Assembly (NCBI GenBank): GCA_947630485.1
Contig: CANRHU010000028.1
Location: 1-40,810, forward strand
DNA length: 40,810 nt
Direction of reading: 5' to 3'
Source of the DNA: an uncultured Lachnospiraceae bacterium
Lineage (GTDB): Bacteria > Bacillota > Clostridia > Lachnospirales > Lachnospiraceae
This document shows, in pieces, positions 1-40,810 of this stretch. The position numbers and the translations under genes were made by a program. Below the pieces are notes generated by a model, which had not been told where the DNA came from, did no database searches, and saw nothing but the letters and a program-made list of their open reading frames with translations. Each line of letters opens with the position of its first letter. Position 1 is the stretch's first letter.

Positions 1-3
1 AGG

Positions 4-44
4 ACTGGAGCAAATCCGTTTTTATCATACAGGTTTGCTCCAGT
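4..44. repeat. Inverted repeat at left edge
   Basis: Two perfect 11-base arms (4-14 and 34-44) flank a loop of about 19 bases. A short T run (44-47) follows on the plus strand, so it could be a weak plus-strand terminator belonging to something left of the window. It lies just beyond the broken 3' end of the methyltransferase remnant and may mark the edge of whatever truncated it. No function can be assigned from sequence alone. Confidence 0.45.
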
Positions 45-71
45 TTTGTACAGGTACGTATTATCTACCGT

Positions 72-514
72 TTACATATCTTCTTCTAAAGATGTACTAT
101 ATTGAATGATATCTGCATAAGGAGGATGTGTACAGATCATATTTATACTTTCATTTTTGAGAAAAGATAAATTTTTCGCATTTCCAAGTTTTGTGAATAT
201 TTTAGAACCATTACGAAATTCAAAGTTTAGATTTTGATTTGATAATTTGATGGACTTCAGATTAATATCGACACCTATTGCATTTCTATTCAATAGTTTA
301 GCTTCTATCAAAGTAGTTCCGCTTCCTAAGAACTGATCCAATACCCAATCATTTTCATTCGTATACCTCAAAATCAGATTTCTAGGAATGTATGGTGACC
401 AATTACCTCGATATTTACCAGAATGAGTTGCCCACTTCCCTCTGTCTGGAAATTACCAGACCGTCGTTTCTTCTAATCTGAAATTTTTAGGTGCGTATTC
501 TATAAAATCATCCC
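72..514 (-). pseudogene. DNA methyltransferase remnant (N4/N6 class)
   Basis: The remnant of a site-specific DNA methyltransferase. The motif I S-adenosylmethionine loop (FLGSGTT) and a motif IV-like catalytic motif (THPPY, normally D/N/S-PPY) are both readable. The open frame continues upstream of any start codon with conserved family text (RGKWATHSGKYRGNW, then SPYIPRN) until an in-frame TAA at 453-455. Recognisable coding (APKNFRLEETTVW) resumes before that stop up to about 514, where the only nearby ATG is out of frame. The 3' end stops soon after motif IV, so the C-terminal part is missing. Nonsense codon, lost start and missing C terminus together indicate a dead gene. A TTG-initiated 99-residue protein from 371 is formally possible, but it would begin inside the conserved domain. 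No restriction endonuclease is visible beside it. It lies in AT-rich DNA, consistent with transfer. Confidence 0.75.
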
Positions 515-655
515 CTTTTCATTTATATGAAATAATTATATCCTAAATTATGAAATAAAAATATTAAATAAAAATAAATTTTATAAGTAATTTTCCTTTC
601 AGGAAACCAAGGGTCTATAACGTTCTGGCTTGAGAAGCACTCTAATTGATATGGA

Positions 656-697
656 TAAAAAGCCTTTAGCCATGAGCCATTACCCACAGCTAAAGGC
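656..697 (-). terminator. Rho-independent terminator downstream of small-gene trio
   Basis: Nine-base perfect arms (689-697 and 662-670, GCCTTTAGC type) with an 18-base loop. On the minus strand the stem is followed by five T residues (657-661). There is no T run on the plus side. It probably ends transcription of the 1926-to-1063 gene run. Confidence 0.7.
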
Positions 698-860
698 ATT
701 CTAATATGGAGACGTTCAAAGTCTGGCTCTAAACATTAAACATTCAGCTACTTCTCAATCATTCTCTTTTCCCCAAACCACCAGGTCGCAAGAATGATCT
801 CTCTTATACGACCATTATCAAATGGTTATTCAAAGGCCTTTTGGAATGTCTCCAGCCTGC

Positions 861-898
861 TTAAATAATGGATTCCCTGCAAATAATCCATTATTTAA
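861..898. repeat. Perfect 14-base inverted repeat
   Basis: Arms 861-874 and 885-898 (TTAAATAATGGATT and its complement) around a 10-base loop. No T run follows on either side, so it is not a standard terminator. It could be a relic of a mobile element end, a protein-binding site, or a cruciform-forming sequence. Confidence 0.5.
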
Positions 899-1062
899 AC
901 TCGGCGTGTCCTTTGCTGTCATTAACTTTACCTGCAAATACACGTCCGTTTTTTCTTTAACTACATCAGTTATTCTGGTTTACTGATTTTTTGTTGCCAA
1001 AGCGTTGCCAGACAATATCGTTTAAAAAATTCAGCAGCAACATTTTTTCACAATATAACCGT

Positions 1063-1290
1063 TTACTTTCTTTCATATTCTTTTCTCGCGTTTCGCATAA
1101 TATAAGAATTTAATCCATATCCTTGGATTGCCAATTTTTTCATTTGCTCGACTTTTATACTGCCTGCACTTCTGTAGGAATAACGATAAATTACACCTCC
1201 CCTAAACTGTACATCAATATAATCGGGGCCAAAAGAAAACGCACTAACATTAGAGTTCCCATTAACATTTTTATATCGTTCCATATACAT
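1063..1290 (-). CDS. KTSC domain protein
   Basis: A 75-residue protein that fits the KTSC domain: a serine/asparagine-rich start (VNGNSNVSAFSFGPDYIDVQF), a hydrophobic strand with GGVIYRYS, and a helical end with a YGLNSYI segment. This matches the family pattern of short beta strands followed by V/IYRY and a final N-x-x-I/R motif. KTSC proteins are small, often fused to or encoded beside peptidases, phage proteins and nucleases; their biochemical role is not established. A good ribosome binding site (AAAGGGTG) precedes the ATG. It follows the unknown 71-residue gene by 15 bases and is the last gene of the run, 366 bases before a terminator. Family assignment is fairly secure, function unknown. 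Confidence 0.7.
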   Translation of the reverse strand: MYMERYKNVNGNSNVSAFSFGPDYIDVQFRGGVIYRYSYRSAGSIKVEQMKKLAIQGYGLNSYIMRNARKEYERK

Positions 1291-1305
1291 TTCACCCTTT
1301 CTTGA

Positions 1306-1521
1306 TTATAAATGATTTAATCTTGCCATCTTTGTGTGAAACCGTATAGACATATACCCAGGAGGGCCTCCCTTAGAAGGTGCTCCTATCTCTACATCGC
1401 TATCGAATGAACGTTTAGAGATAGCATTTATCACCAAAGCATCTGATGTACCAGCCTTTACCAATTCAATCATTATGTCTGTTTCCTCTCGTGAAAAACA
1501 GGATACAATACTGTATCTCAA
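1306..1521 (-). CDS. Small protein of unknown function
   Basis: I do not recognise this 71-residue reading frame. It sits between a C39-like peptidase gene and a KTSC gene with spacings of 39 and 15 bases, which argues that it is real and co-transcribed. The start shown is a TTG; no ATG is in frame. The frame opens after a stop near 1548, and a purine stretch (AAAAGAGA) lies just inside, so the true start could be a few codons upstream. The protein has a basic, glycine/proline-rich second half (SKGGPPGY) and no membrane segment or signal peptide. It may be a truncated piece of a larger protein. Confidence 0.4.
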   Translation of the reverse strand: MRYSIVSCFSREETDIMIELVKAGTSDALVINAISKRSFDSDVEIGAPSKGGPPGYMSIRFHTKMARLNHL

Positions 1522-1560
1522 TAAGAAAACAAATAAGAATCTCTTTTATTCTGAAAACAA

Positions 1561-1926
1561 TTATTCATCTATAAATAATTCCAAATAAGACTGAATCCTT
1601 GCTCTGCCATATAGTTCATCCATCAACCCAAATTCTGGATCATAATATTTTCCATAATAATACAAAATCCAATGACTATATTTTGGTAATAATACTTTCA
1701 GAATACACACTGATGGCAATGGTGTGGAATTATCTGCCTTTGTCATTGTTTTCGCCTGAGTGATACCATAATGCTCCAATGCTTTTGCAATATCTTTTTT
1801 TCCAGTTCCTTTATCATTATGCATCACCTGAATAACATCATCTACCGGAACATCCGCAATCATCGCAACACATGCCTGTCCGCACAAATATTCCGTTGGT
1901 TGTTTGATATATTTGATTTTTCTCAT
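1561..1926 (-). CDS. C39-like papain-fold cysteine peptidase, small
   Basis: A 121-residue protein with the layout of the peptidase C39-like/papain-like family. Near the N terminus a Gln (Q9) precedes CGQACVAM with Cys15 as probable nucleophile. Near the C terminus SHWILYY gives His85, followed by YYDPEFG with Asp96 as the third candidate. This Q-C-H-D order is that of peptidase family C39, whose best-known members cleave double-glycine leaders during peptide export. This copy is a stand-alone soluble domain without membrane segments or signal peptide, so it could equally be an intracellular protease, an amidase-like toxin, or an inactive binding domain. An AGGAG site lies 6 bases before the ATG. 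It begins 54 bases after guaA with no terminator between, so read-through from guaA is possible. First gene of a three-gene run in AT-rich DNA. Confidence 0.6.
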   Translation of the reverse strand: MRKIKYIKQPTEYLCGQACVAMIADVPVDDVIQVMHNDKGTGKKDIAKALEHYGITQAKTMTKADNSTPLPSVCILKVLLPKYSHWILYYYGKYYDPEFGLMDELYGRARIQSYLELFIDE

Positions 1927-1979
1927 TCCAGTCTCCTAACAACTATTTCCGCGCACTAATGCACATAAATCCCCTTTCA

Positions 1980-3524
1980 TCACTCGAATTCCACCGTTCC
2001 CGGCGGTTTCGAGGTAATATCATAAAGCACCCGGTTCACGTGGGCCACCTCGTTGACAATCCGGCTCGTGACACGCTGCAGCACCTCCCAGGGAATCTGA
2101 GAGGCCTCGGCGGTCATGAAATCCACCGTATTTACGGCGCGCAGCGCCACCGCGTAATCATAGGTGCGCTCATCGCCCATGACGCCGACAGAGCGCATAT
2201 TGGTCAGGGCCGCGAAATACTGATCCGGCATGTGGGAAAGTCCCGCCGCGGCGATCTCCTCGCGGTAAATCGCGTCCGCGTTCTGCACCATCTTCACCTT
2301 CTCCGCCGTCACCTCGCCGACAATCCGGATGCCAAGGCCGGGGCCGGGGAACGGCTGGCGGTACACCAGCTTCTCCGGAATACCGAGCTCCAGGCCAACC
2401 TTGCGGACCTCGTCCTTAAAAAGGTCGCGCAGCGGCTCGATAATCTCTTTGAAATCCACATAGTCCGGCAGACCGCCCACGTTGTGGTGGGACTTGATCA
2501 CAGCGGACTCGCCGCCGAGGCCGCTCTCCACCACGTCCGGATAAATGGTTCCCTGTACCAGGAAATCCACCCTGCCGATCTTCTTCGCTTCCTCCTCAAA
2601 GACGCGGATAAACTCCTCGCCGATGATCTTGCGCTTCCGCTCCGGCTCCTCAACGCCCGCCAGCTTCCTATAGAACCGCTCCTGGGCGTTGACACGGATG
2701 AAATGCAGCTCGTAAGGGCCGTTCGGTCCGAAGACCTCCTCCACCTCGTCGCCCTCGTTCTTACGCAGCAGACCGTGATCCACGAACACGCAGGTCAGTT
2801 GGTCTCCCACCGCTTTGGACAGCAGCACCGCCGCCACCGAGGAGTCCACGCCGCCTGACAGGGCACACAGCACTTTGCCGCTGCCGACCTTCTCCCGGAT
2901 GGCCCTGATACTGGTCTCCACAAAGGAATCCATCCGCCAGTCGCCGACGCAGCCGCAGATCTCGTAGACAAAATTGTGCAGCATCCTGGAGCCTTCCTGC
3001 GTATGCAGTACCTCCGGATGGAACTGAATCGCGTAAAGTCCGCGCTCGACCCATTCCGCCGCGGCCACCGGGCAATCCGCCGTATGCGCGATCACACGAA
3101 AACCGGGGGCCGGCTTCTCGATATAGTCGTTATGGCTCATCCAACAGATCGTTTTCTCCGATACATTGCCGAACAGCTTACTGCTTCGGTCCACAGTCAC
3201 CTCGATCCGGCCATACTCCCGAACCGGCGCTTTGCAGACATGGCCGCCCAATACGTGGGACATCAGCTGGGCTCCGTAGCACAGTCCCAGAACCGGCACG
3301 CCCAACTCAAAGAGCTCCTTTCCGCAGGAAGGCGCGCCTTCCTCATACACGCTGTTGGGTCCGCCCGTCAGGATGATCCCCTTCGGCTCCATCTCACGGA
3401 TTTTCTTAAGATCTGTCTTGTACGAATAGATCTCACAATACACATTGCATTCCCGCACCCGGCGCGCCACCAGCTGGTTATACTGACCGCCGAAATCGAT
3501 CACGACTATCTTCTCTCTGCTCAC
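1980..3524 (-). CDS. guaA: GMP synthase (glutamine-hydrolysing)
   Basis: Makes GMP from XMP, ATP and glutamine, the last step of guanine nucleotide synthesis. The 514-residue length is normal for the fused bacterial enzyme. The N-terminal class I glutamine amidotransferase carries Cys82 in GLCYGAQ and His169/Glu171 in FHPEV. The ATP pyrophosphatase domain has its P-loop SGGVDS at about 223-228, and the C-terminal dimerisation domain ends in the typical KPPGTVEFE. The start is a GTG ([14 protein letters not shown]) chosen because AGGAGG lies 8 bases upstream and the glutamine amidotransferase domain begins at once. It follows uvrA by 156 bases and has its own promoter with a 20-base palindrome in the leader. 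No guanine riboswitch was seen upstream. No terminator follows, which leaves the AT-rich small genes open to read-through. Confidence 0.97.
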
Positions 3525-3578
3525 GCTGCATCCTCCTGTACGCCATATCTTTCAATACGCCGCATATTCCTGTATGCC

Positions 3579-3598
3579 GTATCTTTTTAAAAAGATAC
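3579..3598. promoter_or_regulatory. 20-base perfect palindrome in guaA leader
   Basis: GTATCTTTTT followed by its exact complement, with no loop. On the minus strand it begins a few bases after the expected transcription start of the guaA promoter (3604-3632). A dyad at this position suits a repressor site; as RNA it would be a poor hairpin. It does not match the CcpA or LexA sites I know. Confidence 0.5.
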
Positions 3599-3603
3599 TC
3601 TCC

Positions 3604-3632
3604 ATTATACAGACTTTCCCATAACCGTACAA
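3604..3632 (-). promoter_or_regulatory. guaA promoter
   Basis: Minus-strand -35 TTGTAC (3632-3627), 17-base spacer, -10 TATAAT (3609-3604). It lies between uvrA and guaA, so guaA need not depend on uvrA transcription. Confidence 0.65.
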
Positions 3633-3680
3633 GTGCGAAATCAGAAAATCTCCGTCCGGTTTCGCCGCAAATTCCATCGA

Positions 3681-6506
3681 TTATGCCAGATATTTCTTCA
3701 CATACTGCCCCGTATACGAATTCTCGCACGCCGCGATCCGCTCCGGCGTCCCCTGGGCAATCACGGTGCCGCCCCGGTCGCCGCCCTCCGGCCCCATATC
3801 GATGATGTAGTCCGCAGTCTTGATCACATCCAGGTTGTGCTCGATCACAACCACCGTGTTGCCGCCCTCCGCCAGCTTCTGGAGAATCTCCACCAGTTTG
3901 TGAACGTCCGCAAAATGAAGCCCTGTCGTCGGCTCATCCAGGATATAAATGGTCCGTCCGGTTCCTCTGCGGCTCAGCTCCGTGGCCAGCTTGATTCGCT
4001 GGGCTTCGCCTCCTGACAGCTCCGTCGAGGGCTGCCCCAGGCGGATATAGGAGAGTCCCACATCATAGAGCGTCTGAATCTTCCTCTGGATCGTCGGCAC
4101 GTTCTCAAAGAATTTCAGCGCCTCCTCCACGGTCATATTCAGCACGTCGTAGATGCTCTTTCCTTTATACTTTACTTCCAGCGTCTCCCGGTTATAGCGC
4201 TTGCCGCCGCAGACCTCGCAGGGCACGTACACGTCCGGCAGGAAATGCATCTCAATTTTGATGATGCCGTCGCCGGAGCAGGCCTCGCACCGACCGCCCT
4301 TGACGTTGAAGCTGAATCTTCCCTTCTTATAGCCTCTCTCCTTCGCGTCCGTCGTAGAGGCAAACAGATCGCGGATCATGTCAAATACGCCCGTATAGGT
4401 GGCCGGATTGGAGCGGGGCGTCCGGCCGATGGGCGACTGGTCGATATTGATCACCTTGTCCAGCTTCTCCACGCCGTCAATCCCGGCGTGTTTTCCCGCG
4501 ATCGTCCTGGCCCGGTTCAGCTTCCGCGCCAGGGATTTATAGAGAATCTCATTCACCAGGGAACTCTTACCGGAGCCGGACACGCCGGTCACACAGGTCA
4601 TGACCCCCAGAGGGAAATTCACATCGATATTCTTTAGATTATTCTCCCGCGCACCCCGCACCGTCAGCCATCCCGTCGGCTTCTTCCGCTCCTTCGGTAC
4701 CGGAATCTGAAGACGCCCGCTCAGGTAAGCGCCGGTCACCGACTCTTCGCAGGCGATGATATCATCCACCGAACCGGCCGCCACCACATGGCCGCCGTGT
4801 TCGCCGGCTCCCGGTCCGATGTCCACGATATAATCCGCCGCCCGCATGGTCTCCTCGTCATGCTCCACCACGATCACCGTATTGCCCAGGTCGCGCAGAT
4901 GGAACAGGGTCCGAAGAAGCTTACTGTTGTCCCGCTGGTGCAGGCCGATGCTCGGTTCATCCAGAATATAGGCCACGCCGACCAGTCCGGAGCCGATCTG
5001 CGTCGCCAGACGAATCCGCTGGGCCTCGCCGCCCGACAGGGTTCCGGTCGCGCGGGAAAGCGCCAGATAATCCAATCCCACGTCAATCAGGAACGAAACC
5101 CTGGCCCGGATCTCCTTCAGAATCTGCGCTCCGATGGCCTGCTGCATACTGCTCAGCTTTAAGCCGTCCAAAAACTCCCGGAACTTTACCACCGACATAT
5201 CCGTCGCGTCGTAGATATTGAGTCCTCCCACCGTCACCGCCAGGGACGACTGTTTCAGCCGCTTGCCTTTGCAGAGGGAACAGGGCGTGATCCGCATAAA
5301 TGTCTCGTATTCCGCCTTGCTGTTCTCGGAAAATGTCTCCCGATACCGCCGCTCTACATTCTTCAGAAGCCCTTCAAAAGCCACGTCGTAGACGCCTACG
5401 CCCCTCTGGCCCCTATAGTGCACCTTCACCTCATGGCCGCCTGTCCCCCTAATCAGTACGTCCTGTATCTCCTTCGGGTACTGCTCGAAGGGCGTGTCCA
5501 GACTGAAATGGTATTCCTTCGCCAGCGCGTCCAGAATAGCCCGGGTAAAGCTTCCCGGGTCCGTGCAGGACTGCCAGCCCAGCACCACGATCGCTCCCTG
5601 CATAATGCTTAAGGACTTGTCCGGAATCATCAGATCCTCGTCAAACTCCATCTTATAACCCAGACCGAAACAGTCCGGGCAGGCGCCGAACGGATTATTG
5701 AAAGAGAAGCTGCGCGGCTCCACCTCCTCGATGCTGATGCCGCAGTCCGGGCAGGCGAAGCTCTGGCTGAAGGTCATGGTCTCGCCGTCCACGATCTCCA
5801 CCATCATCAGCCCATTGCCCAGATTCATGGACGTCTCAATCGAATCGGTCAGACGTTTCTCAATGCCCGCCCTCACTGAGAGGCGATCCACAATGATCTC
5901 GATATTATGCTTGATGTTCTTATCCAGCTTGATCTCCTCGGACAGCTCATACTGATTGCCGTCGATCCGCACGCGGGCGAAGCCGCTCTTGCGGGCCCGA
6001 TCCAGCACCTTCGCGTGCTCGCCCTTGCGCCCCCTCACCACCGGCGCCAGGAGCAGAAACCTGGTCCGCTCCGGCAGCGCCAGAATCTGATCCACCATCT
6101 GATCCACGCTCTGCTTTCGGATCTCCCGGCCGCACTTAGGGCAATGGGGGAGGCCGATCCTGGCATAGAGAAGACGCATATAATCGTAGATCTCCGTCAC
6201 TGTGCCTACGGTAGACCTGGGATTCCGGTTCGTGGATTTCTGGTCAATGGAAATGGCCGGGGACAGCCCGTCAATGCTCTCCACATCCGGCTTCTCCATC
6301 TGTCCAAGAAACTGACGCGCGTAGGAGGACAGAGACTCCATATAGCGTCGCTGGCCTTCCGCGTAGATCGTATCAAACGCCAGGGATGACTTGCCGGAAC
6401 CGCTCAGACCGGTCAGCACCACCAGCTCGTCACGCGGGATATCAATATCTATGTTCTTAAGGTTATGCTCGCTCGCACCCCGGATTTTAATAAACTGCCT
6501 TGCCAT
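3681..6506 (-). CDS. uvrA: Excinuclease ABC subunit A
   Basis: Damage-recognition ATPase of nucleotide excision repair, which loads UvrB at lesions. The 941-residue length is standard. The N-terminal half has Walker [10 protein letters not shown] near residue 32, the zinc-binding CPKC element and CPDC pairs, and an ABC signature [14 protein letters not shown] followed by the Walker [11 protein letters not shown]. The C-terminal half repeats the set: GVSGSGKSS, the CEAC/CEVC zinc module, [14 protein letters not shown] and [10 protein letters not shown]. All ATPase motifs are intact in both halves. ATG start with AAGGAGC upstream. The promoter overlaps a LexA box, so SOS induction is expected. 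No uvrB is in the window, although uvrB often neighbours uvrA in Firmicutes. Confidence 0.98.
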
Positions 6507-6547
6507 GAAAATATAGCTCCTTCTGTTTTACTGACTGCCTGGAGGTC

Positions 6548-6587
6548 AGTATAGCACACTTCCCGTAAAATTGCAAACATTTGTTCG
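6548..6587 (-). promoter_or_regulatory. uvrA promoter with LexA (SOS) box
   Basis: Minus strand: -35 TTGCAA (6576-6571), 17-base spacer, extended -10 TGC-TATACT (6553-6548). CGAACAAATGTTTG (6587-6574) fits the Firmicutes LexA consensus CGAACRNRYGTTYG/C and overlaps the -35, the usual place for LexA repression. Confidence 0.85.
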
Positions 6588-6657
6588 GATAAAATTGTAC
6601 AGGCGGAAGACTCTCATCCCCCGCCTGCAGCATTTCCCATCAAATTCCCCGGCTCCT

Positions 6658-8214
6658 CTAGTTCTTCTTCGCCGCTTTTTCCGCCAGGGCCTTCGCGGCC
6701 TCCTCACGCGCCTTCGCGCCGGCCTGCCAGCCTTTCTTCCGCACCGCTTCCTTCATCGGGAGCCCCGTGTCGTAATCCAGCTGCCGCGGCTCATATTCCT
6801 CATTCTCCCGCTGCCTGGTATAGCCGTCGCCAGCCCATACAGGCGTCTTCTCCGGTCTCCACGGCCTGCACGCCCACTGATATCCGCGGAACATATCGCG
6901 CGTCGCATTCATATGCTCCAGGAGCTTGTCATGCAGCTCATTCCGCCGCTTTGCGTAAGCCGGATCATCGATCCGGTTATGCAGCTCATAAGGATCATTT
7001 TCACGGTCATACAGTTCATCCGTATCCAGCAGATGCACCGCAAGCGCACAGTCGTCCGCCACGACCGCCCGCATCATCTGCAGACCGCCGAAGCCGTCAT
7101 GATCCACCTCGTAGCGCGTAAATTCCACATAGACCTCGTCATTGATCCGCACGGACGGATCCTTGATCTGGGGCAGCATGCTCTTTCCTTCCAGAAGCTT
7201 CGGAATCGGGATTCCCATATAATCCAGAATCGTCGGCGTCAGGTCGATATGGGACGCCGGCGCATTCACCACCGCGCCCTTCGCGCCGCCGCGTACAATC
7301 AGCGGAATGTTGGCGGCTTCCCTGTAGATCGTGGCGTTCTTCGCTGACAGCCGATGCGCGCCCATCATATCGCCGTGGTCCGACGTATAAATGACCAGCG
7401 CATCCGGCATCAGCTCGTCAATGCAGCCGAGAATCCGTCCGATCTCATAATCCACAAAGCTGTTGCTGCCAACAAACAGATCCCTCGGCTTGCCCGGTCT
7501 CGTGATCTCCTCGACCGTCCTGTTTAGATTCTCACCTGCCCACAGTTTCTGATACAGGGGTTTGCCCTCCAGCGTGTCATAGAGCGCCGGCGTATCCTGC
7601 GGCCGGAAATCCTTGTACATCGAATGAAACGGCGCCGGGCAGAGCGACGGCCCGTGAGGCTCGTCATAGGACACCGCCAGGAAGAAATCCTGGTCGCTGT
7701 AATTTTTCAGGAAGTCCACCGCCCTGTCCGTGCAGCGGTGCGCATACGTAAATTCCGCCGTCATGTCCTCATCAAAGGAAGTCTGCCAGCTGCGGGAACG
7801 GATCTTCTCCTCATCCGTCAGTTCATCCAGATAGCATTTCATATCGTACCAGTACTTCGGATCCCAGCCGTCCGGGCACCGCCCCAGTCCGAAATAATCG
7901 CCGCCGTCCAGGTGCCACTTGCCGATAAAACCGCAGTGGATGCCGTTGTCCGTCAGGCGCTGCCCCACGGTTTTCACATTGTCCCCCAGCGGCATACTGT
8001 TCGTAACCATCCCGTTGGAATGCGGAAAAACTCCCGTAAAAATAGCGCTTCTCGCCGGCCCGCACACGGGCTGGCAGGTGTAGGCATTCTCATAGCGGAT
8101 ACCTTCCGCCGCGAGCCGATCCAGATTCGGCGTCTGAATCCGGCTGTCCCCATAACAGCCCACCATGTCTTTCCTCGTACTGTCCGACATCAGTAAAATG
8201 ACCTGCTTCTTCAT
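6658..8214 (-). CDS. Type I sulfatase (cytoplasmic)
   Basis: A 518-residue sulfatase of the alkaline phosphatase fold. The formylglycine site is C51-G-P-A-R55, a Cys-type motif that needs the anaerobic radical SAM maturase (anSME), not present in this window. Metal-site elements include D11 near the N terminus and SDHGDMMG later; the residue after D11 is Ser, where many sulfatases have Asp. The start is the ATG at 8214 with GGAAGGAGG upstream; the frame stays open 5' of this but that stretch is repetitive, low-quality text. There is no signal peptide, so it acts in the cytoplasm. It is 168 bases downstream of the L,D-transpeptidase gene, on the same strand, and may be co-transcribed. Substrate unknown; a host mucin or glycosaminoglycan sulfate is plausible given the glycan locus at 21-32 kb. 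Confidence 0.9.
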   Translation of the reverse strand: MKKQVILLMSDSTRKDMVGCYGDSRIQTPNLDRLAAEGIRYENAYTCQPVCGPARSAIFTGVFPHSNGMVTNSMPLGDNVKTVGQRLTDNGIHCGFIGKWHLDGGDYFGLGRCPDGWDPKYWYDMKCYLDELTDEEKIRSRSWQTSFDEDMTAEFTYAHRCTDRAVDFLKNYSDQDFFLAVSYDEPHGPSLCPAPFHSMYKDFRPQDTPALYDTLEGKPLYQKLWAGENLNRTVEEITRPGKPRDLFVGSNSFVDYEIGRILGCIDELMPDALVIYTSDHGDMMGAHRLSAKNATIYREAANIPLIVRGGAKGAVVNAPASHIDLTPTILDYMGIPIPKLLEGKSMLPQIKDPSVRINDEVYVEFTRYEVDHDGFGGLQMMRAVVADDCALAVHLLDTDELYDRENDPYELHNRIDDPAYAKRRNELHDKLLEHMNATRDMFRGYQWACRPWRPEKTPVWAGDGYTRQRENEEYEPRQLDYDTGLPMKEAVRKKGWQAGAKAREEAAKALAEKAAKKN

Positions 8215-8282
8215 AATTGCCTCCTTCCATAAATAACACCTTTTTCTATTCCCTGTATTTCCTGCAGACAGCCGGTTTCCCG

Positions 8283-8395
8283 AGTCAGCCTGCTGCGCTT
8301 GGCTTCTACGCTCAGCCTGGCGCGGCCGGTTTTTCCGGGGCAGCCCGCCGTATCCGGCTTCTACGCTCATCGGATTCCCGGGTCAGCCTGGCGCG
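8283..8395. repeat. Degenerate GC-rich repeats after L,D-transpeptidase gene
   Basis: GGCTTCTACGCTCA occurs at 8301-8314 and 8356-8369, and TCAGCCTGGCGCG at 8312-8324 and 8383-8395; related pieces lie at 8283-8296. The second copy overlaps the stop codon of the L,D-transpeptidase gene, so the repetitive 3' end of that gene continues into the intergenic region. Confidence 0.6.
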
Positions 8396-10551
8396 TTAGG
8401 ATTCCCGGGCAAGCCTCCCGGTCCAGCTGCTTCTCCCGCCGGCTCCACGACCCCGGGGCCGCTTACCCTGTCCGGATTCACCGGCAGACCGCTCTGACCG
8501 GTAGCTCCGCTCGTCCCAGCATTACCGGGAAGCGCCGCACCGGGATCTGAGGACCCCATCCCCGCAGCGTTGCCTCCCACCGAACCTGGCCCCATCACGC
8601 TTCCCTGTCCGGGCCCGGCCGGAGCCTGGGATTCCGAGTCAGGATTCGGCGTGACCGCCTCTGAAACCGGAGGCAAAAGACCGCCTGCCGCGCCAGCGTC
8701 CGGCGTTACAGACGCCCCGCCCGCGTCCGGCGTCACAGGCGCTCCCGCGTTCGGAGCCGCCGCGCCGCCACTTACAGTTCCATCCGCAGCCGGCGGCGTA
8801 ACCTGCGGCTGTGTAACCTGCGGCTGTACCGGCTGAACGGTCTGAGACTGCGCCGGCTCTATAACCTGCGGCTGCGTCGGCTCTGTAACCTGTGGCTGCG
8901 CCGGCTGTGTGGCCTGCGGCTGCGCCGAGGCAGCCGGCTTCGTGGCGGCCGGTTTGGAAGCGGAACCGGAGCCGGACGATCCTGATGAAGTTCCGGTTGT
9001 CTTATCCGTCTTCGAAGCGTCCGACGTCTTATCCGTACCGTCCGTTTCCTCTATCTTTGCGGCGCCGCTCGTCCCCTCCAGATGATAACACAAAATCGGA
9101 TCTCCCGCATTTATATTCTCATAAATCTTCTCCGCGGCAGACCTGGGCAGATTCACACAGCCGTGAGAGCCGTTCTTCAGATAGATCTTGCCGCCGAAGG
9201 AACTGCGCCAACTGGCGTCATGCAGACCAATCCCGTTGTTAAACGGCATCCAGTACTTCACATACGACTGATATTCATAAGAACCGTCCGCCCTCCGCGC
9301 GCCGCGCAGAACCGTATTCCGCTTCTTGTAGTTCAGGAAATAAGATCCTGCCGGCGTGTCATGTCCTTTTGCATGACTGCCCGACACGAAATCCGAGTCC
9401 ACCACCAGTTCTCCATCCTTATAAAAATACAGGTGCTGCGCCGTCAGATTGACTTCCACATAGGTATTTCCGTAATCCCTTTCCTCACGGCTTACCGCCT
9501 TCTGCGAATACACCGGCTCTCTGTTCTGACTCACCCCGGACTCCAGGACGGCGCACAGCTCCTTCGTTTCCTCCGCCTGGTCTATCTTCCATCCGTAGTT
9601 TCCTTTTTCAATCGTCACCGTCTCGCCATAGGTTGTATCAAGCGTGCGCGTTTTTCCGACTGTATCGTATCGGTCCGCCAGTTCCTTTACATAAGCGGCA
9701 GCCTTTTCCTCATCCAAGGCAACCCTGCCTTCTTCGTTCAGATAAATCCACTGAACCGTCGTATCCCGATCCAGGATCTCCTGCTCATCCCCAAACTGAT
9801 AGGTGACAACGACGCCCAGATAATGCTCCTGCTCCGCGATCTTTTCCTGTATTTCCGGATAATCCGACGTCACCGCAGGCTCCTTATAAACGCCAAGTTC
9901 CTCCAGAGACAACTCCGTTTTTTTATTATGTACGGCCTCCTTCACGGCCTCCCTTACAGCTTCCTTGTCCAGAACCGTGCCTTCAACTTCCGGGACGACA
10001 CGATAGCCCTGGCCCGGGACAAACTCTGTCAGATACGCGTCCTGCGGTTCCGTCATCTGGGAATCATCAAGAAAAACAAGCTGCTCAATGCGGGCAGACA
10101 GCTTCTCATCATCCGCCTCTATCATCGTATCGATCTGATATTCCGTGGCCTGCCTGCGGTGGCTCCACCAATCCATAGGATCCTGGGCCGCCAGGTACGA
10201 GGCCATCGTCCCGTCAAACAGATAATGAAACCCCGCTTCCTCCCCGGTAATCTGTTCCGTAACGCCGCCGCGCCCGGTGATGGTAAGTACGTAATCATCC
10301 ATCCGCGAGGCCACAATCGCCTCCGCCTCTTCCGCCGTCTTATAGGAAACATCCAGTCCATTAACCGAAGTGTTCGGGAAAAAAACAGTCTGATACCTCT
10401 TCCCGACGTTCACATAGTACAGATAACCGGAAACGCCAAGAATCACCGCTCCCGCGGCGACTCCGGCTGAAATAATGGCCGCCTTTTCCGAAAAAGTCGA
10501 ACGTTTTTTCCTCTTTCGGCTTCTCGGAGCCGGCCTCACTGACTCCTCCAT
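8383..10551 (-). CDS. Membrane L,D-transpeptidase with low-complexity tail
   Basis: Peptidoglycan cross-linking or protein-anchoring enzyme, 722 residues. A basic cytoplasmic start (SRKRKKRS) precedes one membrane segment (about 23-46). Next come two regions resembling the putative peptidoglycan-binding domain found upstream of YkuD (about 50-360). The YkuD catalytic domain is at about 362-490 with HDTPAG, GLHD (His444) and SHGCVNLP (His463, Cys465). The last 230 residues are unlike a fold: a Thr/Ser/Lys-rich stretch, then Pro-Gln repeats (QPAQPQVTEP type), then Gly/Pro/Ala-rich sequence. The whole enzyme would sit outside the membrane. The ATG at 10551 is preferred over an upstream GTG (10584) because GGAAGGGG lies before it. 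Tail repeats are visible in DNA as reiterated GCGGCTG units around 8800-8935. This tail may span the wall or vary in length between strains. Confidence 0.9.
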   Translation of the reverse strand: MEESVRPAPRSRKRKKRSTFSEKAAIISAGVAAGAVILGVSGYLYYVNVGKRYQTVFFPNTSVNGLDVSYKTAEEAEAIVASRMDDYVLTITGRGGVTEQITGEEAGFHYLFDGTMASYLAAQDPMDWWSHRRQATEYQIDTMIEADDEKLSARIEQLVFLDDSQMTEPQDAYLTEFVPGQGYRVVPEVEGTVLDKEAVREAVKEAVHNKKTELSLEELGVYKEPAVTSDYPEIQEKIAEQEHYLGVVVTYQFGDEQEILDRDTTVQWIYLNEEGRVALDEEKAAAYVKELADRYDTVGKTRTLDTTYGETVTIEKGNYGWKIDQAEETKELCAVLESGVSQNREPVYSQKAVSREERDYGNTYVEVNLTAQHLYFYKDGELVVDSDFVSGSHAKGHDTPAGSYFLNYKKRNTVLRGARRADGSYEYQSYVKYWMPFNNGIGLHDASWRSSFGGKIYLKNGSHGCVNLPRSAAEKIYENINAGDPILCYHLEGTSGAAKIEETDGTDKTSDASKTDKTTGTSSGSSGSGSASKPAATKPAASAQPQATQPAQPQVTEPTQPQVIEPAQSQTVQPVQPQVTQPQVTPPAADGTVSGGAAAPNAGAPVTPDAGGASVTPDAGAAGGLLPPVSEAVTPNPDSESQAPAGPGQGSVMGPGSVGGNAAGMGSSDPGAALPGNAGTSGATGQSGLPVNPDRVSGPGVVEPAGEAAGPGGLPGNPNAPG

Positions 10552-10600
10552 CACGTTCTGTCCCCTTCCTCCCCAGAATCGCACAGATCTATCGATATAC

Positions 10601-10629
10601 AGTATATTCCCAATCCCGGCGTCTGTCCA
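10601..10629 (-). promoter_or_regulatory. L,D-transpeptidase promoter
   Basis: Minus strand -35 TGGACA (10629-10624), 17-base spacer, -10 TATACT (10606-10601), about 50 bases before the ATG. One mismatch to consensus in each hexamer. Confidence 0.7.
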
Positions 10630-10660
10630 GATATTTGTTATTATATTTATTCAAATCAAG

Positions 10661-10712
10661 CGCCCGTTTTCCGTGCGGCTGATACATTTGAACCAGCTGC
10701 CGGAAACGGGCG
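10661..10712. terminator. Long hairpin downstream of mscL
   Basis: Arms 10661-10673 and 10701-10712 pair over 12 positions with one bulged T; the inner sequence can pair further (GCGGCTG with CAGCTGC). Probably ends mscL transcription, though the minus-strand side has only a mixed AT tract. A second small hairpin, GTGTTTC-GCAT-GAAACAC (10744-10761), lies between it and the mscL stop. Confidence 0.45.
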
Positions 10713-10779
10713 TTCGGCCTTATATTTTTGATTTCTGATCACAGTGTTTCGCATGAAACACCGCGCGCCGCCGATGCAG

Positions 10780-11238
10780 TTATGACGCGTTTTTCTCCTT
10801 CAGCAGATCGCGGATCTCCGCCAGCAATTCCTCGGAGGTCGGTCCGGCCGGTTCCTCCGGTTCTTCCGGCGCCGGCTCCTCCTTCGCCTTAAACTGCTCG
10901 GTAAGCCTGTTCATCAGCTTGATCGCGCTGAACACGCAGGCAGCGATGATCAGGAAATTGATAATATTCTGGATAAAACTGCCGTACAGAATGGCCGCTT
11001 CGGCGGTGACAACCTCTCCGGCCTCATTCAGAACCTCAGGGCGGAGCACCAGCTTATAGTTGGTAAATGTGGTTCCTCCGGCGATCGCTCCCACAACCGG
11101 CATGATAATGTCGTTCACCATGGAATTCACGATCGTACTGAACGCGCCGCCGACTACAACGCCAACCGCCATATCTACGACATTGCCGCGGAAAATAAAT
11201 TTCTTAAACTCCTCCAATGTATCATGCATTTTGCCCAT
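10780..11238 (-). CDS. mscL: Large-conductance mechanosensitive channel MscL
   Basis: Homopentameric membrane pore that opens at high membrane tension to release solutes during osmotic downshock. The N-terminal amphipathic helix and TM1 (FKKFIFRGNVVDMAVGVVVG, then AFSTIVNSMV) are classic, followed by a periplasm-side loop, TM2 (FIQNIINFLIIAACVFSAI) and a cytoplasmic C-terminal helix. The linker to that helix is Glu/Pro-rich (KEEPAPEEPEEP), as in other Firmicutes. Start: ATG at 11238 with AGGAGG 10 bases upstream; a TTG two codons earlier (11244) sits 4 bases from the same site and is an alternative. About 152 residues. Own promoter upstream; monocistronic. Confidence 0.95.
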   Translation of the reverse strand: MGKMHDTLEEFKKFIFRGNVVDMAVGVVVGGAFSTIVNSMVNDIIMPVVGAIAGGTTFTNYKLVLRPEVLNEAGEVVTAEAAILYGSFIQNIINFLIIAACVFSAIKLMNRLTEQFKAKEEPAPEEPEEPAGPTSEELLAEIRDLLKEKNAS

Positions 11239-11300
11239 CTCCAAACTACCTCCTCTTACGTTTTCCCAAAATATGGTTCCAATATTAAGATGCCTTTTCC

Positions 11301-11329
11301 ATTATACACAATCTGCCGGAGGAAGTAAA
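11301..11329 (-). promoter_or_regulatory. mscL promoter
   Basis: Minus strand -35 TTTACT (11329-11324), 17-base spacer, -10 TATAAT (11306-11301) preceded by TGTG. Confidence 0.6.
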
Positions 11330-11448
11330 CAATTTTCCTTCCAAAAGCCCGCGCTAAAAAACGGCAGCGAAAGCTGTCCGCAAAAGCCCCCCGCAGGCGG
11401 CACGATTTCCCCCGTCCTACATACATTAGTAGGGTAAGGAGGTGCCTT

Positions 11449-12270
11449 ATGAAAACGAAACTGGAAGTCAAAAACCTCAGCTATTCCTACCACGAATCAA
11501 CGGGCGAGACAACCGCCCTTTCCCATATATCCTTTGACGTCAGAGACGGGGAATTCTTTGCCGTCGTCGGACCTTCCGGCTGCGGGAAATCCACGCTGCT
11601 CTCCCTTCTGTGCGGACTTCTTAAGCCGGAAGAGGGCTCCATCCTCATCGACGGAATCCCCCGCGAAAAGAGCCGCGCCGTCATCGGATATATGCTGCAG
11701 CGCGACCATCTGTTTGAGTGGCGCAGTATCCTGTCCAACGTATCCCTCGGCCTGGAGATACAAAACCCACGGCACAGATTTCCGTTCGCGCGCGCGAACG
11801 CCGCGCGGCGGCAGACGGAGGAGCAAAACCGCAGGGATCTGCTGCAGATGCTCCGAACCTACGGCCTGGAAGCTTTCCGCGACGCCAGACCGTCCCAGCT
11901 GTCCGGAGGAATGCGCCAGCGTGCCGCGCTGATCCGAACGATGGCCCTAAAACCGGACATCCTTCTTCTGGACGAACCGTTTTCCGCTCTCGACTATCAG
12001 ACAAGACTGGAGGTCTGCGACGACATCAGCTCCATCATCAAGACACAGAAAAAGACCGCGGTCCTGATCACCCACGACCTCTCCGAGGCCATCTCCGTGG
12101 CAGACCGGATCCTGGTGCTGACCGCACGCCCGGGGCGCGTAAAAACAATCCTGAATATCGATTTCGGCCCTGGGGCCGAACGACCGTTAGAGCGGCGGAA
12201 TGCGCCCGAATTTTCCAACTACTTCAATCAATTATGGAAGGAGCTGAAATATGATGAAACAACCGTGTGA
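11449..12270 (+). CDS. NitT/TauT-type ABC transporter ATPase (SsuB-like)
   Basis: ATP-hydrolysing subunit of an importer of the nitrate/taurine/sulfonate/pyrimidine-precursor class. 273 residues. Walker [10 protein letters not shown] at 41-49, Q-loop MLQRD, signature LSGGMRQRAALIRT, Walker B ILLLDEPFSALD, then the switch His in ITHDLSEA. The Met in SGGM and the ALIRT ending are typical of the SsuB/TauB/ThiZ branch. ATG preceded by AAGGAGG. Overlaps the permease gene by 20 bases, so the two are translationally coupled. No periplasmic-type binding protein is adjacent, so the substrate (sulfonate, thiamine precursor, riboflavin and others are known for the class) cannot be inferred. Confidence 0.92.
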   Translation: MKTKLEVKNLSYSYHESTGETTALSHISFDVRDGEFFAVVGPSGCGKSTLLSLLCGLLKPEEGSILIDGIPREKSRAVIGYMLQRDHLFEWRSILSNVSLGLEIQNPRHRFPFARANAARRQTEEQNRRDLLQMLRTYGLEAFRDARPSQLSGGMRQRAALIRTMALKPDILLLDEPFSALDYQTRLEVCDDISSIIKTQKKTAVLITHDLSEAISVADRILVLTARPGRVKTILNIDFGPGAERPLERRNAPEFSNYFNQLWKELKYDETTV

Positions 12271-13090
12271 CTTTCTGTCGGAATCCGTCAGGATTGCGGA
12301 AAACGCTGTCAGCCTGCGGCAGCTGGAATATCTCGCCGCCGAGAAGCGCCGCCGCACCCAGATCCGAATCGTCCGAACCATGCTGCTGGTTCTCTTTCTC
12401 GCCCTGTGGGAGCTTATGACGCAGCTGGATCTCATCGATTCCTTCATATTCAGCAGTCCAAGCCGCATTCTGGCCTGTTTTCTGCAGATGGCTGCGGACG
12501 GAAGCATCTTCATGCATATCGGAATCACGCTTCTTGAGACGCTGGCCAGCTTTTTTCTGACCGTGATCATCGCTGTAGCCGCCGCCGTCCTCCTGTGGAG
12601 CAGCCGCAGTCTTGCGGAGGTGCTGGAGCCCTATCTGGTCATGCTCAACAGCCTTCCCAAATCTGCCATGGCGCCGCTGCTCATTGTCTGGCTGGGCAAC
12701 AGTACCCGGACAATCATCGTCGCGGCCGTATCCGTGGCAGTCTTCGGCTCGGTTCTGACGCTTCACACCGGCTTTATGCAGACAGACGCCGACAAAATCC
12801 GCCTGATCACCTCCCTGGGCGGCACGCGCCGGGATGTGCTGACAAAGGTGCTGATTCCCGCCTCCATCCCATTAATCATCAGCAACATGAAGGTGAATGT
12901 GGGGCTTTGCCTGGTAGGCGTCATTATCGGCGAATTCCTGTCCGCGCGGGCCGGACTGGGATATCTGATCATTTATGCGAGCCAGGTATTCAAAATGGAT
13001 CTTCTGGTCATGTCGATCGTCATCCTCTGCCTGGTGTCTACAGCGCTGTACCAGCTCATCAGCATGCTGGAAAAACGGATAAAGGACTGA
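12251..13090 (+). CDS. NitT/TauT-type ABC transporter permease (SsuC-like)
   Basis: Membrane subunit, 279 residues, of the BPD_transp_1 family. After a soluble N-terminal stretch of about 40 residues comes a first membrane helix (MLLVLFLALWELM), and four or five more follow. The EAA coupling loop reads SLGGTRRDVLTKVLIPASIP, matching the Gly-Gly-x-x-x-x-x-P pattern that contacts the ATPase. The C terminus is a short basic tail (EKRIKD). The ATG lies inside the ATPase gene 20 bases before its stop. Only ATPase and permease are here; the binding lipoprotein must be elsewhere or this pair is a decayed system. The next 286 bases carry no gene I can support. Confidence 0.92.
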   Translation: MMKQPCDFLSESVRIAENAVSLRQLEYLAAEKRRRTQIRIVRTMLLVLFLALWELMTQLDLIDSFIFSSPSRILACFLQMAADGSIFMHIGITLLETLASFFLTVIIAVAAAVLLWSSRSLAEVLEPYLVMLNSLPKSAMAPLLIVWLGNSTRTIIVAAVSVAVFGSVLTLHTGFMQTDADKIRLITSLGGTRRDVLTKVLIPASIPLIISNMKVNVGLCLVGVIIGEFLSARAGLGYLIIYASQVFKMDLLVMSIVILCLVSTALYQLISMLEKRIKD

Positions 13091-13342
13091 CGGGCAGAGA
13101 CCGGCAGTATTCCGGGCTGGCGGCGCCGGCCGCATTCTCTACTGCAGATACGGATGCGTATACGGCGCCGGTTCCGGCCCCACGTACAGACCATACGCGG
13201 CGTTTTGGTGCAGCTGGCGCAGGAGGCCAGATCCAATACCAGACACCCGTAAGGATCGTTGTAATACGGCACATTGTCCGAATACTACGCATATCCGACA
13301 TCAATCCCAAAAATAATTCTTAATTTTCGTCAGATAATATGC

Positions 13343-13348
13343 TATACT
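13343..13348 (+). promoter_or_regulatory. Extended -10 promoter of LytTR regulator gene
   Basis: TGC-TATACT (-10 at 13343-13348) with no good -35 (AATTTT-like), 29 bases before the ATG. It is the only promoter-like element in the 13091-13376 gap. No LytTR-type box was recognised next to it. Confidence 0.5.
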
Positions 13349-13376
13349 CATCTCATCAACCGAAAGGAGCCCGTCC

Positions 13377-14081
13377 ATGCTGACCGTTACCCTCTGCGAC
13401 GACAACGCCCGGGAGCGTGAATATCTGAAAAGTCTTGTCCTCGACTGGGCGGCGGAATCCGAAGCGAAACTGACCGTGCGCGAATTCTCATCCGCGGAGG
13501 AATTTTTGTTCTCCTATTCCGACTGCCCGCCGGATATTCTGCTGCTCGATATCGAACTGTCCGGGATGAACGGCGTTGAACTGGCGAAAACGCTGCGGGC
13601 CCGCTCGGACTTTTCGCAGATCATTTTCATCACCGGCTACCCGGATTTTATCGCTGACGGGTATGACGTTTCGGCCCTGCATTATCTGTTAAAACCGGTA
13701 CGGCCGGAAAAGCTTTTCGAGGTTTTGACCCGCGCGGCCGAAAACGTTTCAAAGTCGCAGCGCGCCGTGATGTTAAAGACCACAGATGGCATCGAGCGGG
13801 TGCCTGTTGAGACGATCATTTACGCCGAGGCCTTTTCTCACCTTGTTTCCTTTGTCTGCGCCGGCAGAACCTGTGAAGTCCGCTGTACCATACCGGAAGC
13901 CAAAGCCATGTTAGGGGAAGGTTTCATCCAATGCCACCGCTCCTACATTGTCGCGCTGAAATATATCAAAACGGTCGGCAGCAGGGATATCCTTCTCGAC
14001 AACGGCGTCCGTCTTCCCATATCGCGGCAGCTTTATAAAGAAGTGAAAACGGCGTATCTGCGTTATTACGGCGTAATCTGA
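13377..14081 (+). CDS. LytTR-family response regulator
   Basis: Two-component transcription factor of the AgrA/LytR/VirR type, 234 residues. The receiver domain (1-120) has the acidic pair D8-D9, phosphoacceptor D58 in LLLDIEL and the KP turn in LLKPV. The C-terminal LytTR DNA-binding domain (about 130-232) shows IIYAEAFSHLV near its start and FIQCHRSYIVALKYI followed by LPISRQLYKEVK, the family hallmark. LytTR factors bind direct repeats of a 9-base motif spaced by about two helix turns; an array of that form lies downstream at 14834-14950. ATG with AAAGGAG upstream. The kinase gene follows after 88 bases. It probably controls the exporter genes and its own operon. Confidence 0.93.
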   Translation: MLTVTLCDDNAREREYLKSLVLDWAAESEAKLTVREFSSAEEFLFSYSDCPPDILLLDIELSGMNGVELAKTLRARSDFSQIIFITGYPDFIADGYDVSALHYLLKPVRPEKLFEVLTRAAENVSKSQRAVMLKTTDGIERVPVETIIYAEAFSHLVSFVCAGRTCEVRCTIPEAKAMLGEGFIQCHRSYIVALKYIKTVGSRDILLDNGVRLPISRQLYKEVKTAYLRYYGVI

Positions 14082-14095
14082 GGCGTCGCCGCACA

Positions 14096-14121
14096 AAACG
14101 GCCGGATGGAAACGGCCGGAT
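14096..14121 (+). repeat. Direct repeat between regulator and kinase
   Basis: AAACGGCCGGAT occurs twice with a 14-base period (14096-14107 and 14110-14121) in the 88-base gap. The spacing is not a whole number of helix turns, unlike the array at 14834. Role unknown. Confidence 0.5.
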
Positions 14122-14169
14122 CTGAAACAGCATAATAAAGAACACACAAGACGGGGGAGGCGGCAAACC

Positions 14170-14841
14170 ATGAAACTTTTTGACCTGTTTTTCGGAAAAA
14201 TGCTGGATCGCAGGATCGCGGAATATCAGTCCGATCTGATCCAGAAACACGTTTCGGAGGTCGAAAACGTCTATAAGACCATGCGCGGCTGGCGGCATGA
14301 TTATCACAACCACATTCAGGCCATGCTGGCATTGACCGACAAGCCAGATGAAATCAGGCATTATCTTCTCTGCTTAAGCGACGACCTTATGACTGTCGAT
14401 ACCGTGATCAAAACCGGCAATGTGACTCTCGACGCGATCCTGAACTCGAAGCTTTCCCTGATCAGGAATTCCGGGATCGAAGTCAGCGCCAAGGCGGCGG
14501 TGCCGCAAAACCTTCCCATCTCGGACATCGACCTGTGCGTCATCATCGGAAATCTTCTGGACAACGCACTGGAAGCGTGCCAGAGCCAGCCGGACGAAGA
14601 GGAGCGTTCGATCCGGATCTTTATCGGGGTATTGAAAAATCAGCTCTACATCTACTGCCGGAATACTCTGGACGGCATTCCGAAAAAGCTGGGCGGAACC
14701 TATCTGAGTTCCAAGCGAAGAAGCGGACGTGGACTCGGCCTGATGCGGATCGATTCCATCGCCGCGAGGAACAACGGCTCCGTAAACCGCCAGCACGACG
14801 ACGGAATCTTCGCCACCGAAGTCATCATTCCTCTTTCGTGA
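14170..14841 (+). CDS. GHKL histidine kinase lacking a sensor domain
   Basis: Partner kinase of the LytTR regulator, 223 residues. After about 40 residues (MKLFDLFFGKML, amphipathic, then a helical linker) comes the H-box RHDYHNHI with phosphoacceptor His43. An N-box, GNLLDNALEAC, and a G-box, GRGLGL, follow in the ATPase domain, which ends in TEVIIPLS. This is the catalytic half of an AgrC/NatK-type kinase (PF14501-like GHKL ATPase). Such kinases normally have five to seven membrane helices; here there are none, and the length is about half of normal. The signal must come from a partner protein, from the membrane through the amphipathic start, or from inside the cell. GGGGGAGG precedes the ATG. 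The stop codon lies inside the first unit of the repeat array. Confidence 0.9.
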   Translation: MKLFDLFFGKMLDRRIAEYQSDLIQKHVSEVENVYKTMRGWRHDYHNHIQAMLALTDKPDEIRHYLLCLSDDLMTVDTVIKTGNVTLDAILNSKLSLIRNSGIEVSAKAAVPQNLPISDIDLCVIIGNLLDNALEACQSQPDEEERSIRIFIGVLKNQLYIYCRNTLDGIPKKLGGTYLSSKRRSGRGLGLMRIDSIAARNNGSVNRQHDDGIFATEVIIPLS

Positions 14842-14950
14842 CGCAGTCCGTGCCGTTTCGTGACGCAGTCTGCGCCGTTTCGTGATGCATGTGATGCAGT
14901 CCACTCCGTTTTGCGATGCAGTCCGCGCCGTTTTTGATACCGTTCGCGCC
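14834..14950 (+). promoter_or_regulatory. 22-base tandem repeat array, candidate LytTR operator
   Basis: Five related units: 14834-14855, 14856-14877, 14878-14908 (carrying a 9-base internal duplication), 14909-14930 and a divergent 14931-14950. Each holds a 9-base box: GCAGTCCGT at 14843, GCAGTCTGC at 14865, GCAGTCCAC at 14896, GCAGTCCGC at 14918, ACCGTTCGC at 14939. These resemble the published LytTR half-site [TA][AC][CA]GTTN[AG][TG] (7 of 9 for the first box, 8 of 9 for the last). Box spacings are 22, 31, 22 and 21 bases, close to two or three helix turns each, so all boxes face the same side of the DNA. The last box ends 7 bases before the -35 of the exporter promoter. Confidence 0.6.
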
Positions 14951-14954
14951 AAAA

Positions 14955-14983
14955 TTCCCCAGGATCTCTGACCATGCTATAAT
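14955..14983 (+). promoter_or_regulatory. Exporter operon promoter with weak -35
   Basis: -10 TATAAT at 14978-14983; at 17 bases upstream only TTCCCC (14955-14960), a poor -35. A strong -10 with a poor -35 directly downstream of repeated boxes is the usual form of an activator-dependent promoter. Expected start near 14990. Confidence 0.6.
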
Positions 14984-15006
14984 AAAAGCTGTCAGAGATC
15001 TTTTTT
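14963..15006 (+). terminator. Terminator enclosing the exporter promoter -10
   Basis: Perfect 10-base arms GATCTCTGAC (14963-14972) and complement (14991-15000), 18-base loop, then six T (15001-15006). Transcripts from the regulator/kinase genes would contain both arms and stop here. RNA started at about 14990 would lack the left arm and pass. The ribosome binding site CAGGAGG follows directly (15007-15013). Confidence 0.75.
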
Positions 15007-15018
15007 CAGGAGGACATC

Positions 15019-16851
15019 ATGAAACCGAAAGAGAAGAACACGCATCCGCGCATAGTTTCAAATATACTCTATGCGCTCAAAAATATCTGGCGGTGGGACA
15101 AGCTTTACTATTTCTTTTTCCTTCCGCAGATACCGCTTCTGGTGCTTCTGCGCCTGGCGGAGCAGTATTTTCCGAAAATGCTCATCGACAGCGTGAGCCT
15201 TTCGAAATCTGCCGGACAGATCACAACGCTTGTCGTGGTCTGCTACTCCGCCCTCTGGGCGCTGTTTCAGCTCCACCGCTTTTTCAGGAACAGAGTCGAG
15301 ATGCGGCAGTACTGCTTCTCCTCAAAATATCAGGAAGAGATCGCCGCGAAATTCATGCGCACCGATTTTTCCAATACCGACAATCCCGCGATCAACATCA
15401 AGTACCAGAACGCGATGAACGACGCCTGTTCCGGAAGCTGCGCCGGAGAATTTATCTTCGACTCGATCCTGACTCTTCTGACGAACCTTCTGGGCATTTT
15501 CACCTACGGCGCCCTGATCATAGGCATCTCGCCGCTGATCCTTCTCCTTTTGTTTCTGTCCGCATATATCACCTATCTTTTCGGGAAATTACAGAGGGAT
15601 TATGTTGAGAAAAATAAGGACAAATGGGCGGCGACAGACCGAAAAATAGGGTATCTGGAAAGCTTTTCGGAAAAACTGGACCATGCCAAGGATATCCGCG
15701 TTTACGGGATGAGCGCATGGCTCTCGGGACTTCTTAACGGCTGTCAGCGGGAGCGGTTTTCGTGGGAGAAACGGATTACGGCCAGAGGATTCTTAAGCGG
15801 AATTTCTAGCGCGTTCCTGACATTTCTGCAAAACGGCCTCGCCTACGCCGTGCTCATTTACCAGGTACTGGAAGGCAGTCTCGGCGCCGGTGATTTCGTA
15901 TTCTACTTCGGGCTGATCACCGGCTTCTCGGCCTGGCTTAACGGCATCGGCGTGCTTTTTAACGACATGATCGACAAGGCCGTGCGGATCGGCTATTACC
16001 GGGAATACTTCGCGGTGCCGGATCATTTTAACCACGGCGCGGGCTGTGCGCTGCCGGAAAAAGGCGACCTGCCCCTTGATATCTCCCTCAAAAACGTGTC
16101 CTACAGCTACCCCTCCGAAGACGGTGAGGTCCTCGCGCTCTCGGATATCAGCCTGGACATCCGGAAAGGGGAAAAGCTGGCCATCGTCGGCGAAAACGGC
16201 GCGGGAAAGACCACCCTTGTAAAGCTGATCTGCGGGCTCTATTATCCCTCCCGCGGCGAGATCACCGTCAACGGCCGCGCGATTCCCGAGTACAACATAG
16301 ACGAATATTACTCCATGTTCTCAGCCGTTTTCCAGGACATCTACCTGCTGCCCATCACCATCGCGGAGTTTATCTCCTCAGGCGGCGGAAAGCCCGACCG
16401 CGGCCGGATCATGGCCGCCATCCGTGCCGCAGGGCTTGAGGCCAGGATCGAATCGCTCCCCAGGGGGATAGATACACACCTGATGAAGGGAATCTTTGAC
16501 GACGGTATCGACCTTTCCGGCGGCGAGAAGCAGAAACTGATGCTCGCCCGCGCGCTCTACAAGGACGCGCCGATGATCGTCCTGGACGAACCGACCGCGG
16601 CCCTGGACCCCATTGCGGAAAACGACCTCTATATGAAATACAACGCCCTGACAAAGAACAAGACGTCGGTCTTCATCTCACACCGGCTGGCCTCCACCCG
16701 CTTCTGCGACCGGATCATTTATCTGGAAAACGGAAGGATCGCCGAGTGCGGGACCCACGATGAACTGATGAAGCTGGGCGGAAAATACGCCTATATGTTT
16801 GACCTGCAGAGTCACTACTATAAGGAGGATCTGAGCGATGAAGCAGTTTAA
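15019..16851 (+). CDS. ABC exporter half-transporter A
   Basis: A 610-residue fused membrane/ATPase protein of the ABC-B type (MsbA/multidrug/peptide exporters). Six membrane helices occupy about residues 35-330. The ATPase domain (about 350-605) has Walker A GENGAGKTT, signature LSGGEKQKLMLARAL, Walker B MIVLDEPTAALDP and the switch region SHRLAS. There is no N-terminal C39 peptidase, so it is not a leader-cleaving bacteriocin exporter on its own. ATG with CAGGAGG 5 bases upstream. Overlaps the next half-transporter by 14 bases, so the two probably form a heterodimer. Controlled, by position, by the array and promoter at 14834-14983. Substrate unknown: peptide, lipid or drug. Confidence 0.92.
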   Translation: MKPKEKNTHPRIVSNILYALKNIWRWDKLYYFFFLPQIPLLVLLRLAEQYFPKMLIDSVSLSKSAGQITTLVVVCYSALWALFQLHRFFRNRVEMRQYCFSSKYQEEIAAKFMRTDFSNTDNPAINIKYQNAMNDACSGSCAGEFIFDSILTLLTNLLGIFTYGALIIGISPLILLLLFLSAYITYLFGKLQRDYVEKNKDKWAATDRKIGYLESFSEKLDHAKDIRVYGMSAWLSGLLNGCQRERFSWEKRITARGFLSGISSAFLTFLQNGLAYAVLIYQVLEGSLGAGDFVFYFGLITGFSAWLNGIGVLFNDMIDKAVRIGYYREYFAVPDHFNHGAGCALPEKGDLPLDISLKNVSYSYPSEDGEVLALSDISLDIRKGEKLAIVGENGAGKTTLVKLICGLYYPSRGEITVNGRAIPEYNIDEYYSMFSAVFQDIYLLPITIAEFISSGGGKPDRGRIMAAIRAAGLEARIESLPRGIDTHLMKGIFDDGIDLSGGEKQKLMLARALYKDAPMIVLDEPTAALDPIAENDLYMKYNALTKNKTSVFISHRLASTRFCDRIIYLENGRIAECGTHDELMKLGGKYAYMFDLQSHYYKEDLSDEAV

Positions 16852-18685
16852 GGAACGAATCGAGGCCCTTCGCCAAAATCCCAACGTCAGGGCGCTTAAA
16901 ATGTGGCACAGCCTGTGCCCGCAGTTTTTCCCCTTAAGGGCCGCAGAAGCGCTCTTTGGCAACCTGTCGCCATATTTCAGCCTTTGGTTTTCGGCGGAGA
17001 TCATCAATGAGCTTTTGGGCGGAAGGGACAGAAACCGTCTGATCGCCCTGATGCTTATAACGGTGACCGGCAATCTGGCGATCTCTGTCGCCTCGCACAT
17101 ACTAAACCGCGCCGCCGGTCACGCGAATTACCTTCTGAACCAGCGGGAATCGGCGGCGTTTATGCGCAAAACCCTGACTCTGGACTATCAGGATCTGGAA
17201 TCCCCGGATGTGCGTCAGCTCAGGCGGAAAATTACCGAGAACGGGAAGATCAACGGCTACGGCAAGGACCTTCTGATCAACATGGTCTGCTGGGCAATGG
17301 ATGAAACCGTGAATTTTGTGCTCTCCCTGCTTTTAAGCATTGAGATGCTTGTAAAAATATTCACGGCGGGCTTCAGCGTCCGAGTTTTGGGATTTGTGGT
17401 CCTTTTTCTGGCGGCTTTCGTCCTGCACACACGCCTCGTGGCCGTCTTTTCCGAAAAGACGAGCAGCCTTGCCGACGACATCGGCAAAACCATGCTGGAT
17501 GAAAACCGCGTCGAAGGCGGCATCGACGTCTACAACATGGGCAAGGACATCCGCCTCTACCGGCAGGACGCCATCATATTGAAAATCAAAGAAAAGCTTC
17601 TCGACGCCCACGCCGAAGTAAACAGAAAATACTATACCTTCCAGTACATTACGGACGCGCCGATTTTCGCGGTCGAGTACTTGATCGAGGGCCTGGTATA
17701 CGCGCTCGTCGCCATGTACGCCTTAACCGGCGTTCTGGGGATCGGAAGCATCGTGAAATATTCCCGGTATATCAGCAATCTGTTCAACAGCGTGGCCATG
17801 TTTTTCAACATCAGACTGGACATTGCCAATAACACCCGCTTTATGGAAGAATATCTTGCGTATTTCGATACCCCCAACCGGATGTATATGGGAAAGATCC
17901 CGGTGGAGAAGCAGTTTTTGTGCGACGGGGGTGAAAATGAGTATGAGATGGAATTCAGAAACGTCAGCTTCCGGTACCCGGGCAGCGACGAATACGCGCT
18001 CAGAAACGTCAGCATCAAATTCAAAGTGGGAAGCCGGCTGGCGGTCGTGGGGCAGAACGGAAGCGGAAAAACCACATTTATCAAATTGATGTGCCGCCTC
18101 TACGACCCGACCGAGGGAGAGATTCTCCTAAACGGCGTGAACATTAAGAAATACGACTACGCCGAATACCTGCAGCTGTTTTCGGTGGTGTTCCAGGACT
18201 TTAAGCTGTTCTCCTTCCCCCTGGGACAGAACATCGCCGCCTCGGAAGCCGTGGACGAAGCTCTGGCTGAAAAATCGCTGGCAGCGGCGGGATTTTCCGA
18301 ACGGCTCAAGAAAATGCCGGCAGGCCTCGGAACCTGCCTTTATAAGGATTTCGACGAAAACGGCGTCGAGATCTCGGGCGGCGAAGCGCAGAAGATCGCC
18401 CTCGCCAGGGCCCTTTACAAGGGAAGCCCGTTCATGATCCTGGACGAGCCCACGGCCGCCCTCGACCCGATCGCTGAATTTGAGATCTATCAGAGCTTTG
18501 ACAACATCGTGAAAGAAAAGACCGCGGTCTATATCAGCCACAGACTGTCAAGCTGCCGCTTCTGCGACAGAATCGCGGTGTTCGACATGGGAATGATCGT
18601 GCAGACAGGCTCCCACGACGCCCTCTGCCGCGCTGACGGCAAATACCGCGAACTCTGGCATTCGCAGGAACAGTACTATGTGTAA
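16838..18685 (+). CDS. ABC exporter half-transporter B
   Basis: A 615-residue partner of the preceding exporter, same domain order: membrane part (about 30-330), then ATPase with Walker A GQNGSGKTT, signature ISGGEAQKIALARAL, Walker B FMILDEPTAALDP and SHRLSS. The catalytic Glu after Walker B is present in both partners, so neither ATP site looks degenerate, unlike many heterodimeric exporters. The ATG is 14 bases inside the upstream gene, with AAGGAGG before it, indicating coupled translation. It ends 16 bases before the convergent MATE gene; no clear terminator was found in that gap. Confidence 0.92.
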   Translation: MKQFKERIEALRQNPNVRALKMWHSLCPQFFPLRAAEALFGNLSPYFSLWFSAEIINELLGGRDRNRLIALMLITVTGNLAISVASHILNRAAGHANYLLNQRESAAFMRKTLTLDYQDLESPDVRQLRRKITENGKINGYGKDLLINMVCWAMDETVNFVLSLLLSIEMLVKIFTAGFSVRVLGFVVLFLAAFVLHTRLVAVFSEKTSSLADDIGKTMLDENRVEGGIDVYNMGKDIRLYRQDAIILKIKEKLLDAHAEVNRKYYTFQYITDAPIFAVEYLIEGLVYALVAMYALTGVLGIGSIVKYSRYISNLFNSVAMFFNIRLDIANNTRFMEEYLAYFDTPNRMYMGKIPVEKQFLCDGGENEYEMEFRNVSFRYPGSDEYALRNVSIKFKVGSRLAVVGQNGSGKTTFIKLMCRLYDPTEGEILLNGVNIKKYDYAEYLQLFSVVFQDFKLFSFPLGQNIAASEAVDEALAEKSLAAAGFSERLKKMPAGLGTCLYKDFDENGVEISGGEAQKIALARALYKGSPFMILDEPTAALDPIAEFEIYQSFDNIVKEKTAVYISHRLSSCRFCDRIAVFDMGMIVQTGSHDALCRADGKYRELWHSQEQYYV

Positions 18686-18701
18686 GACCGTTAGTCCTTT
18701 C

Positions 18702-20087
18702 CTATTTCGGCCTTCTCCCCATCCTGACCTTAAGCAGGAGAAGCGCAAATACCGCGCCGCAGGCCTCGCCCACCGGCAGGGCGCTTGCCAGACCATTTTC
18801 TCCCGCGATACGGTCCAGCAGAAACATAAACGGGATGTAGAAGACCAGCTCCCTGACCACTGCGTGCAGGAGGGTCCCGAAGCCGTCGCCCATGGCCTGC
18901 ATGCAGTAGGACGTATGATAGTTGAGAAACTGGAACGGAGACGCCACGCAGCGGATCCGGATAAAGATAACGGCAAAGCCGATCGTGACAAGCGCCGCTT
19001 CCACGTCCCCCGCGGAGGTGCTTAGGAAAATCCGCACCAGCGGAGCCGCGAACGCCTCAAACAGAGCCAGGCTCAGCAGGGAGATGCCCAGGCCGTAGAC
19101 GCGGGCCGTGTTGATGGTGCTCTTCATCCTCTCCCGGTTGCCGGAAGAGAAGTTGTAGGCCACGATCGGAAGCATTCCCTGACAGATGCCGATATTGATG
19201 GCGCTGGGCAGGCGCTCCACCTTCATAACAATCCCCACCGCCGCCAGGGCCAGATCCCCGTGGACCGCCATCAGGGCGTTCAGGAAGATATTGGCCACGT
19301 CGAACAGTCCCGTCAGGATCGCAGACGGCACGCCGACCGTAAAGACGCCCTGCCTATCCGCCTGCTTCACGCCACGGACGTCGGTCAGACGGATACTGAG
19401 AGCGGAGGTTTTCGAAACTTTATTCAGCATGTAAAGCATGTAAATACACGATGCGATATTGGAAATCAGCGTCGCCAGCGCGGCGCCGAACACCTCCCAA
19501 CCGTCGGGAAGCAGCACGAACATGAACAGCGGATCCAGCACCATATTCAGGATCCCGCCGCCTGACAGGCCGATGCTGGCCTGCCTGGAATATCCCACAT
19601 TTCTCAGCAGATGGGCTCCCATCATGGAAAGGATCGTCGGAAGACTCCCGGCCACCACTACCAGCCACACATACTGCTTCGCGTAGCCCATGGTGGATTC
19701 CGACGCGCCCAGAAGCTTTAAGATGGGCGTCATGAAGAGCCCGATCAGCAGGGAATACGCCGCCGCGATGGCAATCGTGGCATAGAAACTGAACGCGCTG
19801 ACCTTCTTCGCGTCCGCGTCCCTGCCGCTGCCGATCATCCTGGCCACCTGGCTTCCGCCGCCGATACCGAACAGGTTGGAGAAAGCGATGGTCATCATAA
19901 AGAGCGTGAATGCCACCGTTACCGCCGCCACCATGTAGGAATTGCCGGTGCGGCCGATGAAAAACGTGTCCACCATATTGTAGATCAGATTGATCAGCTG
20001 GCTGATGACCGTCGGTATGGCCATGGCCGCGATGGCCTTAGGCACCGGCATCGTCTCAAAAAGTTCTTTTTTATCATTTGCTTCCAT
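18702..20087 (-). CDS. MATE family efflux transporter
   Basis: Cation-coupled exporter with 12 predicted membrane helices in two MatE repeats, 461 residues. The start PVPKAIAAMAIPTVISQLIN and the repeat-one segment NMVDTFFIGRTGN are typical of the DinF/NorM-like Firmicutes group, as is the second-half LNYHTSYCMQAMGDG segment. The ATG at 20087 is preferred over the one at 20111 because AGAGGTGA lies 6 bases upstream. It is convergent with the exporter operon and divergent from the ROK gene. Substrate unknown: cationic drugs or metabolites. Confidence 0.93.
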   Translation of the reverse strand: MEANDKKELFETMPVPKAIAAMAIPTVISQLINLIYNMVDTFFIGRTGNSYMVAAVTVAFTLFMMTIAFSNLFGIGGGSQVARMIGSGRDADAKKVSAFSFYATIAIAAAYSLLIGLFMTPILKLLGASESTMGYAKQYVWLVVVAGSLPTILSMMGAHLLRNVGYSRQASIGLSGGGILNMVLDPLFMFVLLPDGWEVFGAALATLISNIASCIYMLYMLNKVSKTSALSIRLTDVRGVKQADRQGVFTVGVPSAILTGLFDVANIFLNALMAVHGDLALAAVGIVMKVERLPSAINIGICQGMLPIVAYNFSSGNRERMKSTINTARVYGLGISLLSLALFEAFAAPLVRIFLSTSAGDVEAALVTIGFAVIFIRIRCVASPFQFLNYHTSYCMQAMGDGFGTLLHAVVRELVFYIPFMFLLDRIAGENGLASALPVGEACGAVFALLLLKVRMGRRPK

Positions 20088-20110
20088 AAGAATCACCTCT
20101 GTCTCACACA

Positions 20111-20139
20111 ACTATACTCTTTTTCTGTTTTTCGCGCAA
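20111..20139 (-). promoter_or_regulatory. MATE gene promoter
   Basis: Minus strand -35 TTGCGC (20139-20134), 17-base spacer, -10 TATAGT (20116-20111). Confidence 0.6.
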
Positions 20140-20270
20140 GACAGTCCGAATAAATTTTTAGTGATTCTCAAAGGATTCTTGAAAGGCTGAATGCTCTTTT
20201 TTCGCCCTCTAAAGTCCGTCTCTTCGGGAAATTGCTATGTTTTCTGTGAAATTATTGTCAATTTGTGATA

Positions 20271-20299
20271 TTGGAATTTTCCGCGCAATTTGGTATACT
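20271..20299 (+). promoter_or_regulatory. ROK gene promoter with candidate operator
   Basis: -35 TTGGAA (20271-20276), 17-base spacer, extended -10 TGG-TATACT (20294-20299). GGAATTTTCC (20273-20282) overlaps the -35; its core GGAATTTT recurs, inverted, in the transporter operon promoter at 30373-30380. Autoregulation by the ROK protein through this site is an inference. Confidence 0.6.
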
Positions 20300-20348
20300 A
20301 TGTCCAGAAATATATAGTTGTCCCCCATTTGCGTCAAGAGGTGTTTTT

Positions 20349-21536
20349 ATGTACAACAAGAAGAAAAAAATGCAGTCCAACCGCAGCCGCATTCTGGAAT
20401 GTATCTACCGGAATGCCCCGATCGCGCGCACGGAAATCGCCGAACTGACCGGCATCACCCCCGCTACCGTAACCAATACAGCCGCTCAGCTGATTTCAGA
20501 GGGCATCATCACAGAGGTCGGCGAAGCAGTTCCCGAGGAAGCATCCTCCGGCCGCAAGCGGATTCTGGTAGACATCGTACCGAACTGCTCCTACACCATC
20601 GGCGTAGAGTTCTCCGAAAAAGCCCTGGCCGCCTGTATCTGCGACATGAAAGGAAATATCTGCTTCAAGAAGATCACTCCGTTTACAGAGGATCTTCCGA
20701 CCAATATCACTCAGCAGGTGACGGAGGTAATCCGGCAGCTTGTCGATGCGTCGGCCCTGGACTGGCAGCAGTTTATCGGCATCGGAATCGCGCTTCCCGG
20801 CCATATCAGCCTGGACGGAAACACGCTAATCACAAACCGCAGGATCTGGGATCAGTTCCGGCCTTCGGATATTTACCACGCCTTCCCGGTGCCCGTCGCC
20901 ATGGAAAATAACGCACGCTGCATGGCACTGGGCGCGTATCTCTTCAGCCCGGATATCATTCCCGACAATTTTGCATTATTCCATGTGGGGCGCGGTATGT
21001 TCTGCGCCACGATGGTGGACGGCGAACTGTTTCTGGGCCGCCACTATATCGCGGGAGAGATCGGCCACACGATCGTCAATGAGAACGGCCCGCTGTGCGA
21101 CTGCGGCAAACGCGGCTGTCTGCAGGTCTACGCCAGCGAAACGCGGCTTGTGCAGACGGCCCGGATGATCTACAAGCATTCCCCGCGCACCGTGCTGCAC
21201 ACTCTGGCCGACACTCCGGATGATATCTCCCTGGAAAAGCTGATAACCGCTTACTATATGGGAGACTCCGCCGTAAGCGCCCTCATCACCGACGCCCTGC
21301 GTTACTTAAGCATCTCCGCCGCCAACATCGTCATTACGATGAATCCCGGCAGGATTTTCCTGCACGGTCAGCTGCTCTCCTACGAGAACATTCGGACGGA
21401 GCTGATGGACCACATCAACCGCCAGCTGGCCTTTATCGACAAACCCTACACCAACAGCGTGGAGATTCTTCCCTACTCCATCACCAACGGCGCCCGCGGC
21501 GCCTGTGCGCTGGCGGCATGGCGGTTTTTCCTGTAA
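20349..21536 (+). CDS. ROK family transcriptional regulator
   Basis: A sugar-responsive repressor of the NagC/XylR type, 395 residues. The N-terminal winged helix-turn-helix (about 8-75) reads RTEIAELTGITPATVTN. The ROK domain follows, with the zinc motif CDCGKRGC and then LQVYAS, in which Gln replaces the more usual Glu. A glycine-rich nucleotide-binding turn is not obvious in the N lobe, so it is more likely a regulator than a kinase. The ATG at 20349 follows AGAGGTG and starts the DNA-binding domain cleanly; a longer open frame to 20265 lacks a binding site. It runs toward the glycan-degrading genes and ends 4 bases from the sialidase stop. The natural target is the transporter/glycosidase operon at 30284-21541; the likely effector is an amino sugar or its phosphate. 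Confidence 0.9.
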   Translation: MYNKKKKMQSNRSRILECIYRNAPIARTEIAELTGITPATVTNTAAQLISEGIITEVGEAVPEEASSGRKRILVDIVPNCSYTIGVEFSEKALAACICDMKGNICFKKITPFTEDLPTNITQQVTEVIRQLVDASALDWQQFIGIGIALPGHISLDGNTLITNRRIWDQFRPSDIYHAFPVPVAMENNARCMALGAYLFSPDIIPDNFALFHVGRGMFCATMVDGELFLGRHYIAGEIGHTIVNENGPLCDCGKRGCLQVYASETRLVQTARMIYKHSPRTVLHTLADTPDDISLEKLITAYYMGDSAVSALITDALRYLSISAANIVITMNPGRIFLHGQLLSYENIRTELMDHINRQLAFIDKPYTNSVEILPYSITNGARGACALAAWRFFL

Positions 21537-21540
21537 CAAT

Positions 21541-23046
21541 TCACTGAAAAAGTTCTTCCGGGCGCAGACGCAGAAATGTCTCTGCGCCCTTTCCGCTCTC
21601 GTAAAGCAGGCCGACAGAGCCATCCGGCAGTTCCGTCAGACAGGAGTATGCGAACCGCTCTTCTTCTCCTGTAACCTCATAAACACATTCCCAACGCAGG
21701 ATATCTCCCTCCGCGAATCCCATCCAGACTTTTCCATGAACGCGTCCATCACCGCCTGGGCCGGACAGCAGCATCGCGCCGCGGCCGTTGATCGGCTTTG
21801 AATAGGTAATCGCGCTGATCTGGCAATCCTTATATAACCCTTCCGGCCAACCATTTATAGGTTTCCAGGTTACGCCGCCGTCGTCGGAGACGCAGACCTC
21901 GCCGTGCCGGGCAAACAGATAGATTCGATCCCCGAGTTCCGCCAAGGCAGCCTCCGAGGACTGGGCCGGAACCTCCCGGCTCCGCCGCCAATTCCTCCCA
22001 TCCGTCGAGGCGATCACACTGGTGTGGCCGTCCCCGCTTCCGTTTATCTGCGTATAACACGCAAAAAGAATCCTGCCGTCACTGGTACAGAGACCGCGCC
22101 CGGGCCCCGCGCCGTAGAAGACGACGTCCCCTGCTTCCCCTGCGCGGACCTGCGGATTTAAAATCAGCGGCGGCTGCCAGGTCAGACCGCGATCCGTGGA
22201 CGCGACCAGCCAGAGATACGAAGTCGGCCACACGCGAAGCGGGCTTCCGTAGAAAAAGACATTGGCATGAACCTGTCTGCCGCTGGGTTCCATGGGCTGC
22301 GCGGCATAAATATCATCCAGGGAGGAGGCCGCCAGTTCGCCGCACAAAACCGGCTTATAATCGGAATCGTACAGATCGTACCATCGATTCACGTAATAAG
22401 ACGGTTCTTCTCTCCTATAAACAGGCGCGAACCCATCCGCACCGAATTCCCCGACATAATAGCTGTATTCCTCCGGCCTGCGCTTCCACGCGCCCCCGCC
22501 GTCATACAATACCAGCTCCGCCCGGCCGTCTCCGTCCGCATCCAGAAATCCGTTGCAGCCCGGCCGCGGACGGTTCGGCGCGATATTCAGCGCCACCGAC
22601 CCCGGCCAGACATCCGTCAGAAGATAGACGGTGCCGTCCTTCCCCTGCGCCAGCGCCGGATCGATGAAGGAGGCCGCGTACTGGGAAAATGCGTCCGCGC
22701 TGTCCCCGAAATAATTCGCAAAGCGGTAAGTCCACGTCTGTCCCCCGTCCGCTGAACGGCTGACAATCGTGTCCAGATTCGCGCCGTCGCACACGTGATT
22801 CCACCTGGCGTCCGACGCGGCCAGCAGGCTGCCGTCATCCAGCGTCCACAGCGCCGGAATCCGGAAAAACCGGCTTCCGCCATTTCCTGCCGCAAAAGGC
22901 ATATGGTTTCTGTTCACCCCTCCCGGCGGGTATCCGGCACCGGAATCCCCCGTCCTTTTCTTCATCTCATCCATCCGTTCCGCCATCCTTTCAGACCACG
23001 GGGGCATCTGCTGCGGTTTGCCAGACGCCCCCTTACTCACACTCAT
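21541..23046 (-). CDS. GH33-like exo-sialidase, cytoplasmic
   Basis: Probable sialidase releasing terminal nonulosonic acids, 501 residues. The FRIP motif is at 61-64 (Arg62), followed by SDAR (Arg81) and D87 before LDTIVSRS, the expected acid/base position. Four Asp-box-like motifs are present: SADGGQTW (98-105), STDRGLTW, STDGRNW (a shortened one) and SDDGGVTW, marking the six-bladed propeller. SSEAALAEL supplies the catalytic Glu candidate and FAYSCLTEL the nucleophile Tyr. There is no signal peptide or anchor, so it works inside the cell on imported sugar. It is the last gene of the run, 109 bases after the GH163-like gene. ATG at 23046 or GTG at 23040; the latter is better spaced from AGGGG. 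No sialate catabolism genes (nanA/E/K) are in the window. A related acid such as Kdn is an alternative substrate. Confidence 0.82.
   Translation of the reverse strand: MSVSKGASGKPQQMPPWSERMAERMDEMKKRTGDSGAGYPPGGVNRNHMPFAAGNGGSRFFRIPALWTLDDGSLLAASDARWNHVCDGANLDTIVSRSADGGQTWTYRFANYFGDSADAFSQYAASFIDPALAQGKDGTVYLLTDVWPGSVALNIAPNRPRPGCNGFLDADGDGRAELVLYDGGGAWKRRPEEYSYYVGEFGADGFAPVYRREEPSYYVNRWYDLYDSDYKPVLCGELAASSLDDIYAAQPMEPSGRQVHANVFFYGSPLRVWPTSYLWLVASTDRGLTWQPPLILNPQVRAGEAGDVVFYGAGPGRGLCTSDGRILFACYTQINGSGDGHTSVIASTDGRNWRRSREVPAQSSEAALAELGDRIYLFARHGEVCVSDDGGVTWKPINGWPEGLYKDCQISAITYSKPINGRGAMLLSGPGGDGRVHGKVWMGFAEGDILRWECVYEVTGEEERFAYSCLTELPDGSVGLLYESGKGAETFLRLRPEELFQ
21560..21589 (+). terminator. 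Possible ROK terminator inside sialidase 3' end
   Basis: Nine-base perfect arms GGGCGCAGA (21560-21568) and complement (21581-21589), 12-base loop, then TTTCC on the plus strand. It would end the convergent ROK transcript while being coding sequence for the sialidase C terminus. The T run is short. Confidence 0.4.
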
Positions 23047-23155
23047 TCCCCTATTCTATTGTAAATTCCGCTCCCCCGCAGTCCTTCTCCCCGCGGCATA
23101 CCGCAGAAACGGCGGCTGCCGCGATGCCGCTTCCACAACAGTGGCATTCCGTCCT

Positions 23156-25096
23156 CTACATTCTCTGCGGCGCCGCGCAGCCGCAGTACTTCCTGAATCC
23201 CGTAAAATTCAACGATACCTCATGAATCCGATACACATCCAGATACGGCTGGAATTTCAGCTCATTTTTCCGGATCGTATCTATAAACCGCGTCCAGCTT
23301 TCCTTCGCCTCGGCGGTCTTTCCCGCCGCCAGCTCTCCCAGGGCGTCCTCCAGATACACCACATACCCGCAATGATAGCGGAGCATCTCCTGAAAACGGA
23401 TCTGCAGCGCTCCCTCCGGCTTCTCCGCGAAATACGCGCTCTGTGCAAATTCGTCTGTCAGCCTGCGCGCCCTGCGCATCCGCTCCGCTACATCCGGATT
23501 GGTACGCGGCCCCTTCTTGTTAAAATAGTCGCAGTCGCTGAGCCTTGAAAGTTCTGTCAGATAGGCGAGCACATTCTCCCATCCGGCGCCATAGGCCGCC
23601 TGGTAATATTCCCGCGTCATCTCGTCAAAATCGCTGTCAATATCCAAAAGCTTGCGCCCCATCACATAATTCGGCAGGAAATTCGGCATACCCGCACGGA
23701 ATTCCTGGCAGCTGATATGCCCGTTCAGCTTCATCTTGCCCAGCCTGGCAATATCATCGTTAATAATCCGGCTGATATGTACGTACCCCAGATCGCCGAA
23801 ATGGGCCCGTCCCAGATGATAATCATACACGAAGCTGTCTCCGTCAAAATGCTCCTGCCATGCCCGCAGATACGCCAGATTCTGCCCCAGGTTCACCGGC
23901 AGCGTAATATGGTTGCGCTCATAGGCCGGAATCGGCGGCAGCTCTTCGTCGAGCTGATAAGCGCTGTTGAAGCTGCGGCTGATCGGCGCGAACATCAGCA
24001 CGAAACGATTCGGATTTTTCAGCTTTTCCTCAACGGGCGGCCACAAAAGCTCCTGGTACAGCAGGAATACGATCCGCGTATCCAGCCCCCTGGCCGTCAG
24101 CTTCTCGTCGATCACATTCAGGATCCGGATATACTGATCCGTGGGAGCGCTTTTCGCGCACTCCTCACATTCACAGAGATTGTTGCACTCATCTGCCAGC
24201 CATACATGAAGATAATCCACGCCCGGATGGGACGCCGCATAGCGGACCACACTCTCGCTGAACGCCTCCACCACATCCGGATTGGAGTAGCAGAGGTTGG
24301 TATTCATCGGAATCCCGCGGAAGAACTCCCTCTTTCCGTTCACCTGCGCCAGCATGGAGCGCTGCCTGTCCGTGATCTGAATATCGCTTGTCTTCCAATC
24401 CATGGACGGAATCCCGATGCTCTCTCCGGTCCATCCGTGGCCCACCATCTGCAGAAGCAAATCACGCTTTTTGAGCTCCTCCGTCATGATATCCGAATAT
24501 CTGGCGGCGTCCTGCGCGGTAAATTCCTCCGGCTCAAGATACGGATTCGCCTCATGGCGATACCAGCGGGCAAAGAACGTATACGGAATCTGGAATTGAA
24601 TAAAACAAGTATTATAACCCATCTTAGGCAGCCAATCGATAAAATCAAGCGCATTCTCCAGGGACTCCGACCCTTCGATGCAGACGCCCCTGTGATAATA
24701 GCTGGCCGTATGGCTGCAGCTTTGATACAGGCATTCCGTATCCGTAAGCTCCGGCACCAGTTCCAGATCCTTGCCCGGCCCCAGGAAACGGCACCCCAGA
24801 AGATACAGATAATGATACACGCCAATCAGAACGCTTCGCGCGTTATTTCCGGCGATCCGTCCGCCTTTCGGACCGATCTGAATGTCGAAATGGTCATTCC
24901 GGGTGTCCGCCGCCGCGTCGATCTCCAGAGAGATTGTCAAACAGCCGGCCGCATCGGCTGCCGCCTGCCGATCCGTTTTCACACTCACAGACGCCCCTAT
25001 ACCCGCAAACATGCGCCGCAGATACTCCCGCGCCTCGGACGCGGCATACGCAAGCGTCCTGTTTTCATTTTCCATATAGATCAGGCTGATATTCAT
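23156..25096 (-). CDS. GH163-like glycosidase (DUF4838)
   Basis: A 646-residue putative glycoside hydrolase. The N-terminal domain (about 1-130) resembles the GH20/GH67 accessory domain (NARSVLIGVYHYLYLLGCRFLG). The central barrel (about 135-480) carries the DUF4838 hallmark ADECNNLCECEEC at 301-313, with D302-E303 as possible catalytic or binding residues and three cysteines that could bind metal. The C-terminal third is helical. The founding DUF4838 enzyme (Bacteroides BT1044, family GH163) is an endo-beta-N-acetylglucosaminidase acting on complex N-glycans; other specificities in the family are possible. No signal peptide. Its ATG directly abuts the sulfatase stop (TAAATG), with GGAGGAC inside the upstream gene, so the two are tightly coupled. 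Sialidase and sulfatase neighbours support a sialylated, sulfated host N-glycan as substrate. Family moderately sure, activity inferred. Confidence 0.75.
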   Translation of the reverse strand: MNISLIYMENENRTLAYAASEAREYLRRMFAGIGASVSVKTDRQAAADAAGCLTISLEIDAAADTRNDHFDIQIGPKGGRIAGNNARSVLIGVYHYLYLLGCRFLGPGKDLELVPELTDTECLYQSCSHTASYYHRGVCIEGSESLENALDFIDWLPKMGYNTCFIQFQIPYTFFARWYRHEANPYLEPEEFTAQDAARYSDIMTEELKKRDLLLQMVGHGWTGESIGIPSMDWKTSDIQITDRQRSMLAQVNGKREFFRGIPMNTNLCYSNPDVVEAFSESVVRYAASHPGVDYLHVWLADECNNLCECEECAKSAPTDQYIRILNVIDEKLTARGLDTRIVFLLYQELLWPPVEEKLKNPNRFVLMFAPISRSFNSAYQLDEELPPIPAYERNHITLPVNLGQNLAYLRAWQEHFDGDSFVYDYHLGRAHFGDLGYVHISRIINDDIARLGKMKLNGHISCQEFRAGMPNFLPNYVMGRKLLDIDSDFDEMTREYYQAAYGAGWENVLAYLTELSRLSDCDYFNKKGPRTNPDVAERMRRARRLTDEFAQSAYFAEKPEGALQIRFQEMLRYHCGYVVYLEDALGELAAGKTAEAKESWTRFIDTIRKNELKFQPYLDVYRIHEVSLNFTGFRKYCGCAAPQRM

Positions 25097-26428
25097 TTAG
25101 TCCTCCTTAATCCGTATTATGCCTTCCCCTGCCCGGGCGGCAAACCGAATCAGCCGGTCTCTCATGGCGACACGCACTTCTTCGTACTCCTTATCCCCCA
25201 ATAAGTTGTGCCTCTCCAGCGGATCCTCTTTCAGATCGAACAGATACCGCTCCTGATACACATCGCTGCCGCTGTCGCCCCGCGGGTTCTTATCCGGGGC
25301 GTAGACCACATATTTATATCGGCTGCCGCGCAGCGCGCGGCCCACATAGCTTTCGCTGATCTGTACATACGCCATGTTCTCCCAGTCGGCACTGGAAACC
25401 TCCTGGAGGGGACGTCCCTGAATCTCCTCCCCGATTCTGCATCCGGCCGCCGTCATCAGCGTCCTCGGCAGATCGATCAGGCTGACCACCTTCTCCTCAC
25501 GGCGTCCCGGCTCAAAGCCAGGTCCCTTGATCAAAAGCGGCACATGGATTGTATTTTCAAAACTGTTGCGCTTGTAATCGTCATAGCCCCCTACCGGCTC
25601 ATTCTTAAGCGTTTTAAAATGGCAGCCGTGATCGCTCGCGTAGACCACCAGCGTATGATCATAGAATCCGCGCTCCTTCAAAGCGTCCACTACCCGGCCG
25701 AAGTTGGTGTCCAGAGCGTTCACGCAGCCCAGATAGTCCGGATAAAACTGCTCCCAGTCGCCTTCGCCCGGACGCAGATCCGGCGGCGCGACAAAATCTT
25801 TATATTTCTCCTTGCTTCCCTCCGGTCCCTCATAGTCGTTCCTGTCATTCTGATGATGCGGCTCGATATGGGAGATGAAAAGGAAAAATGGTTTCTCTCC
25901 GTGATAATGATGAATAAAATCCAGCGCATGGTCTGTAATGCAGTCCGTGCGGTAGCCGTCAAATTCCAGCTTGTTGCCGTTCTCGTCATACACATAGCCG
26001 CCGTAACCGTGCGAGGTAAACTCCAGCACATCGGCTGCTCTCCAAAAGCCGTCGTAACCTCCCCTTCGCTCCACCGGCACAGGCAGCGTGGCGTAATTCT
26101 CACCACCCCTGTCGGAAGCCAAATGCCATTTTCCGACATAACCTACTTCATAACCTGCTTCCTTCATCGCCTTCGCCAGGGTACGACAGTCCCGCGGAAG
26201 CGAGATCGCATTGCGGAAGCATCCGGTCTGCGTCGGATAAAGCCCTGTCTGCAGCATAGCCCGCGCCGGGCCGCACACAGGCTGAGGCGTGATACAGTTC
26301 ACAAAATTCGTGGCGTCCTCCCTGGCAAACGCGTCAAGTCTCGGCGTCACATCCGGTATCTGACCGTTGCAGCCCAGGGTGTCCCACCGCTGCTGGTCAG
26401 AGAAGAAAAACACGATATTCGGAGCCAT
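25097..26428 (-). CDS. Type I sulfatase (cytoplasmic), glycan operon
   Basis: A 443-residue sulfatase. The formylglycine motif is C52-G-P-A-R56 in TPQPVCGPAR. The metal site starts with SDQQRWD (D11, and Gln12 where Asp is common) and continues with YASDHGCHF later in the chain. It is Cys-type, so it depends on an anSME-type maturase encoded elsewhere. No signal peptide. Followed without a gap by the GH163-like gene, and separated from the binding-protein gene upstream by a strong terminator (26483-26509), so its expression probably depends on read-through. In context it should remove sulfate from an imported sugar, for example 6-sulfo-GlcNAc or sulfated galactose on host glycans; this is inference. 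Confidence 0.92.
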   Translation of the reverse strand: MAPNIVFFFSDQQRWDTLGCNGQIPDVTPRLDAFAREDATNFVNCITPQPVCGPARAMLQTGLYPTQTGCFRNAISLPRDCRTLAKAMKEAGYEVGYVGKWHLASDRGGENYATLPVPVERRGGYDGFWRAADVLEFTSHGYGGYVYDENGNKLEFDGYRTDCITDHALDFIHHYHGEKPFFLFISHIEPHHQNDRNDYEGPEGSKEKYKDFVAPPDLRPGEGDWEQFYPDYLGCVNALDTNFGRVVDALKERGFYDHTLVVYASDHGCHFKTLKNEPVGGYDDYKRNSFENTIHVPLLIKGPGFEPGRREEKVVSLIDLPRTLMTAAGCRIGEEIQGRPLQEVSSADWENMAYVQISESYVGRALRGSRYKYVVYAPDKNPRGDSGSDVYQERYLFDLKEDPLERHNLLGDKEYEEVRVAMRDRLIRFAARAGEGIIRIKED

Positions 26429-26482
26429 TTCAAAACTCTCCCCTCTATCAATCGTAACCGGCCATTCCCCAACCGGTTTTTG

Positions 26483-26509
26483 AAAAAGGGAGGGCTAAAA
26501 AGCCCTCCC
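26483..26509 (-). terminator. Terminator between binding protein and enzyme genes
   Basis: Nine-base arms GGGAGGGCT and complement (26501-26509 and 26488-26496), 4-base loop, then five T on the minus strand (26487-26483). It sits after the binding-protein gene and 55 bases before the sulfatase gene, splitting the run. Confidence 0.8.
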
Positions 26510-26571
26510 ATGATTCTGCAAGAGCACAAGGCACTTGTCAATAGGTACATTCTTCAACAGTCACGTCCAGA

Positions 26572-28335
26572 TTACTTGCCGATGGTTCTGTCATAAGCCT
26601 GCTGCATCGTATCGATCATCTTCTGCACATCGTACTTGTTCAGCTGATCGATGTAGGCATCCCACTCGGCGTCGATGTCGTGGCCCTCGTTCAGCAGCCA
26701 CTCGTTCTGCTTCTGCTCCACATAGGTCTGGCAGGACTTGCCCTCGTTGTTCAGGAACTGATCCTCCTCCGTCGTGAAGTTCATGCTCGGCAGCGTGAAG
26801 CTCTGCGGCTGGTTCGCGTAGATGTCCATGGTGACTTCCAGCTTCTTGTCGGTCACGGTCTCAAGGATCATCTTATTGCGGTTCGCAAAGCTCAGGTTCT
26901 TCGGAGCGCCGTCGAACGCGTTGGTGTTCTTTACGTAGGTGCTGAAGCTGGTTCCGTCAGGCTCGTTCTCCTCATTGTAATGAACGGAGCCGTCCTCGTC
27001 GATGGCCGTCACACGGTCAAGGCCCTGGTAAACCAGGATCGACATCACATCATCATACAGCAGGTCAACCCACTGAGCCAGCAGCTCCGGATTCTCGCAC
27101 TTGTTGGTGATGGACAAACCGGTGGAGCTGACGCTGATGTGGTTGCGGCGGCGGTGAACCTTCGCAGGGGCGGAATCCGCGGTCGCCTTCAGAGGAGTGA
27201 TAGCTACATACTGGTCAGCGCACTCAGCCGCAAAGCTGGTCGGGCCCCAGGTATAAGCGGAACCAACGATCGGAGTCGGGTTCGCAAGCTTGCCGTTGTA
27301 CTGATCCATGGTCTGTACGAAACCGTCGCGGTCCCAAAGGCCATCGGTGACGAACTTGCGCAGTTCGCGGATCGCGGTCTTGTACTCCTCGGTCAGAGGA
27401 AGATATACGACCTCGTCGTTGTCATTTACGATAAAGTGGTTCAGCGTACCGCCTGCAGCGTTGAACGCCTCAGCCTCGCCGTAAGCGCCGAAGAAGCCGC
27501 CGTAGCCATTGATGTGCTGATACTGGAAGAAGGTGTAGGGGATCTCATCGTTGGGATCTCCGTTGCCATTGGCATCCTGCTCTTTGAACGCCTTCAGGAC
27601 GTCGTAGTACTCTTCCATCGTGGTCGGGATCTCCAGGCCTAAGTTATCCAGCCAGGTCTTGTTGATGTACAGGTTGTCCGGCCAGTCACGGCTGGGAGAA
27701 TCATTGATGGTACCCCAGGAATAGGTGTGGCCGTCAAATGCCTGAGAAAGACCTACCAGGGTCGGGTTCTCTTCCAAAACCTTCTGATAGTTCGGGCAGT
27801 AATTGGCAATCAGATCCTCTACCGGAATGAACACGCCCAGAGGTCCGTACTGGTTCAGATCCGACATGCTTAAGCAGTTATAGCCCATGAAGCCGTCCGG
27901 ATAATCGCCGGTAGCCAGAATCAGGTTCTTCTGCTCGTTATAGCCGCTGACCGGGAAGCACTCGAAATCGATATGCACGTTGGTCGCATTCTCCAGCTCC
28001 TTGAAGAATTCCATATTATTGTAGTCGATCTGGGCTGTCTCCTGCTGAACCGCAAGAGTAAAGCTCACTTTCTCATCTGTCAGCTTCGGTACGTTGTTGG
28101 CGATCCAGTCATAGGCTGGGCCCTTTCCCGTCTCTACCGGGGCTGCCTCGGCCTCCGTCTGGGCCTCCGTCTCAGAAGCCCCCGCAGCGGTCGTCTCTGC
28201 CGCAGCCGTCGTCTCCGCCGCGGCCGTACCCGCAGCTGTCGTCGTGGCTGTGCCGCCACCGCCGCCGCAGGCGCTGAGCACCATGGAGCATACAAGCGCC
28301 ATAGATACTGCTGATGCTAAAGCTTTTTTCTTCAT
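26572..28335 (-). CDS. Sugar ABC transporter binding lipoprotein (YtcQ/LipO type)
   Basis: Extracellular receptor for an oligosaccharide importer, 587 residues. The signal peptide ends in the lipobox LSAC (Cys23), followed by a Gly-rich and then Ala/Thr/Glu-rich flexible linker to about residue 70. The remainder is a type 1 extracellular solute-binding domain of the large group that pairs with LplB/YtcP permeases. Such proteins carry complex oligosaccharides rather than simple sugars. ATG with AGGAGAGG upstream, 41 bases after the second permease gene. A terminator follows, which would give more binding protein than downstream enzymes. It defines which glycan enters the cell; by context a sialylated or sulfated host glycan fragment. 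Confidence 0.93.
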   Translation of the reverse strand: MKKKALASAVSMALVCSMVLSACGGGGGTATTTAAGTAAAETTAAAETTAAGASETEAQTEAEAAPVETGKGPAYDWIANNVPKLTDEKVSFTLAVQQETAQIDYNNMEFFKELENATNVHIDFECFPVSGYNEQKNLILATGDYPDGFMGYNCLSMSDLNQYGPLGVFIPVEDLIANYCPNYQKVLEENPTLVGLSQAFDGHTYSWGTINDSPSRDWPDNLYINKTWLDNLGLEIPTTMEEYYDVLKAFKEQDANGNGDPNDEIPYTFFQYQHINGYGGFFGAYGEAEAFNAAGGTLNHFIVNDNDEVVYLPLTEEYKTAIRELRKFVTDGLWDRDGFVQTMDQYNGKLANPTPIVGSAYTWGPTSFAAECADQYVAITPLKATADSAPAKVHRRRNHISVSSTGLSITNKCENPELLAQWVDLLYDDVMSILVYQGLDRVTAIDEDGSVHYNEENEPDGTSFSTYVKNTNAFDGAPKNLSFANRNKMILETVTDKKLEVTMDIYANQPQSFTLPSMNFTTEEDQFLNNEGKSCQTYVEQKQNEWLLNEGHDIDAEWDAYIDQLNKYDVQKMIDTMQQAYDRTIGK

Positions 28336-28376
28336 AGTCCTCTCCTTTTCTTGAAAACATTGGTTTCTCTATCTCA

Positions 28377-29303
28377 TTATCCTTTTACGGATCCAATGAG
28401 AACGCCTTTAACAAAGTGCTTCTGTACGAACGGATACAGGATCATCAGCGGGGCCGCCGATACGATGATGGATACGTACTTGATCAGGCCCGCTCTCTCC
28501 TGCTGCAGAGCCGCCTGGTATACGTCGCCCAGCATCTCCTGGGACACCTGATTCTCAATCAGAATGTTCCGCAGAACCAGCTGCAGCGGGTACTTCGCCT
28601 GGTAACGGCCCAGGTAGATCATCGCGTTAAAGTAAGTATTCCACTGCGCCACGCCGTAGAACAGGATCATCATCGCGACGACCGCCTTGGAAAGAGGCAT
28701 CGCGACTTCCTTAAAGAACTGCCACTCGGTACAGCCGTCCAGCTGGGCCGATTCACGAAGCTCATCCGGAATCGAGCTCTCGAAGAAGGTTCTCGCTACG
28801 ATCAGGTTGTAGGGAACGATCATGCCCGGGAAGATCAGGGACCACATGGTGCCCGTCATCTTCAGCTTCTGAACCACCAGGTAGGTGGGGATCATGCCGC
28901 CGCCGAAATACATCGTGAACACGATCAGCATCATGAAAACCGGCCGCAGAGGCAAATCCCTGCGGGACAGGGAATACGCCGCCAGAACCGTGGTGATCGT
29001 GCTGAAGAACACGCCGGTCACCGTGTAGATGATGGAGTTCTTATAGCCGGTCATGATCGCGTCGTCCTGGAACACGGCCTTATAGCCTTCCAGGGTAATC
29101 CCCTTCGGGATCGCCAGGACCTGTCCGGAATTGACCATTGCCGGATCGCTGAAGGAAGCGATCAGCACGAAATAGATCGGGTATGCCACGATGAACAAAA
29201 TCAGTCCCAGGAAGCAGTAGTTGCAGAAATGGAACAGATTGCTTCCTTCCCGTTTATGCATCGCCTTTGCCTTGGCTCTTGCGCTTGCTGCATTTGCACT
29301 CAT
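28377..29303 (-). CDS. Sugar ABC permease (YtcP/MalG type)
   Basis: Second membrane subunit of the CUT1-like importer, 308 residues. After a basic cytoplasmic start it has about six membrane helices. The EAA loop reads ESAQLDGCTEWQFFKEVAMPLSKA, matching the family pattern E-A-x-x-D-G-x6-W/F-x8-P that docks the ATPase. The C terminus ends FVKGVLIGSVKG, the usual YtcP/MalG ending. It lies 12 bases after the first permease gene. No ATPase gene accompanies the pair. Confidence 0.94.
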   Translation of the reverse strand: MSANAASARAKAKAMHKREGSNLFHFCNYCFLGLILFIVAYPIYFVLIASFSDPAMVNSGQVLAIPKGITLEGYKAVFQDDAIMTGYKNSIIYTVTGVFFSTITTVLAAYSLSRRDLPLRPVFMMLIVFTMYFGGGMIPTYLVVQKLKMTGTMWSLIFPGMIVPYNLIVARTFFESSIPDELRESAQLDGCTEWQFFKEVAMPLSKAVVAMMILFYGVAQWNTYFNAMIYLGRYQAKYPLQLVLRNILIENQVSQEMLGDVYQAALQQERAGLIKYVSIIVSAAPLMILYPFVQKHFVKGVLIGSVKG

Positions 29304-29315
29304 CCCGACACCCCC

Positions 29316-30284
29316 TTATACCAGAGACATATCAGCGTACTTCTTCGCGATCTTATTGACGATCAGCAGCAAAGTAAGGCTGACGACTGACTCAAACAAA
29401 CCAATGGCTGCGGAATAACTGAAGTTCGGTACAGAGCTGGCGCCGAATGCCTGCTGGTACACATAAGTGGAGATGACCTCCGATGCCGTCCGGTTCAGCG
29501 GGTTCTGCATCAGGAAGATCTTCTCGTAACCGACTGTCAACACACGTCCGGTGTTCATGATCAGCAGGATCACGATGGTCGGCATGATGCTGGGAATGTC
29601 TATGTAGAAGATTCTCTGCAGCACAGACGCGCCGTCCACGATAGCCGACTCATGGAGCTCCGGGCTGACGCCGCTTAAAGCCGCCGTGTAAACGATGGAA
29701 TTGTATCCCATGTTCTGCCAGATCTCCGAGATCACATAGATCCACGGGAACATCGTCGTGCTTCCCATGAACATGATCGAGATCGTCTTATCTCCGGTGA
29801 CAAGACGAAGGATCTGGTTCAGGATGCCGGTGCTGGGAGCCAAAAACAGGCTCAGCATACCAACGATGATAACCGCGGAGATAAAGTGCGGCGCGTAAAT
29901 TACAGTCTGGACGACCTTCGCGAACCGCTTGCTCCTGGTCTGGTTCAGCAGCAGCGCGATAATGATCGGCAGCGGGAACCCGAAGACCAGTCCCATAATA
30001 CTGATGGTCAGCGTATTGCGGATGACCATCCAACAATCGGCAGAATTAAAGAAACGGACAAAATGCTTTAATCCTACCCACGGCGATCCCCAGATGCCGC
30101 CCACAAGATTGTAATCCTTGAACGCGATCTGTATACCGGCCATCGGAACATAGCGGAAAACGCCGAAGTACAGGATCGCGGGGATAAGGAACAGATACAG
30201 CTGCCAGTAGGACTTGGCTCTCGCCATCGCCCTCTTCCGGCCTCGCTTGGCCAGCTCCTTATCATACGTCATTTCGTGTTTCAT
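29316..30284 (-). CDS. Sugar ABC permease (LplB/YteP type)
   Basis: First membrane subunit of the importer, 322 residues, first gene of the operon. It has an Arg/Lys-rich N terminus (KRGRKRAMARAKSYW), six predicted membrane helices, and the coupling loop ESAIVDGASVLQRIFYIDIPSIMP. The segment GIQIAFKDYN near the start and KIAKKYADMSLV at the end are characteristic of the LplB group. ATG with GTAAGGGGG upstream (weak). Transcribed from the promoter at 30356-30384, which contains the candidate ROK operator. Confidence 0.94.
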   Translation of the reverse strand: MKHEMTYDKELAKRGRKRAMARAKSYWQLYLFLIPAILYFGVFRYVPMAGIQIAFKDYNLVGGIWGSPWVGLKHFVRFFNSADCWMVIRNTLTISIMGLVFGFPLPIIIALLLNQTRSKRFAKVVQTVIYAPHFISAVIIVGMLSLFLAPSTGILNQILRLVTGDKTISIMFMGSTTMFPWIYVISEIWQNMGYNSIVYTAALSGVSPELHESAIVDGASVLQRIFYIDIPSIMPTIVILLIMNTGRVLTVGYEKIFLMQNPLNRTASEVISTYVYQQAFGASSVPNFSYSAAIGLFESVVSLTLLLIVNKIAKKYADMSLV

Positions 30285-30355
30285 CTCTTACCCCCTTACT
30301 TTTCTCGTCCATCTTACGGCAGACGGCGAATTAATTACTTTTCGAAACTTATTAT

Positions 30356-30384
30356 ATCATAGCACATTTTGTGGAATTTTACAA
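30356..30384 (-). promoter_or_regulatory. Transporter/glycosidase operon promoter
   Basis: Minus strand -35 TTGTAA (30384-30379), 17-base spacer, extended -10 TGC-TATGAT (30361-30356). The dyad TTGTGGAATTTTACAA (30369-30384, plus strand) overlaps the -35 and contains GGAATTTT, shared with the ROK promoter at 20273. Confidence 0.65.
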
Positions 30385-30724
30385 TAAGTGTTTCTAATTC
30401 ATTTGTGTTTTGTGAATTGTGTATATTTTCCTTTTCATTTATTGTGCATTTTGTTCTTTTATTTTTTTCATATTGGAATTAATTCGCTCCGCTAGAAACT
30501 TTTTTCTTCAAAATAAAGTCGAAAAATAAAATAAGCCTGTTTATCTGAATCTACAGAATTTAGACGCGATAAACAGGCTTATTCTTGCATTTATTTCATA
30601 ATTCCGGCCGCATCTGCGCCGATTCGTTCCGAAATGCCTCTGAAATATCTCTCAGGGTCTTTCTTCCGTCCTCTCCATTTTTTCAATACCAAATTATTTA
30701 CAGATGCCGCCTATCCCAAGATTC
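30385..30724. other. AT-rich intergenic region
   Basis: No gene is supportable here. It contains a strong hairpin (30530-30583, listed separately) and a further GGAATT element in CATATTGGAATT near 30468-30479, similar to the ROK promoter text at 20269-20277. The rest is T-rich leader or spacer on the plus-strand reading. Confidence 0.6.
30518..30583 (-). terminator. Terminator of the fucO-like gene
   Basis: Sixteen-base perfect arms (30568-30583 and 30530-30545, GATAAACAGGCTTATT type), 22-base loop, then a T-rich tract on the minus strand. Insulates the transporter operon from fucO transcription. Confidence 0.7.
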
Positions 30725-31873
30725 CTACATAAGAGCCCTGTAAAGCGCCGCGATTTCCTCCACGGAGGTGTCGCGCGGGTTGCCCGGACGGCAGGCATCC
30801 GCATATGCGGACTCCGCCAGGAACTGCACGTCCTCTTCCTTTACGATCTCTTTCAGATCCTTCGGAATTCCCACGTCGACAGAAAGCTGCTGGACGGCGT
30901 CCACAGCCGCCTTGCGGTACTCCTCCTGCGTCATTTCGTCAACTCCCTCTACGCCCATCGCCCTTGCAATCTCACGGTACTTCTCGCCCGTGCAGGGAGC
31001 GTTGTACGCCATGATGGAAGGAAGCAGAATCGCGTTCGCGACGCCGTGGGGCGTATCATATACCGCGCCCAGCGCATGCGCCATAGAATGAACGATGCCC
31101 AGGCCCACGTTTGAAAAGCCCATGCCGGCGATATACTGGCCGAGAGCCATGCCCTCGCGGCCTTCCTTCGTGTTTGCCACCGCTCCGCGCAGGGACTTCG
31201 CGATAATCTCAATGGCCTTCAGATGGAACATGTCGGTCATCTCCCAGGCCGCCTTGGTGATATATCCTTCGATCGCATGGGTCAGCGCATCCATGCCGGT
31301 CGCCGCGGTCAGGCCCTTCGGCATCGTAGACATCATGTCGGAGTCAATAACGGCAATAATCGGAATATCATGCGTATCCACGCAGACGAATTTGCGCTTC
31401 TTTTCCACATCGGTAATCACGTAATTGATCGTAACCTCAGCGGCCGTACCTGCTGTGGTGGGAACAGCGATGATCGGCACGCAGGGCTTCTTCGTTGGGG
31501 CCACGCCTTCGAGACTGCGGACATCCGCGAATTCCGGGTTATTGATGATAATGCCGACAGCCTTCGCGGTATCCATGGAGGAGCCGCCGCCAATGGCGAT
31601 GATATAGTCCGCGCCGGACGCCTTAAAGGCAGCCACGCCGGTCTGTACATTCTCAATCGTGGGATTCGGTTTAATATTGGAATAAATCTCATACACCAAT
31701 CCGGCCTCATCCAGCACATCGGTCACTTTTTTCGTGACGCCGAACTTTAAAAGATCCGGATCCGAGCACACGAACGCCTTCTGAAATCCCCTCACCTTTA
31801 CTTCTGCCGGAATCTCCCTGATCGCGCCGGCGCCATGATAAGACGTCTCATTGAGTACAATTCTGTTTGCCAT
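30725..31873 (-). CDS. fucO: Iron-containing alcohol dehydrogenase, lactaldehyde reductase type
   Basis: NAD-dependent group III alcohol dehydrogenase that in the fucose/rhamnose pathways reduces L-lactaldehyde to 1,2-propanediol. The 382 residues match E. coli FucO almost exactly. The nucleotide loop GGGSSMD is at 96-102. Metal ligands Asp195, His199 (DALTH), His262 and His276 fall one position before the E. coli ones (196, 200, 263, 277). The ATG at 31873 follows AAAGGAG by 8 bases; an open frame to 31969 has no binding site. Position next to a host-glycan operon fits fucose use, but no fuc/rha isomerase, kinase or aldolase is present, so a general alcohol/diol dehydrogenase role remains possible. 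Confidence 0.88.
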   Translation of the reverse strand: MANRIVLNETSYHGAGAIREIPAEVKVRGFQKAFVCSDPDLLKFGVTKKVTDVLDEAGLVYEIYSNIKPNPTIENVQTGVAAFKASGADYIIAIGGGSSMDTAKAVGIIINNPEFADVRSLEGVAPTKKPCVPIIAVPTTAGTAAEVTINYVITDVEKKRKFVCVDTHDIPIIAVIDSDMMSTMPKGLTAATGMDALTHAIEGYITKAAWEMTDMFHLKAIEIIAKSLRGAVANTKEGREGMALGQYIAGMGFSNVGLGIVHSMAHALGAVYDTPHGVANAILLPSIMAYNAPCTGEKYREIARAMGVEGVDEMTQEEYRKAAVDAVQQLSVDVGIPKDLKEIVKEEDVQFLAESAYADACRPGNPRDTSVEEIAALYRALM

Positions 31874-31902
31874 AATACATTCTCCTTTAATCATAGATTT
31901 AA

Positions 31903-31949
31903 GCCGGGGCAGGCTCCCGAAGTCCCCCCGGACTGCCTTTGCGTCCGGC
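31903..31949 (-). promoter_or_regulatory. Structured GC-rich leader of fucO
   Basis: In an otherwise AT-rich 170-base gap this stretch can fold with an outer GCCGG/CCGGC pairing, an inner GGCAG/CTGCC pairing and an alternative CCGGAC/GTCCGG hairpin. Mutually exclusive pairings suggest a regulatory leader. I could not match it to a known riboswitch class. Confidence 0.35.
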
Positions 31950-31976
31950 CTATAGGATAATTCTACCAAAATTTCC

Positions 31977-32016
31977 TTAAAAAGAAAAGTGGCGAACGCA
32001 ATTTGTCCGCCACTTT
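31977..32016 (-). terminator. Terminator of the ctpA-like gene
   Basis: Nine-base arms AAAGTGGCG (31986-31994) and complement (32008-32016), 13-base loop, followed on the minus strand by TCTTTTT. It ends the PucR-ftsEX-ctpA run. Confidence 0.75.
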
Positions 32017-32043
32017 ATAAATACTTTATAAATATTTCAGTTA

Positions 32044-33387
32044 TCAATCCTCAAGCGCCTCAATGGCCGCCGCCAGCTGATTGTCCTCGTCGAGTTCCAC
32101 CACGGCTTCATTTTTCAGTTCCTCATCAAGCTCCACCACCACGTCCGGCGTAACGCCGACCTCATGGATGCAGACGCCGCTTGGAATATAATAGCGGGAT
32201 GTCGTCAGCTTGATCGCGGTCCCATCGCCAAGCGGGATCAGGTTCTGCACAATGCCTTTACCGAAGGTCTGCGTTCCCACCACCGTCGCGACGCCGTAAT
32301 CCTGCAAAGCCCCGGTAAACAGCTCTGACGCGCTGGCCGAATTGCCGTTAACCAGAACCGCAATCGGAATATCCAGCTCGTGGCCGTCCGCACGCGGATA
32401 GCCGGGCGTCGCATAGCCGTAGTCATTCTTCACTTTGATCTGTCCGTCCTCACAGTAGAAATGATCGCCCTTTCCGTTCTTGTCCTCCGTATAGATCAGA
32501 AGGCCGTCCATCTTATCCTCCGGAAGCACGTACGCCATCATCTCCACGGCCGTATCCAGCACGCCGCCCGGATTATCGCGCAGGTCAATGACCAGCTTTT
32601 TCATCCCCTGACGTGTCAGGGAATCGACGGCTTCTTTGAACTGACCGCCCGTGACCGCGTCAAACTGCATCACATAGATATAGCCGATCTGATCCTCCAG
32701 CATCTGGTACTCCACAGACGGTACCTCCACATGACGCCTCTCCACCCGAACCTCCACCTCCTCGGAGGCCTCGCCGCGCAGAACCGTGAGATTCACAAAC
32801 GTGCCCTCCTCGCCGCGGATATCCTCCTGGACCAGCAGATCCAGATCCTTGCCGGTCACCGGCTCATCTTCCACCTTATAGAGAATATCTCCCGGAAGCA
32901 GCCCCGCCTCGTAGGCCGGCGCATCCTTAAACACCCGGACGATCGTGATAATCCCCGTTTTGATTTCCTGCTGCACCATCGCGCCGATGCCGCAATATTC
33001 TCCCTCCGTGTCTTCCATGAAGGCCTCATAATCGTCCTCATTAAAATAGCCGGCGTAGGGATCGTCGAGCCCGTACATAAGGCCGACGTAGATTCCGTCC
33101 TCCACCTTCTGCGGATCTTCGTCATACAGATAGTACATATCCACGATGCTCTGGATATACTCCATCTTCTCGCCGATCTCCTCCAGATTCAGCTCCCCGT
33201 CTGCCTCCTGAAGCCCGCCGTCCGAAGAATCCTCCGCCTGCAGCTGCGCCTGATTATCAATCACCGCCCGGCCGATCAGGAAAATCCCGGCGGATACCCC
33301 CACTACGATCAGCCCCACAAACGCCATGACCAGGGCGCCCACCAGGACGCCCTTCCAAAACTTATTTTTCGATTCGCCATTATCCAT
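32044..33387 (-). CDS. S41 family C-terminal processing protease
   Basis: Membrane-anchored serine protease of the CtpA/CtpB/Prc type, 447 residues. One N-terminal membrane segment (about 12-40), an acidic linker, a PDZ domain (about 105-195) that binds substrate C termini, and the S41 catalytic core. The core shows NGNSASASELF (Ser nucleophile) and TFGKGIVQ (general-base Lys), so it should be active outside the membrane. Distance to ftsX is 94 bases. The order ftsE-ftsX-ctp is common in Clostridia and points to control of cell-wall hydrolases at division. Often an EnvC-like M23 protein lies between ftsX and ctp; none does here. ATG with AGGAGA 11 bases upstream. Confidence 0.93.
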   Translation of the reverse strand: MDNGESKNKFWKGVLVGALVMAFVGLIVVGVSAGIFLIGRAVIDNQAQLQAEDSSDGGLQEADGELNLEEIGEKMEYIQSIVDMYYLYDEDPQKVEDGIYVGLMYGLDDPYAGYFNEDDYEAFMEDTEGEYCGIGAMVQQEIKTGIITIVRVFKDAPAYEAGLLPGDILYKVEDEPVTGKDLDLLVQEDIRGEEGTFVNLTVLRGEASEEVEVRVERRHVEVPSVEYQMLEDQIGYIYVMQFDAVTGGQFKEAVDSLTRQGMKKLVIDLRDNPGGVLDTAVEMMAYVLPEDKMDGLLIYTEDKNGKGDHFYCEDGQIKVKNDYGYATPGYPRADGHELDIPIAVLVNGNSASASELFTGALQDYGVATVVGTQTFGKGIVQNLIPLGDGTAIKLTTSRYYIPSGVCIHEVGVTPDVVVELDEELKNEAVVELDEDNQLAAAIEALED

Positions 33388-33481
33388 AACCGATCACGTC
33401 TCCTGTCACAACCGCAGCGGCCGTCCTGCCGCCGGCTGAAAGGTCTAAAAGTATACTATATCGTATCCAGATTCTGTCACA

Positions 33482-34379
33482 TTATACGCGCAGATGCTTC
33501 TGAATCGTGAAGAAACTGGCAAAGAAGCCAATCCCCAGGCCAAGCAGCATTGCCGCTGCCGCCATGTACGGAAAAATCGTCTCCAGCGGCAGGAACTGAA
33601 AAATTCCCGACAGGATCTGGAAGCGCGCCTCCACATAGCCGATCGCCTGATGATACAGATAAAACATAACGGCAAGCGGAATGATTGCTCCCATCAGTCC
33701 AATGATCACGCCCTCCACCACGAAAGGCGCCCGGATCATTCCGTTGGTTGCGCCGATATACCGCATGATCTGGTTCTCATTCTTGCGGAACGCCGCCGTC
33801 ACATTGATCGTGTTGCTGATCAAAAATACAGACACGGCCAGCAGCACGCCGATGATCACAACCGACAGCAGTCCGACCACCGTATTAAAACTGGTCAGGC
33901 CCGCGGCCGCGCTGTTGGAATAATTGACGCGGCGTACGCCGTTCAAATCCTGCAGATACGCCACAAACTGATCCTGCTTGGAAATATCGTTCAGAAAGAT
34001 CTGGTAAGACGAGGAACCCGCCATCGGGTTGTCCTCCTCAAACCCCTGGGCCAGTTCCTCCAGCCCCTCGAAGTAATCTTCCTTCATCATCTCCCAGGCC
34101 GCTTCCTCCGAGATGAACTCCATGGACGCCACTTCCGGACGCCGCGCGATCTCGCTTCCGATTGCCTGAATCTGACCTACATTCAGGTCTTCATCAAAGA
34201 ATACGGTGATGCCGACCGTCGTCTCTGCCAGATGCACGACATGCTGAACGTTCACCATAATGCTGAAAAACATGCAGAAAAGGAATATACATGCGGCAAT
34301 CGTGGCCACCGACGCAAGGGAAAACCAGATATTCCTGCATATATTCCTTACACCCTGCTTCACGCAGTACCAAAATGTG

Positions 34380-34390
<11 letters not shown>
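33482..34390 (-). CDS. ftsX: Cell division protein FtsX
   Basis: Membrane partner of FtsE that transmits ATPase cycles to extracellular peptidoglycan hydrolases. 302 residues, four membrane segments: one after the cytoplasmic start (VATIAACIFLFCMFFSIMV), then three in the C-terminal half (VVGLLSVVIIGVLLAVSVFLI, the region near GVIIGLMGAIIP, and the final MAAAAMLLGLGIGFFASFF). Between the first and second is the extracellular domain (about 50-170) that contacts hydrolase activators. The start overlaps ftsE by 11 bases, giving coupled synthesis. Confidence 0.96.
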
Positions 34391-35105
<715 letters not shown>

Positions 35106-35121
35106 CTGTCTATTAGGCCCC

Positions 35122-36210
35122 TTAGAAATCAGAATTTTCCATATATTTCATATATTTGACGACCATAAGGGCAATTTTGAAGGTGATGGCGTCCTCAAAA
35201 ATGCGCAGATCCAGGCCGGTGCTCTTCTGCAGCTTGTCCAGACGGTAAACCAGCGTGTTGCGGTGGATATAAAGCTGTCTGGAAGTCTCGGAAACATTCA
35301 GGCTGTTCTCGAAGAATTTGTTGATCGTCGTCAGCGTCTCATCGTCAAATTCATCCGGGGACTTGCCGTCAAAGATTTCCTTAATAAACATGCGGCACAG
35401 CGGCAGCGGCAGCTGATAGATCAGGCGGCCGATTCCCAGCTTATTGTACGCGTTCACATTCTTATCGCTGTAGAAGATCTTGCCGACATCCAGGGCCATC
35501 TTCGCTTCCTTATAGGAGCGGGAAACTTCCTTAATATCATTCACAACCGTTCCGAAAGCGACATGAACCTTGGTCATCGCCTCTGTATTCAGCATATCCA
35601 AAATCACATTGGCCGTGCGCTCCAAATCATCGTAGGTCTCTCCCTGTTTCACCTCACGGACCACAATGATATTCTTCTCATCCACAGCGGTGATGAAATC
35701 CTTGGTTTTCGCCGCAAACAGACTGCGGACGGTCTCCAGCGCATTCGCATCCTTCTCGTTCTTCGTCTCGATAATATAGACGACCCGCTTCACATTGGTC
35801 TCAATGTGGAGCTTCTTCGCCCGGTTATAGATATCTACCAGAAGCAGATTATCCAGAAGAAGGTTCTTGATGAAATTATCCTTGTCAAAGCGCTCCTTAT
35901 AAGCTATCAGCAGATTCTGAATCTGAAACGCCGCCAGCTTGCCTACCATATATACGTCTTCACTGCCGCCCTTGGCAAGCAGGATGTACTCCAACTGATG
36001 CTCATCGAACACCTTAAAAAACTGATAGCCCTGAATCACCTGGCTGTCGGCCGGCGATTCCGCGAACATGAGGATAGCCGCCTCGTCCTGCGCCGGATCC
36101 GGGAAGGTAGTGGCCAGCGTCTTGCCCTCCGTATCACAGATGCAGAGATCGATCCTGCTGATCGACTTCAGTCCGTCAATGGTGGTTTGAAGTATCTGAT
36201 TCGAAATCAT
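35122..36210 (-). CDS. PucR/CdaR-type transcriptional regulator
   Basis: A 362-residue regulator. The C terminus is the PucR-type helix-turn-helix (HTH_30): FFENSLNVSETSRQLYIHRNTLVYRLDKL, then a last helix ending in VVKYMKYMENSDF. The middle (about 130-280) resembles the degenerate GGDEF-like CdaR domain (VRSLFAAKTKDFITAVDEKNIIVVRE). The N terminus starts with a possible sensory domain (LCICDTEGKTLATTF). Start: ATG at 36210 with GAGAGG 5 bases upstream, rather than the ATG at 36243. Family members sense sugar acids, purines or amino acids; the ligand here is unknown. It is the first gene of a run with ftsE, ftsX and ctp, an unusual partner for division genes. Confidence 0.88.
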   Translation of the reverse strand: MISNQILQTTIDGLKSISRIDLCICDTEGKTLATTFPDPAQDEAAILMFAESPADSQVIQGYQFFKVFDEHQLEYILLAKGGSEDVYMVGKLAAFQIQNLLIAYKERFDKDNFIKNLLLDNLLLVDIYNRAKKLHIETNVKRVVYIIETKNEKDANALETVRSLFAAKTKDFITAVDEKNIIVVREVKQGETYDDLERTANVILDMLNTEAMTKVHVAFGTVVNDIKEVSRSYKEAKMALDVGKIFYSDKNVNAYNKLGIGRLIYQLPLPLCRMFIKEIFDGKSPDEFDDETLTTINKFFENSLNVSETSRQLYIHRNTLVYRLDKLQKSTGLDLRIFEDAITFKIALMVVKYMKYMENSDF

Positions 36211-36248
36211 GGTATCCTCTCTCCTTTTCGTAAATTTACCCATATACT

Positions 36249-36277
36249 ATCTTAAAGCAAATACACACAAAATGCAA
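36249..36277 (-). promoter_or_regulatory. Promoter of PucR-ftsEX-ctp run
   Basis: Minus strand -35 TTGCAT (36277-36272), 17-base spacer, -10 TAAGAT (36254-36249), 39 bases before the ATG. Confidence 0.7.
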
Positions 36278-36344
36278 GAACTTTCCAGAAGCCTTCACAG
36301 AAAAAACACGGTTTTCGCCGGCACCCTGCCCGCATGGAAATAAT

Positions 36345-36377
36345 AAAAGAAAGCGTACCGCGATGGGTACGCTTTCT
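36345..36377 (-). terminator. msmX terminator
   Basis: Twelve-base perfect arms AGAAAGCGTACC (36348-36359) and complement (36366-36377), 6-base loop, then TTTTATTATTT on the minus strand. It lies 22 bases after the msmX stop. Confidence 0.85.
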
Positions 36378-36398
36378 GCATTCTCTTAAGACTCAGAA

Positions 36399-37511
36399 CT
36401 AGTTGACAATTACCAGCTCGGTATCCTTATCGAAGATATGGATCTTGTCAACATCCAGGGCCAGCTTCACAACACTGCCAACTCTCGCGGTGGTTCTCGG
36501 ATTCACGCTGGCGGTGAAGTTGGAATCGACTACGTCGAAGTACAGGTTAACGATGGAGCCCAGAAGCTCGTATACACGAACAGTCGCCTCGATGACGCTC
36601 TTCGGGGACTTCTGCAGCCACAGCTCGTCGTCATGCAGATCCTCAGGACGGATGCCCAGGGTAACGGTCTTGCCAACATAACCCTTCGCTTCCAGAGCCT
36701 TCGCCTTCTCAGCCGGCAGAGTGATCTTATGTCCGCCAAAGCTCAGAACTACATCGTTGCCTTCCTTGGAAGCAGCGGCATCAACCATGTTCATCTGCGG
36801 AGCGCCGATGAATCCGGCCACGAACTTGTTGCCGGGCTTGTCGTACAGATTCTGCGGAGTATCAACCTGCTGGATAACGCCATCCTTCATAACAACGATC
36901 CTGGTACCAAGGGTCATAGCCTCAGTCTGGTCATGGGTTACGTAGATGATGGTCGCCTGCAGTCTCTGATGCAGCTTGGAAATCTCAATACGCATCTGGC
37001 CTCTCAGCTTCGCATCCAGATTGGACAGCGGCTCGTCCATAAGGAATACCTTCGGGCTACGAACAATTGCACGTCCCATTGCAACACGCTGTCTCTGACC
37101 ACCGGACAGAGCCTTCGGCTTACGGTCTAACAGATGCTCCAGGTCAAGGATTCTGGCTGCCTCATGAACCAGCTTGTCGATCTCCTGCTTCGGGGTCTTG
37201 CGCAATTTCAGACCGAATGCCATGTTGTCATACACGGACATATGCGGATACAGAGCGTAGTTCTGGAAAACCATGGCAATGTCTCTGTCCTTCGGCTCCA
37301 CATCATTAACCAGCTTGCCATCAATGTACAGCTCGCCGGAAGAGATGTCTTCCAGTCCAGCGATCATACGCAGAGTAGTGGACTTACCACAACCGGAAGG
37401 GCCTACGAAGATGATAAACTCTTTGTCAGCAATCTCCAGATTGAAATCCTTTACCGCAACGAAGCCGTTGGGGTACGCCTTTGTAATGTTCTTCAGTGAC
37501 AGACTTGACAT
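36399..37511 (-). CDS. msmX: Multi-sugar ABC transporter ATPase (MsmX/UgpC)
   Basis: CUT1-class ATPase that powers several sugar importers in Firmicutes, 370 residues. Walker [11 protein letters not shown]-loop [20 protein letters not shown], signature [15 protein letters not shown], Walker [17 protein letters not shown], switch THDQTEAM, and a C-terminal MOP/TOBE regulatory region (about 240-370) with GIRPEDL. AGAGGAGG precedes the ATG. It stands alone with its own terminator, as msmX usually does, separate from any permease. The permease pair at 28377-30284 has no ATPase, so this protein is the obvious candidate to energise it. Confidence 0.95.
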
Positions 37512-37726
37512 AGCAAATATCCTCCTCTTATGAGTAAATATAATATGGGTGGGACGCGAAGCATCTGTCCCTCATAAAACTTCTAGAGATATCATACACG
37601 AAACAGAAATTTTTTACCATATTGCAAATTACCAAAAAAAATTTTTCTAATTTGTCTAATCTGCATATTCTTACGATAATTTCACCGAAATTCCAAAATA
37701 CGTTTCCAAACATCCGGGGATTTCGG

Positions 37727-38569
37727 TCAATATTCAATAAAGCCCTCTCCAAGCACTTCACGGACGTCGCTCATTATGACGAACGCCTTCGGATCCATTT
37801 CCCAGACCAGCTCGCGGATACGGACAATCTCCTTGCGGGAAACCACACAGAACAGCATCTTCTTCTCCTGTCCGGAGTACATCCCGATGGCCGGAACCGC
37901 CGTCACGCCGCGCTCCAGCCGGTAGAGAATCGCCTGCGCGATCTCGTCGCTCCGGTCCGAAATGATCAGCGCCTGCTTGGAAAACTTCATGCCCTCCAGG
38001 ATTCCGTCCGAAACCTTGGATACCATAAAAATAGCGATACAGGCGTAGAGCGCGCTGGTAACGCCGAACACCCCCGCGCCCACCAGAACCACCAGTCCGT
38101 CCAGGACCTGCATAATCTGCGCGATGGAATAATGCCCAAGCTTCCGCCGCATCAGGGCCGCCAGCATATCGGTGCCGCCCGTGGTGGCCTGCATCAGGAA
38201 AACAAGCCCGGTTCCCAGGCCCGACACCATACCTCCGAAAAGTCCTGCCAGCAGCATGTCGTCAGTAACCACATGCAGCTCCGGAATCACATAAAGCGAC
38301 AAAGACAGCGCGGCCGTAGCCACGGCGGTACGTTTGATAAAGGTAAATCCCTGCAGCCGCCACGCGGCCAGAAACAGCGGAATATTTAAAACCGTGTTTG
38401 TAAGCCAAAGGGGAATATCGGTATAATTTTTCACAATAATGGCGAGGCCGGACACGCCGCCCGTAACCAGCCCCACCGGATCATACATATTTTTAATGGC
38501 AAACCCCATGATGAAGGCACCGACAACGATCAGCAAGTAGTCGACGTAAACCGGACGGTTCTTGAACAT
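37727..38569 (-). CDS. YitT family membrane protein (DUF2179)
   Basis: A 280-residue member of the YitT family: a membrane part of five or six helices (YLLIVVGAFIMGFAIKNMYDPVGLVTGG at the start, which is also the YitT signature) and a C-terminal soluble DUF2179 domain (KKMLFCVVSRKEIVRIRELVWEMDPKAFVIMSDVREVLGEGF). The transported or sensed compound is not known for the family. It starts 3 bases after the cvfB stop, in an operon with cvfB and the thioesterase. Confidence 0.92.
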   Translation of the reverse strand: MFKNRPVYVDYLLIVVGAFIMGFAIKNMYDPVGLVTGGVSGLAIIVKNYTDIPLWLTNTVLNIPLFLAAWRLQGFTFIKRTAVATAALSLSLYVIPELHVVTDDMLLAGLFGGMVSGLGTGLVFLMQATTGGTDMLAALMRRKLGHYSIAQIMQVLDGLVVLVGAGVFGVTSALYACIAIFMVSKVSDGILEGMKFSKQALIISDRSDEIAQAILYRLERGVTAVPAIGMYSGQEKKMLFCVVSRKEIVRIRELVWEMDPKAFVIMSDVREVLGEGFIEY

Positions 38570-38572
38570 AGG

Positions 38573-39406
38573 CTATACCTTTTCAATGGAATGATCCGTG
38601 ATCCGGATCTTTCCCTCCTTGAGAAGGTGCCCGACAGCCCGCTTAAACGCGTTCTTGCTCAGACAGAATTCCTCCCGGATCTTCTCCGGCGACGCCTTGT
38701 CAGTGAAGGGGAGCACGCCGCCGCGCGCCTCGACAGCCTCCCAGACCAGCTGAGCATCGGTATCCAGCTGGATATAAGATTTCTCACGCGGGCTCAAATC
38801 CAGCTTACCGTCCGGGCGCACCTTCAGCACACGCGCCTCCACCACGTCTCCCGGCCGGATGCCGCCATAGAGCTCCTTTTCCGGAATCATACCGTAATAC
38901 CGATTATCAACCGCAACGAAGGCCCCCAGGCGCTCATTGATCTCATAAACGGTTCCCGTCACTTTGTCGTCCTTCTTGTAGGGGGAATCACCGCTCATAT
39001 AGCGGTATACGTTCATCGTGGCCGCCAAACGGCTCGATTTATCCCGGTAAACGGCCACAAGGCACTCCTCGCCCGCCTGTACCGGGTGGTTCTGTTCCTT
39101 AAACGGAAGCAGAAGATCCTTCTCAAGTCCCATATCCAGAAATGCGCCGATCTTCCCTACTTCCTTCACCCTCAGCACGCCGACCTCCCCCACCGCCAGA
39201 AGCGGCCTGCGCGTCGTGGCAATCAGCCGGTCCGAAGAATCCCTGTAAATAAAGACGGTCAGTTTATCACCGATCTTGGTTCCCTCCGGCACCTGCTTTT
39301 TCGGCAGGAGCACTGCTGCCTCATCATCGCCCGCTTCGCTCAAGAAAACGCCAAAGCTCTTCTCTCTTGCGACTACCAGTTCCTGCATCTTTCCTAACTC
39401 GATCAT
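38573..39406 (-). CDS. cvfB: CvfB-type S1 RNA-binding protein
   Basis: A 277-residue protein of the CvfB/YitL family: tandem S1-like OB domains (about 1-60, 65-130 with GEVGVLRVKEVGKIGAFLDMG, and 140-210 with VTGTVYEINERLGAFVAV) and a C-terminal winged helix (PEKIREEFCLSKNAFKRAVGHLLKEGKI). Family members bind RNA and affect virulence or global gene expression in staphylococci; the role in Clostridia is unclear. The start is the ATG at 39406 with GGAGGAG upstream, not the out-of-family extension to 39526. It lies between the thioesterase (31 bases upstream) and yitT (3 bases downstream). Confidence 0.92.
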   Translation of the reverse strand: MIELGKMQELVVAREKSFGVFLSEAGDDEAAVLLPKKQVPEGTKIGDKLTVFIYRDSSDRLIATTRRPLLAVGEVGVLRVKEVGKIGAFLDMGLEKDLLLPFKEQNHPVQAGEECLVAVYRDKSSRLAATMNVYRYMSGDSPYKKDDKVTGTVYEINERLGAFVAVDNRYYGMIPEKELYGGIRPGDVVEARVLKVRPDGKLDLSPREKSYIQLDTDAQLVWEAVEARGGVLPFTDKASPEKIREEFCLSKNAFKRAVGHLLKEGKIRITDHSIEKV

Positions 39407-39437
39407 AACTCCTCCGGCGGCTGTGAAAATGCCGCCC

Positions 39438-40148
39438 TTACTCCTCCCGCAGCCACACGATGGCGTGGGGGCTTCCCGCGCTGTCACACAGCGCCACAAC
39501 ATATCCTTCCTGAATGCGGCTGACACGCGGAATCATACAATCCCCCAAAAAAGCCGCCTTCTTATATTCAACCCGCAGTTCCGCTACCCGGATCTCCTCG
39601 GGAAGCGCCTCCCGGGCGATCTCCACGTACTTTGCATTGTTGACGTGATGATTGGTGTCCAGATGGTGTCTGGCCACAGTAACTGGCTGACCGGTCTCAT
39701 ACGCGTCCGGCAGCGCGATGCGGCGGGGCGCGTACTCCATGGGAATCCGCTCCTGAAGCGCCCCGTAACCGCGGATATTCTCCTCCCCGGCGCGTATGGG
39801 ACGCCCCGCCTGCGTATCGTACAGAAACCAGATGGAATTGGCCCGAACCATATAACTGCCGGCCGCATCCCGGATAAAGAAATTGCGGTATCCGTAAATT
39901 CCCTTAAAATCGTAAGGCCACGTGCCAATCACAATCTCGTCGCCCAGCTTCGGATAACGGTCAATGATAATCTGCCAGGAGGAGAGCCACCAGGCCTGAT
40001 GGTGCGCGTTCAGATACGCCAGCCCCAGACCGATGGATTCCGACTGAAAGGTCGAGCAGTCCTGAAGATAATTGATAATGCCGGTAAGGGATAAACACCC
40101 CTGCTGATCCGTCTCGCTGTACCTGACACGGCTCTGAAACTGATACAT
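39438..40148 (-). CDS. Acyl-ACP thioesterase
   Basis: Hydrolyses acyl-ACP to free fatty acid and ends fatty acid elongation. 236 residues, two hot-dog domains of the FatA/FatB-like PF01643 family. The N-terminal domain carries RYSETDQQGCLSLTGIINYLQDC. The C-terminal domain has RHHLDTNHHVNNAKYVEIA, which supplies the Asp/Asn/His catalytic residues. The ATG at 40148 is chosen with GGAAGGTG upstream; a GTG at 40160 is an alternative. It is the first gene of the thioesterase-cvfB-yitT operon, behind a clear promoter. Confidence 0.93.
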   Translation of the reverse strand: MYQFQSRVRYSETDQQGCLSLTGIINYLQDCSTFQSESIGLGLAYLNAHHQAWWLSSWQIIIDRYPKLGDEIVIGTWPYDFKGIYGYRNFFIRDAAGSYMVRANSIWFLYDTQAGRPIRAGEENIRGYGALQERIPMEYAPRRIALPDAYETGQPVTVARHHLDTNHHVNNAKYVEIAREALPEEIRVAELRVEYKKAAFLGDCMIPRVSRIQEGYVVALCDSAGSPHAIVWLREE

Positions 40149-40234
40149 AAACAATGTCACCTTCCGTTTCCCGATGGGACAGTCCTTCTCTCCAAGGCTT
40201 TCAGCCTTCTCTAAAGGGCCGTTCCCTCCTTATT

Positions 40235-40263
40235 ATCATATATCATTTTACCTTTAACTTCAA
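40235..40263 (-). promoter_or_regulatory. Thioesterase operon promoter
   Basis: Minus strand -35 TTGAAG (40263-40258), 17-base spacer, -10 TATGAT (40240-40235). The leader of about 80 bases contains a small AAGGCT-GAA-AGCCTT hairpin. Confidence 0.7.
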
Positions 40264-40344
40264 TAGCCGAATGATGGTTATTTTCTATGGGGCCTACGAA
40301 AAATTTAAAGCCTGTCCTCCATAGTTTTACAGTTTTTCAGATAG

Positions 40345-40372
40345 AAAACCCCGGAAGATCTCTCTTCCGGGG
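40345..40372 (-). terminator. tRNA terminator
   Basis: Ten-base perfect arms CCCCGGAAGA (40349-40358) and complement (40363-40372), loop of 4, then four T on the minus strand (40348-40345). It begins 10 bases after the tRNA-like 3' end. Confidence 0.85.
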
Positions 40373-40381
40373 TCTCATTCG

Positions 40382-40451
40382 CTGGGCTAGAAGGATTCGA
40401 ACCTTCACAATGACGGAGTCAGAGTCCGTTATTTCATGGCCCGATTGCCCA
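40382..40451 (-). tRNA. tRNA-Gln(CUG)-like, abnormal D-arm
   Basis: Seventy bases. The anticodon arm (ACGGA-CTCTGAC-TCCGT, anticodon CTG), T-arm (GAAGG-TTCGAAT-CCTTC) and 3' acceptor strand TAGCCCA with discriminator G are canonical for tRNA-Gln. No CCA is encoded. The 5' acceptor strand TGGGCAA pairs except for one A-A mismatch. The segment between it and the anticodon arm is about four bases short and cannot form a D-stem; the GG of the D-loop is missing. So this is either a damaged or variant tRNA or, as I think at least as likely, the displaced 3' half of a tRNA-Gln gene joined to foreign DNA. The native-looking terminator downstream supports descent from a real gene. Confidence 0.55.
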
Positions 40452-40487
40452 GCATTTTCCAGGATTTCCCACGACGCTTGAATTAAA

Positions 40488-40508
40488 TTGACCTATCAAT
40501 TGACCTAT
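40488..40508. repeat. Direct repeats near tRNA, possible integrase arm sites
   Basis: TTGACCTAT occurs at 40488-40496 and 40500-40508, 12-base period, about 40 bases upstream of the tRNA-like 5' end. Short direct repeats at this place resemble arm-type sites of tyrosine integrases. No integrase gene is visible in the remaining 300 bases. Confidence 0.4.
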
Positions 40509-40541
40509 TTTTCTATGAGAACTTATCCAGCCCTAAAATGA

Positions 40542-40810
40542 CTATGCTGAAGCAAGGCCGAGCCATTCTTCCACTGTCTTAATCGATTGCCCAGCTGCAT
40601 GAGCGATCACATCCAGACTGACGCCACTCGCATACAGTTTCCGAGCCATATCCTGAGCCGTTCCCTTCTTTTCGCTCTCCACATACGTCTTATAAATATA
40701 TTCATCATCGAAAAGCGTCATCATAATATCGATAACCTCCTTCTCCCTTGCCTCCAGGTACTCTTTGAGATAATTCCTGTCCCTGCAGATACGGATCGTT
40801 TCCATGACGG
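40542..40810 (-). CDS. Rpn/PD-(D/E)XK-type protein, C-terminal part
   Basis: The C-terminal 87 or so residues of a protein resembling the Rpn family of recombination-promoting nucleases/putative transposases. The conserved tail is readable: ICRDRNYLKEYLEAREKEVIDIMMTLFDDEY, in which a helical segment precedes a Lys/Glu-rich linker and a short helix-turn-helix-like end (GVSLDVIAHAAGQSIKTVEEWLG). The frame is still open at the window edge, so the METIRI methionine is probably internal and the nuclease domain lies outside. It may be a cargo gene of an element beginning at the tRNA-like site. Whether the full gene is intact cannot be seen. Confidence 0.65.
   Translation of the reverse strand, partial: VMETIRICRDRNYLKEYLEAREKEVIDIMMTLFDDEYIYKTYVESEKKGTAQDMARKLYASGVSLDVIAHAAGQSIKTVEEWLGLASA

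Follow-up and report, generated by a model that had tools for sequence, protein, structure and literature searches.

The window analyzed here, a 40,810-bp stretch of DNA from an uncultured Lachnospiraceae bacterium, carries on its forward strand a regulator/kinase pair and two half-ABC exporter genes, between which lies a short array of direct repeats. The first gene (13377–14081) encodes a response regulator with receiver and LytTR DNA-binding domains (Pfam PF00072 and PF04397), the presumed binder of the sites described below, and is followed by the gene of a GHKL/SPOB-type histidine kinase of 223 amino acids (14170–14841; PF14501 and PF14689). The kinase shows no membrane-like stretch, its highest hydropathy over 19 residues being 1.14, so that its signal would be cytosolic or relayed by a partner. 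The two exporter genes overlap (15019–16851, the presumed first target gene, and 16838–18685; PF00005 in both) and their nearest NCBIfam models are of the MsbA type, both below cut-offs.

The array consists of five related units starting at 14835, 14857, 14888, 14910 and 14931, with the spacing of 22, 31, 22 and 21 bp that had originally been predicted. Its Tandem Repeats Finder score is 91, as against a top score of 45 among dinucleotide shuffles of 14786–15018, of which 39 out of 1000 contained any repeat row. Two further details of the original prediction are borne out by the sequence: the 31-bp step has its source in a 9-bp tandem duplication at 14882–14899 on the forward strand (GTGATGCAT/GTGATGCAG, as read from the sequence), which enlarges the irregular unit from within, and the array begins at the stop codon of the kinase (TGA, 14839–14841). 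The helical phase is also retained as claimed, since boxes 4, 3, 2 and 1 lie 21, 43, 74 and 96 bp upstream of box 5, which at 10.5 bp per turn corresponds to deviations of 0, 1.0, 0.5 and 1.5 bp from whole turns, respectively. We give this phase little weight, because tandem copying of a 21–22-bp unit yields it for free; the 9-bp duplication is the sole independent event that kept the phase, the other spacing following from unit copying. Within its own genome (94.8% complete) the 150-bp array region matches only itself. The unit core GYGATGCAGTCYR occurs there exactly in three places, two of which are inside the array, and with at most one mismatch in 52 places (27 + 25; control, 11), among which no cluster was recognized outside the array. 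Elsewhere in the window, tandem repeats at 8687–8927 belong to a large minus-strand protein gene, in which they encode a Pro/Gln-rich tail.

Comparable loci were collected with a kinase-based scan of a genome collection that gave at least 593 candidate stretches, at least 540 of them confirmed, the best 80 of which were kept. These best 80 loci come from Lachnospiraceae, other Clostridia, Paenibacillus and others; all of them have a relative of the regulator upstream and 67 have a relative of the exporter starting within 450 nt downstream, the module of regulator, kinase and exporter being found among them in Clostridia and some Paenibacillus. A limited literature search, which is no proof of absence from print, returned no description of this module. 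Removal of the kin of the window (L042 and L043), of one locus whose sequence ends at the kinase (L083) and of near-duplicates (L059, L062, L065, L068 and L095) left 72 non-redundant loci, for which the 253 nt from the kinase stop codon were submitted to a motif search by expectation-maximization that used a second-order background model and limited the number of sites. The best de novo motif in these 72 junctions, from which the window and its kin are excluded, is TACCATTCGTGC, with approximately 108 sites and a maximum score of 20.9. It resembles the LytTR half-site consensus, a 9-mer of the form [TA][AC][CA]GTTN[AG][TG], and together with the A that frequently follows it contains TTCGTGCA.

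With a score of at least 5, two boxes are present in 46 of the 72 regions, three in 3, one in 14 and none in 9, counts that are in part given by construction since the motif was learned from the same regions; the spacing of the boxes, their link to the exporter and their distance from the −10 element were not used in the learning. At the same threshold, the forward strand carries 115 sites and the reverse strand 21 (shuffles, 0.14 per region), and neighboring boxes are 21 bp apart in 41 cases and 20 bp apart in 8, distances of 9, 12 and 174 bp occurring once each and that of 22 bp never. When all box pairs 12–60 bp apart are considered in the 72 relatives, 42 have a distance of 21 bp, 8 of 20 bp and 1 of 42 bp, with none at 22 or 31 bp. 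A pair at 20 or 21 bp with scores of at least 8 is found in 47 of the 62 exporter-adjacent regions, in 4 of 1551 stretches taken from elsewhere in these loci and in 2 of the 10 regions that have no exporter by an automatic test; the latter group is not clean, its two pair-bearing members being L081, a short contig without exporter match, and L091, in which the exporter match starts only late in the protein. The distal box can be weak in other loci as well, with scores of 1.6 in L055, 2.0 in L069 and −2.8 in L070. The clearest multi-box operator of the set is that of L048, in which three top-scoring boxes follow each other at 21/21 bp (3670–3723), and this locus offers a better test case for multiple boxes than the window. 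Among the 49 pair-bearing relatives, 4 end too soon downstream for the −10 element to be located; in 29 of the remaining 45, scored with an approximate −10 matrix, the best −10 lies 40–42 bp downstream of where the second box starts, the distance being exactly 42 bp in 19.

The five boxes of the window, all on the forward strand, differ widely when scored with this family motif. Box 5 (14938–14949, TACCGTTCGCGC) reaches 17.9 and is the top match of all 81,598 positions of the window on both strands, whereas box 4 (14917–14928, TGCAGTCCGCGC), 21 bp upstream of it, scores 6.3 and box 1 (14842–14853, CGCAGTCCGTGC) 4.8; box 2 (14864–14875, CGCAGTCTGCGC), 22 bp past box 1, and box 3 (14895–14906, TGCAGTCCACTC) have negative scores of −2.5 and −3.3, respectively. 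Since box 4 ranks among the best 0.04% of window positions, box 1 among the best 0.09% and boxes 2 and 3 among the best 1%, the resemblance of the copies to the family motif is not what random sequence would give. The original prediction had put the agreement with the LytTR half-site at 7–8 of 9 positions in the copies that it scored, which holds for boxes 1 (7) and 5 (8) and fails for boxes 2–4, with 6 each; because 15%, 3.6% and 0.5% of the forward-strand positions of the window reach at least 6, 7 and 8 matches, agreement with the consensus speaks for box 5 and only weakly for box 1. A second register of the repeat, GCCGTTTCGTGA (14852 and 14874), was rejected as an alternative set of boxes on the basis of its motif score of −2.3. 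Boxes 1–4 all have C at motif position 7, which is T in 98% of family boxes, and the four upstream copies differ from one another at each of motif positions 8–11, for which conservation in the family is 81–97%. Indeed, 5 of the 12 columns of the box vary among these units, in comparison with 3 of the 10 columns of the spacer, a pattern that would not be expected under selection on five sites, even if four recent copies form a small sample.

Boxes 4 and 5 lie directly upstream of the putative exporter promoter, of which the −10 element TATAAT (14978–14983, forward strand) starts 40 bp past the start of box 5, as compared with the family mode of 42 bp. The −35 position, read from the sequence 17 bp further upstream (14955–14960), is occupied by the non-consensus TTCCCC, and our search for sigma-70-type sites found none in 14780–15060; a good −10 without a good −35 agrees with the weak −35 promoter that the original prediction placed after the array. 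In the same segment an intrinsic terminator is predicted for the transcript of regulator and kinase (14961–15006, forward strand), formed by a hairpin at 14961–15002 and a run of six T at 15001–15006. Its outer stem has 12 pairs with perfect 10-nt arms, and its loop encloses the −10 element. The structure has a folding energy of −20.2 kcal/mol (z −6.09; 0 of 200 shuffles equally stable), was picked up by a separate script as well and is common to the sister genomes discussed below, even if it is absent from the output of a simple terminator scan, which permits only loops of 3–8 nt.

The array DNA was matched in 3 of 26 genomes of the genus, namely its own and those of the two sisters, G022 (L003, of which L042 appears to be a duplicate entry) and G015 (L004), in which the match has 80% identity and covers query positions 58–126 of 127. 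The kinase of the sisters is 96% identical to that of the window and their junctions are identical to each other, so that the comparison of copy number involves one distinct sister sequence and one genome of the species of the window. The sisters have three units at 21/21 bp, as counted by eye, versus five in the window, and retain in place the last two units, with box scores of 15.1 for the last and −0.2 for the preceding one, as well as the −10 element. Of the combination that would refute the original prediction, copy numbers that vary and are out of phase in related strains together with unchanged exporter expression, the sister shows the first part, a varied copy number, while its units keep the phase. 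Reading of the 26 kinase loci of the genus (L005–L031 less L025) found a pair of boxes 21 bp apart with scores of at least 5 in four of them (L005, L017, L029 and L031), that of L029 being TGCAGTTCATCC and GACGATTCGTCC. This L029 pair suggests that the GCAGTCC boxes of the window descend from a distal box of the GCAGTTC type. The variant GACGATTCGTCC is shared by the paralogous kinase loci L007, L008, L029 and L031 of the same genus, with a second box 21 bp upstream of it in L029 and L031, and is followed by what appears by eye to be a GC-rich inverted repeat, for example CGTCCCCGG..CCGGGGACG in L029.

Taken at the level of sequence, these data probably reflect a standard two-box LytTR operator for the exporter, formed by boxes 4 and 5, with copies of a weak box upstream that are specific to the lineage and mostly decayed. 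The 21-bp spacing of this pair and the position of the −10 element match the geometry of the family, its proximal box is the best motif match of the window and the sisters keep precisely the last two units together with the −10 element. The region would accordingly be the operator-promoter of the exporter, bound by the response regulator that is encoded approximately 0.8 kb upstream; protein domains and family motif agree with the earlier view that an operator region of LytTR type adjoins the gene of a LytTR regulator. The working pair would consist of the weak box 4 (14917) and the strong box 5 (14938), two helical turns apart. In the mechanism that we propose, binding of the phosphorylated regulator would begin at box 5, a second subunit would then be recruited to box 4, and the bound protein would presumably activate the TATAAT promoter by replacing the missing −35 contact. 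Boxes 1–3 would have arisen as tandem copies of the distal-box unit via replication slippage in the lineage of the window, would have lost most of the motif by decay and would now contribute little. The terminator around the −10 element would end transcripts of the regulator and kinase genes; a transcript from the exporter promoter would start around 14990, at the 3′ arm, and hence could not form the hairpin. Because the terminator would block only readthrough from the regulator and kinase genes, expression of the exporter would depend mainly on the regulator. Some observations fit this two-box operator less well. The score of box 4 is only 6.3 and that of the sister distal box is −0.2, which makes the use of the distal box in this clade uncertain; boxes 1–4 are not random sequence and the three units of the sister stay in phase; and the nine family regions without any box, like the training and counting of the motif on the same regions, also have to be weighed.

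The original prediction went further and took all five boxes as sites, in which case the phosphorylated regulator would fill every box along one face of the DNA and produce steep switching. We regard such a true five-site operator as unlikely. It would agree with the phasing of all five units to within 1.5 bp of whole turns, with the LytTR operators of three repeats known from RcoM1 and CoxC (PMC11347149) and with the L048 relative, the −10 element of which lies 63 bp past the second and 42 bp past the third of its boxes, an arrangement indicating that additional upstream boxes do occur. However, every repeat of such an operator should be a recognizable half-site at a working spacing, while boxes 2 and 3 have negative scores and box 1 remains under 5, the family has no box pairs at 22 or 31 bp but operators of two boxes 20–21 bp apart, and within the array only boxes 4 and 5 have the family spacing and only box 5 is strong. 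The variation of the conserved motif positions 8–11 among the upstream copies and the smaller number of units in the sister argue in the same direction.

Another reading extends from the terminator. In the relatives, a hairpin followed by a T-run, at −7 kcal/mol or below, is present in 28 of 49 operators, and in all 28 the stem takes at least five bases of the LytTR boxes (e.g., L045, L056, L087, L094, L101 and L115), 17 of the stems pairing the distal box in the 5′ arm with bases of the proximal box in the 3′ arm. When the downstream 48 nt were shuffled, a box-overlapping hairpin was obtained in 162 of 980 cases versus the real 28 of 49. Swapping of the downstream segments between loci, which keeps the T-runs intact, gave 665 of 2352 at −7 kcal/mol; the corresponding values at −12 kcal/mol were 26 of 49 real versus 336 of 2352 swapped, and at −15 kcal/mol 18 of 49 versus 142 of 2352. 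Given that the real fractions exceed the swapped ones, the complementarity between boxes and downstream sequence is locus-specific, and it may be kept by selection. On this basis one could imagine that, in the exporter family, LytTR operator and regulator-gene terminator form one composite element, the boxes of many members having two roles, one in the DNA as sites of the regulator and the other in the RNA as part of the terminator stem, while in the window, where the terminator encloses the −10 element, the upstream phased copies would be low-affinity sites from which phosphorylated regulator spreads as a longer complex over the combined terminator and promoter. We consider this whole proposition rather doubtful; nothing on LytTR operators overlapping terminators was recognized in a limited literature search. 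In any case, the way in which operator and predicted terminator overlap in the relatives could be tested as a means of shielding a target gene from readthrough.

The upstream units might instead serve as low-affinity decoys, a reservoir raising the local concentration of the regulator without fixed occupancy, which would accord with the weak but nonrandom resemblance that every unit bears to the family motif; the difference in copy number between the lineage of the window and the sister speaks against this role, a precedent for which was not recognized in a limited literature search, and we attach little probability to it. Least probable of all is an array unrelated to LytTR: as a slipped neutral minisatellite it would be a repeat of the kind that slippage makes, occurring once in the genome, yet it ends in a strong family box at the conserved place, preceded at exactly the family spacing by another unit, and nothing points to an RNA or coding repeat because the folding of 14834–15018 is no better than that of shuffles (z −0.76) and a period of 22 bp is not divisible by three.

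Searches for similar operators elsewhere were also undertaken. A survey for triple boxes, which requires an exact TTCGYGC three times and hence misses the array of the window too, had matches in 2 of 397 family genomes, its backwards control matching in one genome (G338, twice). The match in G406 (L122) was rejected as a LytTR operator since the repeat is coding, its reading frame apparently corresponding to the C-terminus of ZapA. The match in G152 (L123), a 20-bp repeat, was not taken as one either, no LytTR gene being recognized within 1.8 kb; the nearby gene presumably encodes RNase Y, and the tandem repeat itself (TTCGTGCGTTAGGGAATCCC; G152:C8:267–333) adjoins masked sequence. In the genome of the window, the exact TTCGYGC pair occurs in two places, and a fuller pattern of the pair with up to three mismatches finds the window pair and one place on contig C23 (control, one match). 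The same genome has a direct repeat of TTCGTGCA with 21-bp spacing (L127 1501–1528; C5:73785–73812) before a short gene, presumably for a RelB/DinJ-type antitoxin. More generally, having the motif, spacing and promoter position for the module of regulator, kinase and exporter makes its targets predictable from sequence, and the present array recommends caution, as phased repeats adjoining a regulator gene are not necessarily all sites.

Two-box LytTR operators are described as two 9-bp direct repeats 10–13 bp apart (PMC11347149), and boxes 4 and 5 correspond to this description, with 9-bp repeats at 14918–14926 and 14939–14947 that leave a gap of 12 bp at a spacing of 21 bp. The operators reported for PlnC/PlnD of Lactobacillus plantarum and HdrR of Streptococcus mutans likewise consist of two direct repeats of 9 bp that are separated by 12 bp and lie directly upstream of the −35 region (PMC2714321; PMC6193735), and AgrA as well binds a pair of direct repeats in front of its promoters (PMC4227749). 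The PlnA promoter provides a precedent for our two-box operator, since it too combines a strong, consensus right repeat with a degenerate left one; losing the left repeat lowered binding by 84–90%, according to the same account, so that degenerate left repeats can still matter (PMC2714321). The family box differs from that of the pln operators, being TACCATTCGTGC instead of TACGTTAAT. The LytTR Regulatory Systems (LRS) resemble the window in having a LytTR regulator, repeats mostly 12 bp apart and, in some cases, links to ABC transporters, but they are presented as the combination of a regulator with an inhibitory membrane protein under autoregulation (PMC6193735), whereas the neighbor of the receiver-LytTR regulator in the window is a GHKL kinase without membrane-like stretch, and no box with a score above 11 is present directly upstream of the regulator gene. 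RR_1586 of C. difficile was set aside as a comparison because it belongs to the OmpR family (PMC6222199). RcoM1 and CoxC are similar to the window in having more than two direct repeats at a spacing of about two turns; the RcoM1 core TTCNNGCA matches the family box ACCATTCGTGCA, and TTCGTGCA fits the same core (PMC11347149). RcoM1 is described there as an activator and CoxC as a membrane-anchored, CO-sensing repressor with an operator in which all three repeats are needed (PMC11347149). In these two systems the core recurs in three repeats (PMC11347149), whereas among the boxes of the window TTCNNGC is present in box 5 only. With respect to the two-repeat systems, the window is distinguished by its three extra upstream units, by the predicted terminator that lies over the promoter and by a kinase that appears to be soluble.
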